Program-made: the position numbers and the translations under genes
Virus record (IMG/VR): IMGVR_UViG_3300009091_000310
Location: 1 to 42,213 of that record
From: a virus
DNA: 42,213 nt
Direction: 5' to 3' (one strand)
Part shown: in pieces, positions 1 through 42,213 of the stretch
Layout of the letters: each line of letters begins with the position of its first letter
Position numbering within the stretch: the stretch's first letter is position 1
The notes under the pieces: model-generated
Database searches by the model: none
Seen by the model: the letters and a program-made list of their open reading frames with translations, nothing else
Told to the model about the DNA's origin: nothing

Positions 1-8
1 AAAAAGAC

Positions 9-37
9 TTGACAAGAATTCAAAGTTATGATATACT
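9..37 (+). promoter_or_regulatory. Consensus vegetative promoter upstream of structured RNA
   Basis: TTGACA at 9-14 and TATACT at 32-37 are separated by exactly 17 bases, a near-perfect housekeeping-sigma promoter. Transcription would start near position 44, at the first hairpin of the gene-free region. No gene start with a ribosome-binding site follows before 492, so the expected product is a non-coding RNA or a long leader. Confidence 0.75.
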
Positions 38-43
38 ATATCA

Positions 44-430
44 TGAAATTAGTAGTTTGTCAAGTACTAATTTCCGCTAAAGGTGAGGCGTGGCGATATG
101 ATATAGACCTCCTTATTATAACATAGTCCCCTAATATTTGTCAAGACTAGTCTGATCTAGCATTAGCTATAGTCTTGTTGGGACACCAAAAACCCCAGAT
201 TCCCCAGAAATGGGTGAAGGTCTTTTTAGGCTGAGTGGAGTATGATACCTTATTTTATAATAAGAGTCTCCGACAGTTCCGTAGCGGGTTGATAAGTAGG
301 GTAATCGGGCCTGGGCCGTCCTAGAAATAGGTGCTTATCATGTTGGTAATCACTCTACCGTAATTACGAGTGAGTCTGGAACCAGACCGCAGTGATATCT
401 TGATCAGGGGTATCACTGCGTCTGGATATA
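44..430 (+). ncRNA. Candidate long structured non-coding RNA
   Basis: This gene-free stretch is visibly richer in G+C than the genes and is full of helices. A 9-bp hairpin pairs 46-54 with 65-73. An 8-bp stem pairs 142-149 with 170-177 and holds an inner stem 158-161/166-169. CCCA-GAAA-TGGG lies at 203-214 and a second GAAA hairpin at 320-331. Other stems are 249-254/259-264, 290-296/334-340 and 350-355/368-373. A 15-bp stem with one bulge pairs 382-397 with 411-425. A possible long-range pairing is AGACCT (105-110) with AGGTCT (218-223). Two GNRA tetraloops are typical of large folded RNAs. I do not recognise RNase P, tmRNA, 6S, a group I intron or a named riboswitch. No terminator U-run is visible at the 3-prime side, so the end is uncertain. 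Confidence 0.55.
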
Positions 431-444
431 TTACTGAATCCAGC

Positions 445-473
445 TTGACAGATTTAAAGTAAATTGGTATAAT
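445..473 (+). promoter_or_regulatory. Promoter of the DNA polymerase operon
   Basis: TTGACA at 445-450 and TATAAT at 468-473 have 17-base spacing, a perfect match to the housekeeping consensus. The polymerase ATG is 19 bases beyond the -10 box, with GAAAGGA (481-487) as ribosome-binding site, so the leader is very short. It probably drives the first part of the plus-strand block. Confidence 0.85.
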
Positions 474-491
474 ATATATAGAAAGGATTTT

Positions 492-2351
492 ATGAATATA
501 CTATATATAACAGATAAAACACAGCTAGACAAATTAGTTTCGGATATTCTAAAGGTTGATGAAGTAGCGATTGATACCGAAACTACATCATTAGACGTGT
601 TTACAGCAAATTGGCTATTATTACAGATAGAGGCTAATGGTAACATATATGTTCTAAATATTAGAGCTTTGGAATATGAAGTTTATAAATATATTATCAG
701 CCTCATAAAAGATTCTAATAAACGTGTTGTAATGCATAACGCTAAATATGATATTAAAATTATCTATAACAATACTGGGGAACTGTTTACTAATGTTTAT
801 GACACGATGATTGCTGAAGTTTTAATTAATCAGGGAGTAGGAAAACAGTATTATTCTTATGAGGAACTAGTTGAAAAATATGTCGGAGTTTCTTTAAATA
901 AAGAGATTAGAAAAACATTTATAGATTTTGATGGTACGATAACTAACGAGCAGATAAACTATTCTGCTATGGATGTTGAATATTTACGTTCTATAAAAAA
1001 GGAACAGGTTTATATTCTAGCTACTCAAAAGCAAAGCTATACTTTAGAGTTAGAGTGTAATTTAATTCCTGTAGTTACTAGTATGGAATTAAATGGTGTA
1101 CAAATTGATGAAGAATACTGGAATAAAATAATCGTATCTAATAAAGAACTTTTAGAAAGTCAGAAAATTACTTTACTGGATATGGTAGCATCTAAAATAG
1201 ATTTCAGTAAATTTTCTAGTGCTTATAAAGTAGCAGACGCATTTAAAATTCCTGTAAAAACTAAAAAAGCTATAGCCAGTACACAGTTAATTACAGAAGA
1301 TTTAGACTCATGGTTTAAAGAAAATTTCAATCTAAATTCTAATCAACAGGTATTACGAGCATTACAAATCTGCGGAGTACCCGTAAATAAAACTAATGAA
1401 AAAGAGTTAAACGTTTACAAGAAAAAGAGTGATGTAGTAGATTCTTTACTCCTATATAGAGAGTATGAAAAGAAAGTCTCTACCTACGGAGAAAATTTTC
1501 TACAAGATAAACACCCCTTGACAAAACGATATCATTTCGAGTATAATCAAGTAGGTACCTATACGGGTAGATTCTCTGTATCCAGGATGCAACAGATTCC
1601 TAGAGATAAAGATATAAGACGATGCTTTATATCTAGAGATGAATACAGCATATTGACAGCAGATTTTAGTCAGCAAGAATATAGATTGGCTGGTGCATTG
1701 ACTGGTGATAGGAGAATTATAGAATCGTACTTAATGGGTAAGGATATGCACACAGCTACAGCAGGTGTGGTGTATAAAGTACCTATTAGTGCAGTTACAA
1801 AAGACCAGAGACAGGAGGCTAAGAGTGTAAATTTTGCATTACTTTATGACTCATCTGCCTGGGGGTTATCGTTCAATTTGAATATACCCATTACCGAGGC
1901 AGAAGAACTTTTGAAATTATTGGCGGAAAGTTATCCAACATTTATTGAATATAGAGAGAATGCTAAACAGATAATCTGGGAAAGAAAATGTGCTACTACC
2001 CCTCTAGGTAGAAAAAGATATTTTGAAAACATAGAAGTATTTAATGATGTAATTGAGAGAGATAGATATAAAAGAAAAGTTACAAAAGAAGGTTGGAACC
2101 ATATGATTCAGGGTTGGGGTGCTGATATTACTAAAATATCAATGAACAATATTTTTTATGAGAATACATTTGGAGATGGTATTAGGTTTTATAATCAAGC
2201 GCACGATGAGATTGACTTAGAAGTAATTACTAGTGTATCGAAAGATATTGCTGTATTTACGGAAGAGTGCATGCTAAAAGCTGAGCAACCTCAGTTAGGG
2301 GAGATTCCAGCCGCTGTCGAGTATAAAGTCTTACCCTACTGGAGTAAATAA
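492..2351 (+). CDS. polA: Family A DNA polymerase with 3'-5' exonuclease
   Basis: A 619-residue replicative polymerase of the DNA polymerase I/T7 family without a 5' nuclease domain. The proofreading domain shows DTETTS (D28, E30), an ExoII-like HNAKYD and an ExoIII YSAMD (YxxxD). The polymerase domain has motif A as DFSQQEYR (family form DYSQIELR), motif B as R-QEA-K-SV-NFALLYD, and motif C as HDE in QAHDEIDLEV. In motif B the usual NFGxxYG reads NFALLYD, a mild departure. It opens the plus-strand block behind a perfect promoter and a GAAAGGA site. It is followed by a small membrane protein and RecA. Inferred role: phage genome replication. Confidence 0.95.
   Translation: MNILYITDKTQLDKLVSDILKVDEVAIDTETTSLDVFTANWLLLQIEANGNIYVLNIRALEYEVYKYIISLIKDSNKRVVMHNAKYDIKIIYNNTGELFTNVYDTMIAEVLINQGVGKQYYSYEELVEKYVGVSLNKEIRKTFIDFDGTITNEQINYSAMDVEYLRSIKKEQVYILATQKQSYTLELECNLIPVVTSMELNGVQIDEEYWNKIIVSNKELLESQKITLLDMVASKIDFSKFSSAYKVADAFKIPVKTKKAIASTQLITEDLDSWFKENFNLNSNQQVLRALQICGVPVNKTNEKELNVYKKKSDVVDSLLLYREYEKKVSTYGENFLQDKHPLTKRYHFEYNQVGTYTGRFSVSRMQQIPRDKDIRRCFISRDEYSILTADFSQQEYRLAGALTGDRRIIESYLMGKDMHTATAGVVYKVPISAVTKDQRQEAKSVNFALLYDSSAWGLSFNLNIPITEAEELLKLLAESYPTFIEYRENAKQIIWERKCATTPLGRKRYFENIEVFNDVIERDRYKRKVTKEGWNHMIQGWGADITKISMNNIFYENTFGDGIRFYNQAHDEIDLEVITSVSKDIAVFTEECMLKAEQPQLGEIPAAVEYKVLPYWSK
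1518..1547 (+). promoter_or_regulatory. Internal promoter within polymerase gene
   Basis: TTGACA (1518-1523) and TATAAT (1542-1547) are both perfect hexamers at 18-base spacing, inside the polymerase coding sequence. It could boost transcription of the recA region downstream. Coding constraint could produce it by chance, but several similar sites recur along this arm. Confidence 0.5.
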
Positions 2352-2352
2352 T

Positions 2353-2571
2353 ATGGATACATATGTTCTAGCTTATATTCTTTTTGGGGCAGTTTTTTCT
2401 ATATTTCTAAATGATTTAATATTTTTTGATTTAGCTAAAGAATCACTTTTAATATGGTTTATTTTTATGATTATAGTTACTCTATTATGGCCTATATTTT
2501 TTACTACACTGATAACTTTATTTTTAATTTATATTACAAGGGAAATTTATTATGCCAAAAAAATTAAATAA
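2353..2571 (+). CDS. Small membrane protein, unknown function
   Basis: 72 residues, almost entirely hydrophobic. One segment spans about residues 5-25 and a longer stretch, probably two helices, about 30-65, with a basic YYAKKIK tail. GGAG at the end of the polymerase gene serves as ribosome-binding site, and the ATG comes one base after the polymerase stop. Its last 20 bases overlap the recA start, so translation is coupled. No family recognised. The place between polymerase and recA suggests inner-membrane association but gives no function. Confidence 0.7.
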   Translation: MDTYVLAYILFGAVFSIFLNDLIFFDLAKESLLIWFIFMIIVTLLWPIFFTTLITLFLIYITREIYYAKKIK

Positions 2572-3565
2572 AGCAAGAGATTTTACGAGTATATTGGAAG
2601 AAGAGTTTAGTAATATTCTACCTGTAAAAATTGACGTGAATTCTGGAGAACCTATAAAAGCTATTTCTACTGGTTCACTAAGTTTGGATATTTCTACTGG
2701 TATTGGTGGAATACCTTTAGGAAGGTTTACTGAACTATATGGGCCGGATTCTTCCGGTAAGACAACCCTGGCATTGGAAATAGCTTATAATGCAATTCTT
2801 ATGAACCACAGGGTTTTGTATATAGATGCAGAGAATACTTTAGATATCGCTTATGCTAATGAAATTATAGATAATATGAATGACGAAACATTTGTTCTAG
2901 TACAACCAGAGACTATGGAACAGAGTATGAGGATTGCAGAATTAGCTATCAATGATGGGGATTTCAATCTAATAATACTAGATTCTATTGGTTCGTTAGC
3001 ACCTAAGAAGGTAAAAGAAGATGATATCACTGATGTTAATGTAGCACTTTTGTCCAGATTTTTTACTACGTTTTTACAAAGAAACGCTTATAATGTTAGA
3101 AGAAATAATGTAGCATTTCTAGGTATTAATCAAGTAAGGGATAAAATCGGTGCGTACATATCTACATTTGAAACCCCTGGTGGGCACGCCTGGAAACATA
3201 TTGCTAGTCTGAGAATACAGTTGAGTAGAAGTACCGACATTGAGCAGGCTGGCAGTAAAATAGGGATACTGACTAAATTTGTAGTAAAGAAGAACAAGCT
3301 GGCATCCCCAAGTAGATCGTTTACAATACCTATCATCTTTGGGGTAGGAGTAGACAGGATTAGAGATGTTATTGAGTTTTCTACTATGTTAGGTATTATG
3401 GAGAAAGGAGGGCCGTATTATAAGTTTGAAGGTGAGACGTTAGCCAGTGGGGTAGACAGAACAATTGAATATCTAAGTGAACATCCAGAAACCCTTGACA
3501 AGATTACAAAAGCATGCTATACTACAGTCAATACTAAAAATAGAATAGAAGAAGGAGATGATTAA
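2552..3565 (+). CDS. recA: RecA-family recombinase
   Basis: A 337-residue RecA/UvsX-type strand-exchange ATPase. The N-terminal region has the RecA-like ISTGSLSLD..TGIGGIPLGR lead-in. Walker A is GPDSSGKTT (64-72; the bacterial form is GPESSGKTT), Walker B is LIILDSIGSL, and YIDAEN matches the RecA Glu/Asp region. INQVRDKIG and ETPGGHAWK correspond to the L2-adjacent NQ(I/M)R and GG-x-ALK segments. The ATG is preceded by AAGGGAAA. Its 3' end carries a consensus promoter for the following genes. Expected role: recombination-dependent replication and repair. The C-terminus is shorter than the host RecA tail. Confidence 0.93.
   Translation: MPKKLNKARDFTSILEEEFSNILPVKIDVNSGEPIKAISTGSLSLDISTGIGGIPLGRFTELYGPDSSGKTTLALEIAYNAILMNHRVLYIDAENTLDIAYANEIIDNMNDETFVLVQPETMEQSMRIAELAINDGDFNLIILDSIGSLAPKKVKEDDITDVNVALLSRFFTTFLQRNAYNVRRNNVAFLGINQVRDKIGAYISTFETPGGHAWKHIASLRIQLSRSTDIEQAGSKIGILTKFVVKKNKLASPSRSFTIPIIFGVGVDRIRDVIEFSTMLGIMEKGGPYYKFEGETLASGVDRTIEYLSEHPETLDKITKACYTTVNTKNRIEEGDD
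3495..3523 (+). promoter_or_regulatory. Internal promoter at the end of recA
   Basis: TTGACA (3495-3500) and TATACT (3518-3523) are 17 bases apart, inside the last codons of recA and about 43 bases before the next ATG. The hexamers, and the preceding CCC, match the tRNA promoter at 11460. This supports a real promoter for the small genes, the SSB-like gene and the tRNA cluster. Confidence 0.65.
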
Positions 3566-3868
3566 ATGGACGAACAGAATATAAACAGAGCATTATCGGT
3601 TGAGAGAACTTACAGTCTAGGTCAGTATCAGAATATTAAATTATTTGACAGCATAGGAGGTTTACCAGAAGATGTAGTGTTTGATAGAGAGTTGATTAGT
3701 GAGGTTAGATATTTACAACTTATACAATTGGAGATTGACTATAGAAAATATTTACAACTAATTGAAAAAGTACACCCATATAATGTTGAAGAGGCTATCG
3801 GTTATTTAGAAGAAGTTAAAGTTAATACATTAGATTTGATAAAAGAGTTATTTACGAAAGCTGAGTAA
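3566..3868 (+). CDS. Hypothetical protein
   Basis: 100 residues, acidic and predicted largely helical in the second half. Start is immediately after the recA stop, with GAAGGAG inside the recA 3' end as ribosome-binding site. It has no cysteine motif, no membrane segment and no family I can name. Being between recA and the SSB-like gene makes a replication or recombination accessory role possible, by context only. Confidence 0.7.
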   Translation: MDEQNINRALSVERTYSLGQYQNIKLFDSIGGLPEDVVFDRELISEVRYLQLIQLEIDYRKYLQLIEKVHPYNVEEAIGYLEEVKVNTLDLIKELFTKAE

Positions 3869-3871
3869 AAT

Positions 3872-4150
3872 ATGTTTAGTTCTAGTAAAATTAATAAGTT
3901 GGAACGTCGAATAGATATATTAGAAAACCAAGTAAAAGCTTTAAGAACTGAAGTAAGGGACTCGATTATTTTTTATTATGAAGGTAATGCCGAGCCTACA
4001 GTTACTATGAGTGGGTATCCATATGCATATCCGACATCCCATCAAATTAAAATAATAGAAATTAAAAAACTTTTATATATGATTTTAGAATACTTAAATA
4101 TAAAAATTAAATATAATCCAGAAAAAATAACATTAGAAAAAGGAGATTAA
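3872..4150 (+). CDS. Small coiled-coil protein
   Basis: 92 residues. Residues about 5-32 form a heptad-like coiled coil (leucine, isoleucine and valine spaced among charged residues, INKLERRIDILENQVKALRT), followed by a Tyr/Pro-rich linker and a basic C-terminal helix. The AAAAGGAG at its end provides the site for the SSB-like gene. Family not recognised; it probably oligomerises. Confidence 0.65.
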   Translation: MFSSSKINKLERRIDILENQVKALRTEVRDSIIFYYEGNAEPTVTMSGYPYAYPTSHQIKIIEIKKLLYMILEYLNIKIKYNPEKITLEKGD

Positions 4151-4154
4151 TAAA

Positions 4155-4943
4155 ATGTCATTCGATACATTTTCAGATTCAGAAAAGAAAACTTTTGAAA
4201 AAATCCCATTTTTAACTTTCGATTTTGGGAATCACACGGTTAGAATTTTAGATGAACCAGTTAAAGTTTTTACTCATTATTTAGCACAGTTTAAACTGGT
4301 TGTTAAATGTTTAGAGGATGAATGCCCAATTTGTCTAAATAACAAGAAAATTATGGCAGAGCATCCAGATAACTATAGAGATGTTCCGGGATATATCTTT
4401 AGAAGTGTGAGACACTACTTTAATTGTTTAGACAGAACAGAAGTTAAAGTCTGTAAAGAGTGCGGTGAAGAAGTTAAGAAAGATTTAGTTGGTAAGTACC
4501 CGCCAGTGTGTCCCAATAGCCATCTTATTTTAGAGGTAGAGCCAACCATCTCTGATAAGGTAAAAGTAGCTAGTGTCAGTGAAACCTGTGCTGTACAAAT
4601 TAATGCTCAGGAAAGAGGTTTACTGGATAATGAGGGTAATGTTATTGGTATGAATAACTACGATATTTTATTCATGGTGAATAAAGTAGGCAGTAAGAAA
4701 AATATTACCCCAATGCTTATGGCAGATAGAAACGATAAGGTTGACCTACCAGATGAGTTTCTACATGACTTAAGTAGAGCAGTACTTACTCTAACTGCTA
4801 ATGAGATTGTTAGCTTATTGCAGGGAGTTTCTTTAAGAGATATCTTCTTAGCTAGAGGCGGTAGAAAAATGGACTCCGCTTTAGAAGAGAAAGTTATAGT
4901 TACTAGCGAAGATATTAAAAAGAAAATTGATGCACTTTACTAA
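4155..4943 (+). CDS. Probable single-stranded DNA-binding protein, zinc-containing
   Basis: 262 residues. The layout resembles phage gp32-like ssDNA-binding proteins: a short N-terminal region, then a beta-rich core with cysteine sets C52/C57/C60 (DECPIC) and C100/C103/C119/H123 (CKEC...CPNSH), likely two zinc sites, and a helical C-terminal region with charged end. The aromatic stretches FLTFDFG and PGYIFRSVRHYF fit an OB-fold nucleic-acid surface. It lies after recA and before the helicase and has AAAAGGAG before the ATG. The SSB assignment rests on resemblance and context; an unrelated zinc protein remains possible. Confidence 0.6.
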   Translation: MSFDTFSDSEKKTFEKIPFLTFDFGNHTVRILDEPVKVFTHYLAQFKLVVKCLEDECPICLNNKKIMAEHPDNYRDVPGYIFRSVRHYFNCLDRTEVKVCKECGEEVKKDLVGKYPPVCPNSHLILEVEPTISDKVKVASVSETCAVQINAQERGLLDNEGNVIGMNNYDILFMVNKVGSKKNITPMLMADRNDKVDLPDEFLHDLSRAVLTLTANEIVSLLQGVSLRDIFLARGGRKMDSALEEKVIVTSEDIKKKIDALY

Positions 4944-4955
4944 AAACTGAATAGA

Positions 4956-5008
4956 AGATTCCTTACAGCAAACAAAAAACCCAACCTTTAATTGGAAAAA
5001 AGGAATCT
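4956..5008 (+). ncRNA. tRNA-adjacent stem-loop element, copy 1
   Basis: A 9-bp closing stem pairs AGATTCCTT (4956-4964) with AAGGAATCT (5000-5008). It encloses ACAGCAAACAAAAAACC, then a small hairpin CCAA-(7-nt loop)-TTGG, then an A-run. The single-stranded ACAGCAAA core is shared with three other copies while the closing-stem sequence differs and keeps pairing. It ends 5 bases before the tRNA-Asn. No U-run follows, so it is not an ordinary terminator. Function unknown. Confidence 0.6.
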
Positions 5009-5013
5009 GGTAT

Positions 5014-5086
5014 TGCTATGTAGCTTAATTGGCAGAGCATACGACTGTTAATCGTGTAGGTTCTGGTTCGACTCCAGACGTAGCAG
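5014..5086 (+). tRNA. tRNA-Asn (anticodon GTT)
   Basis: The 7-bp acceptor stem pairs TGCTATG (5014-5020) with CGTAGCA (5079-5085), with one G-U pair and discriminator G5086. The anticodon stem TACGA/TCGTG encloses loop CTGTTAA, giving anticodon GTT. The T-arm is TCTGG-TTCGACT-CCAGA. No encoded CCA follows. It lies between two copies of the unusual stem-loop element. Confidence 0.93.
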
Positions 5087-5090
5087 TTAC

Positions 5091-5140
5091 GACTCCATAC
5101 AGCAAAAAATACCCCAACTCGAAATTGGAAAAATGGAGTC
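5091..5140 (+). ncRNA. tRNA-adjacent stem-loop element, copy 2
   Basis: GACTCCAT (5091-5098) pairs with ATGGAGTC (5133-5140). Inside are ACAGCAAAAAATACC, a CCAA-CTCGAAA-TTGG hairpin and an A-run, the same plan as copy 1. The closing stem differs from copy 1 at several positions and all pairs are retained, which is covariation evidence for a real RNA fold. It fits almost exactly between tRNA-Asn (4 bases away) and tRNA-Met (6 bases away). Confidence 0.6.
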
Positions 5141-5146
5141 TGTTAC

Positions 5147-5217
5147 AGCGGGATAAAGTAGAGGATACTTACGAGTCTCATAAACTCGACAGGGAAGTTC
5201 GAATCTTCCTCCCGCTA
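5147..5217 (+). tRNA. tRNA-Met (anticodon CAT)
   Basis: Acceptor stem AGCGGGA (5147-5153) pairs perfectly with TCCCGCT (5210-5216), discriminator A5217. The D-arm is AAGT/ACTT. The anticodon stem CGAGT/ACTCG encloses CTCATAA, giving CAT. The T-arm is GGAAG-TTCGAAT-CTTCC. Elongator methionine is the simplest reading; a CAT anticodon modified to read isoleucine AUA cannot be excluded from sequence. The A-U ending is atypical for an initiator. Confidence 0.88.
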
Positions 5218-5231
5218 TTTAAGGAGAAATT

Positions 5232-5630
5232 ATGAGTAATGTAGAAGAACCGCTGGCTGAGTTTTATTATAACCAACTAAGAGAGACTACTAATCCAGTA
5301 GGTACTTTAGTAGCTTTCTATAGGTCTTTATTTGATGTAGATAAAGCAGACGAGTCTACGTATAAAATGTTTGCTAGACTATATAAGATTTATGGGAAGG
5401 AGTTAATTTACTTTGCGTTATTAGACTGTGCTGATATGGAGAATATTAATTTTGATTCTAGTATAGCTCGCCTTATATCTTATTTTGCTAAAAAGAGATT
5501 GGGAGACTCTACTAATTTTAATTTACCAGTAGACCTTACATTTTTGGTAAAGCAGTTTGAGAAAAATACAGAAAAGGTCAGAAAGGTTAAAATAAATTTG
5601 AACCCATTTGAGGATGAACCCAATGAATGA
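5232..5630 (+). CDS. Hypothetical protein upstream of DnaB helicase
   Basis: 132 residues, predicted mainly helical, with acidic ends and a basic KKRLGD/KVRKVKIN section. A strong AAGGAG site lies 10 bases before the ATG, just after tRNA-Met. The 3' end overlaps the helicase start, so translation is coupled. Helicase loaders and replication initiators often sit here, but I see no AAA+ or winged-helix signature, so loader function is only a positional guess. Confidence 0.65.
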   Translation: MSNVEEPLAEFYYNQLRETTNPVGTLVAFYRSLFDVDKADESTYKMFARLYKIYGKELIYFALLDCADMENINFDSSIARLISYFAKKRLGDSTNFNLPVDLTFLVKQFEKNTEKVRKVKINLNPFEDEPNE

Positions 5631-6906
5631 TTTATTTAATAACGATGCAGAGGTAGCATTACTATCCATTATTCTAAAAGACCCATCTGCTGTCTATGAC
5701 ATAACAGATGTTAAGTCTTTCATGTTATCATCTGAAATTAATAAAAATTTATTGGATACTTTAGTAACATTATTGTCTACAGGAGTTACACCAGATTATA
5801 ACTTATTTTTATATTATCTAAAATCATCTTCTAAATTAAATGAGTGTGGTGGTGAAAGTTATATAAGTTATCTTTATAATCAAGATTATAATAAAGATTA
5901 TTTGAAAGACTTTGAAAGATTAGTAGTAAATTCTTTCAAAGCTAGAACTTTAATATCCATATCAAATCAAATACCTACCATTGTTAAAAATCAAAACGAT
6001 GTAGATAGTGCTATAAACTATGTAAGAGACAACCTAGATAGTTTATCCAGTCTAGAAGGTGGTGGTAAAACAGTTGATCTAAAGCAAGCATCAAGAGAAA
6101 CCTGGACAGATTTAGTTGAGAGGGTTAATTCCGGTGCTAAAATAGAAACCACATCTGGGTTTAAGCATATAGATGCTATAACGTATGGTTACGAACCTGG
6201 GGATTTGTGGGTGGTCGCTGGTCGTCCCGGGATGGGGAAATCAGCTATGGCAGTTAATTCTATTATACGCTGTGCTAAGGTGGGAATTCCCAGTCTATTA
6301 ATTTCTAGGGAAATGAGAAGAAAATCTCTAGTCCATAGAATTTTAGCTATAGAAACTGGTATCCCAATTTATAACATCCATTTGGGGATGCTGAACCAAA
6401 AACAACTAGATTTAATAGCTGAGAAAATAAAGGAAATAAAAGACTATCCCATCCATATTGATACCAACTTCTCTGGAAATCTAAACTACGTATTTTCCAC
6501 TATACGCAGATACAAAAAGATTTATGATATTCAAGTAGTACACGTAGATTATCTACAAATTTTAGTAGAAAGATCAACAGAGATGCGGCACGATCTCGGA
6601 CAAGCAACTAGAGGTTTAAAGCTATTAGCAGAAGAGATAGAAGTTTGTTCTGTAGCGTATTCTCAACTTAACAGGGAATTAGAGCGCAGACCTGATAAGA
6701 GACCAATTCTATCTGATCTAAAAGAATCTGGTACTTTAGAAGATGATGCAGATGTGGTTATGTTTTTATATAGAGATGAACTTTATAACAGAGAATCTAA
6801 ACATAAAGGTGAGATGGAACATATTATAGCTAAGCAGAGAAACGGCCCAATAGGAACGGTGTTCTCTAAATTTGATAAAGAAACTAATAGGATTACAGAG
6901 GGTTGA
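5623..6906 (+). CDS. dnaB: Replicative DnaB-like helicase
   Basis: 427 residues from the ATG at 5623 (GAGG nine bases upstream; upstream TTG and ATG codons are worse placed). The N-terminal helical domain resembles DnaB-N (residues about 5-110), then a linker and a RecA-fold motor. Walker A is GRPGMGKS (200-207), Walker B is VHVDYLQI (306-313), the Q/R-finger region YSQLNRELE...RPILSDLKESGTLEDDADVVMFLYRDE is classic DnaB, and the C-terminal AKQRNGPIGT matches the family end. Hexameric 5'-3' helicase at the phage fork. Confidence 0.93.
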   Translation: MNDLFNNDAEVALLSIILKDPSAVYDITDVKSFMLSSEINKNLLDTLVTLLSTGVTPDYNLFLYYLKSSSKLNECGGESYISYLYNQDYNKDYLKDFERLVVNSFKARTLISISNQIPTIVKNQNDVDSAINYVRDNLDSLSSLEGGGKTVDLKQASRETWTDLVERVNSGAKIETTSGFKHIDAITYGYEPGDLWVVAGRPGMGKSAMAVNSIIRCAKVGIPSLLISREMRRKSLVHRILAIETGIPIYNIHLGMLNQKQLDLIAEKIKEIKDYPIHIDTNFSGNLNYVFSTIRRYKKIYDIQVVHVDYLQILVERSTEMRHDLGQATRGLKLLAEEIEVCSVAYSQLNRELERRPDKRPILSDLKESGTLEDDADVVMFLYRDELYNRESKHKGEMEHIIAKQRNGPIGTVFSKFDKETNRITEG

Positions 6907-6907
6907 A

Positions 6908-7177
6908 ATGGAAACATTTTTAACTGGCGGTTATTATATTTTGATGGGTGCTTTATTTTTATTTAGTACCGTGTCTTTTATGTTATTTGTAACAGAAATT
7001 TTTCATGTTCTAGATAAAACAAAAGGCAAAATTAAAAAAGAAGGATGGGTAGCTCATTGGTCATGGAAAGATATTATTGTATATGATGGTAAAGAATTAT
7101 TGATTTACCTTCCAGGATTTTTGTTATTCATATATTTTATAGGTATACTTTTTACATGGATAGAAGCTAATGGTTAA
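6908..7177 (+). CDS. Small membrane protein, unknown function
   Basis: 89 residues from the ATG at 6908, chosen because GAGGG lies five to six bases before it. Hydrophobic segments at about residues 7-29 and 62-84 flank a basic cytosolic-looking stretch (LDKTKGKIKKEG). The end overlaps the nuclease start by eight bases. No family recognised. Confidence 0.65.
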   Translation: METFLTGGYYILMGALFLFSTVSFMLFVTEIFHVLDKTKGKIKKEGWVAHWSWKDIIVYDGKELLIYLPGFLLFIYFIGILFTWIEANG

Positions 7178-7622
7178 TAAAAAGAAGATCAAAGGGACTC
7201 AATGGGAGAATCTTTTTGTTGAGTTAATACAAGAAAAAATCCCTATGACACTAAAAGCCAAAAGAATCGCTGGTTCAGGTGCAATAGGTACTGCATTAAA
7301 CGAACCTCTCCTTAAAGGGGATGTTGTAGTTGAGTTTTATGGTTTCCCTAGAAAGTTCAGAATAGAAACTAAAGTAGGTTATGGTGGTGAAAAACAGCTA
7401 ACCGTACAAAAAGAATGGATAAATAAAATCATAGAAGAAGCTGATGAAACTTATTCGTATCCTCTAGTTGCGTGTAAATTTTCCGGTGCTAGAAAAGCAG
7501 ATGGGGTACAGTATTTTTTAATTTTAGATTTTGATACATTCTGTGATATAATTAATTATACAAACCAACTTAAAAGGGAATTAGACCTTTTATATGATAA
7601 GATAGAAAAGAATGATGATTGA
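7170..7622 (+). CDS. Holliday-junction-resolvase-like PD-(D/E)XK nuclease
   Basis: 150 residues. It follows the Hjc/VRR-type core: an N-terminal helix with G-x-x-W-E (GTQWEN, E13), the KRIAGSGAIG turn, KGDVVV (D51) and an E-x-K strand in RIETKVGYGG (E66, K68). This is the order of catalytic residues in PD-(D/E)XK resolvases. The size fits archaeal Hjc and phage resolvases. Position in the replication block with recA fits resolution of recombination intermediates. The nuclease fold is well supported; exact substrate is inferred. Confidence 0.75.
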   Translation: MVNKKKIKGTQWENLFVELIQEKIPMTLKAKRIAGSGAIGTALNEPLLKGDVVVEFYGFPRKFRIETKVGYGGEKQLTVQKEWINKIIEEADETYSYPLVACKFSGARKADGVQYFLILDFDTFCDIINYTNQLKRELDLLYDKIEKNDD

Positions 7623-8007
7623 GAGAACTTTGTGGGATTCTATAAAAGAATACTATAGACTAAACTACTCTATACCAGAAAATATTTTAGAGTACTATTC
7701 TGCTATAGATGTTATAAAGAAATGTATCTCAGGATATAGTAATCTAAGAATCTCATTTGGTTTAAAGAGCAGTGTAAAGTATGTGAAAGAAGTACTGTAT
7801 GATAATTTAGGATTTGAGGGTTGGGAAGAAGACCTTGACTTTTCTCCAATTGCGGTGTATAATAGGTGTAACAATAACTATGAGAGATATAGACAAGATA
7901 TCCTAATGATAAGTCATGTGACACCAGACTGTGTTATAGAGATTTCATTCTTATTGTGCAAAAAATATAAAGATATAGAAAGGTTAGTAGATAAATATGT
8001 CGTATAA
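7612..8007 (+). CDS. Hypothetical protein
   Basis: 131 residues, or 130 from the second ATG at 7615. It overlaps both neighbours (resolvase end and next start), so it is part of a coupled string. Helical, rich in Tyr and Lys, with scattered cysteines but no CxxC pair. Family not recognised. A consensus-like promoter lies inside it at 7835-7863. Confidence 0.65.
   Translation: MMIERTLWDSIKEYYRLNYSIPENILEYYSAIDVIKKCISGYSNLRISFGLKSSVKYVKEVLYDNLGFEGWEEDLDFSPIAVYNRCNNNYERYRQDILMISHVTPDCVIEISFLLCKKYKDIERLVDKYVV
7835..7863 (+). promoter_or_regulatory. Internal promoter
   Basis: TTGACT (7835-7840) and TATAAT (7858-7863) at 17-base spacing, 134 bases before the ATG at 7997. Eleven of twelve hexamer positions match the consensus. 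It would serve the sigma-like HTH and exonuclease genes. Confidence 0.5.
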
Positions 8008-8356
8008 AATAGAGTTACCAGATATTGAGATGATGTTTAAATTAGTAGATACTATTTCTGACTTGACTTATGAACGATCAATGTTAGACTTAGATATTAA
8101 ATTCTCGGAAAGTGAGATTGCTAAAATAGCTACAACAAATCCAGACTACTTCCAGGGAGGTAAACCACCATCAATGGCGTACATAGACGCTACCTGGAAA
8201 GTGACTGGTTTTAATGGGGAATTGAAAGAGAAAAGAGCAAGACTAGCTGGTATTTCAGCTAAATTGGAAGAAACTAAACTTAAGTTCCAACTATATAAAG
8301 AGATTATTGATTTATATAGAACACAGTCAGCTAATGAGAGAAGTCAGATAGTGTAA
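7997..8356 (+). CDS. Hypothetical coiled-coil protein
   Basis: 119 residues. Two charged helical segments (about residues 10-45 and 70-118) flank a proline-rich middle (GGKPPSMAYIDATW), suggesting an antiparallel coiled-coil hairpin. Start overlaps the previous gene by eleven bases. Family not recognised. Confidence 0.65.
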   Translation: MSYKIELPDIEMMFKLVDTISDLTYERSMLDLDIKFSESEIAKIATTNPDYFQGGKPPSMAYIDATWKVTGFNGELKEKRARLAGISAKLEETKLKFQLYKEIIDLYRTQSANERSQIV

Positions 8357-8358
8357 AA

Positions 8359-8799
8359 ATGTCGTGGTATGTTAGGAAATTATTGTTAGAAAGAGACAGT
8401 ATAAAGAGTCTAATTAGGGATACCTATGAAAATGGCTCTGCATTAGATTTAGAGGAGAATCAATTTGAGTTTTATGACTTCAATTCTGATGTTTATATGG
8501 ACTTACTGACTGTAGAAAAGAAACTTAAGGAATTAATAGATAATGGGTTGATCTCATCTGATGAACTTAGAGTATTGGAGTATATCTTATCAAATAGAAC
8601 TGTTTCACAAATAGAAAGAGACGAAGATATATCTAGACCCACTATAAACAAAAAGTTTGCGGATATTTGTTCTAGAGTAGCATTTCATCTTGGGGGAATT
8701 TTTACTGATGAAGGTTTTATATACTATCTAACAAACAAATATAATCTAAAAAAAGAACAGATATCTAAACTAAAAAATCATATAAGTGAGGAAAAATGA
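8359..8799 (+). CDS. Sigma-region-4-like helix-turn-helix protein
   Basis: 146 residues. After a charged N-terminal half, residues about 83-120 read LISSDELRVLEYILSNRTVS, then QIERDEDISRPTINKKF. This is the spacing of an HTH in which the last helix is SRPTINKKF, as in sigma-70 region 4 and LuxR-like domains. No region 2 is present, so it is not a complete sigma factor. It could be a regulator of phage genes. It overlaps the next gene by four bases. Confidence 0.55.
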   Translation: MSWYVRKLLLERDSIKSLIRDTYENGSALDLEENQFEFYDFNSDVYMDLLTVEKKLKELIDNGLISSDELRVLEYILSNRTVSQIERDEDISRPTINKKFADICSRVAFHLGGIFTDEGFIYYLTNKYNLKKEQISKLKNHISEEK

Positions 8800-9506
8800 G
8801 TATTGTAGAAGAAGTATTAAAATCAAAAAAGATGAAAGAAGATTTGCGCTGTGTTCACAGACACACAATAGATGAGCACCCATCTTGTTTTGTTAAGGGA
8901 CAGATAAAGTGGCCCGATGATAAAACGTTTTCTAAAGTAACAGGAAGTGAGTGGTATAAATACCCAGGATACAGGATAGCGTATGCAGATATTGAGACAG
9001 ATAATCTAAATGCAGATTTTGGTACGGTGTTAGCATGGTGTATAAAACAAAAGGACGGGGAAATAATATCTAGTTTTATAACCAAAGATGAGTTATTTGA
9101 TGGTCGTAGTGATTACAGACTTATTAAAGAGTTTATTAATGAAATTTCTAATTATAAAATTGTTGTAGGATACTATTCTAGTAGATTTGATATTCCATAT
9201 ATGCGAAGTAAAGCACTTTATTACGGATTAGAATTTCCAGGTTATGGAGAATTGTTTCAATGGGACTTGTATTTTACTGTAAGAGACAAACTTAAATTAT
9301 CCAGAAACTCATTAGATAACGCATGCAATTACTTAGGGATTGATGGTAAAACGCCTCTAGATAAGGATATATGGAGATTAGCTAAATATGGAGATAGAGA
9401 TGCTATAAGTTTGGTCTTGACACACTGCGAATATGATGTTATAATTACTGAAAGGTTACATAATCGAATAGAGTTTATGCGTAAATGGATTAAGACTTCA
9501 ATATAA
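8796..9506 (+). CDS. DEDD-type 3'-5' exonuclease (RNase H-like fold)
   Basis: 236 residues. ExoI is YADIETDN (D65, E67), ExoII is VGYYSSRFDIPYM (D132), and the ExoIII region is THCEYDVIITERLH (D214). This resembles the YprB/family-B-polymerase-type exonuclease domain standing alone. The residue four before D214 is His210 rather than the tyrosine of DEDDy enzymes, so the last motif reads HxxxD. A preceding basic and His/Cys-rich N-terminus (CVHRHTIDEHPSC) could bind metal. Likely role: DNA or RNA end processing during replication. Confidence 0.8.
   Translation: MSIVEEVLKSKKMKEDLRCVHRHTIDEHPSCFVKGQIKWPDDKTFSKVTGSEWYKYPGYRIAYADIETDNLNADFGTVLAWCIKQKDGEIISSFITKDELFDGRSDYRLIKEFINEISNYKIVVGYYSSRFDIPYMRSKALYYGLEFPGYGELFQWDLYFTVRDKLKLSRNSLDNACNYLGIDGKTPLDKDIWRLAKYGDRDAISLVLTHCEYDVIITERLHNRIEFMRKWIKTSI
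9417..9445 (+). promoter_or_regulatory. Internal promoter at end of exonuclease gene
   Basis: TTGACA (9417-9422) and TATAAT (9440-9445) at 17-base spacing, a perfect match, 77 bases before the ATG at 9522. It is well placed for the downstream gene. Confidence 0.65.
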
Positions 9507-9521
9507 GAAAGGGCATATAAA

Positions 9522-9830
9522 ATGGCTGATTTAGTAAACGATAAGACTGTTGGATATAGAATAACTACAGATACGATGGCAACCAAGCTGTCTAATGGTT
9601 ACTGGAAGGTAGAACAAAAGGTTACCCAAAGTAAGACCTTTGATGGCAGTACCTGGGACAGTAGGCAGGTGAGCATGCAAGCTACTGATAAGGACTTATC
9701 TAAAGCAAACGAACTAGTTACAATGTCTGTTCTAATGTATCTTGAACAGGTAGACGGGGACTTGTTTGTTGAACAAGTTATGGATGACGAAGAGTTAGGT
9801 AGTGGCGAGGGAAAGGCGCTCTTGCAGTAA
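9522..9830 (+). CDS. Hypothetical protein
   Basis: 102 residues with GAAAGGG as ribosome-binding site. The N-terminal half is beta-rich with Thr, Ser and Trp (NGYWKVEQKVTQSKTFDGSTW), and the C-terminus is acidic (MDDEELGSGEG). It has its own perfect promoter upstream, suggesting high expression. Acidic tails are common on DNA-binding phage proteins, but I recognise no family. Confidence 0.65.
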   Translation: MADLVNDKTVGYRITTDTMATKLSNGYWKVEQKVTQSKTFDGSTWDSRQVSMQATDKDLSKANELVTMSVLMYLEQVDGDLFVEQVMDDEELGSGEGKALLQ

Positions 9831-9834
9831 GGGT

Positions 9835-10050
9835 ATGACAAAGAGAAATAGAAGGACTTCTGTAGCAGTAAACCTGTTTAAAACAATTTCTGATAATCCA
9901 GGGTTATTTCCTAAACAATTAGGAAGGTTAATTGGTAAAACTTCTGGATATATACATAATACTCTACCGTCTTTAGAAATTGATGGTTTATACATTAGTG
10001 AAGATGATCAGGGTAGATTATACCCAATGGAGAATAACCTAGATGAATAG
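9835..10050 (+). CDS. Small winged-helix/HTH-like protein
   Basis: 71 residues from the ATG at 9835. A GTG at 9802 would add 11 residues, and neither start has a well-spaced site. Very basic N-terminus (TKRNRRTS), then a helix-turn-helix-like run NPGLFPKQLGRLIGKTSG ahead of YIHNTLPSLEIDGLY. This matches a MarR-like wing-helix plan (recognition helix followed by GLY-(I/V) and acidic wing). Probable DNA binder; target unknown. Confidence 0.5.
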   Translation: MTKRNRRTSVAVNLFKTISDNPGLFPKQLGRLIGKTSGYIHNTLPSLEIDGLYISEDDQGRLYPMENNLDE

Positions 10051-10249
10051 CATACAAATTTTTAAATTAGATGATTTAGAGACAATTGTAATTAAAAAGA
10101 ATAAAGGAGGTAGATTTTTTATAACTACGTCAGATTCAGTGATTATATCTAGTTTTAACTTCTATGCTCTTTTAAAATATATGTTATTCCGAGGTTTTAT
10201 TTCTCCAAAAGTTTTGGAAGGACTACTTAGTGAATATAGAGAGGAGTAA
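10043..10249 (+). CDS. Hypothetical protein
   Basis: 68 residues, mixed alpha/beta, with a glycine turn NKGGRFFITTSD. Overlaps the preceding gene by eight bases. Ends with GAGGAGTAA, which supplies the site for the dNMP kinase. Family not recognised. Confidence 0.6.
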   Translation: MNSIQIFKLDDLETIVIKKNKGGRFFITTSDSVIISSFNFYALLKYMLFRGFISPKVLEGLLSEYREE

Positions 10250-10251
10250 TT

Positions 10252-10857
10252 ATGAAAGCAACGGGACTAGTAAAATCAGTTGTTATGTGGGATGATGTTT
10301 ATAAGTCCAAATCAATCATCATTCTTTTATCTGGAAAAGCCAGAGTAGGTAAAACTTATATTGCTAATAGACTAGTTAGCTTATTTAATGACAATGCTTA
10401 TTCTACACGAATTTTAGGTTTTGCAGATGGAGTAAAAGATTGTGCGATTGACTACTTTAATTGGAATGGTGATAAAGATGATAGGGGTAGAAAATTACTA
10501 CAAAGTATCGGAAATATAGGTAGAGAATATGATAAGGATGTGTGGGTAAAAAGACTGGTTAGGTTAATTGATGATGATTTATATTTGTCTGATGTGTATA
10601 TTGTTGATGACTGGCGTTTTGAAAATGAACGAAACTATCTTGAAAAGACAGGTAATTTTTTTGTAGTAGCAGTTAGAGTTGAGTCGGACGTAAGAGGCGG
10701 TTTAAAAGGAGACTTAGCTAAAGACGTTTCTGAAAATTCTTTGCCAGAAAATTTAACATACTATGATTTTATTATAACAAATAATGATAACGATCTAGAC
10801 GAAGTATTAAAAACTATACTAAACTTCGTAGATAAAATGGAGGATAAAGATGGATGA
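10252..10857 (+). CDS. Deoxynucleoside monophosphate kinase (phage type)
   Basis: 201 residues. P-loop GKARVGKT near residue 30, then GFADGVKD (LID/NMP-binding start), RGRKLLQSIGNIGREYDKD with DVWVKRL, and VDDWRFENE, in the order seen in T4 gp1-type and other phage dNMP kinases. It phosphorylates deoxynucleoside monophosphates to diphosphates for phage DNA synthesis. It sits in the same block as dUTPase and ribonucleotide reductase. GAGGAG precedes the ATG. Specific nucleotide preference cannot be read from the sequence. Confidence 0.75.
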   Translation: MKATGLVKSVVMWDDVYKSKSIIILLSGKARVGKTYIANRLVSLFNDNAYSTRILGFADGVKDCAIDYFNWNGDKDDRGRKLLQSIGNIGREYDKDVWVKRLVRLIDDDLYLSDVYIVDDWRFENERNYLEKTGNFFVVAVRVESDVRGGLKGDLAKDVSENSLPENLTYYDFIITNNDNDLDEVLKTILNFVDKMEDKDG

Positions 10858-11233
10858 TATGCTTATTAACGGCGGACTAGCTATGTTGTTATTGGAATTA
10901 GTAAAGTGGGGTATTCGTTTTCTAAAGAAAAACCCACAGTACGACTTTCCAACGGCTTTTTATGCCGTATCAATTCCAGTTTTAAATATATTAGTACTTC
11001 CACTATTAGCTTTGTTAGGAGTTAGTAACGTGACTATGCCTACAGATTGGGTTGAGTGGATACGCTCTGCCCTTTTAGTGGGGGTTGGTTCACTAGTTTC
11101 CCTGCTATTTTATAGTGGAGGCTATAAGAAACTCAAAGAATACAACGACTTACTAAAAGAAACAAGAAGTTATGATGAGTTCCTAGAAGAAGAAAGAGAC
11201 GAAGAAGAGGAAAGAGAGAAAGGAAAGGGCTAA
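10850..11233 (+). CDS. Membrane protein with acidic C-terminal tail
   Basis: 127 residues. Three hydrophobic helices (about 5-25, 37-58, 69-90) are followed by a highly charged tail dominated by Glu, Asp, Lys and Arg. This size and topology resemble class I holins, but there is no neighbouring endolysin and it lies within nucleotide-metabolism genes, so a holin call would be a guess. Overlaps the kinase gene end by eight bases. Confidence 0.6.
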   Translation: MDDMLINGGLAMLLLELVKWGIRFLKKNPQYDFPTAFYAVSIPVLNILVLPLLALLGVSNVTMPTDWVEWIRSALLVGVGSLVSLLFYSGGYKKLKEYNDLLKETRSYDEFLEEERDEEEEREKGKG

Positions 11234-11234
11234 G

Positions 11235-11456
11235 ATGACTTGTCCTGTTTGTCAAGGTGACTATTTCAATATCACTAATGATGATATCTGTGAGGAGCAT
11301 GAGCATTGGATAGTTACTATTTGTCCATATTGTAACAGGGCTGTTCTTAGTAATGAGAGTGGCATCTGCTTATATCATGCCAAAATGGGACAGGCTGGAC
11401 ATGGTGCTAATAAGGATAGGAGAGCACCACTACGCTCGTACGGACTTGAAAATTGA
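11235..11456 (+). CDS. Small zinc-ribbon protein
   Basis: 73 residues with CPVC at the N-terminus, CEEHEH, CPYC and CLYH: four metal-ligand pairs, enough for two zinc sites. Located directly before the tRNA-Thr promoter. Such proteins occur many times in this arm. Function unknown; nucleic-acid or protein binding is likely. Confidence 0.65.
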   Translation: MTCPVCQGDYFNITNDDICEEHEHWIVTICPYCNRAVLSNESGICLYHAKMGQAGHGANKDRRAPLRSYGLEN

Positions 11457-11459
11457 CCC

Positions 11460-11488
11460 TTGACAAACTGTAAGGTATGTGCTATACT
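11460..11488 (+). promoter_or_regulatory. Promoter for tRNA-Thr and stem-loop elements
   Basis: TTGACA (11460-11465) and TATACT (11483-11488) at 17-base spacing. It starts right at the preceding gene's stop and the tRNA begins 22 bases after the -10 box. This makes the tRNA-Thr plus two stem-loop elements an independently expressed RNA unit. Confidence 0.8.
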
Positions 11489-11510
11489 ATAATTACCTTA
11501 ACAACTAATA

Positions 11511-11582
11511 GCCTCTGTAATGCAAATGGTAGCATATCAACTTTGTAACTTGATTATGGGAGTTCGACTCTCTCCGGAGGCT
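11511..11582 (+). tRNA. tRNA-Thr (anticodon TGT)
   Basis: Acceptor GCCTCTG (11511-11517) pairs with CGGAGGC (11575-11581) with one G-U pair, discriminator T11582. D-stem ATGC/GCAT. Anticodon loop TTTGTAA gives TGT. The top anticodon-stem position is a C-C mismatch (TCAAC/CTTGA), so the stem has four good pairs. T-arm GGGAG-TTCGACT-CTCTC. No encoded CCA. UGU reads the A/T-ending threonine codons that dominate these genes. Confidence 0.88.
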
Positions 11583-11585
11583 ACA

Positions 11586-11646
11586 AGATTACATACAGCA
11601 AACAAAAACCCTTCAACTGATAATTGAATCCGGTCAAGCGTAGTCT
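11586..11646 (+). ncRNA. tRNA-adjacent stem-loop element, copy 3
   Basis: AGATTAC (11586-11592) pairs with GTAGTCT (11640-11646), seven pairs with one G-U. Inside are ACAGCAAACAAAAACCC, a hairpin TTCAA-CTGATAA-TTGAA, and a longer 3' linker than in the other copies. It begins three bases after tRNA-Thr. The weakest stem of the four, but the ACAGCAAA core and position agree. Confidence 0.5.
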
Positions 11647-11658
11647 GAATATAAATTA

Positions 11659-11711
11659 AGCCAACATCCAGCAAAAAACTATCTTTTGAGGAAAAGAAAA
11701 AAATGTTGGCT
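11659..11711 (+). ncRNA. tRNA-adjacent stem-loop element, copy 4
   Basis: AGCCAACAT (11659-11667) pairs perfectly with ATGTTGGCT (11703-11711). The interior has CCAGCAAAAAACTA, an inner hairpin TCTTTT-GAGG-AAAAGA, and an A-run. The 9-bp stem sequence is unrelated to the other copies. GATTTTTAT follows, so this last copy could also end transcription. The next gene starts at 11741 with its own AAAGGAAA site. Confidence 0.6.
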
Positions 11712-11740
11712 GATTTTTATCTAAAAGAAAGGAAAATAAA

Positions 11741-12016
11741 ATGAGAATAGGGTTAGATGATTTTAGAGAAGAAGATTATATTGGAGATTGGGTACTAGAC
11801 GATACAATTAAGATAGATACAGAAATGATTTTATCAGAATTATTAGTTATGAAATATGTACCAGAAGAGTTCAATTTTCATATTTATGATGCGATGTTGA
11901 GAGCAGAACAACTAGGGTTAGAAAAAGATGTTATTGAGGTTACTATAGGTAAATTTTTCGATGTATTAAGATTAGAAAGAGAATTAGACGAAATTAATAA
12001 GCGGATTTATAAATGA
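11741..12016 (+). CDS. Hypothetical protein
   Basis: 91 residues, acidic, mostly helical. AGAAAGGAAA precedes the ATG. No cysteines, no membrane segments, no recognised motif. First gene after the tRNA-Thr unit, overlapping the next by four bases. Confidence 0.65.
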   Translation: MRIGLDDFREEDYIGDWVLDDTIKIDTEMILSELLVMKYVPEEFNFHIYDAMLRAEQLGLEKDVIEVTIGKFFDVLRLERELDEINKRIYK

Positions 12017-12216
12017 AGTGTGCAAACTGTAATTTATGTCTCGATATCTATAACTTAGAAGTAGACGGTTTAAATAAACTCTTTTGGTTTTGTGATTTAT
12101 GCAAAAGAGTTTACAAATTAAATGGAGGCAGGAGATTTGAAATAACAGATACAGAAGAGTTAAACAGTATTAGAGATAGAATATTACAGAAAAGAAAGCA
12201 AATTAATTATGGTTAG
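12013..12216 (+). CDS. Small zinc-ribbon protein
   Basis: 67 residues with CANCNLC at the N-terminus and CDLC about 20 residues later, a compact four-cysteine zinc ribbon, then a basic tail (RILQKRKQINYG). ATGA-type overlap with the preceding gene. Likely nucleic-acid or protein binding; function unknown. Confidence 0.65.
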   Translation: MKCANCNLCLDIYNLEVDGLNKLFWFCDLCKRVYKLNGGRRFEITDTEELNSIRDRILQKRKQINYG

Positions 12217-12406
12217 TAAAGTTTTACAGTGTTTAGAGTGTGGAACAAAAACACGTTACTCTATAACTCTAGGAGACGAACAAAAAGAACTAGAGTATAT
12301 AGAAGGGATGAAAAAATTAGGTTGTTATTACTGTAATAGTAAAAATGATCTTGTGGAGGCTAATGATGAAAATAAACTTGTCAAAACTTTATCACGCTCT
12401 GCGTAG
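12209..12406 (+). CDS. Small zinc-ribbon protein
   Basis: 65 residues with CLECG near the start and CYYC at about residue 39, giving one four-cysteine site. Its 3' part overlaps the start of a basic 47-residue gene in another frame. Function unknown. Confidence 0.6.
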   Translation: MVSKVLQCLECGTKTRYSITLGDEQKELEYIEGMKKLGCYYCNSKNDLVEANDENKLVKTLSRSA

Positions 12407-12509
12407 GGAAAAGAAAAATGAACGTAGAAATAAGACAACTTTGGATAGTAGAGTAGTTAAATCTATTCCAGATGAAGTAGAAGAAAGAAAAGAGAAGAAA
12501 CAAAAATGA
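12366..12509 (+). CDS. Small basic protein
   Basis: 47 residues (an ATG at 12363 would add one). TGGAGG lies 5-10 bases before the start. More than a third of residues are Lys or Arg, with acidic residues near the end (PDEVEERKEKKQK). It overlaps the preceding gene by 41 bases in another frame and its TGA overlaps the next ATG. Probably a nucleic-acid-binding or disordered accessory peptide. Confidence 0.55.
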   Translation: MKINLSKLYHALRREKKNERRNKTTLDSRVVKSIPDEVEERKEKKQK

Positions 12510-12676
12510 ACGCCAATAAGTTAGTAATACTCCTACTCTTTATATTAGGATTAGTATTAATGGTTTTATCTTTTTCTATGGATTGTGGGGTAGGCAGGGC
12601 ATTTTTTGTTTGGGGGTTTTTAATTTCCGCTATGGTCGGCTTATTTCAAATTATAGAATACTGGAAAAGTAAATGA
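12506..12676 (+). CDS. Small membrane protein
   Basis: 56 residues with two transmembrane helices (about 5-23 and 33-51) joined by a short loop containing Cys. Both ends overlap neighbours by four bases in the ATGA style, which argues for a real translated gene. Function unknown. Confidence 0.6.
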   Translation: MNANKLVILLLFILGLVLMVLSFSMDCGVGRAFFVWGFLISAMVGLFQIIEYWKSK

Positions 12677-12924
12677 AACACATTTTTGCTGTAGAATGGT
12701 TATCTGATGACTTGGTGGGTTTTAAGTGTGTTAGATGTGGTCATGAGTGTGTAGAACCAGATACTACTAAATGTACTTACTGGTATAAATTTGAAGAATG
12801 GATTTGTGTTTTATGTGGCAAAGAAGATATTTATAAAACCAGGGTTTACGGAAAGCCTAAGCCTGAAAATTATTATGAAAGACATATAGAACACGATACT
12901 GCGTGCGAAAGTCATTTTATATAG
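12673..12924 (+). CDS. Small zinc-finger protein
   Basis: 83 residues. CVRCGHEC and CVLCG supply two CxxC pairs; flanking Cys and His residues could complete a second site. Fourth cysteine-rich small protein in about 1.7 kb. Precedes the primase with an 8-base gap. A role as a detached zinc module for the primase, whose own zinc ligands are missing, is possible but is only inference. Confidence 0.6.
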   Translation: MKHIFAVEWLSDDLVGFKCVRCGHECVEPDTTKCTYWYKFEEWICVLCGKEDIYKTRVYGKPKPENYYERHIEHDTACESHFI

Positions 12925-12931
12925 GTGATCT

Positions 12932-13855
12932 ATGACAAAAAATGCAGATATTCTAGAAACTCTAATTGATGAAGATTTTGGATTAGAGACCAAAGAGGCA
13001 TCTAGATGGGGAAAAGCTGAAGAACGTTCCTCTATGGTGCTGGATAAAGAAAAAGGAATCTTTTTTTGGAATGCACAAGGAATTGTAGGAGACCCTCTAA
13101 TCTATCTAACCCAAGTTAGAAAGCTTAGTTTCTATGATGCTAAAGAATATCTGAAAAGGTTTGATTATGAAGGTACGTTTGTACATACTGTCCATACTAA
13201 AAAAGAAGATGTAGTAGTTTATCCTAGATTAGTAGATGTGTTCTTTGAACATGGATTAGATAAAAGAGATTACTTTTATAGAAGAGGTTTGCTGGATTAT
13301 ACTATTGACAGGTTTCAATTAGGGTGGTATAATGACTTTAGTATGATACCATTCTTTGAGGACGGTACTTTTAGAAACTTTCAAATGAGGCAGGATAATC
13401 CGAGTAAACGGATTAAGGGGTTTTACCGTAATATCGGCCCTCTGCTGTTCAATTCAGATGTCTTGAAAATGACAGACGAGGTTTATTATGTAGAAGGGCC
13501 AGTAGATGCAATGATTCTTATTCAAAATGGTTTACCAGCTATTGCGTCAAATTCTGGTGGAGGATATTTACCAGAGTGGTATAGCAAGTTTATCAGACAA
13601 AAAAAGATTAATATTGTTTTTGATAATGATGACGGTGGTAGAAAAGAATCGGTAAGATTAGCTAAATTCTTAGGAGTAAACAGATGTAAGATTTATACGT
13701 TTGTGGATTTTGAAGAATCTGGATATGATCCAGTAGATTATTTTAGAGATGGAAATAAAGTAGAAAATTTTGTAGAATTAGTCGATGATAGGAGTAAATA
13801 TGTTTTTGAGTTACCTGGACAAAACAGTGGAAGAGGCCGTAAAAGAAATTCTTAG
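12932..13855 (+). CDS. DnaG-like TOPRIM primase with degenerate zinc domain
   Basis: 307 residues. The TOPRIM domain is clear: YYVEGPVDAMIL (E188, D192), IASNSGGGYLP, and IVFDNDDGGRKES (D231, D233). Residues about 24-75 align with the CHC2 zinc-binding module by pattern (MVLDKEKGIFFWNAQGIVGD, then PLIYLTQVRKLSFYDAKEYL). The cysteine and histidine ligands are replaced (for example WNAQG where CFGCG is usual), so no zinc site remains. The RNA-polymerase core is shortened relative to DnaG. Phage primase is the likely role. A promoter matching the consensus lies inside. Confidence 0.8.
   Translation: MTKNADILETLIDEDFGLETKEASRWGKAEERSSMVLDKEKGIFFWNAQGIVGDPLIYLTQVRKLSFYDAKEYLKRFDYEGTFVHTVHTKKEDVVVYPRLVDVFFEHGLDKRDYFYRRGLLDYTIDRFQLGWYNDFSMIPFFEDGTFRNFQMRQDNPSKRIKGFYRNIGPLLFNSDVLKMTDEVYYVEGPVDAMILIQNGLPAIASNSGGGYLPEWYSKFIRQKKINIVFDNDDGGRKESVRLAKFLGVNRCKIYTFVDFEESGYDPVDYFRDGNKVENFVELVDDRSKYVFELPGQNSGRGRKRNS
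13305..13333 (+). promoter_or_regulatory. Internal promoter in primase gene
   Basis: TTGACA (13305-13310) and TATAAT (13328-13333) at 17-base spacing, a perfect match inside the primase gene. The nearest downstream start is 13800. Confidence 0.5.
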
Positions 13856-13985
13856 TTTAGATAAGAAAGATGATGATACAAAGGCTGAAAAAATAAATAC
13901 GATATTATCAAATTTAGTTAGAAAGAACCTTTTAAAATATGAAACAGATTTATCAAATTATGGAGGAAATGTGAGAGATGAGTAG
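13800..13985 (+). CDS. Hypothetical protein
   Basis: 61 residues from the ATG at 13800, chosen because AGGAG lies five bases upstream; an ATG at 13785 lacks a site. Charged and helical (VEEAVKEILSLDKKDDD). Overlaps the primase end by 56 bases and the next gene by eight. Function unknown. Confidence 0.55.
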   Translation: MFLSYLDKTVEEAVKEILSLDKKDDDTKAEKINTILSNLVRKNLLKYETDLSNYGGNVRDE

Positions 13986-14163
13986 ATTTACCAGTCCGTC
14001 TGAATATAGAGAGTATCTATCTAGTTTTATTTCTGATATTTCTACAGAAGTTAGTGATAGATTAGAGAATATTTTATCTAATATTTTAGAAGAAATCTAT
14101 GATGAGGCATACGAGGCAGGTTATGAAGATGGTTATAATGAAGGGATAGCATATAAAGAATGA
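13978..14163 (+). CDS. Small acidic protein
   Basis: 61 residues, strongly acidic, ending in a repetitive YDEAYEAGYEDGYNEG run with a Y-x-x-G periodicity as in many phage DUF tails. GGAGG lies in the preceding gene. Its TGA overlaps the dUTPase ATG. Function unknown. Confidence 0.6.
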   Translation: MSRFTSPSEYREYLSSFISDISTEVSDRLENILSNILEEIYDEAYEAGYEDGYNEGIAYKE

Positions 14164-14798
14164 ACACTATAAAATTTGCACTTTTATCAGAAACTGCTAA
14201 AATACCAACTAGAAAACACTTAACAGATGCTGGAATAGATTTATATGCAGACTTATACTACAATCCTATTAAGGAAGACCATTTAATATTGCCCTGGGTT
14301 GAGGGTAGAGAGGCTTTAATAGATGCTAATTCGGTAGTTGTAGTAGGTACAGGAGTGTGTGTAGAAATTCCAACCAATTATTTTGGTTTTATAACCAATA
14401 AAAGTGGTAGTGACTTTTTAGTAGGTGGCGGTATAGTAGATCAAGGTTATCAAGGTGAATTATTAGTAAAAATATTCAATCCTTTAGATAAACCTTTAGT
14501 TATATCTCACGGCCAAAAGATTGCACAGCTTTTAATTATTCCATGCCTTACTTTAGAAGTTGAGAGTGTGGATTTAAAAGATATTTATACAATAAAAACA
14601 GATAGGGGGGCTAGTGGTGGGATAACGAAATCGGTTGCTAGAAGAAAAGCTATGCAAGCGGGTTTTGACCCAGAGAACTATCTAGATTGGTTAGCTAAGC
14701 AGGATGATGAGAAATATGGCGACCCCTTTCATTACGGTGAGTTTGATGATGACGACGAATATTTAAAGTGGCGTTCTGAACAGGGGGGTATGCCATGA
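14160..14798 (+). CDS. dut: dUTP diphosphatase with C-terminal extension
   Basis: 212 residues; trimeric dUTPases are usually about 140-150. Motif I DAGIDLYA (23-30), motif II NKSGSD (80-85, normally R-S-S/G), motif III GGIVDQGYQGEL (90-101), motif IV GQKIAQLLI (118-126). Motif V reads DRGASGGITKS (148-158) where RGxxGFGSTG is usual, so the Phe that stacks on uracil is absent. Residues about 160-212 form an acidic extension. It hydrolyses dUTP to dUMP, sparing phage DNA from uracil. Overlaps neighbours by four bases on both sides. Confidence 0.88.
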   Translation: MNTIKFALLSETAKIPTRKHLTDAGIDLYADLYYNPIKEDHLILPWVEGREALIDANSVVVVGTGVCVEIPTNYFGFITNKSGSDFLVGGGIVDQGYQGELLVKIFNPLDKPLVISHGQKIAQLLIIPCLTLEVESVDLKDIYTIKTDRGASGGITKSVARRKAMQAGFDPENYLDWLAKQDDEKYGDPFHYGEFDDDDEYLKWRSEQGGMP

Positions 14799-15025
14799 TG
14801 AAATTTATAGCTGAAGTAAGTATTTGGGAACATGATGAGTATATAGTTGTTATTAGACCAGTTTGGGAAAAGTTTTGGAAAAGCCTACCAATAGGCTATA
14901 CCCTAGATAAAAAAGATGCTAAAATAATAGCTGATTGGTTAAATTCATCGTTACCTGAATTATGGAAGATTTTTGAAAATGTCAACCGTGACTTACAAGA
15001 AACAACCAGCAATACACCAAACTAG
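14795..15025 (+). CDS. Hypothetical protein
   Basis: 76 residues; ATG codons at 14795 and 14798. Trp- and Lys-rich centre (RPVWEKFWKSLPIGYTLDKK), Ser/Thr-rich tail. Overlaps the following methyltransferase by 47 bases in another frame. Family not recognised. Confidence 0.55.
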   Translation: MMKFIAEVSIWEHDEYIVVIRPVWEKFWKSLPIGYTLDKKDAKIIADWLNSSLPELWKIFENVNRDLQETTSNTPN

Positions 15026-15482
15026 AGGAAATATTCCTTTAGCTGGTAATGCGTATGTTTATACGGTATCTAAATTGTTGTGGCCTAGAGAAGTAGAAGA
15101 GTTTTTAGGTACACAGTTAGTAGGAAATACATTGCATGTATGCTGTGGTAAAAGTATGCTAGGAGATATAAGATTAGATTTGTATGAGCAAGATGTTGAT
15201 ATTATAGGAGATATGACTAAACTACCTTTTGCTAATGAAAGTATAGATACAGTATTAATAGACCCTCCATATAATTCTAAGTTACAAATTATGCACGATA
15301 TGTTATCTGAATTATGTAGAGTATCTAAAAATAGAATCATATTTCAACACTGGTTTTCTCCTGTGGATAAACAAGGTAGATATAGAAAGAATCATAAATT
15401 TACTTTAAGTGGTTTATACGCCTGGATGCCTAAAACATATTTTGGTAGGATGCAGATTATATCTATTTTTGATAGAGTATAA
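14979..15482 (+). CDS. DPPY-motif DNA methyltransferase-like protein
   Basis: 167 residues from the ATG at 14979. The sequence runs LHVCCGKSMLGDIRLDLYEQ (SAM-binding motif I analogue), DMTKLPFANESIDTVL, then IDPPYNSKL, the catalytic DPPY of N6-adenine/N4-cytosine amino-methyltransferases. The order motif I then DPPY and the very small size match solitary phage methyltransferases. No target-recognition domain is visible. The N-terminal overlap with the previous gene is in another frame. Possible role: protecting phage DNA; an RNA or protein target is not excluded. Confidence 0.72.
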   Translation: MSTVTYKKQPAIHQTRGNIPLAGNAYVYTVSKLLWPREVEEFLGTQLVGNTLHVCCGKSMLGDIRLDLYEQDVDIIGDMTKLPFANESIDTVLIDPPYNSKLQIMHDMLSELCRVSKNRIIFQHWFSPVDKQGRYRKNHKFTLSGLYAWMPKTYFGRMQIISIFDRV

Positions 15483-15484
15483 CT

Positions 15485-15946
15485 ATGTTTAGAGAATTAG
15501 GAAATAAAACAAATATAAACTATGGTATAATTGCGGAAAAAGCTATTGTATCTGATATGAAAAATAGAACTGGTGATTATTTATTAGATGTTGAGTCGTA
15601 TCCTTTTGGTAAATATGATGTAGATTTAAAGTTTGTTTTCAAGGACGGCAGTTTTCTATATGCAGATATAGAGAGACGTGCTAATTGGGTTAGTAATTGG
15701 GAGTATTTCCCATTTGAAACAATTAATATACCATATAGAAAGCTGAAGATGATACAAACCAGAACACCATTTATATACTTTATTCTTAGGGAAGATTGTA
15801 AAAGAGGATTAATATTGAGTGGAGTTGACATTCTAGATGGGGAAAAGGTAATTAGCGCCAATAAATTTTCGAAAAATGATGAGCCGTTTTTAGCAGTTTT
15901 TATAGAAAAAATAATCAAGTATATTGACTTAGAGACAGGAGAATAG
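15485..15946 (+). CDS. Hypothetical protein, possible nuclease fold
   Basis: 153 residues. N-terminal helix INYGIIAEKAI, then YPFGKYDVDLKFVF...YADIERRANW. The acidic residue, strand and E-x-R order resembles PD-(D/E)XK folds such as those acting beside methyltransferases, but the canonical lysine is absent. Two bases after the methyltransferase stop. A restriction-like partner is only a suggestion. Confidence 0.5.
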   Translation: MFRELGNKTNINYGIIAEKAIVSDMKNRTGDYLLDVESYPFGKYDVDLKFVFKDGSFLYADIERRANWVSNWEYFPFETINIPYRKLKMIQTRTPFIYFILREDCKRGLILSGVDILDGEKVISANKFSKNDEPFLAVFIEKIIKYIDLETGE

Positions 15947-15947
15947 C

Positions 15948-16331
15948 GTGAAGTTAGCAGTGGTTGGTTCAAGACAGTTTGAAGAGCAGTATTATGATGA
16001 TGTAAGAGATTTATTAGAGTCTATAGTAAATAACTATGATGTAAAACTAATAATCTCTGGTGGTGCCAGGGGAATTGATTCTTTAGCAGAAAGGTTTGCA
16101 GATGAACAGAATATATCTAAATCAATATTCCCTGCACAATGGGATAAATATGGTAAATCTGCTGGTTATATAAGAAACCAACTTATAGTTGATAACTGTG
16201 ATAAACTGGTGGCTTTTTGGGATGGTAAATCTAAAGGTACAGAGCATTCTATAAACTTAGCTAAAGAGCAGAGTAAATTATTAAAAATCTATATCTTAAA
16301 TGGTGCTACATGGACGAGAAGAATTACTTAA
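15948..16331 (+). CDS. SLOG-superfamily (YspA/DprA-like) nucleotide-binding protein
   Basis: 127 residues from a GTG at 15948 with AGGAG nine bases upstream. MKLAVVGSRQF opens a Rossmann-like fold; IISGGARGIDSLAERFADE is the SLOG glycine motif; RNQLIVDNCDKLVAFWDGKSKGTEHSI completes the family signature. Such small SLOG proteins are common in phages and are proposed to bind nucleotide ligands. Enzyme activity is unknown. Confidence 0.8.
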   Translation: MKLAVVGSRQFEEQYYDDVRDLLESIVNNYDVKLIISGGARGIDSLAERFADEQNISKSIFPAQWDKYGKSAGYIRNQLIVDNCDKLVAFWDGKSKGTEHSINLAKEQSKLLKIYILNGATWTRRIT

Positions 16332-16537
16332 AATCATTTGAAAAATTTTTATCCAGTACAAAATTTGGACATTCTGTTGATATAGAATATCATGCACCTG
16401 GAAGTATTATCGGGGAAACTGAACAGTTTTATTCTGTATCAGAGTACTATAATTTTGAAATGTATTTGGTTGGAAGTACGTGGTTGGAAGATGCAATCTA
16501 TAAAGCAACAGAGGAAAGGAAAAATAAAGGATGGTAA
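16310..16537 (+). CDS. Hypothetical protein
   Basis: 75 residues, aromatic-rich. It overlaps the SLOG gene by 22 bases and the HAD gene by seven. No recognisable motif. GAGGAAAGG near its end serves the next gene. Confidence 0.55.
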   Translation: MDEKNYLKSFEKFLSSTKFGHSVDIEYHAPGSIIGETEQFYSVSEYYNFEMYLVGSTWLEDAIYKATEERKNKGW

Positions 16538-17076
16538 AGAAATTAGGGTTTGATTTAGATGGAGTCCTATATCCGTGGCATCTGTATGTGTGGGAGTATC
16601 TTTATAATTCCGGTCAGACGGATTATACTTATGACTATTTCTGGACATATGTTTGGAAGATCATGCCGGATAAGTTTTGGCACGATATTACCAGAGTAGA
16701 GAGTTTGTTCAGAGGTGCACCATTTGACGGTGCTGTAGATGTTGTGAATAAATGTGCTAAAAAATATGATGTTTTCTATTTAACAAAAAGAGAAAAAGAA
16801 ATGACTGATGTAACATCCGATTTTTTAGTGAAAAACAATTTTCCTAACTCAGATGAATTATTTATTATTCAATATGGAAAAGAAGATTTCATCTCTAAAT
16901 TTAAAACAGATTATTATGTAGAAGACAGGGCAGACTATCTAAAGTCTTTACAAGGAACCACCAGCCTTATTGGTGTAAGACAGAGGTGGAATGATGACTA
17001 TTATGAGCAAGCCTCTAATAATGGAATTGTATGGATTAATAATATATTAGAATTACCTAAGGTATTGGGTATATAA
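16531..17076 (+). CDS. HAD-family phosphatase, probable 5'(3')-deoxyribonucleotidase
   Basis: 181 residues. HAD motif I is FDLDGVLYPW (nucleophile and acid Asp), motif II YLTKRE, motif III Lys in the KEDFISKFK region, motif IV YYVEDRADYL. The arrangement with a short cap after motif I resembles the NT5C group that dephosphorylates deoxynucleoside monophosphates. With dNMP kinase, dUTPase and RNR in the same arm it fits nucleotide-pool control. Substrate not provable from sequence. Confidence 0.75.
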   Translation: MVKKLGFDLDGVLYPWHLYVWEYLYNSGQTDYTYDYFWTYVWKIMPDKFWHDITRVESLFRGAPFDGAVDVVNKCAKKYDVFYLTKREKEMTDVTSDFLVKNNFPNSDELFIIQYGKEDFISKFKTDYYVEDRADYLKSLQGTTSLIGVRQRWNDDYYEQASNNGIVWINNILELPKVLGI

Positions 17077-17077
17077 A

Positions 17078-17287
17078 ATGACAATGTTTCCGATTAAAGA
17101 CGATGTTATGATGTTCTGTCCTATATGTAATGCATATGTGTGGTGTTCCAGGACAGTATATCCAGATATTGTTTACTATACCTGTAAACTCAAAAAACAT
17201 CACTTTAAACACGAATTAAAAAATGGATACCAAATAGAGGGGGATAAACAAATTAAACCCCCCGATGGATATAAGGAGGACGATTAA
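17078..17287 (+). CDS. Small zinc-ribbon protein
   Basis: 69 residues; CPICNAYVWC then C-KLKKHHFKH give a CxxC plus Cys/His ligand set. C-terminus is Lys/Pro/Asp-rich and its AAGGAGG end supplies the next ribosome-binding site. Function unknown. Confidence 0.6.
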   Translation: MTMFPIKDDVMMFCPICNAYVWCSRTVYPDIVYYTCKLKKHHFKHELKNGYQIEGDKQIKPPDGYKEDD

Positions 17288-17469
17288 TGGCTACATTTTC
17301 TGATGATTATGTACACTGTGATAAGTGTGGGGTATGGTATAACTATACTTTAGGACACATTTGTTTTAAAGAAGTAGAAGATAAAAACATTGAGATTTTA
17401 GAAAAATTAGACAAGTTAGAGAATCACTTGGTATTTCTAGAAAGACTAATAAAACTTTATGGACACTAG
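17287..17469 (+). CDS. Small zinc-binding protein with coiled coil
   Basis: 60 residues. CDKCGVWYNYTLGHIC gives CxxC...HxxC ligands; the C-terminal half (IEILEKLDKLENHLVFLERL) is an amphipathic helix likely to dimerise. Overlaps both neighbours by a few bases. Function unknown. Confidence 0.55.
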   Translation: MATFSDDYVHCDKCGVWYNYTLGHICFKEVEDKNIEILEKLDKLENHLVFLERLIKLYGH

Positions 17470-17686
17470 ACTTTTTAGGTACGAAAGACCTTACATAAAA
17501 AGGCAAAAAGATAGAGATTATACTAAACTTATAGAAGTTTTGGAAAATCTTTTAGATGCTTATGAAGAGTGTGAGTTGGAACCTTGTTTAGAAATAGACT
17601 CTGATCTTGATGAGTTTGTTTTAGAGGCAGTTTTAGAATGTTTTTATGGAAAAAATATTTTTAATTATATGGATGAGAGGGTTTAA
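17459..17686 (+). CDS. Hypothetical protein
   Basis: 75 residues. Basic N-terminus (RYERPYIKRQKDRDY) followed by an acidic helical part with three cysteines (ECELEPCLEID..ECFYG). ATG overlaps the preceding gene by eleven bases; no clear Shine-Dalgarno, so expression may depend on coupling. Confidence 0.5.
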   Translation: MDTRLFRYERPYIKRQKDRDYTKLIEVLENLLDAYEECELEPCLEIDSDLDEFVLEAVLECFYGKNIFNYMDERV

Positions 17687-17687
17687 A

Positions 17688-17891
17688 ATGAAACTGGAAT
17701 TTACTACTTGTGATAAATGTGTTCTTGAAGAGATATTAAAAGACTATCCTGATTATGGGATGGAAAAATGGGGATTTATGCCTATTTGGGGTGAGTACCA
17801 GTATAAATCTAAAGTAAAATTATGTGTAACTGCTGGTGATATTGAAAGAGAATCTTGTTGTTTATTTCATTTATTTAACGGAGAATGCTGA
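17688..17891 (+). CDS. Small cysteine-rich protein
   Basis: 67 residues from the ATG at 17688, chosen for GAGAGGG upstream. CDKC near the N-terminus and C-V-T...CCLFHLFNGEC at the end suggest a metal site. Stop overlaps the next start. Function unknown. Confidence 0.55.
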   Translation: MKLEFTTCDKCVLEEILKDYPDYGMEKWGFMPIWGEYQYKSKVKLCVTAGDIERESCCLFHLFNGEC

Positions 17892-18082
17892 TGGTATTAC
17901 CTCAATTAATTGTAGATTTAACGAATGATTGGAAGAAAGATCATCGGGCTACGTGTTTGTGGTGTGGAGAAACTATTTATGGTGAGCCTGGAGATACGGG
18001 TAGATGCAAATGTGGTTTGAAATATGAGATAATTAAAGGTGTTATACCTTCTGAAGATGATGAACAGTATGAGGACTGGTAA
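17891..18082 (+). CDS. Small zinc-ribbon protein
   Basis: 63 residues from the ATG at 17891; GGAG eight bases upstream favours this over the ATG at 17885. CLWCGETIYGEPGDTGRCKCG is a typical four-cysteine ribbon, then an acidic tail. Function unknown. Confidence 0.6.
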   Translation: MVLPQLIVDLTNDWKKDHRATCLWCGETIYGEPGDTGRCKCGLKYEIIKGVIPSEDDEQYEDW

Positions 18083-18279
18083 TGAGATGGATTGAAGTTA
18101 TAGAAACTAATAGAACTAGAAATATAGCTTATGTAGCTATAATACAAGACGACCCTTATTGGGCTACTAATTTAGAAGTTAAGTTAGACTGGGTAGAGGA
18201 ATTAATGAGGTGCAAATTTGAGGATGGTACACATAATTTTGTTACAATAAATTTTAACGGAGAAGTTGAATATGCTTAA
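18082..18279 (+). CDS. Hypothetical protein
   Basis: 65 residues, beta-rich (MRWIEVIETNRTRNIAYVA), single cysteine. Shares one base with the preceding gene and eight with the ribonucleotide reductase start, and supplies GGAGAAG for it. Possibly translationally coupled to the reductase; function unknown. Confidence 0.55.
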   Translation: MRWIEVIETNRTRNIAYVAIIQDDPYWATNLEVKLDWVEELMRCKFEDGTHNFVTINFNGEVEYA

Positions 18280-20815
18280 CGATAAAGCACAGAAAATTTT
18301 CGATATGAAGTATACCGCATTTAGAGGAGAAACCTGGAATCAAGCTTGTTGGAGAGTGGCTGAGTTTGTTGCGAGTGCTGAGGGTACACAAGAGAAACGG
18401 GATGAATATGCTAAAAAGTTCTTTGAACTAATTTATAATTTAGCATTTCTACCTGGAGGTAGGATTTTAGCGAATGCGGGTACTAATATAAAGAACAATG
18501 CAAATTGTTTTGTTTTAAAGGTAGAAGATTCTAGAGATGGAATTTATAAAACTTTAAAAGATGCGGCTGAAATCTTTGCCTGGGGAGGTGGCGTCGGGTA
18601 TGATTTCAGTTCTTTGAGAGAAAAAGGTGCTGATGTAAAAACCACTGGTGGAAAAGCTTCTGGCCCTCTTTCTTTTATGTCGCTATTTGATCAAACTGGA
18701 GAGGTTATTTCCCAAGCATCTAGACGTGGTGCACAATTAGGATTACTGAATGTATCTCATCCAGATATCGAAAAATTTATTAATTATAAATCCACCCCTA
18801 ATTCTAGAAATACTAGATTATTAGAAGAGTATAAGAGAAATCTTGAAATGAATGGATTGGATAAAAAAGGTACTAAATATTTTAAAGTACTAGAAAAAAC
18901 TCTACAAGACGACCAATTATCTCATTTCAATATTTCCGTTATATTAGACGATACTTTTATGTCATCTGTTTTAACAGATCAAGAGTGGGCTTTAAAATCA
19001 GTAACTACTGGAGAAGAAGTTAAAAGAGTTAAAGCAAAAGATTTACTGATGCAGATTTCCAATATGGCATGGGAAAGCGGAGACCCAGGAATTTTCTTTT
19101 ATGATAGAACTAATGAAGATAACATGGTTCCATATATTTCTGATATTTCCGCCGCTAATCCATGTATTACCGGGGATACAAAAATATTAACAGTTTATGA
19201 TGGCCCTCGTCCAATTAAAGAATTAGCAGAAGAGGGGTATGATGTATTAGTCTATACCTGGAATCCTAAGACGAAACTTCCAGGAGTTTCTGTTATGGAT
19301 AGACCAAGACTAACTAGAAAAAATACAGATGTTATAGAAGTAGAATTTGATTCTGGATTAAAAGTAAAATGTACTCCAGACCATAATTTTTATACTTTTA
19401 GAGGAAATAAAATCCAAGCTAAAGATTTAAAAGTTGGACAATCGATTCGTGCCTTTTCAGGCGGAGTCCATGTTGATAAACATATTAGAGTACACGGTTG
19501 GGTAGATGGAAAAGCAAAACATCAATATACTGCAAGAATGGTTTGGGAACGTTTCCACGAAAAGATTGAAAATGGATTAATATTGCACCACAAGGATTTA
19601 AATCCAGTAAATAATAGACTAGAGAATTTAGAGTTAGTTACTTTACAAGAACATAATCAAATTCATGGAAGAGACAGAAGATATAAAAACCATAAAGTAG
19701 TTTCTGTAAAAGAATTAAAAGAAAAATATGATGTTTATAATGGGACTGTAGATGATACACATACCTATATTATTGCAGATGATAAACCAGTAGCGGGGGA
19801 TTTCTCTGGTGTAGTATCTGCAAACTGTGGGGAAATCCCCATGTTACCGGGAGAACCTTGTGTACTCGGTGCTTTAAATTTATATGCATTTATTAAAGAT
19901 GGGAAAATTGATTTTGAGTTTTTAGAATATGCTGTCAGAACTGCTATTAGATTTTTAGATAATATTCAGAGTTTAAATGAGACTCCTGTAGATTACGTAA
20001 ATGAAATGTCAAGAGGACTTAGAAGATTAGGTTTAGGGATCATGGGTTTAGCTGATCTTTTAGCAGAATTAGAAACTCCCTATAATTCTAAAACAGCAAT
20101 AGAACTATCTAATTATTTAAGTTGGTTTATTAATTTCTTTGCGTGGCTAGAGTCTATTGATTTAGCTGTAGAACGTGGGGCTTTTCCATATTATGATAAA
20201 GAGAAAGTTAGCCTAAAAGTTGTAGAAAAAGTCTTACATTCTAAATACAATAAAAATGCTAGATTTGATATGAATAGTATTAGAAATATTGGTTTTAGAA
20301 ACGTGTCTGTAACTACTATCGCACCTACTGGTACAATTGCTATTCTAGCTGGAGTAAATTCTGGTATTGAACCTTTCTTTGCACTTTCTTATAGAAGAAA
20401 TATTACAGAAGGTATAGGAAATACTGCTAAAGATTTTATTGTAGAACTCAATCCAATCCTTTTTAGAAAGTTAGAGAAATATGGTTTTTCCCCTGATGAA
20501 ATTGAGGACATTCGTTCACACGTAGAAAAAACTGGTAGCTTAAGTGGGCTGGAAAAAATTCCAGAAAACATTCGGCGCATTTTTAACATTTCTCATGAAA
20601 TTTCACCGTATGAGCATTTGGACATGCAAGCATCCTGGCAGGAATACGTATCAAACGCAATTAGTAAAACTACAAATTGTCCACAAGAAATTACACCAGA
20701 AGAAATATTTGATTTATTAGTTTATGCGTGGAATTTAGGAGTTAAGGGTACCACCATTTATAGAGATAAATCTAAAACTTTCCAAATTCTAAATTTACCA
20801 AATGGAGAAAATTAA
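18272..20815 (+). CDS. nrdJ: Class II (B12-dependent) ribonucleotide reductase, intein-containing
   Basis: 847 residues as translated, about 626 after removal of a 221-residue intein. FLPGGRILANAGT, NANCFVL (first disulfide Cys, C79), FAWGGGVGYDFSSLREKGADV, KTTGGKASGPLSFM, the RRGAQLG region and WESGDPGIFFYDRTN are signatures of adenosylcobalamin-type NrdJ. NP-intein-CGEIPMLPGEPC carries the radical cysteine (C519, intein +1) and catalytic Glu. TTIAPTGTIAILAGVNSGIEP and TTNCPQE (second disulfide Cys) follow. The usual C-terminal CxxC tail is missing, so an external reductant is expected. ATG at 18272 has GGAGAAG upstream. Ends just before the convergent terminator. Confidence 0.92.
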   Translation: MLNDKAQKIFDMKYTAFRGETWNQACWRVAEFVASAEGTQEKRDEYAKKFFELIYNLAFLPGGRILANAGTNIKNNANCFVLKVEDSRDGIYKTLKDAAEIFAWGGGVGYDFSSLREKGADVKTTGGKASGPLSFMSLFDQTGEVISQASRRGAQLGLLNVSHPDIEKFINYKSTPNSRNTRLLEEYKRNLEMNGLDKKGTKYFKVLEKTLQDDQLSHFNISVILDDTFMSSVLTDQEWALKSVTTGEEVKRVKAKDLLMQISNMAWESGDPGIFFYDRTNEDNMVPYISDISAANPCITGDTKILTVYDGPRPIKELAEEGYDVLVYTWNPKTKLPGVSVMDRPRLTRKNTDVIEVEFDSGLKVKCTPDHNFYTFRGNKIQAKDLKVGQSIRAFSGGVHVDKHIRVHGWVDGKAKHQYTARMVWERFHEKIENGLILHHKDLNPVNNRLENLELVTLQEHNQIHGRDRRYKNHKVVSVKELKEKYDVYNGTVDDTHTYIIADDKPVAGDFSGVVSANCGEIPMLPGEPCVLGALNLYAFIKDGKIDFEFLEYAVRTAIRFLDNIQSLNETPVDYVNEMSRGLRRLGLGIMGLADLLAELETPYNSKTAIELSNYLSWFINFFAWLESIDLAVERGAFPYYDKEKVSLKVVEKVLHSKYNKNARFDMNSIRNIGFRNVSVTTIAPTGTIAILAGVNSGIEPFFALSYRRNITEGIGNTAKDFIVELNPILFRKLEKYGFSPDEIEDIRSHVEKTGSLSGLEKIPENIRRIFNISHEISPYEHLDMQASWQEYVSNAISKTTNCPQEITPEEIFDLLVYAWNLGVKGTTIYRDKSKTFQILNLPNGEN
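19163..19825 (+). mobile_element. Intein with HNH homing endonuclease inside nrdJ
   Basis: In-frame 221-residue insertion. Block A is CITGDTKIL (C1), block B is TPDHNFYTF, the F-like block is YDVYNGTVDDTHTYI, and the end is VVSAN before C+1. The centre holds an HNH_3-type motif: LILHHKDLNPVNNRLENLEL, then VTLQEHNQIH. The penultimate residue is Ala instead of the usual His; active inteins with this change are known. The insertion splits NP from CGEIP, so only spliced protein has an active site. Likely a mobile genetic parasite of the reductase gene. Confidence 0.9.
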
Positions 20816-20818
20816 AAC

Positions 20819-20854
20819 AAAAAACCCCCAGAGCCAAAGCCCTGGGGGTTTTTT
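20819..20854. terminator. Bidirectional intrinsic terminator between convergent arms
   Basis: CCCCCAG (20825-20831) pairs with CTGGGGG (20842-20848), preceded by six A and followed by six T, so it works on both strands. It lies between the reductase stop (20815) and the last minus-strand gene (ends 20873), separating the two transcription blocks. Confidence 0.95.
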
Positions 20855-20872
20855 GTTTAAGTAGTTATTTAT

Positions 20873-21079
20873 TTAATTATGTGTATAAAATGATAAAACA
20901 CCTTGATACATTTTTATTTTATCTAATATTAATTCCATAAACCAATAAGGAATGATGTGGCTATTATTATCATAATCATTTACTAGAAAATCAGGATTAA
21001 ATCCACTAATATAAGCTTGATCTTTAAAGATTTTCTCAAATTCTTTTATCATTTCACTATAATCAAAAGTACTACCCAT
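20873..21079 (-). CDS. Hypothetical protein, last gene of the minus-strand block
   Basis: 68 residues, acidic and aromatic-rich, no cysteine motif or membrane helix. It is separated by one base from the preceding gene (21081-21284) and ends just before the bidirectional terminator. Family not recognised. Confidence 0.55.
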   Translation of the reverse strand: MGSTFDYSEMIKEFEKIFKDQAYISGFNPDFLVNDYDNNSHIIPYWFMELILDKIKMYQGVLSFYTHN

Positions 21080-21080
21080 T

Positions 21081-21284
21081 TCACTCTTTCCTCACATCAT
21101 CTATACTACAATTAACATAAGCTACATTCTTATTAATATCAACAATACTATCTGGAAATAATTTTTTATAGTGTGCATAGGCTTTTCCAATAGCCTCATC
21201 TTTAGTCTCAGCCTCAAAACAACATACTCCATATATATTAGCATATCGTACAATAACATAAGATAAAAAATAAACTCTATTCAT
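21081..21284 (-). CDS. Hypothetical protein
   Basis: 67 residues. AAAGGATCAAG precedes the ATG. The run FEAETKDEAIGKAYAHYKKLFPDS resembles the short DUF-type domain in which a beta strand (NIYGVCCFEAETKDEAI) leads into a helix, common in phage proteins that lack known function. I cannot name a family with certainty. Confidence 0.55.
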   Translation of the reverse strand: MNRVYFLSYVIVRYANIYGVCCFEAETKDEAIGKAYAHYKKLFPDSIVDINKNVAYVNCSIDDVRKE

Positions 21285-21325
21285 CTTGATCCTTTCTATT
21301 TAATCTATTTAATTATAAATAGACT

Positions 21326-21691
21326 TTAATAAAATGTTGAGATTAGCTTATCAATTTCTTTCAAATCATATAGATATTTTAACTCACTACGTAATGTAGA
21401 TAGTTTTTTATAATTTTTTTTAGCAATATTATAAAGGGGAGTCATCGTTAAAATTAAATAAGTTTCTAACCATTCTAGTCCTTTATATGTATTTTTAATC
21501 TTATAGATTTCTACATTTATTGGTATAAATACAAAATTATCTTCTCCAAAATTATTGAAGTCCAGTTGTAACAGTTTATTCCAATGTATTTTTTTTCTAA
21601 GTGCATACAGATGTCTATCGTATCTGTCATCTTTTAATGTTTTTCCTACATACATTCTTTTATTTATCTTGTTTAATATAATATATATCAT
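21326..21691 (-). CDS. GIY-YIG-type endonuclease
   Basis: 121 residues. IYIILNKINKRMYVGKT provides the GIY (as IYI, 2-4) and YIG (as YVG, 14-16) strands at the usual spacing. YDRHLYALRKKIHWNKLLQ supplies the Arg/His region, and GLEWLETYLI the catalytic Glu (about E76). FGEDNFVF is a common family strand. No DNA-binding NUMOD module is attached, so it resembles small Seg-like freestanding homing endonucleases. It is the only nuclease in this run of tiny unknown genes. Confidence 0.75.
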   Translation of the reverse strand: MIYIILNKINKRMYVGKTLKDDRYDRHLYALRKKIHWNKLLQLDFNNFGEDNFVFIPINVEIYKIKNTYKGLEWLETYLILTMTPLYNIAKKNYKKLSTLRSELKYLYDLKEIDKLISTFY

Positions 21692-21705
21692 ATTAATTAT
21701 TATCT

Positions 21706-22047
21706 CTACTCCATTTTATTTACTAAATTATAGTAAAAATCATTTATATCATCAAAGAGATATGGAAATTGTCCGAAGGAATCAGAATACGGACTTGTAA
21801 AGAAAATCTTTTTTAGAGTGTCGTACTCTTCTTTAGTAATTTCTTTATACTCAATATCTTTATATTGGAAATCTTCAAACCCCTCATTAGTTCCAAAATA
21901 CCACCCACGTTTTTCCTTAAAGAATTCAGGATTTTCTTCTTTAATTTTTAAATAAAGATCGTTTCTTTCTTCATCTAATATCATAAATCCATATACATCA
22001 AACTCATCAGCCCAATCTTGTTGTAAAATTAGTATTCCGTATGACAT
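21706..22047 (-). CDS. Hypothetical protein
   Basis: 113 residues, very acidic and aromatic. Sequence such as QDWADEFDVYGFMILDEE and GTNEGFEDFQYKDIEYKEIT suggests a compact alpha/beta fold; I recall similar small phage proteins of unknown role. No catalytic motif visible. Three bases separate it from the upstream gene. Confidence 0.6.
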   Translation of the reverse strand: MSYGILILQQDWADEFDVYGFMILDEERNDLYLKIKEENPEFFKEKRGWYFGTNEGFEDFQYKDIEYKEITKEEYDTLKKIFFTSPYSDSFGQFPYLFDDINDFYYNLVNKME

Positions 22048-22050
22048 TTT

Positions 22051-22281
22051 TTAGTCTCCTCTATTTAACCTATTTAATTCTAAAACAATTCTTCTATTAA
22101 GAACTATAATACAATATGCAAACCGTTCTATTACAGTAAGAATATGACTGGTTGTATATTTATATTTATATTGTCTATTTTCTATAAGAGGTGGGACAGA
22201 ATTAGGAACATATCTATCTACTTGTACTATAAAAACATCTTTATATGGTATTGTTCGTATTCCAGTGACTATTTTTTTCAT
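22051..22281 (-). CDS. Hypothetical protein
   Basis: 76 residues, basic, with strand-rich N-terminus (MKKIVTGIRTIPYKDVFIVQ) and a helical end. GGAGAATAAA precedes the ATG. Function unknown. Confidence 0.55.
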   Translation of the reverse strand: MKKIVTGIRTIPYKDVFIVQVDRYVPNSVPPLIENRQYKYKYTTSHILTVIERFAYCIIVLNRRIVLELNRLNRGD

Positions 22282-22307
22282 TATTTTATTCTCCTATACT
22301 CATTTTA

Positions 22308-22493
22308 TTATTCATAACCAACCCAAAAATTATTCGCATAAACATCGTGATCTTTATCTTTACTACATAAAGCCCTTTGTTTAATAATAGGTTTTCCTGA
22401 TCTCATATCATACCCATCTATAGAATCTTCAAATATTAATTTACTCCCACATATACTACAAAATTTAAATAGTTTTTTGATTAAATTAAACAT
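22308..22493 (-). CDS. Small zinc-ribbon protein (paralogue pair A)
   Basis: 61 residues. LFKFCSICGSKLIFED, then YDMRSGKPIIKQRALCSKDKDH. The CxxC followed by C-S-K-D-x-x-H gives one zinc site. The same plan, with YDxRxGxP and CSKDxxH, recurs in the gene at 22667-22849, so the two are duplicates. Function unknown. Confidence 0.65.
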   Translation of the reverse strand: MFNLIKKLFKFCSICGSKLIFEDSIDGYDMRSGKPIIKQRALCSKDKDHDVYANNFWVGYE

Positions 22494-22494
22494 T

Positions 22495-22665
22495 CTATTC
22501 TCCTAATATAAAATCTGTATTCTTCGTAAAGTCTCTAATAAATTTTATTATTCTACTATATACTACAGGTGTTAGCGGGACATTTTCTCTATCTGTGTTA
22601 TAAAATAATAAATATAAATCTTTAACTAAGTCGTTTACAAGTTTTTCTTCTTCTTTTGTGCTCAT
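22495..22665 (-). CDS. Hypothetical protein
   Basis: 56 residues from the ATG at 22665, which comes one base after the stop of the upstream gene; upstream ATGs at 22677 and 22695 would overlap it. Acidic helical N-terminus, then NVPLTPVVYSRIIKFI. Sits between the two zinc-ribbon paralogues. Function unknown. Confidence 0.5.
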   Translation of the reverse strand: MSTKEEEKLVNDLVKDLYLLFYNTDRENVPLTPVVYSRIIKFIRDFTKNTDFILGE

Positions 22666-22666
22666 T

Positions 22667-22849
22667 TTACCACTCATAATTCTTGTGTTTCTCATCTTTA
22701 CTGCATACTTTAGTTTTAAATGTTACAGGTCTTCCTGTACGTTTATCATAATGATCTACAAATTCTTTAGTAATTAATACACTACCACAATCTTCACAGT
22801 ATTTAGTTGGTGTAATTAAGTATTTAAGAATATCAAATATTTTAATCAT
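22667..22849 (-). CDS. Small zinc-ribbon protein (paralogue pair B)
   Basis: 60 residues. YCEDCGSVLITKEF, then HYDKRTGRPVTFKTKVCSKDEKH. CxxC plus CSKDxxH as in the protein at 22308-22493, with the YDxRxGxP section also conserved. Overlaps the upstream gene by four bases. Local duplication likely. Confidence 0.65.
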   Translation of the reverse strand: MIKIFDILKYLITPTKYCEDCGSVLITKEFVDHYDKRTGRPVTFKTKVCSKDEKHKNYEW

Positions 22850-23088
22850 AACTGTTTCTCAGAAATAAATGGTATATCCCCTGCTGATATAAAACAATCT
22901 ACTTTAAATTTAATTGCCGGATATTCTTCTACTTTCTCTTCATCTTGGTTATAACCATAAGTGGTTGCAAAAAATACTCTATGTTCTTCTCGTAGTGTAT
23001 AATCAATAGTATCAGAAATCTCCTCTAAATCTTTAATTGAAATTTTATTATCAATATCTTCAATAGTAATAACAATTTGTTTTCTCAT
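22846..23088 (-). CDS. Hypothetical protein
   Basis: 80 residues. Alternating strands with many Ile and Glu residues (MRKQIVITIEDIDNKISIKD) and a final IKFKVDCFISAGDIPFIS. Four-base overlaps with both neighbours. Function unknown. Confidence 0.55.
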   Translation of the reverse strand: MRKQIVITIEDIDNKISIKDLEEISDTIDYTLREEHRVFFATTYGYNQDEEKVEEYPAIKFKVDCFISAGDIPFISEKQL

Positions 23089-23369
23089 TTGTATTGCTCC
23101 AATTCATCAGCTTTAATCCAAGTAGAAAGCATACTATAGTTTCCCTTTTCAGGAACTTTCTTTAGCCCCAAATTAGAACTTAATAATTCTATATCGTTTA
23201 TCCATCTACTTTCTGTTTCAGCATTACAAAATTTACATCTCCCATGAATTTTCCAGCTTTTAAAAAAATGATCATATTGTAAAAGAGTAGTTATCCATTT
23301 ATGATCCCCAAAATCATCATATTCCCAAAATAAAAATTTCTTTTTTACAGGATTACTAGGACAAGTCAT
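23085..23369 (-). CDS. Small zinc-binding protein
   Basis: 94 residues. A CxxC (GRCKFCNAETESRW) near the centre and one early Cys; His residues in HKWITTLLQYDHFF may complete a site. The N-terminal KKKFLFWEYDDFGDHKW is aromatic-rich. Function unknown. Confidence 0.6.
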   Translation of the reverse strand: MTCPSNPVKKKFLFWEYDDFGDHKWITTLLQYDHFFKSWKIHGRCKFCNAETESRWINDIELLSSNLGLKKVPEKGNYSMLSTWIKADELEQYK

Positions 23370-23376
23370 TTTTTAT

Positions 23377-23550
23377 TTACCTAGATATTATTGATCTAAA
23401 TGTAACACCAATTACATAACTTGCAGATAATAATAGTATAACTGATACTACATAGTGTAAAATATTAAATTCTACTAGAACCCACACAACTAACATCATT
23501 GCTAGTAATAGGATTATACCTACTAAAAGAGTTTTAAGATGTTCTATCAT
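23377..23550 (-). CDS. Small membrane protein
   Basis: 57 residues, two transmembrane helices (about 6-27 and 31-50) joined by EFNILHY. AAGG lies upstream of the ATG, which overlaps the upstream gene by 17 bases. Fills the only 160-base gap in this part of the run. Function unknown. Confidence 0.6.
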   Translation of the reverse strand: MIEHLKTLLVGIILLLAMMLVVWVLVEFNILHYVVSVILLLSASYVIGVTFRSIISR

Positions 23551-23896
23551 TATCTTTTTCCTTTTGCTTATTAATACGTCTTTGTATTCTTCTTAGTAAA
23601 TCTAAAGCATCACTTATTTCTGTAGAGGAATAGTTAACCCTTAATTCATTTATAGCTTCTTTTCTATAAAATTCAGTATCAGTAACTTCATTTATATCCC
23701 ACATATCATTTACATCTTCAAATGGTGTAGGACATGAACAACCACTATCTCTAACTGTATAGATTTTTTGTGTTTCTATTTCTTGTAAAAATATTCTAGT
23801 ATCAAAATTATAATCATAATTAGAAAATTCTATTTCACCGAGTAGTTTCATATTCCATTTTTCAGGATTGTAGTAAATATTGCTTTCGTAGTTCAT
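23534..23896 (-). CDS. Hypothetical protein with CSCP motif
   Basis: 120 residues. The central YTVRDSGCSCPTPFEDVND (C53, C55) is a pattern I recall from many small phage proteins of unknown function. The C-terminus is a basic, charged helix (RRIQRRINKQKEKDNDR). Function unknown; the motif may bind metal or form a reactive pair. Confidence 0.65.
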   Translation of the reverse strand: MNYESNIYYNPEKWNMKLLGEIEFSNYDYNFDTRIFLQEIETQKIYTVRDSGCSCPTPFEDVNDMWDINEVTDTEFYRKEAINELRVNYSSTEISDALDLLRRIQRRINKQKEKDNDRTS

Positions 23897-24129
23897 TTTA
23901 CCTCCTTGTTATTTTTAATTGCTAGTATATCAATATGTACTCCAATGTTTTCTGCTACAGTGCTTTCATAATCAATTTGTCCATTTACTGCTAAGATATA
24001 TGTATTGTATTGCTCAACATAATATGCTTTAGTATTTTCTAAACCTTTGGATTCTATGTATCTATTCATAGTTCCTGCCATATACATTTCATCATCTAAT
24101 ACTACTCCAAAATAAGTTGTAATTTTCAT
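23893..24129 (-). CDS. Hypothetical protein
   Basis: 78 residues, alpha/beta, beginning MKITTYFGVVLDDEMYMAGT. Four-base and one-base overlaps with neighbours show tight coupling. No motif recognised. Confidence 0.55.
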   Translation of the reverse strand: MKITTYFGVVLDDEMYMAGTMNRYIESKGLENTKAYYVEQYNTYILAVNGQIDYESTVAENIGVHIDILAIKNNKEVK

Positions 24130-24389
24130 TATCGTACAATTCTTTCTAATTCATCTTCATAAACTAAATAAGGAAATCCAAATAAAGCATACTCTATAAT
24201 TAAAGTTCCATCATCTTTAGTATCTTGTAAATTCATAGCGGCTACTCCAAATTTATAAACTTTATCTTGATATTCTGGATGTTTACCTATATACTTTACA
24301 GTTTCTCCAATAAAAAATTTACATCCAGGAACATTCTTATCTTTTCCTAATGATAGGAAATAATCCGTCATTGAAATTAGTCCAAACAT
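24129..24389 (-). CDS. Hypothetical protein
   Basis: 86 residues from the ATG at 24389, which follows the upstream stop by five bases; a TTG at 24401 is a weaker alternative. FFIGETVKYIGKHPEYQDK has the look of a small SH3-like or KOW-type barrel (a hydrophobic strand, GE-x-V-x-Y turn). Function unknown. Confidence 0.5.
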   Translation of the reverse strand: MFGLISMTDYFLSLGKDKNVPGCKFFIGETVKYIGKHPEYQDKVYKFGVAAMNLQDTKDDGTLIIEYALFGFPYLVYEDELERIVR

Positions 24390-24394
24390 TTTGG

Positions 24395-24691
24395 TTACCA
24401 ATATACTTCCACTAAATAACTACCCTCTGGTAGTATCCCCCAATGGACAAATAATTCTAAGAATAATCTTGTACTGTTTTTACCGCCTCCTAAAATTGAC
24501 ATTATAAAATCTCTTTTATTATAATCTGTCCACTTCTCATAATTACCTTTAGTAATATCGTCAAATTTTATAGACGAATAGTTATTAGCCTCCTCGTCAG
24601 CTACAAAATTATAATTTGTCATAGGAAAATATTTATTAACTAAACTTTCTATTTCACCATATTCCATAGTATGATAAGTTTTACTGTCCAT
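24395..24691 (-). CDS. Hypothetical protein
   Basis: 98 residues, acidic, aromatic-rich, helical end (STRLFLELFVHWGILPEG). Shares one base with the upstream gene. No family recognised. Confidence 0.55.
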   Translation of the reverse strand: MDSKTYHTMEYGEIESLVNKYFPMTNYNFVADEEANNYSSIKFDDITKGNYEKWTDYNKRDFIMSILGGGKNSTRLFLELFVHWGILPEGSYLVEVYW

Positions 24692-25002
24692 TATATCTCC
24701 AGTTGTCTTGTATTTATTAATCCAATAGAATCTTCTAATAACGTATATAATTTTTCAAATCCCATAGTAAAATAAAAATATTCTCTAATATTATAACAGT
24801 ATGCAGTTGTTCTCCTCCCACTTTTAAAATTCATATCTACACAAATAATCCAATGTTTTTCTTGTGGGAGCATTAGAGCCATTTTATTTAAAAATCTTCT
24901 TGCATTATCTATACTGTTAACTTCTATTTTCCACTTAGGATTGTGGTGTTCTTGTGGTACCGTTCTTTTATTCTTTTCTTTTAGATAGATTTCTATTTCC
25001 AT
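24691..25002 (-). CDS. Hypothetical protein
   Basis: 103 residues, basic N-terminus (LKEKNKRTVPQEHHNPKW) and a strand-rich centre (WIICVDMNFKSGRRTTAYCYN). No metal-binding pair. Function unknown. Confidence 0.55.
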   Translation of the reverse strand: MEIEIYLKEKNKRTVPQEHHNPKWKIEVNSIDNARRFLNKMALMLPQEKHWIICVDMNFKSGRRTTAYCYNIREYFYFTMGFEKLYTLLEDSIGLINTRQLEI

Positions 25003-25013
25003 TTTTATTCACC

Positions 25014-25229
25014 TCAATCAGACCTTAATTCTTTATAAAATACTTTATATATAATACCTTTTATATTCTCTATTTTCATATATGTTACTGCAACTTCTCT
25101 TCTATGAAATCTTCTTGCTTTATAAAATAATGAAGTCCAAAAAATAGGAAATACGTCGTCTCTAGAATAATCTTCATATAAGTAATCACCTTGTAAATTT
25201 TTTATAATATAGTATTCAAATTGTTTCAT
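25014..25229 (-). CDS. Hypothetical protein
   Basis: 71 residues from the ATG at 25229 (GAAGTG upstream). An in-frame start at 25283 would overlap the upstream gene. Basic and aromatic (FYKARRFHRREVAVTYMK). Function unknown. Confidence 0.5.
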   Translation of the reverse strand: MKQFEYYIIKNLQGDYLYEDYSRDDVFPIFWTSLFYKARRFHRREVAVTYMKIENIKGIIYKVFYKELRSD

Positions 25230-25230
25230 T

Positions 25231-25898
<668 letters not shown>

Positions 25899-25940
25899 AT
25901 TTATTTATCTCCAATTCTCTATATATAAAATTTGTTTCAG

Positions 25941-25955
25941 CCACAAGGAATTAAA
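25941..25955 (-). promoter_or_regulatory. Candidate phage-specific promoter element (copy A)
   Basis: Minus-strand TTTAATTCCTTGTGG, followed by a GAAA-containing AT-rich stretch. The identical 15 bases occur at 35624-35638, and CTTGTGG again at 42207-42213. Here it overlaps the stop of the 354-residue gene and lies 43 bases upstream of the next ATG. Downstream TATAGA could act as a -10. Function inferred from recurrence and position. Confidence 0.5.
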
Positions 25956-27015
25956 TACCAAATAACCTATATTGTGTTTTTGGAATGCGCTTAAAAGCTT
26001 TATCCCAAAGTAGCACTGCATTTTCTTCAGTTGACCCCGCACTAAATATCCCATCAGAATAGTTCTTAAACACCTTTACTTTTCGTGGATACATATATTC
26101 ATATTTAGTTTTAGGGGTAACCCACTCTCCTACTTTAAATTTTGTATTCTCGTTATTTTCTATAAGTTTAATTTCTACAACTGGAGAATATACTGTTATA
26201 ATATTTCTATTAATTATATCTTCAATCATTGACATTCCAGATTTTTTAACTGCTAAAAGTATACCAATAATTGGAGGATAAAATGCATCTCTAGATTTTT
26301 CTGTAACTAGAGCACCCTTTGGTATACTAGAATAGTTATTCCAATCTAAGTTCATAAAAATTTCAGTTTGAGTTAGATGCCCTTTCGGATTAATACTTAA
26401 ATAAGTATTTACATTATCTATATCATCTAAGCGTAATAAATCTTCTATGGTAAGTTTAATTTCTGCTAAACTTCTATAACTCTTACCAATATTATTAATA
26501 CTTAAAACATAGTCTATTAAACTCTTATTTTCTGGTCTTTTTGAGTAGTATGTTTCTGGAACATATTTTTCTATTATAGAAGTCATTCTTAAAATATGAT
26601 GTAAAACATATAATAGAAATGGTCTTACTAATTCTGAATATTTATCTGAAACTTCTACAGTAAATATTGGACAATACACCTCAGACCCTTTATTTGGATT
26701 ATTAGATAATTCTAAACCTCCCGATCCCCACAACGAGTTAGATGTTCTATAATAAAGAGATTTATTTGATACAATAGTATATTTTATATTTTTAAAGGTG
26801 GAATTTAGTTCAGCAATAAGTTCCTCTATCCAAATAGGAACTGCTGGAAATATAAAATAATAATTTAAACCTATTTTATATAGATATCTTATAAATCCAG
26901 AATAACATCCATTCGATTTAAAAATATTCTTTGATCCATGAGGGTAATCTACCCATTCTTGTTGTGCAGAACTATCTAAATCATTACCAAAGTAAGTCAA
27001 TGTTTCCGGAACCAT
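25951..27015 (-). CDS. Unknown large protein of the amidoligase cassette (paralogue 2)
   Basis: 354 residues. Shares with the protein at 27185-28081 the blocks FIFPAVPIWIEELIAELN...FKNIKYTIVS (here about 54-83), FLLYVLHHILRMTSIIEKY (about 134-152) and NIGKSYRSLAEIKLTIEDLL (about 175-194). It is about 55 residues longer, with a C-terminal strand-rich region about 255-354. No known catalytic motif seen. Being the last gene of the cassette, after a class I amidotransferase, it could be a substrate, scaffold or partner enzyme. Family unrecognised. Confidence 0.65.
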   Translation of the reverse strand: MVPETLTYFGNDLDSSAQQEWVDYPHGSKNIFKSNGCYSGFIRYLYKIGLNYYFIFPAVPIWIEELIAELNSTFKNIKYTIVSNKSLYYRTSNSLWGSGGLELSNNPNKGSEVYCPIFTVEVSDKYSELVRPFLLYVLHHILRMTSIIEKYVPETYYSKRPENKSLIDYVLSINNIGKSYRSLAEIKLTIEDLLRLDDIDNVNTYLSINPKGHLTQTEIFMNLDWNNYSSIPKGALVTEKSRDAFYPPIIGILLAVKKSGMSMIEDIINRNIITVYSPVVEIKLIENNENTKFKVGEWVTPKTKYEYMYPRKVKVFKNYSDGIFSAGSTEENAVLLWDKAFKRIPKTQYRLFGI

Positions 27016-27183
27016 TTATCCTCCTAAAATTCCTCTATTTTTATCTTCTAATAAATCATTAATAAGTTCATTATCAAATACAATTTTAGCTTGTTCTTTA
27101 GGACTATTATGAATTTTAAATATTGAAAACGTTAGTCCTAAAAATGATATAAGTACTGCTAAGGTAGCAAATAATCCCAACAT
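27016..27183 (-). CDS. Small membrane-anchored protein
   Basis: 55 residues. One N-terminal transmembrane helix (about 2-23), then a charged helical tail ending ILGG. GGAG-type sequence lies in the upstream gene end. It occupies the 168 bases between the two paralogous large genes, with a one-base gap on each side or none. Function unknown. Confidence 0.6.
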   Translation of the reverse strand: MLGLFATLAVLISFLGLTFSIFKIHNSPKEQAKIVFDNELINDLLEDKNRGILGG

Positions 27184-27184
27184 T

Positions 27185-28081
27185 TTAACTAGTCTCCTTT
27201 TCCTTTTTTTGAAGATAAATATTACTAATTTTATAACTATTAGAAATTGAAACTTTGTATGAATTATGCGCTAATACTTTTATTTTACTAAAGTTAAATG
27301 GTAATTCTTCCTCTACAATAGCATCTGTCATATCTGGACTGATAAAAGAATTCTTACTATTTTGTAGACCAGAAACTTTATCTCCTACTTTAAGAGTGTT
27401 TTCAAATTTAACACCACCAGCTAATAAAATTAATGAAAATAACCACGTTTGTCTGTAATCCTTATAGAGAGATATATCTTTAAAAGCACTATTAACAATA
27501 TTAATATTATCTAAAAGCATAAAATGTTGTAATGTTAATTCTCCTTCTACAAGACTTCTGTACCCAGGATTGGCATTATTTAATGCAAGTACTACAGATA
27601 AAGAATCTTGTTTTTTAGGATGTTCCTCCGTTTCTATAGGTAGATAATTTTCTATTATAGATATTAGTCTTAAATAATGATGTAAGAGATATTTTAAATA
27701 ATAAACACCATTTTCTGAATAATCATCATTAAATTTTATTGTAAATAAAACCTGTTTTAAATGTCTTCTAACATTTCCAGGTTCACTAAATAATAGATTT
27801 CCATCATATGGGGCGTATGCATGGTAGACATCTCTTTCAGCTAAAACATTATATTTTATATTTTTAAATTTTCTATTAAATTTATTAATTATCCTCATAT
27901 ACCATACTGGAATATATGGAAATGCAAAAATAAAAGGTAACTGTTTAATTTTAAAACCATCCCTTCTAAAAAAAGCACCATAACATTCTGTATAACTGAA
28001 GATATCTAATCTAATTTTATCCCAAGTTTCTATAGTAGAATTTAAATCTTTATCTGCTACTGACCATGTACCTTTACCCAT
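27185..28081 (-). CDS. Unknown large protein of the amidoligase cassette (paralogue 1)
   Basis: 298 residues from the ATG at 28081; an ATG at 28093 has GGAGG immediately adjacent (too close), and 28081 has it 12 bases upstream, so the start is ambiguous. FIFAFPYIPVWYMRIINKFN, FKNIKYNVLA, YLLHHYLRLISIIENYLP and NPGYRSLVEGELTLQHFM parallel the 354-residue protein. The C-terminus is shorter and basic. Overlaps the class I amidotransferase gene by eight bases. Function unknown. Confidence 0.65.
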   Translation of the reverse strand: MGKGTWSVADKDLNSTIETWDKIRLDIFSYTECYGAFFRRDGFKIKQLPFIFAFPYIPVWYMRIINKFNRKFKNIKYNVLAERDVYHAYAPYDGNLLFSEPGNVRRHLKQVLFTIKFNDDYSENGVYYLKYLLHHYLRLISIIENYLPIETEEHPKKQDSLSVVLALNNANPGYRSLVEGELTLQHFMLLDNINIVNSAFKDISLYKDYRQTWLFSLILLAGGVKFENTLKVGDKVSGLQNSKNSFISPDMTDAIVEEELPFNFSKIKVLAHNSYKVSISNSYKISNIYLQKKEKETS

Positions 28082-28823
28082 TATTGGTTCCATCCTCCCA
28101 ATTTAAAGTAACTGTTCCAGGATTATTATTTCTAGTTTTACTTGCAAATGCTCTAAACATAGTTTTAAAATCGCCATCTTCGTAACTTGTTTTAGACGAA
28201 CTTGTGCTAGATTTAATTTCAGCAGTTAATCCGTCTCTATCAACAACCCATTTATTAACTACTTCAAAAAATCTTTTACCATCTTCTCCCATAAATTCTG
28301 GATGAAATTGTACAGAATAAATATAAGGACTTTCTGTAGATTCTATTACGCCTCTAAATGTAGAAGATGCTTTTAAAGAATTTCCTACTCGTACTACTCC
28401 CTGATGGTGAATAGAATTAACTGACGAATTATTAAATATATATCTTGTAAGAGATATTCCCGGCATATAATTTAATTCATGATGACCTGGATGATTACCA
28501 TCTCCATCAAAATATAAATCTTGTATAAGACCTCCTCCTAAATATGCATTAATTAATTGATGACCTCTACATATTCCAAGAATTTTCTTTTTAGCAACAT
28601 CACACCTAGCTAATATACTTAATTCAATTTCATCTCTCTTATCATTAAAATAAGAATGTCTATTTTGTTCACCATATATTCTTGGATTAATATCTTCTCC
28701 CCCAGAAAAAATAATTAAGTCATATTTATTAACATCTAAAGAACTTTGTATTACTTCTAACTCTGGATAAAAATACTTAAACGCACCGAAAAATGCACTG
28801 TATGCCAACCCAACTTTTAACAT
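28074..28823 (-). CDS. Class I glutamine amidotransferase, peptidase C26/PuuD-like
   Basis: 249 residues. SGGEDINPRIYGE (40-52) is the gamma-glutamyl hydrolase signature, GICRGHQL (83-90, nucleophile C85), IHHQG, and VQFHPEFMGE (H174, E176) complete the triad. About residues 190-249 form an extra Ser/Thr- and charged-residue tail. PuuD-like enzymes cleave gamma-glutamyl amide bonds; in amidoligase operons they are thought to trim or recycle glutamyl products. The start overlaps the amidoligase stop by seven bases. Confidence 0.88.
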   Translation of the reverse strand: MLKVGLAYSAFFGAFKYFYPELEVIQSSLDVNKYDLIIFSGGEDINPRIYGEQNRHSYFNDKRDEIELSILARCDVAKKKILGICRGHQLINAYLGGGLIQDLYFDGDGNHPGHHELNYMPGISLTRYIFNNSSVNSIHHQGVVRVGNSLKASSTFRGVIESTESPYIYSVQFHPEFMGEDGKRFFEVVNKWVVDRDGLTAEIKSSTSSSKTSYEDGDFKTMFRAFASKTRNNNPGTVTLNWEDGTNNG

Positions 28824-29698
28824 ACCATCTCCAAAATTCTACTAGCTAATTCCTGATCAGTATTAATAATAGCAGTAACAGTTTCTGGTAAATATTCTTT
28901 AATTACTTTTATACCTTCTTCTGGATTAAGAAGTAAATTTGTAGCTTTTTCTGACATATAAAACATTCCCTCTATATCATTTAAAGACAGGGATAACCAA
29001 GAATTTGATGGTGTTCTATACTCGATTCCTTTTACACCATTTTTATATTCTTGTTGACGAAATCTTCCCGGTCTTCCATAAGTTAACGATCTTAGCTTTT
29101 CAAGATCAGGAAATAAAGACTTAGATACAACATAATTTCCTAGAAAAATTGCTAATAATTGTATTGCTGGTCTTGGATAATTAAATAATTCATCTACACC
29201 TGAAATATGAAAATGACCTCCTCCATATCTTAATAAATGTGTAGTAACATCAATAGTTTCGCATTCATATTCTGTATCTATTGCATCTTCATCGGCATCA
29301 CAGCCAAAAATAAAACCTTGATAAATTTTTTCATTATCTAATTGATTTACATATAAATGTGGTTCAATATCTACGACTGGTTTTTTGTATAAATATAACT
29401 TTAAACCATTCCAAGTTAGCCTACTAATAAAGTTTTCTAAACAATCTAAAGAATTATTTATTATATTGTACATTTCAGATGGGGTTTTCAACGGATTTTT
29501 AACTGTTAATTCCATTGCTACACCATCCATCATCCAACTAAATTCTGGTTCGTCTATATAAACGGGGTGTTTATAATCATCTTTTATAGGAATAATTTGT
29601 CCAGTACCTTCTAATAATGCTGGTGAAATTACACAATTTTTATTATCCACAACAGTAGTTAGAAAAACTTCCGGGTCTGTTCCATAACTTAAAACCAT
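28817..29698 (-). CDS. phiEco32-like COOH-NH2 ligase (amidoligase type 2)
   Basis: 293 residues. GTDPEVFL (6-13), DGVAMEL (58-64), GGGHFHIS (159-166) and GRPGRFR...KGIEYRTPSN (208-232) are the acidic, His-rich and Arg motifs of the glutamine-synthetase-like amidoligases found in phages. They bind ATP and metal and ligate a carboxylate to an amine. It lies between a zinc-ribbon protein and the class I amidotransferase. AAGGAG-type sequence precedes the ATG. Acceptor and donor are unknown. Confidence 0.88.
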   Translation of the reverse strand: MVLSYGTDPEVFLTTVVDNKNCVISPALLEGTGQIIPIKDDYKHPVYIDEPEFSWMMDGVAMELTVKNPLKTPSEMYNIINNSLDCLENFISRLTWNGLKLYLYKKPVVDIEPHLYVNQLDNEKIYQGFIFGCDADEDAIDTEYECETIDVTTHLLRYGGGHFHISGVDELFNYPRPAIQLLAIFLGNYVVSKSLFPDLEKLRSLTYGRPGRFRQQEYKNGVKGIEYRTPSNSWLSLSLNDIEGMFYMSEKATNLLLNPEEGIKVIKEYLPETVTAIINTDQELASRILEMVC

Positions 29699-29710
29699 TT
29701 TTATATCTCC

Positions 29711-30094
29711 TTATTTGAAATAAACTTTAGATAATATACTTTTTAAATCTTTAATACTTTCCCCAGGAAATATTTCTGAGGTACCATGTTTTTTACAATA
29801 CATTCCATTACTAGTAGAAGGACTAACCAACTCTTTTACTGGAAAAACTCCTCCACAATAAAAGCACGTCCCAGTTAAATAATCTAAATCTTGAAATGAT
29901 TCTCTACAATTAGTGCAGTAAAAAGTTGGTCTATCTACCTCACTAAGTTGAACAATTTTACCTGCTCTTATTTTTAATCCAGTCCTTAATAAACCAAATG
30001 ATGTAACAATTTTAAACATCGAAGTAATATCTAAATAAACATTATTTCCACATTTTGAATGCAAAAGGTAAGTCACGCCTCTACTCCCTATCAT
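29711..30094 (-). CDS. Zinc-ribbon protein of the amidoligase cassette
   Basis: 127 residues from the ATG at 30094 (GGAAGGA seven bases upstream; an ATG at 30121 has no site). It contains YCTNC...TCFYC and a late CKKHGTS, enough for two zinc sites. The N-terminal part is strand-rich (YLLHSKCGNNVYLDI). Position inside the cassette suggests a helper or regulatory subunit; function is not known. Confidence 0.65.
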   Translation of the reverse strand: MIGSRGVTYLLHSKCGNNVYLDITSMFKIVTSFGLLRTGLKIRAGKIVQLSEVDRPTFYCTNCRESFQDLDYLTGTCFYCGGVFPVKELVSPSTSNGMYCKKHGTSEIFPGESIKDLKSILSKVYFK

Positions 30095-30095
30095 T

Positions 30096-31169
30096 TTATA
30101 ATCCTTCCGAATATAATGCAATCCCTATTTTTTCTGTAATTCCTAATACACCACGAATAGTGTCTAGTCTATTATTTAAATCGGTTACATTTTTAAATAA
30201 TAGAGGATCATCTATATAAAAAGTTATTGTTGATCTTAATACTACTGCCTCTTTAACGTCTGCTAACTCCTCCTGAAATACATCTATATCAACAACTTTT
30301 CCTATAGTAAAAAAAGGAATAAACTTATTTTCTACAATTTCACTTAACTTTACTCGACATGGTTTATCATCTTTAGTTTTATCTAAAGTACCACCTCCTA
30401 AATATTTTACATCTTTTTCTTCCTCGACTTTTTTAGTTTTTTCTTCTTCTTCAGCTTTCTTAATTTTTTCCTCAGCTTTCTTATAAGCCTCAGCAGTTAT
30501 TCTTTTAATTTTTATAAGATTAGCCGGATCAACAACGGTTTTATTTCTGAATGATCTATCAAATTCCCATAAATCTATATAAGTTTCTGTAACTACTGGA
30601 AATGCATCTATTAAATTTTGTACAAAAAACACTACAGAACATCCAAAACTCTCCGCCCTTTCAGCAGGTTTTAATAAATTTGAAGTTGTATTAATAAAAT
30701 GTGCAACAGCTTTTACTATTGGTTTTGTTTCCATAATAAAAACGTGTTTTTGAAATTCTGCTTTTGAAATATCCCATTTATAACTCACCCCTAAAATAGG
30801 TCTTGTAGTCTCCGGATCAAAACTTGTGTAAGCCGGGGCTAATTCTTTTTCATCAGTAAAATCAAAAATTAAACAAGAGTTAACCCAATCATACAGTAAT
30901 ACACATTCACCATCAAAATTATTAATTAAATATTTGGTAATAACAGCCTCATCTTTTTCCCCTAACTCATGTTTAGGTTTTTCAGAAGTTTCAAAATAAG
31001 CCGCTAAACTTAATTCCCCAGGTTTATATTCGCTTACACGTATTATACATATATCAAGAGGATTACTTTTAAAATAATAAAGACTTTTATCTTTTGCCGC
31101 ATACGGATAGTTTATAGAATCTATATGCTTTCTAAACATACTAGAGTCGCCAATACTTAAAACTGACAT
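30096..31169 (-). CDS. Unknown protein paired with RuvB-like ATPase
   Basis: 357 residues. N-terminal half alpha/beta; a charged Lys/Glu-rich linker (about 222-254) joins a C-terminal domain with strands (FTIGKVVDIDVFQEELADVK, LRSTITFYIDDPLLF). The ATG overlaps the ATPase gene end by 13 bases. Stop and the next start are three bases apart. It is the natural partner of the ATPase by position. No enzymatic motif recognised. Confidence 0.6.
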   Translation of the reverse strand: MSVLSIGDSSMFRKHIDSINYPYAAKDKSLYYFKSNPLDICIIRVSEYKPGELSLAAYFETSEKPKHELGEKDEAVITKYLINNFDGECVLLYDWVNSCLIFDFTDEKELAPAYTSFDPETTRPILGVSYKWDISKAEFQKHVFIMETKPIVKAVAHFINTTSNLLKPAERAESFGCSVVFFVQNLIDAFPVVTETYIDLWEFDRSFRNKTVVDPANLIKIKRITAEAYKKAEEKIKKAEEEEKTKKVEEEKDVKYLGGGTLDKTKDDKPCRVKLSEIVENKFIPFFTIGKVVDIDVFQEELADVKEAVVLRSTITFYIDDPLLFKNVTDLNNRLDTIRGVLGITEKIGIALYSEGL

Positions 31170-31942
31170 AATTCTCTCCCTTTGCTGGTAATTTTAATTA
31201 GACCTAGATAAATTAATCCTGGTTCTACTTCTGATAATAATAAATTTTTATCTAATCCAGTTCCACTAGAAATTGTATTTAAACTAGCTTTTCCCCCAAC
31301 TCTATTTAAAAATTCTATATAAATCATATCGTGTTGGTTTAATCCTCCACTATGTATCTGTAAAACATTATCCAATATTCCCATATAATCATTTAAATTA
31401 CTAACATTATAATTTCTTAGAATGTAGTTTATTCTATTACAAGTTATCTTTATAATTCTAGGATTTCTTTTCCCTCTTCTAGCAACTTCTCTTACAAATT
31501 CATCTGGTAAATTATTATTTTCTAGACATCTTTGTGCTATTGCATATAATTCAGGATCAGAATACGGCTCAAAAATAAATGGTATACACCTATTTATTAG
31601 AGGTTCTTTTAAGTAACCACTTTCATTACTAGCTAAAATAAAAGTAAAGTTACCAGAGTCTAGAAATGGGTATAATACTTCGGGGGTTTTCAACGTATGA
31701 ATTTCATCTATAAAATGAAAACGCCTTTCTGTAATTGCATCATAATTAATATTTCCTTCGTTATCTGGTATGTAATAATATGAATTAGAAAGTCCTAAAT
31801 AATTTATACAAATTAATCCCAGAGTAGTTTTTCCAAAACCACTTGGTGCACGCAATAAAATATTATAATTATCTCCATCATTTACAGCACTTAAAAGATA
31901 TTTTAGTTCTGTAAGTATTCGTTCTTGTCCTATAAATTCCAT
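31157..31942 (-). CDS. RuvB-like AAA+ ATPase
   Basis: 261 residues. Walker A APSGFGKTTL (32-41), Walker B FHFIDEIH (75-82), sensor 1 FILASNE (101-107), arginine-finger Arg118 in LINRC. The C-terminal region, about 195-260, matches RuvB's winged helix (GLNQHDMIYIEFLN, TGLDKNLLLSEVEPGLIYLG, then LIKITSKGREL). Host RuvB is about 330-340 residues; here the N-terminal part is shorter. It may remodel DNA junctions or a complex; its place in an amidoligase cassette without RuvA or RuvC is unusual. Confidence 0.82.
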   Translation of the reverse strand: MEFIGQERILTELKYLLSAVNDGDNYNILLRAPSGFGKTTLGLICINYLGLSNSYYYIPDNEGNINYDAITERRFHFIDEIHTLKTPEVLYPFLDSGNFTFILASNESGYLKEPLINRCIPFIFEPYSDPELYAIAQRCLENNNLPDEFVREVARRGKRNPRIIKITCNRINYILRNYNVSNLNDYMGILDNVLQIHSGGLNQHDMIYIEFLNRVGGKASLNTISSGTGLDKNLLLSEVEPGLIYLGLIKITSKGRELCQF

Positions 31943-31957
31943 TCATGTTATCTCCAA

Positions 31958-32704
31958 CTATAAATTTTCTATCAAAAAATTCGAATACAATTCTGCTGTG
32001 TGTTCGTTTAGTCCTGGGGCAGAATTAGCCTCAAAAATAAAGTACTCTTTCTTTTTCTTATCCCAACCGATATCTAAAGCATAAAAACCAAATGTAAAAC
32101 CACCTTTTGTAAAAAGATCATTTAAAGTATCTATAGTAGCAGAAAGTTTAGGATAGTTTTGAATATCTCTTATAGAAAAATGACAGGTATCATTATTTCT
32201 TATAAGAAACTCTGTACTCTCCATAGGGTCTTTTCTAAAAATTCTAGCAATTTTTCCTCCAAGAACATGAACCCTTAATTCAAAATCTGTAAAAATATAG
32301 GGAGTCCAAAACTCTCCTCTATATTGAGCATTAAATTCTTCTCTATTTTTACATAAAACAATTCCTTTTCCACCAGATGCAGATAGCGTCCTTCTAATTA
32401 ATACTGGATATTCAACACTATCTAAATCTTTAGTACCTTTTTTATAAATTGGTGTGTGCATATTATTAACTAATAAATTAGAAAAAGCTAACTTACTAGA
32501 ACATACCCTAATAAAATCTGGACTATTTAATGTAGTATCTTCCTTAAAATTTCCTCCACTATTCCCATATCTAATTTTTGGAGATGATTTTAACCTTTCT
32601 GGGTAAGAAGTTAATCTAACCCTTTCTCCAGTAGCTTGTTCAATTAAATTTTTTAATATCCTACCAGATGGAAATGAATAACTACTGCACAAGATGTTTA
32701 GCAT
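31958..32704 (-). CDS. ATP-grasp ligase (RimK/phage type)
   Basis: 248 residues. Short N-terminal domain, then VLIRRTLSASGGKGIVLC (nucleotide-binding loop), FELRVHVLGGKIARIFRKD, and FGFYALDIGW...KEYFIFEANSAPGLNEHT with the metal-binding E-x-N. These proteins activate a carboxylate as acyl phosphate and join it to an amine. Size and loop order resemble ATP-grasp enzymes in phage amidoligase operons. The start overlaps the class II amidotransferase end by 23 bases. Substrate unknown. Confidence 0.85.
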   Translation of the reverse strand: MLNILCSSYSFPSGRILKNLIEQATGERVRLTSYPERLKSSPKIRYGNSGGNFKEDTTLNSPDFIRVCSSKLAFSNLLVNNMHTPIYKKGTKDLDSVEYPVLIRRTLSASGGKGIVLCKNREEFNAQYRGEFWTPYIFTDFELRVHVLGGKIARIFRKDPMESTEFLIRNNDTCHFSIRDIQNYPKLSATIDTLNDLFTKGGFTFGFYALDIGWDKKKKEYFIFEANSAPGLNEHTAELYSNFLIENL

Positions 32705-33869
32705 CTTTATCCTTTCTAATATTTCTAAGAATTGTTATATCTGATTCCAGCATAAATGGAAATTCAATTAAGTGTGTATTATGAAACTCCAAATTATATC
32801 TAGCAGTTGATGGGGAGAAGAAATGTTTCCACTCTTTAAATATATTATTATTAGAAATATGCTTTTTTATCTCTGGTACAATTTCTGTCATAAAGAATTT
32901 TACATCTTCTTCAGTACAACCCAATAAAGGTTTTTTAACAGTAATATACAAAAGTTCATCAAGATATCTGATATCAATTCCCCATTCAATACACAAATTA
33001 AATACATCTTGAATTAGGGGATCATCAACTTTAGTATTTTCTTTAGAATATTTTTTGGCTGGAAAGGGGGCGGCACTCTGAGCTGGAACCGTAGCAGGTC
33101 TTTTAGTTTCTACAATTTCTCCAACAATTTTTAAATCATTTAGTTTCTTATCTAGTTTATAGATGGTATTTTCTTTTAATTCCTCTACATCATCCGTCCA
33201 ATCTAGTTTAACTCCCTTCATTAACATTAAATTTGTAAATAAAAGAGCCGCAGTATCTAAAGAACTACTATCTGTATTGACAATAAATCCTACTCTTTTT
33301 TTATTAGCACTGACAACTTTCTTATGGAGTTTAGCAGTTTCTCCTCTTACTACATAATAATCAGAGTGTACTTTATCAAAGATAATAAATGCAAATTTTC
33401 CAAAGAAGTTTTCATATGCACTTTTCAAACAACTAACAAAATCTTTATTCTCATCTTTTTCATAAATCTCATCAAAAATTTCCAAAAAGATTTCAGAATC
33501 TATTTTATCTCCAAAAGTTCTTTTACTATATGGAGAGGTTTCTCTTAATTCTAGTGAGCCATTATGTGCAAAAACTAACCTTTCTGTTTGAAACGGATGA
33601 CTTTTTAAATCACTTACTGTTTTAACTCCATTTGTAAAAGTAGCTTTTCTTACATGCCCAATTACTGGAGTTTCTTTAATATTAGAAATAAAAGTTCCTA
33701 AGTTATAACAATTAGATGGTGCAACCCCAGTTTTCCTTAAATTATTCGGTTCTGAAAAATAACCAAAACCATCTTTATTATCTACTACAGAATTAATAAA
33801 AGATTGAATAAGCAGATAATTGGAATTGAATATAGTGCTATTTAAATTAACTAAAGTCAACTGACACAT
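32682..33869 (-). CDS. Class II glutamine amidotransferase (Ntn hydrolase)
   Basis: 395 residues. Catalytic Cys2 after the start Met (MCQLTLVN), GHVRKATFTNG with the binding Arg, HPFQ...VFAHNGSLE and KIDSEIFLEIF are the GATase_4/6 signatures. After about residue 230 the domain changes to an unrelated region, about 270-395, with strands and helices of unknown function. It releases ammonia from glutamine for a ligase partner. Its ATG shares one base with the previous amidoligase stop, implying co-production. Confidence 0.88.
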   Translation of the reverse strand: MCQLTLVNLNSTIFNSNYLLIQSFINSVVDNKDGFGYFSEPNNLRKTGVAPSNCYNLGTFISNIKETPVIGHVRKATFTNGVKTVSDLKSHPFQTERLVFAHNGSLELRETSPYSKRTFGDKIDSEIFLEIFDEIYEKDENKDFVSCLKSAYENFFGKFAFIIFDKVHSDYYVVRGETAKLHKKVVSANKKRVGFIVNTDSSSLDTAALLFTNLMLMKGVKLDWTDDVEELKENTIYKLDKKLNDLKIVGEIVETKRPATVPAQSAAPFPAKKYSKENTKVDDPLIQDVFNLCIEWGIDIRYLDELLYITVKKPLLGCTEEDVKFFMTEIVPEIKKHISNNNIFKEWKHFFSPSTARYNLEFHNTHLIEFPFMLESDITILRNIRKDKDAKHLVQ

Positions 33870-34990
33870 TATGCCTCACCTCTTAAAACATGGATATCAA
33901 CATATTTTGGTTTAAAAATTAAACTACCATCTATTAATGCTGGAGAATAACCATTAGTCCAATATCTTCGTAAATCTCTATTAATATGAGTATGAACATA
34001 TTTTCTAGGTAAAACAGGAATTTCAGATATATCAATAATATGATGTAAAATACTTAAACATTTTTGATTAAGATTTGAGATATTTGAGAAATAATTAAGA
34101 GCCTCTCTAATTGTTTCTTTATTTATATCTGTATTATAAATAGAATTTTCGTGCAGTAAATCCTCATCTGCTAAAGTATCATAAGATGATTTTATTGCAT
34201 GATTAACAAATGCTTTACATAACATCATACTAGCATAAATAAAATCAGGATTTAGAGTTTTATTAAATACCCTAAATTCTAAAGTACCTTTACATTCTCC
34301 ATAAGGACAAAGAGGATATAAATTTAACCAAGTATATCTTACTGGATTATATCTTCCACCATGTAATTCTAATTCACCATATCTATTCCAAAACTCGGCT
34401 ACAGTTCTAGATTTTAAAACATCATAAATATTAAAAACTTGTGTAAAATATCCATCATCTGTTTGTACACAAGGAGGCCCAAATTTTGTTATTGGTCTAC
34501 AATAAATAGAGTCGTTTTTAATTCCTCTAAATTCATATCCCATACAACCTACAGTAAAGAATAAAGATTCAAGATATTTCCCTAATCTCAAAATAGATTT
34601 TAATATTCTTAGATTTGGATTTGGTAAACTAAAATGAAAATGTATTCCAGTCCTTTCTGAAGTAGTAGACTCTCCAAGTTCAATAAGTTTTCCAACTAAA
34701 CCTCTAATTATTGGTAAAGATTCTTGTTCATCAGAATTTAAAATACCAGATACTAATTCTGTTCCAATAGTTACTCTGTTAGATTCTAAAACATCAAATA
34801 TTCTATCATTAGGATTATTTTGTAAAAATAATCCATTAGATGTCATATAAACATCGGACTCACAAGATGCATCGTGAGTAGTTCTAAAATTATTAATATT
34901 AATTTCACTTGCATAACAAGAATCTGTTTCAAACTCTATTCCAAAAGTTTCACCAATTTGAATTATATTTCCTTCGATAATCTTAGGCAT
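33869..34990 (-). CDS. Amidoligase (Amidoligase_2 family)
   Basis: 373 residues. FGIEFET (16-22), HDASCESD (39-46), TELVSGIL (77-84), RTGIHFHFS (113-121), RYTWLNLYP and GTLEFRVFNKT (235-245) are the family's ordered motifs. Glutamine-synthetase fold enzyme that should form an amide from carboxylate and amine using ATP. First large gene of the second minus-strand unit. It has weak similarity in motif layout to the two other amidoligases here, but belongs to a different subfamily. Confidence 0.88.
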   Translation of the reverse strand: MPKIIEGNIIQIGETFGIEFETDSCYASEININNFRTTHDASCESDVYMTSNGLFLQNNPNDRIFDVLESNRVTIGTELVSGILNSDEQESLPIIRGLVGKLIELGESTTSERTGIHFHFSLPNPNLRILKSILRLGKYLESLFFTVGCMGYEFRGIKNDSIYCRPITKFGPPCVQTDDGYFTQVFNIYDVLKSRTVAEFWNRYGELELHGGRYNPVRYTWLNLYPLCPYGECKGTLEFRVFNKTLNPDFIYASMMLCKAFVNHAIKSSYDTLADEDLLHENSIYNTDINKETIREALNYFSNISNLNQKCLSILHHIIDISEIPVLPRKYVHTHINRDLRRYWTNGYSPALIDGSLIFKPKYVDIHVLRGEA

Positions 34991-34993
34991 ATT

Positions 34994-35251
34994 TTACCCC
35001 TCTAAAATTTTATAAGTTATTGCTACATTAATAATCTCAGTAAGTTCTAAAGTTTTATATAAATATTCCTGCATAAAAGTAGGGTGTCTAGTATCTAAAA
35101 TCATGTTTAAAGTTATTTTATTACAATGAAAAATAGTTGCTTTATCTAAAGAATCTACAACTTGATAAACAAAACTCCCATCTATATAAAGAAATTTAGT
35201 ATGCTCCTTATTACTTAAACTATATCCAATTTCAGTTATTTGGGTTTTCAA
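34994..35251 (-). CDS. Hypothetical protein, probable TTG start
   Basis: 85 residues from a TTG at 35251: AAGGA lies about nine bases upstream and no other Met occurs until residue 50. Alpha/beta, no motif. The start codon lies inside the recurring GTTGAAAACCC sequence. Gap of three bases to the amidoligase. Function unknown. Confidence 0.5.
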   Translation of the reverse strand: MKTQITEIGYSLSNKEHTKFLYIDGSFVYQVVDSLDKATIFHCNKITLNMILDTRHPTFMQEYLYKTLELTEIINVAITYKILEG

Positions 35252-35432
35252 CGACTTTTTCCTTTTTACTTTTGGGATATAAAACCAGCGTCCTATCTTC
35301 GTTTCTAATTTCCATTTCGTTTTTTCTTTTTTGTTTTTTCCAGTATTTTACAGCCTCTTCTAAAGTATTAAACCATCCTTTTATAACAGAAGCTTTTGTA
35401 CCCTTCCAGCATAGCCAAAATGTGTTATTCAT
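35232..35432 (-). CDS. Small basic protein
   Basis: 66 residues. AAAAGGATATT precedes the ATG. Residues 1-24 are strand-rich with Trp (MNNTFWLCWKGTKASVIKGW), residues 25-66 basic and helical. Overlaps the next gene by 20 bases. Function unknown. Confidence 0.55.
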   Translation of the reverse strand: MNNTFWLCWKGTKASVIKGWFNTLEEAVKYWKKQKRKNEMEIRNEDRTLVLYPKSKKEKVVENPNN

Positions 35433-35449
35433 AATATCCTTTTCATTTT

Positions 35450-35578
35450 TTAATGTGATATAATTATAGACACAGACAGTAAAATTAAAACATCTAGCAA
35501 TAAAGTGTATCCTATGTTTTCTAGATTACCTTTATTCTCAAAAAATAAACAAAATAAAATATAGGTGAATGTCAGCAT
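35450..35578 (-). CDS. Possible small membrane protein at the unit start
   Basis: 42 residues with a hydrophobic N-terminal part (MLTFTYILFCLFF) and a second at the C-terminus (LLLDVLILLSVSIII). ATG is 14 bases after GGAAGGGAG, a distant site, so the call is tentative. It is the first open frame after the CTTGTGG element at 35624. The gap otherwise shows no gene. Confidence 0.4.
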   Translation of the reverse strand: MLTFTYILFCLFFENKGNLENIGYTLLLDVLILLSVSIIISH

Positions 35579-35623
35579 AGACTAAATTTTTTCTCCCTTC
35601 CTAGTTCAAAAATTTTATTTCGA

Positions 35624-35638
35624 CCACAAGGAATTAAA
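35624..35638 (-). promoter_or_regulatory. Candidate phage-specific promoter element (copy B)
   Basis: Minus-strand TTTAATTCCTTGTGG, identical over 15 bases to copy A at 25941-25955, followed by TCGAAATAAAATTTTT. It lies right after the hairpin ending the upstream unit and about 46 bases before the first open frame of the amidoligase cassette. Supports a promoter driving that cassette. Confidence 0.5.
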
Positions 35639-35668
35639 CTAGATTTCCCCCTAAACTACATTTCCCCC
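35635..35668 (-). repeat. Tandem 17-bp repeat
   Basis: Two directly adjacent copies, differing at one base, of GGGGGAAATSTAGTTTA on the minus strand (35635-35651 and 35652-35668). The downstream copy overlaps the first bases of the CTTGTGG element. The distal one also pairs with 35674-35686. Could be operator sites; function unknown. Confidence 0.55.
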
Positions 35669-35686
35669 ATTTTGAAATATAGTTTA
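35652..35686 (-). terminator. Hairpin after the first minus-strand unit
   Basis: On the minus strand TAAACTATATTTC (35686-35674) can pair with GAAATGTAGTTTA (35664-35652), 13 pairs with one G-U. It begins three bases after the stop of the 110-residue gene at 35690. There is no strong U-run, so terminator, processing site and regulatory roles are all possible. The stem uses part of the tandem 17-bp repeat. Confidence 0.45.
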
Positions 35687-35689
35687 TTC

Positions 35690-36022
35690 TTACTCCCAAC
35701 TTTCCATTTCTTCATACATTTCTATTAATTCCGTAACCAATTCTATTCGTTCACTCTCAAAGGTTTTAATATTTTTATAAACAATATTATCAGTCCCTAA
35801 TGTAGTAGTGATTATATGGATTATACTGGAAAATAATGGTAAATCTCCTGTTAATTCTAATATAATTAATACGATAGGGCTTTCTTTATCAAAATAATAT
35901 AGCAAATCTACTTTATCATCTATTGGTTTAATAGCTAATTCTAGATTTTTAATAATTTCTTCAGAAGTTGATTCTAAAAAATCAATATCAAATCCTATAA
36001 TTATTTCACAAGAATCAATCAT
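35690..36022 (-). CDS. Hypothetical protein, last gene of first minus-strand unit
   Basis: 110 residues, acidic. Alpha/beta alternation (CEIIIGFDIDFLES, ELAIKPIDDKVDLLYYFDKE) with a predicted acidic end (MYEEMESWE). Overlaps the upstream 59-residue gene by eight bases. Function unknown. Confidence 0.6.
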   Translation of the reverse strand: MIDSCEIIIGFDIDFLESTSEEIIKNLELAIKPIDDKVDLLYYFDKESPIVLIILELTGDLPLFSSIIHIITTTLGTDNIVYKNIKTFESERIELVTELIEMYEEMESWE

Positions 36023-36194
36023 CTTTTTTAGGTTCCCTATAAAATTTTCCTACAGCATTTAAATATTTATTATAGGCTTTTTTATACTTTTCCTTTTTCT
36101 TAATTTCATCTACATTATCTAATTTATTAACCTCATCTATTAAAACTAAACTATATTCTAATAAAGCATTGTATAAATAATTAGGTACACTCAT
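36015..36194 (-). CDS. Small basic helical protein
   Basis: 59 residues. LYNALLEYSLVLIDEVNKLD then a Lys-rich helix (IKKKEKYKKAYNKYLNAV) ending PKKDD. Four-base overlap with the upstream gene and eight with the downstream gene support translation. Function unknown. Confidence 0.55.
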   Translation of the reverse strand: MSVPNYLYNALLEYSLVLIDEVNKLDNVDEIKKKEKYKKAYNKYLNAVGKFYREPKKDD

Positions 36195-36406
36195 CTTTTT
36201 TTATTCTTCCAATGATTAGGTGAATTAGTGTTAACTATTGTAATACTATCTACAGTTTCCCAACTAAATTCCCAATCCGGTGAATTTGGAATGAATTCTA
36301 TTCCTCTTTCTGTTATAACAATATCGTTCCAGGAATGGTATAAAAAAATCTGATTTCCATTTTTCATTTGAACATTTAACTCAGCCACTAATTCTGGTTC
36401 ATCCAT
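36191..36406 (-). CDS. Small strand-rich protein
   Basis: 71 residues. Strands QIFLYHSWNDIVITERGIEF and WEFSWETVDSITIVN suggest a beta-barrel or sheet, with a basic C-terminus. GAAAGGA-type site precedes the ATG. Function unknown. Confidence 0.55.
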   Translation of the reverse strand: MDEPELVAELNVQMKNGNQIFLYHSWNDIVITERGIEFIPNSPDWEFSWETVDSITIVNTNSPNHWKNKKR

Positions 36407-36448
36407 TTTACTTATCCTTTCCGAATTAAAATTTAATTACCAAATTGA

Positions 36449-36474
36449 TAGAGGTCAGATTTCTCTGACCTCTA
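36449..36474 (-). terminator. Perfect 10-bp hairpin between small genes
   Basis: TAGAGGTCAG (36449-36458) and CTGACCTCTA (36465-36474) form ten pairs around a six-base loop, in an 80-base gap between genes ending at 36487 and starting at 36406. No U-run follows on the minus strand, so it may be a processing or attenuation hairpin rather than a full terminator. Confidence 0.5.
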
Positions 36475-36486
36475 CGGATTTGTTAA

Positions 36487-36852
36487 TTAATAATTAGGTA
36501 CTAAATCTGCATAGAAACCATCACTATGTTTTTTAATAACTTCTTTAAGTCCTCTAGATTTAAAGTATGCATCCCAAAAAAGAATACGAGTCTCTTTAGG
36601 ATAGTTTAATTTCTTTAATAAATTAGCTAATGCTAATTTTCTCCCACGATTTTTTTCAAAATTATCTAGGGGAGAACAATACTCTTTATAAGAATCTACA
36701 ACAGTATAATATTTTTTATCATCTACTTCCAAATCTAACCTTGAAATAACACATTCAGTATATCTTTTATCTTTCCTGGAGCCGGAGGGTCGGTCAGACC
36801 CATACCGGAAAAATACTTTATATTCTCTTCCATCTAAATTTACTGTGAACAT
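36487..36852 (-). CDS. Hypothetical protein
   Basis: 121 residues, basic, beta-rich at the start (MFTVNLDGREYKVFFRYGSD). It contains DKKYYTVVDSYKEYCSPLDNFEKNRGRKLALANLLKKLNY; the last section resembles a helix-rich DNA-interaction region, but I recognise no family. A perfect hairpin follows its stop. Confidence 0.55.
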   Translation of the reverse strand: MFTVNLDGREYKVFFRYGSDRPSGSRKDKRYTECVISRLDLEVDDKKYYTVVDSYKEYCSPLDNFEKNRGRKLALANLLKKLNYPKETRILFWDAYFKSRGLKEVIKKHSDGFYADLVPNY

Positions 36853-36875
36853 TTTTTAATTCTCCTTTTACTTTA

Positions 36876-37301
36876 TTAGTTGAAAAAATTTACTAAAATC
36901 TGAATAGCACCGAGTTCAGGATTAATTAACCAATTAAGACCTGATACTAAATTTACTAACATAAGAGCAAAAGAAACAGGAATTAAAATAAACATAATAA
37001 TTGATAACCAGACTCCAAATCCAGGATAGTTTGTGTCGATTTCAATAGCTTTTTTTGGAATATTCTCCTTTATCCTTTCAAACTCATATTGACTCAAATC
37101 ATCTAACCTAATTAACCATGTAAACAGAGATATATTTTTTACCCCTAAATAAAATATTACTAGAAAAAACAAGGCAAGAATTAAATCTGATACCCCATAA
37201 AAAATAGCCTTTTTATAGGCGAGTAAATAAGATTTTGTGGCTAGAAACTCGCCAGTCTTTAATAAATATTCTAGAATATTTTTAACATCTTCTGGATTCA
37301 T
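36876..37301 (-). CDS. Integral membrane protein
   Basis: 141 residues. Hydrophobic helices at about 31-53, 92-118 and a possible third at the C-terminus; a charged loop (DDLSQYEFERIKENIPKKAIE) separates them. AGGAG precedes the ATG. No family named; inner-membrane location inferred. Confidence 0.65.
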   Translation of the reverse strand: MNPEDVKNILEYLLKTGEFLATKSYLLAYKKAIFYGVSDLILALFFLVIFYLGVKNISLFTWLIRLDDLSQYEFERIKENIPKKAIEIDTNYPGFGVWLSIIMFILIPVSFALMLVNLVSGLNWLINPELGAIQILVNFFN

Positions 37302-37361
37302 TATTTTCTCCTAAAAAATTTAGCAAAGTTATGTCTACAATTAATTTTTTCCATTAATTTA

Positions 37362-37646
37362 TTAAGCCTCTTCTCGTATATTTTTCTTAATTCCTTGTCT
37401 TGTGTTATCCTGATCAGATTCTCCAATTCCTTCTTCGTCAAATTCTCCGGTACATCCATAGAACCACCTCCATATTAAATTCATAAATCTTTTTCTAGTT
37501 TCTCCCGATAATTTCTCAACCCAGAATTTAGCATCTGCAAAAATTAAAGGATTAAATGGTAGACAAACTATTCTTTGAACCTGGGTTTTTATATAGTCTT
37601 CTCTATCTTTATCCGTTACAGCATCTCTTAGTAAGATTGAATTCAT
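37362..37646 (-). CDS. Hypothetical protein
   Basis: 94 residues from the ATG at 37646, which overlaps the upstream stop in ATGA style and has AGGA eight bases upstream. Contains CLPFNPLIFADAKFWVEKL and FMNLIWRWFYGC; an acidic DEEGIGESDQDN segment before a basic end. Function unknown. Confidence 0.55.
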   Translation of the reverse strand: MNSILLRDAVTDKDREDYIKTQVQRIVCLPFNPLIFADAKFWVEKLSGETRKRFMNLIWRWFYGCTGEFDEEGIGESDQDNTRQGIKKNIREEA

Positions 37647-38113
37647 GCCCTTTTTCCTGAATAGCAATGTTTATAAATTAAATGGAAATTAAATTTCTTT
37701 TTCCATAAAAATCTATAGAGTCTGATCAGTTTATCTTCTAAAAGGATAGCTGTTTTACCTTCCAATTTAGATACGAAATTATCCGAATAATCATAAAAAG
37801 TATAGACATATTTGAATGTTAAAAGATCACGAATTGTTTTAAGTTGAAATTTTATCCATCTTTTACTAAACCTATATTTTATATTTTTTACCAGAAAATA
37901 AAACCAAACTTTATTCAGATTCTCCAAAACATCTAATGTAGCATCATACATATTTTTATAAGAAAACTTCCCCTCCGCTCTATTACCAGAATAAAAATAT
38001 CCATTACTACAAATTTGAATACCAAAAAAATCTTTGGCAATCGCAAATTTTACAGGAAATTTATAAAATTCTATTGCCTCAGCATTATCTGATTTATAAT
38101 GTTTTACTTTCAT
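37643..38113 (-). CDS. Hypothetical basic protein
   Basis: 156 residues, strongly basic and aromatic (KYRFSKRWIKFQLKTIRDL, LYRFLWKKKFNFHLIYKH). Single-Cys regions but no CxxC. High net charge suggests nucleic-acid or membrane-surface binding. Followed by the 94-residue gene with ATGA overlap. Confidence 0.55.
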   Translation of the reverse strand: MKVKHYKSDNAEAIEFYKFPVKFAIAKDFFGIQICSNGYFYSGNRAEGKFSYKNMYDATLDVLENLNKVWFYFLVKNIKYRFSKRWIKFQLKTIRDLLTFKYVYTFYDYSDNFVSKLEGKTAILLEDKLIRLYRFLWKKKFNFHLIYKHCYSGKRA

Positions 38114-38115
38114 AT

Positions 38116-38268
38116 TTATTCCCTATGAGAAAGTTCTTTTAAAAAAGAGAGGGTATAAGCTAATGTTGCACATAAAATAAAAAATAAGAAGTTACCATCA
38201 GATAATAATCCAGCATTGCTAGATGATTCTAATACTACTAATACTAAAATAAAAAGTAGGGATAACAT
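38116..38268 (-). CDS. Small membrane protein
   Basis: 50 residues with two hydrophobic helices (about 1-14 and 25-43) and a charged tail (KELSHRE). It fills the gap between genes ending at 38270 and starting at 38113, with no other frame. Function unknown. Confidence 0.55.
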   Translation of the reverse strand: MLSLLFILVLVVLESSSNAGLLSDGNFLFFILCATLAYTLSFLKELSHRE

Positions 38269-38269
38269 T

Positions 38270-38542
38270 TTATAAATTCTCTATAGTAAATACTTCGTTA
38301 TCTGGAATATCAACATCAGATATTTTTAATATTTGTTTAACAAGATTTCCCCCCTCATGGTCATAAAAAGAAATATCAACTTCTTGTTTTGGAAAATCAA
38401 TTTTAACAATTAAATCAGAAAGTTCTGGTGTATCAATATATTCCTCCATAAAATGATTTGCAAAAAGAATAGTCCCTAAATCTCTTCCATATTCAGTATC
38501 ATCAACTTTTACTAAAAGATCATTACACTTAAGAAAAGTCAT
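38270..38542 (-). CDS. Hypothetical acidic protein
   Basis: 90 residues, acidic, strands KCNDLLVKVDDTEYGRDLG and IVKIDFPKQEVDISFYDHEG. AGGAT-type site. Follows an amidoligase. No family recognised. Confidence 0.55.
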   Translation of the reverse strand: MTFLKCNDLLVKVDDTEYGRDLGTILFANHFMEEYIDTPELSDLIVKIDFPKQEVDISFYDHEGGNLVKQILKISDVDIPDNEVFTIENL

Positions 38543-38551
38543 TTTATCCTC

Positions 38552-39298
38552 CTATACAAATTTTATTTGATCTAAGAATTTAAAACCATCTACTAAGATT
38601 TGAGGTAGATTTGCCATAGACTTATAAGAAAAAGGTAAACTCCTATACTCAAATCCCCAGGGTTTAGTTTCATAAAAACCAGGCTGGCGGAATTTTAATC
38701 TTGGGTAATCTTTAGTAAGGGTTTTCAACCAAATTTTATCGTATCCACGAATAATCTTTTTCATCCATTCTTCAGGTAAAACATTTTCTTTAGCTTTTCT
38801 AGTTTCATATTCTCCAAGATGGACATACTTATCTTTAATTTTTACTAATTTAGGATATTGATATTCTACCCTTTGTTGAAAACTAAAATGTAAATGTAAA
38901 CCAGTAGAAATATAATAAGATTTTATTACCCCGTCTTCTACTATTGCATCCGTCATCTTTAAAATATCAGTTCTATATATATTTCTACAGGTGGATATTT
39001 CTTTTCCTCCCATACGCCTTAAAATTTCAGCATAAAATTCTGGAGTTATGGATGTAAATCCATCGGTGTAGATAATTAATTTATTTTTATAGGCTAGTTC
39101 TTGGAGTCTGTACCATTTTTTGTAAAAATCCCCCATTAAATCTGGGGTATTTGTAGACGCCTCCGTTCTTTCCTCTCCTAAAATAGTAAATTCATCTGTA
39201 GAAAAACCATAGTCTTCAGGAAAAACAAGTTCATTTTGTCCGTTAATATATTTGCCTACAAAAAATTCAAATTCAAAACCAATTTTCTTTACTAACAT
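38552..39298 (-). CDS. Amidoligase-like protein, third in the window
   Basis: 248 residues. GFEFEFFVG (7-15), ERTEAS (43-48), STGLHLHFS (131-139) and RQPGFYE...GFEYRSLPFS (204-224) match the COOH-NH2 ligase motif order seen in the gene at 28817-29698 (GTDPEVF, GVAMEL, GGHFHIS, RPGRFR..GIEYRTPS). It lies near the vWA gene rather than in the main cassette. Same fold but divergent substrate regions; the acidic first motif is FEFEFF instead of DPEVF. Probable carboxylate-amine ligase. Confidence 0.8.
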   Translation of the reverse strand: MLVKKIGFEFEFFVGKYINGQNELVFPEDYGFSTDEFTILGEERTEASTNTPDLMGDFYKKWYRLQELAYKNKLIIYTDGFTSITPEFYAEILRRMGGKEISTCRNIYRTDILKMTDAIVEDGVIKSYYISTGLHLHFSFQQRVEYQYPKLVKIKDKYVHLGEYETRKAKENVLPEEWMKKIIRGYDKIWLKTLTKDYPRLKFRQPGFYETKPWGFEYRSLPFSYKSMANLPQILVDGFKFLDQIKFV

Positions 39299-39445
39299 TT
39301 AATCCTCCGTTAGTTTCATTAGAAGTGCGCCAGCCATAAAGTAAAGTAAAAACTTATCAAAAGGTACAGAAAAAAAGGCATGTACTATAAAATAAAAGAG
39401 TGTAAATAAAACTACAAAAAACCCTATCCCACGTAGTCTTTTCAT
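39299..39445 (-). CDS. Small membrane protein
   Basis: 48 residues: basic start (MKRLRG), transmembrane helix about 6-24, a second hydrophobic segment about 31-43. Ends ACGGAGGATTAA, giving the ribosome-binding site for the amidoligase. Function unknown. Confidence 0.6.
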   Translation of the reverse strand: MKRLRGIGFFVVLFTLFYFIVHAFFSVPFDKFLLYFMAGALLMKLTED

Positions 39446-39456
39446 TTTTAATCCTC

Positions 39457-39663
39457 TTAAAAATCTAAAAACATTTCCTGAAAAAATTCATCATCCTCTT
39501 CTGTTCCAATATCAATATAAAGCATTTTATCTTCTTTATCAATATTAGTTTTTCCAAAAGAATAAACAGATAGAACATGAGCCTCTCCATATGGAGTGGA
39601 AATTTTTAATTCAGCATCTGGATTAGCTTTTTTTAAATCTTCAAGTAAATCTTTTACTTTCAT
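39457..39663 (-). CDS. Small acidic protein
   Basis: 68 residues. MKVKDLLEDLKKANPDAELKI, then STPYGEAHVLSVYSFG, is the pattern of a common short phage domain (KVKDLIxxLxxxPxDAEV), here intact. Strongly acidic C-terminus. Shares one base with the vWA gene. Function unknown. Confidence 0.6.
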   Translation of the reverse strand: MKVKDLLEDLKKANPDAELKISTPYGEAHVLSVYSFGKTNIDKEDKMLYIDIGTEEDDEFFQEMFLDF

Positions 39664-41168
39664 TATACGACAATCCTTTCATACCTTTCTGAATTTAAAG
39701 TTCTTAGAACAACTTTAATCGGTTCTAGTTCTCCACCCAAAACTTGCTTAATAATTGACGGAGAAAATCCAGAAACTAATGCAGTACCTTTTTCATCATA
39801 TTTCGTAGGAATACCAGAAGAAGTTCTTAAATTCCAGAAAACAATTTGAGGTCTTTTATATCCTGCTCTAGAATACATTCTATCAATCATTTGCATAGCA
39901 TTATCGGAATAATTTTCTGCACACTGATCAAATTGCATATCAGAAATGATTAAAAGAATTCTAGGCATATATTTTGCTGGTAAATTATTTTTACCAGCCT
40001 GATCAAGAATAAGTCTAAAAGTAGCCTCCAAGTTTGTATTTTCCGCAAGATTAATTCTAGAAAAGTTAAGAATCTTTTCCCAGATATTGTTTCCTTTTAA
40101 TTCAATAAAGGTAGGTCTCTTTGAAAAAGTTATCACCAAATCTTTAAAACTTCCATAATTCCTTTCTGCACAATAAATTCCTAAAGAAATTGAAACGTCT
40201 AAGGGAAGATAATCATTTGCTGTCATACTACCAGAAACATCACAAACTGGTAAGACATAAAAATCTTCATCATTTGGAAAATAATTAGGAAGATTTTGCC
40301 ATTGTGCTTGGCAGGCATCTAATAAACTTTTTTCTGGGCTATGTATAGTTTGTTTCCCAAAATAAGAAATATTACTACGCATAAGCCTAACCAAAGGTTT
40401 AATTATATCATTAGGGAAAATAGCACCAGCTTTAATTTCTGCTTCGCCTTTTAGTACTTTTTCAAGAAATTTCTTAAATCTTTCTGGGTCATGTCTAGCA
40501 AAAGCTTTTCTATATTTTGCAAATGCATTACTAGGAACCTGGGAATATTTAATTTCCCCCCATTCTTTTCTACACATTAAGGTTTCCACAACTTGCGTGT
40601 TACCAGCTAAAAGTTTTCTGTAATTTCTCAAAACCCATCTATTTCCTTCTTCAGATAGGGTTACAGAAGTTCTATTAAAAATATAGTGTGCAAGTTTCTT
40701 AGCAATATCTTTATGAGATTTATTTTCTCTGGGCATCCATTTCGCACAGAGTTTGTCCCCAGATTTTAAACCATACATACATAAATCTAAACCATAAATT
40801 TCTATAGGAGTATTAATTGTACAAAATAGTACATCATCCCATCTACCATAAAAAGGAATATGAATTAAGAGTTTTTTAGCAAGATCGGGATAATAATTTG
40901 CTAGGTGACGAAACATTGCTCGAAAAGTTTCTCTTTCTCCTTGTCCACCACGAATATCTCTATTATAAAACATACATTTTAAAGCCAATAATTTATTTTC
41001 ATTCATTGCTCTAACAAAATCTAGAACAATTTCATTTTCTTTTGTTCTCATTCCTCCCATTCTAAAAAATAAATTAACTAATTCAGAACCAGAAGTGCTA
41101 TGAGTAACCATAGCATTTTCTGTTAAAGCATCATTTGTTTGCATGGCACTTACAAATTTTCTAGTCAT
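39663..41168 (-). CDS. DUF2828/TROVE-like protein with vWA domain
   Basis: 501 residues. N-terminal alpha-solenoid-like section includes LVNLFFRMGGMR and NRDIRGGQGERETFR (69-83), as in Ro60/DUF2828 proteins. The C-terminal vWA has the metal site DVSGSM (310-315), a Thr near 379 and SDMQFD (409-414), all MIDAS residues present. Ro60-type proteins bind small structured RNAs; DUF2828 members occur in phages and giant viruses with unknown function. Together with the structured RNAs in the window an RNA-binding role is attractive but unproven. Confidence 0.82.
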   Translation of the reverse strand: MTRKFVSAMQTNDALTENAMVTHSTSGSELVNLFFRMGGMRTKENEIVLDFVRAMNENKLLALKCMFYNRDIRGGQGERETFRAMFRHLANYYPDLAKKLLIHIPFYGRWDDVLFCTINTPIEIYGLDLCMYGLKSGDKLCAKWMPRENKSHKDIAKKLAHYIFNRTSVTLSEEGNRWVLRNYRKLLAGNTQVVETLMCRKEWGEIKYSQVPSNAFAKYRKAFARHDPERFKKFLEKVLKGEAEIKAGAIFPNDIIKPLVRLMRSNISYFGKQTIHSPEKSLLDACQAQWQNLPNYFPNDEDFYVLPVCDVSGSMTANDYLPLDVSISLGIYCAERNYGSFKDLVITFSKRPTFIELKGNNIWEKILNFSRINLAENTNLEATFRLILDQAGKNNLPAKYMPRILLIISDMQFDQCAENYSDNAMQMIDRMYSRAGYKRPQIVFWNLRTSSGIPTKYDEKGTALVSGFSPSIIKQVLGGELEPIKVVLRTLNSERYERIVV

Positions 41169-41454
41169 CGTCTAAATCTCCTTTAAAAAGATCAGGATTA
41201 GATTCTTTACAAGCAATCATTTCATTAGTAATTGCTATTTTTATATCATGCAGAAAATAAACTAATTTTTCAATATCCACTAATTTTATCTCTGCTCTTT
41301 TAACCGTTGGAATTCCAGAACTATGTTCCCAAACAATAATCTTTACATCAGCAATATTAAAATAGTACCTACTATCAATTGAAACTGATGGGTGGCAAGT
41401 TAACTTACCATCTTCTGAAATAAGTTTTAAAGTTATTTCTTTAGTTTGTAACAT
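41161..41454 (-). CDS. Hypothetical protein
   Basis: 97 residues, strand-rich N-terminal half (ITLKLISEDGKLTCHPSVSI), a helix, and acidic end (FKGDLDDD). Overlaps the vWA gene by eight bases and so likely made with it. Function unknown. Confidence 0.55.
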   Translation of the reverse strand: MLQTKEITLKLISEDGKLTCHPSVSIDSRYYFNIADVKIIVWEHSSGIPTVKRAEIKLVDIEKLVYFLHDIKIAITNEMIACKESNPDLFKGDLDDD

Positions 41455-41608
41455 TTTTGTATGCCTTTGCTTTTTTTAGAACAATCATTATAAACTTAAA
41501 TCCTAGTTTTATATCTAAATACCAATGATCTCCGGGTCTCTCGACAAAAGTAAAACCGTAATGTCTATCCGCTGTATCATAAATAAAAAATCTATCTTTA
41601 AGTTTCAT
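41441..41608 (-). CDS. Small basic protein
   Basis: 55 residues: KLKDRFFIYDTADRHYGFTF then a basic end (VLKKAKAYKNVTN). ATGA overlap with the upstream gene and 14-base overlap with the downstream gene support it. Function unknown. Confidence 0.55.
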   Translation of the reverse strand: MKLKDRFFIYDTADRHYGFTFVERPGDHWYLDIKLGFKFIMIVLKKAKAYKNVTN

Positions 41609-41820
41609 ACATCTTCTCCTAAAAGATTTTTCTTAGCCCAATTTGTTTCTACTGGATATGGATTTCCTTTTACTGGATATGCCCAAACTTTTGTATAAGG
41701 ACATTTTTTACAACGAACTACTTTAATTGTAGTCCCCTTTTCAAAAGGTTTTTGATCAATAGAAAAACTTTCAGTTTCGTACTGATGCCCAAACAAACAA
41801 AAAATTAATTGAGTGACCAT
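41605..41820 (-). CDS. Small zinc-binding protein
   Basis: 71 residues from the ATG at 41820 (AGGTG upstream; a GTG at 41829 is an alternative). CLFGHQY and VVRCKKCPYTKVW supply Cys/His ligands of one ribbon; CLFGH is common in phage and bacterial zinc proteins. Function unknown. Confidence 0.6.
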   Translation of the reverse strand: MVTQLIFCLFGHQYETESFSIDQKPFEKGTTIKVVRCKKCPYTKVWAYPVKGNPYPVETNWAKKNLLGEDV

Positions 41821-41821
41821 T

Positions 41822-41974
41822 TTATTCACCTATTTCAGCAATATTATCTAGAAACTCTTCTGTTTTAGTGTTATAGATATACTCTTTTCCACATCCTGGA
41901 CATACCATTACTATTTCTTCAGTTTCATCAATTATTTCTAATATTCTATAATCATCGGGGCAATAAAACTCCAT
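41822..41974 (-). CDS. Small acidic zinc-binding protein
   Basis: 50 residues: FYCPDD near the start and VCPGCGKEY in the middle, three cysteines of a ribbon. Strongly acidic otherwise. Stop is one base from the next start. Function unknown. Confidence 0.55.
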   Translation of the reverse strand: MEFYCPDDYRILEIIDETEEIVMVCPGCGKEYIYNTKTEEFLDNIAEIGE

Positions 41975-41975
41975 T

Positions 41976-42179
41976 TTAATTTACCTTTTCTGAAAGTGTT
42001 ACAACAAATAAAATTGGGATTAACCCTATATATAAACTATCAAATAAGATTTCGTAATCAAATACGGGAGTTTCTTTTAATAAGAAACGAAGATGTGCTA
42101 AGATTATGCCAAGAGTTAAAGTAGCAATAAACCAAACAAGCATGTGCTTTGTGGAAACTAAAAATTGCCAGTTCTTCAT
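41976..42179 (-). CDS. Small membrane protein, first gene of first minus-strand unit
   Basis: 67 residues from the ATG at 42179, with TTGGAGGATAAA as site. Two transmembrane helices (about 12-32 and 44-64). A CTTGTGG element lies 28 bases upstream at the window edge. Function unknown. Confidence 0.6.
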   Translation of the reverse strand: MKNWQFLVSTKHMLVWFIATLTLGIILAHLRFLLKETPVFDYEILFDSLYIGLIPILFVVTLSEKVN

Positions 42180-42206
42180 TTTATCCTCCAACAAAAAAGG
42201 TTTGAA

Positions 42207-42213
42207 CCACAAG
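42207..42213 (-). promoter_or_regulatory. Candidate phage-specific promoter element (copy C, cut by window)
   Basis: Minus-strand CTTGTGG then TTCAAACCTTTTTT. The preceding TTTAATTC part, if present, lies outside the window. It precedes the first gene of the first minus-strand unit. Third copy of the element at 35624 and 25941. Confidence 0.4.

Follow-up and report, generated by a model that had tools for sequence, protein, structure and literature searches.

In the bacterial virus IMGVR_UViG_3300009091_000310, a block of ten minus-strand genes extends, in a lineage-specific way, the phage amidoligase cassette, a five-enzyme set that is already known. The cassette probably encodes a cytoplasmic assembly line for gamma-glutamyl or otherwise amidated products, and the RuvB-like AAA+ ATPase embedded in it most likely processes DNA independently, in replication or recombination, sharing the operon but being dispensable for the amide chemistry. 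Cassettes of this kind are spread over several unrelated phage groups. The compact version found in seven viruses narrows the enzyme core, showing that a gamma-glutamyl cyclotransferase is dispensable and separating the ATPase from the chemistry, and thereby makes the question of what the cassette produces easier to test.

Organization of the Gene Block

The window, that is, the whole 42,213-nucleotide stretch of DNA that was analyzed, contains the block at positions 25951-34990. All ten open reading frames were recovered (Table 1): five amide-bond enzymes, the AAA+ ATPase and its partner G5, a zinc-ribbon protein, and two paralogues, referred to here as twins. As the initial annotation had proposed, starts and stops overlap between most neighbors, with six of the nine junctions overlapping (by 1, 23, 13, 26, 7, and 20 nt) and two separated by small gaps of 15 and 12 nt. 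The junction between G10 and G9 (27015/27185) is wider, at 169 nt, and G10 is therefore less tightly coupled to the block. Within the minus-strand arm, 7 of 11 cassette ORFs have homologues in two or all of three relatives, against 1 of 39 other ORFs; this excess, together with a gene order that is repeated in other viruses, places the grouping beyond chance. A search with PADLOC gave no match for the cassette, and its assignment to a known defense system was dropped on that basis.

Table 1. Genes of the cassette, with the sequence matches on which each assignment is based.
Gene	Position	Strand	Assignment	Supporting match
G1	33869..34990	-	Amidoligase_2, ligase with glutamine-synthetase-like fold	PF12224, E 3e-8
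G2	32682..33869	-	Stand-alone class II (Ntn) glutamine amidotransferase with lineage-specific C-terminal domain	PF13230, E 1.5e-6
G3	31958..32704	-	RimK-like ATP-grasp ligase	phrog_2599 (S6 glutaminyl transferase), E 9e-18
G4	31157..31942	-	RuvB-like AAA+ ATPase with winged helix	RuvB_C PF05491, E 1.4e-11; RuvB_N PF05496, E 4e-8
G5	30096..31169	-	Follows AAA+ gene, no family assigned	Positional homologues, 19-21% identity, in L012, L013, L014
G6	29711..30121	-	Zinc-ribbon protein	Four invariant Cys; weak Pfam matches
G7	28817..29698	-	phiEco32-type COOH-NH2 ligase	phrog_3815 (COOH.NH2 ligase), E 7e-19
G8	28074..28823	-	PuuD-like class I amidotransferase/gamma-glutamyl hydrolase (Peptidase C26)	PF07722, E 2e-29
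G9	27185..28093	-	Twin with N-terminal C-[FY]-[GSA] motif, no family assigned	36.5% identity to G10, E 6e-29
G10	25951..27015	-	Second twin	Paralogue of G9, behind 169-nt gap

Five Amide-Chemistry Enzymes with Conserved Catalytic Residues

Profile matches in Pfam and PHROG bore out all five amide-enzyme calls of the initial annotation, and the catalytic motifs on which those calls had been based proved to be invariant among homologues, with no sign of degeneracy. In the Amidoligase_2 protein, E19, E21, E78, H117, H119, E238, and R240 are conserved across ten diverse phage homologues and the virus's own lineage. The class II amidotransferase retains its N-terminal cysteine nucleophile (C2) and R74, N103, G104, and D124, including the glutamine-site residues. 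The ATP-grasp ligase, which Pfam ATP-grasp models match below their cut-offs only, conserves K71, E142, R144, D211, E225, and N227. Invariant residues of the COOH-NH2 ligase, whose match to PF14395 (E 0.001) falls under the cut-off of that model, are E10, E63, H162, H164, R203, E226, and R228. The C26 enzyme has an invariant catalytic triad (C85, H174, and E176); its closest solved chain is Lin1909 (3fij, E 3e-25), and PuuD in the PDB is matched at E 4e-9 only.

Distribution of the Cassette

Six further viruses of the same little-known phage lineage carry the cassette, bringing the total to seven, with similar gene order. These relatives were recovered with a profile built to include phage homologues; single-protein scans of IMG/VR with the ATP-grasp ligase, the class II amidotransferase, or the AAA+ ATPase, a query consisting of the twin pair alone, and a tblastn search of GenBank phages with the class II amidotransferase all returned no match. 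The scanned set contained 62 loci, mostly IMG/VR contigs, with detectable members of four or all five of the enzyme families. The same families occur together in phiEco32, where four of the five carry an annotation and C26 is not among them, in Zobellviridae, in the LUZ24-like phage UFV-P2, and in the crAss-like phage cr108_1. The link to phiEco32-type phages drawn in the initial annotation is confirmed, and co-occurrence of the genes in other phages is widespread, with gene order repeated.

A gamma-glutamyl cyclotransferase (GGACT, PF06094) is absent from the seven lineage records, and none is annotated in the cassette stretches of CVT22 and cr108_1. The lineage therefore does not carry the RIO-1 form, to which this optional member belongs, yet its block falls within the broader phage amidoligase cassette, having Amidoligase_2 together with a COOH-NH2 ligase, a RimK-like ATP-grasp ligase, a class II amidotransferase, and a C26 enzyme with an intact triad, the last being a common though not universal member.

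Twin Proteins, G5, and the Zinc-Ribbon Protein

Homologues of the twin G9 adjoin the C26 gene in four loci (L012, L014, L119, and L120). Across cassettes more widely, the C26 gene is adjoined by a protein family, F18, with an invariant N-terminal cysteine, a central arginine, and a C-terminal histidine, which apparently had gone unnoticed. It has no PDB or Pfam match. Based on position, size, and an N-terminal C-[FYH]-[GSA] motif, the twins resemble this family; they keep the cysteine and an arginine but no invariant histidine, and a profile comparison between twins and F18 was not significant. The C-[FY]-[GSA] motif is enriched near cassettes (23 of 151 versus 6 of 163), with a p-value that is optimistic because the motif had been seen before the test. 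The predicted fold of G9 (pLDDT 55, pTM 0.61) gave no Foldseek match with E < 0.09 in PDB or BFVD, and its best VIA-align hit (Z 4.0) was not meaningful.

No family or fold match was found for G5, the predicted structure of which was unusable (pLDDT 35), and no similarity was detectable to the 441- and 439-residue proteins at the same position in L119 and L120. In the zinc-ribbon protein G6, C69, C72, C86, and C89 are invariant in four homologues; its TTG start is uncertain, with the start in relatives lying about 15 residues later. G6 is present in all seven cassette-bearing records, weakly so in L119 and L120. A zinc-ribbon candidate beside the AAA+ gene in L109/L110 was rejected as a chance zinc motif within a 272-residue protein.

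A Model for the Cassette and Its Alternatives

In the favored model, the cassette acts in the cytoplasm as an assembly line for gamma-glutamyl or other amide products. The class II amidotransferase would release free ammonia from glutamine, and the ATP-grasp enzyme and the two ligases with a glutamine-synthetase fold would spend ATP on building amide bonds one after another, gamma-glutamyl or amidated, on a substrate that is a small peptide or resembles an amino acid. The C26 hydrolase would remove or recycle the gamma-glutamyl group, standing in for the gamma-glutamyl cyclotransferase that many other phages have. Judging from their position and motif, the twins probably contribute to this pathway, whether as carriers, as specificity subunits, or as additional enzymes, and the AAA+ ATPase would be a separate replication or recombination protein within the shared operon. 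Both the order of these reactions and the gamma-glutamyl chemistry are inferred; no member of the phage amidoligase cassettes is known to us to have a tested biochemical activity. No cassette product was reported in the literature searched.

In an alternative reading, held with less confidence, the product may be a soluble small metabolite, such as a gamma-glutamyl peptide or amine, a thiol, or a nitrogen store, that aids phage replication with nitrogen drawn from glutamine breakdown. The enzyme logic parallels known gamma-glutamyl pathways, those of PuuA/PuuD and of butirosin biosynthesis by BtrJ/BtrG, the cassette genes in many phages adjoin primase/helicase and polymerase genes, and a glutaredoxin gene lies near the cassette of RIO-1. 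Against this reading, sequence searches of solved structures with lineage profiles of Amidoligase_2 and the COOH-NH2 ligase gave no match.

The published interpretation, that the cassette remodels peptidoglycan stem peptides in the infected cell and thereby closes the host surface to other phages, appears somewhat unlikely. It has been put forward for RIO-1-like phages, in a paper that also lists phages with the same genes (PMC5498523), and for phiEco32 (PMC10580990). Bacteria offer a precedent in MurT/GatD, an amidotransferase/ligase pair that amidates wall precursors (PMC3267633). However, no experiment in support of the interpretation was found in the literature searched, and the cassette proteins contain no hydrophobic segment suggestive of a secretion or membrane signal, which would limit their reach to cytoplasmic wall precursors. 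Moreover, the annotated hosts of cassette carriers include Gram-negative, cyanobacterial, and gut bacteria, so that a shared wall target would be required.

The AAA+ ATPase Is Separable from the Cassette

G4 aligns with a RuvB profile from the PDB (E 3e-28); the alignment shows a gap of about 20 residues in G4 between Walker B and sensor 1, and homologues of G4 have the same short spacing. Like the RuvB Holliday-junction motor, it has an AAA+ core, Walker A and B motifs, an arginine finger, the sensor residues including sensor 2, and a conserved C-terminal winged helix; unlike RuvB, it is about 75 residues shorter and, judged by the alignment and the homologue spacing, lacks the presensor-1 beta-hairpin, which in RuvB binds domain III of RuvA (PMC9477746). 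Neither G5 nor G6 matches a RuvA family, and the cassette has no other RuvA-like match. PHROG clamp-loader profiles match the AAA+ core only, and the C-terminal domain matches RuvB_C.

The initial annotation had counted the ATPase among the cassette's components. It is indeed a constant neighbor in the lineage: each of the seven cassettes has it directly behind the ATP-grasp gene, including those of L115 and L013, in which the other genes are rearranged. This constant place could indicate a functional tie. However, the ATPase is also kept in four related records from two lineages (G004-G007), possibly fragments at 31-84 kb, in which no ATP-grasp, COOH-NH2 ligase, or Amidoligase_2 match was detected; C26 was likewise undetected in G004, G006, and G007. 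The ATPase is therefore not evidence for a new amide-forming machine. Trees of the ATPase, DnaB, and polymerase agree on well-supported groupings, and adherence to the phage tree, together with the missing RuvA-binding hairpin, makes an independent role most likely. A genome scan with the ATPase matched only a RuvB-like fragment in Mycoplasma.

It is unlikely that the ATPase, G5, and G6 belong to an amide machine in which a protein or nucleoprotein must be remodeled by the motor before the ligases can modify it. Besides the conserved gene position, strong G6 matches and G5 homologues were found only in cassette-bearing records, which would favor such a machine; persistence of the ATPase without cassette genes, its agreement with the replication tree, and its absence from the cassettes of other phages argue against it. 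Still more improbable is a stronger form, in which the cassette has captured a RuvB-derived motor without the hairpin, and this motor, working with G5 and the zinc-ribbon protein, would hand over or unfold the protein or nucleoprotein that the ligases tag; if true, the phage would have an energy-driven system for tagging proteins or nucleoproteins. That the cassette attaches an amino-acid or amide group to phage DNA, or to a protein bound to it, as protection from restriction is very improbable, since, despite the replication-gene association and the winged-helix domain of the RuvB-like protein, the enzyme families match peptide or amine ligases rather than base-modifying enzymes, PADLOC found nothing, and the families identified in the window include no base-hydroxymethylation, deazaguanine, or kinase genes.

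Comparison with Known Systems

To the initial annotation, the mix of these enzymes with a RuvB-like ATPase and two paralogues had seemed undescribed. The enzyme set itself already carries a name, the peptidoglycan modification cassette, given in RIO-1-like phages, phiEco32, 7-11, PA11, tf, LUZ24, PaP3, and CW02 (PMC5498523), and look-alikes of the paralogues adjoin C26 in many cassettes. The cassette described here shares Amidoligase_2, the COOH-NH2 ligase, the RimK-like ATP-grasp ligase, the class II amidotransferase, and often C26 with those of RIO-1, PSA-HP1, phiEco32, LUZ24, CW02, and CVT22, many of which also have a C-[HFY]-[AGS] protein beside C26. Unlike them, it has no GGCT-type enzyme, places a RuvB-like AAA+ gene directly behind the ATP-grasp gene, and includes a zinc-ribbon protein, G5, and two divergent paralogues. 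The C26 enzyme shares its family and Cys-His-Glu triad with gamma-glutamyl hydrolases of the PuuD/Lin1909 type, but its gene sits among ligase genes of a phage operon. In crAss-like cr108_1 (L006), the cassette lacks the AAA+ gene, follows another order, and has a larger class II amidotransferase, yet it presents in a row an ATP-grasp gene, two C-F-[GA] genes of about 300 residues, a class I amidotransferase, a COOH-NH2 ligase, a class II amidotransferase, and an amidoligase-like gene.

Cassette Genes and Catalytic Residues

The initial annotation had proposed a ten-ORF cassette in this IMG/VR virus record (42,213 bases), and all ten ORFs were found on the minus strand of the window. Family searches bore out the assignments of Amidoligase_2, class II glutamine amidotransferase (GATII), RimK-like ATP-grasp ligase, RuvB-like AAA+ ATPase, COOH-NH2 ligase, and Peptidase C26. 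Six of the nine cassette junctions overlap, a 169-nt gap precedes the last gene (G10), and the two most downstream genes (G9 and G10, the "twins") are paralogues with 36.5% identity.

Residue conservation was read from alignments with homologues of several phage groups and with the window's own lineage. Both sets kept the N-terminal Cys2, R74, N103, G104, and D124 of GATII; C85, H174, and E176 of C26; K71, E142, R144, D211, E225, and N227 of the ATP-grasp enzyme; E10, E63, H162, H164, R203, E226, and R228 of the COOH-NH2 ligase; and E19, E21, E78, H117, H119, E238, and R240 of Amidoligase_2. From knowledge of these families, we infer that the conserved residues are catalytic in all five enzymes. 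In the minus arm of the window, seven of 11 cassette ORFs, versus one of 39 other ORFs, had homologues in two or more of three relatives; the cassette is under selection.

The Cassette within Its Own Lineage

Searches with the ATP-grasp profile yielded three closer relatives (L012, L013, and L014; 37–43% identity), to which the COOH-NH2 profile added L115, L119, and L120. The AAA+ gene lies directly behind ATP-grasp in all seven cassette-bearing records, window included. The order Amidoligase–GATII–ATPgrasp–AAA–unknown–Zn–COOH is kept in L012, L014, L119, and L120, with small insertions in some and with C26 and the twins following COOH in variable order; L013 and L115 are rearranged, retaining GATII–ATPgrasp–AAA. 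A colinear replication module (polymerase, UvsX/RecA-like recombinase, DnaB, resolvase-like nuclease, primase, dUTPase, and NrdA) is common to the window, L012, L013, and L014, and the presence of terminase and portal genes in one relative identifies the lineage as tailed phages. In the record G002, the split of the cassette across the contig ends suggests a circular or circularly permuted genome.

Features in the window and in other records
Position	Strand	Feature
Window 18266-20815	+	Ribonucleotide reductase large subunit, interrupted by an apparent intein (an insertion that matches HNH endonucleases)
Window 23534-23896	-	DUF7574 gene, outside cassette
L012:12852-13190		DUF7574 gene, inside cassette, between Zn-ribbon and COOH-NH2 ligase
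Window 38552-39298	-	Further glutamine-synthetase-like ligase candidate (FEFEFF...GLHLHFSF...FEYRSLPF)
L014:17248-17955		Homologue of the ligase candidate
Window 39663-41168	-	Matches DUF2828/DUF7788 and PHROG "RNA-binding protein" phrog_850 (E 9e-125)
L013:2927-3709		Second class II GATase, truncated (260 residues); catalytic residues kept, C-terminal domain missing
L100:1705-2283		C26 gene at start of G002 contig
L103 end		Remaining cassette at end of G002 contig
L111:1915-2709		Protein near AAA+ gene, cassette-less relative
L111:4663-5319		Paralogue of the preceding
L026:4842-5651		F18 example
L046:4237-5034		F18 example
L060:468-1193		F18 example
L002:11062-12390		F18 example (others exist)

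The ligase candidate at 38552 had no match in Pfam or PHROG; hhalign gave a local match to the COOH-NH2 ligase profile (probability 92, 35 columns). The protein encoded at 39663 has a von Willebrand A-like part and may be an RNA protein of the Ro60/TROVE type.

The AAA+ Gene Is Separable from the Cassette

The AAA+ profile identified four further relatives (L109–L112) with no cassette gene around AAA+. Whole-record searches of these four found no match to ATP-grasp, COOH-NH2 ligase, or Amidoligase_2, and C26 was not found in the three records searched (all except that of L110). L109, L110, and L111 are close kin, so the records, which span 31–84 kb and are all possibly incomplete, represent about two independent lineages. 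AAA+, DnaB, and polymerase trees, midpoint-rooted and weak in their inner branching, are concordant on well-supported groups; they separate the cassette-bearing pair L119/L120 from the cassette-less records, which fall on the opposite side, among cassette-bearing ones. The simplest reading is that these records lost the cassette and kept AAA+, which therefore most likely has a function of its own. The paralogous pair in L111 looks, by eye, like M20/M42-type metallopeptidases.

The AAA+ protein can be aligned with RuvB from end to end (PDB chain 3pfi, E 3e-28), except that about 20 residues are missing between Walker B and sensor 1, a short spacing common to cassette-bearing and cassette-less homologues. 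The missing residues correspond to RuvB's presensor-1 hairpin, to which RuvA binds (PMC9477746); because the hairpin is absent, the protein is RuvB-like yet does not have a feature that defines RuvB. Its likeliest role is in DNA processing, given the recombinase and Holliday-junction-resolvase-like nuclease encoded in the same genome.

The Twins, F18, and G5

The twins have two features in common with homologues in L012, L014, L119, and L120, namely a C-[FY]-[GSA] motif near the N-terminus and, in a later helix, an Arg; phiEco32 gp87/gp88 and two cr108_1 genes have a similar N-terminal motif. F18, a family of about 28 proteins from other cassettes, is usually encoded immediately upstream of C26; its Cys (C-[HFYN]), Arg, and His are invariant among 15 aligned members, and it had no match in Pfam or PDB. 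F18 may be an amidoligase-cassette enzyme that has so far escaped recognition. It agrees with the twins in position, size, and motif and, by eye, in helix/strand order; kinship is only suggested, because the profile comparison was not significant. G5, the partner after AAA+, is poorly conserved, was detected in cassette-bearing records only, and gave no usable fold on prediction.

Model and Comparison with Known Cassettes

In the most economical model, several ATP-dependent ligations would form amide bonds in the cytoplasm, with glutamine supplying the ammonia, and a gamma-glutamyl group would be added and later cut by C26. The cyclotransferase of other cassette versions is absent here, and C26 may therefore do all trimming. 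The sequences fix no substrate; the cassette may act on a wall precursor, make a soluble metabolite, or tag a protein.

These enzyme families are likewise grouped in Zobellviridae phages CVT22, CW02, T2S1, KZY1, and RIO-1, in phiEco32 (no C26 annotated), in crAss-like cr108_1, in a Leptolyngbya phage, and in LUZ24-like UFV-P2. Among the loci scanned, 62 had at least four of the five enzyme families. A paper on Pseudoalteromonas phages named the set a seven-gene peptidoglycan modification cassette, hypothesised that it stops superinfection, and listed phages sharing it (PMC5498523). The proposal that the mix is undescribed therefore fails for the enzymes, whose core is of a known kind; the new details are the lineage, the AAA+/Zn/G5 insertion, the missing cyclotransferase, and the Cys/Arg/His family.
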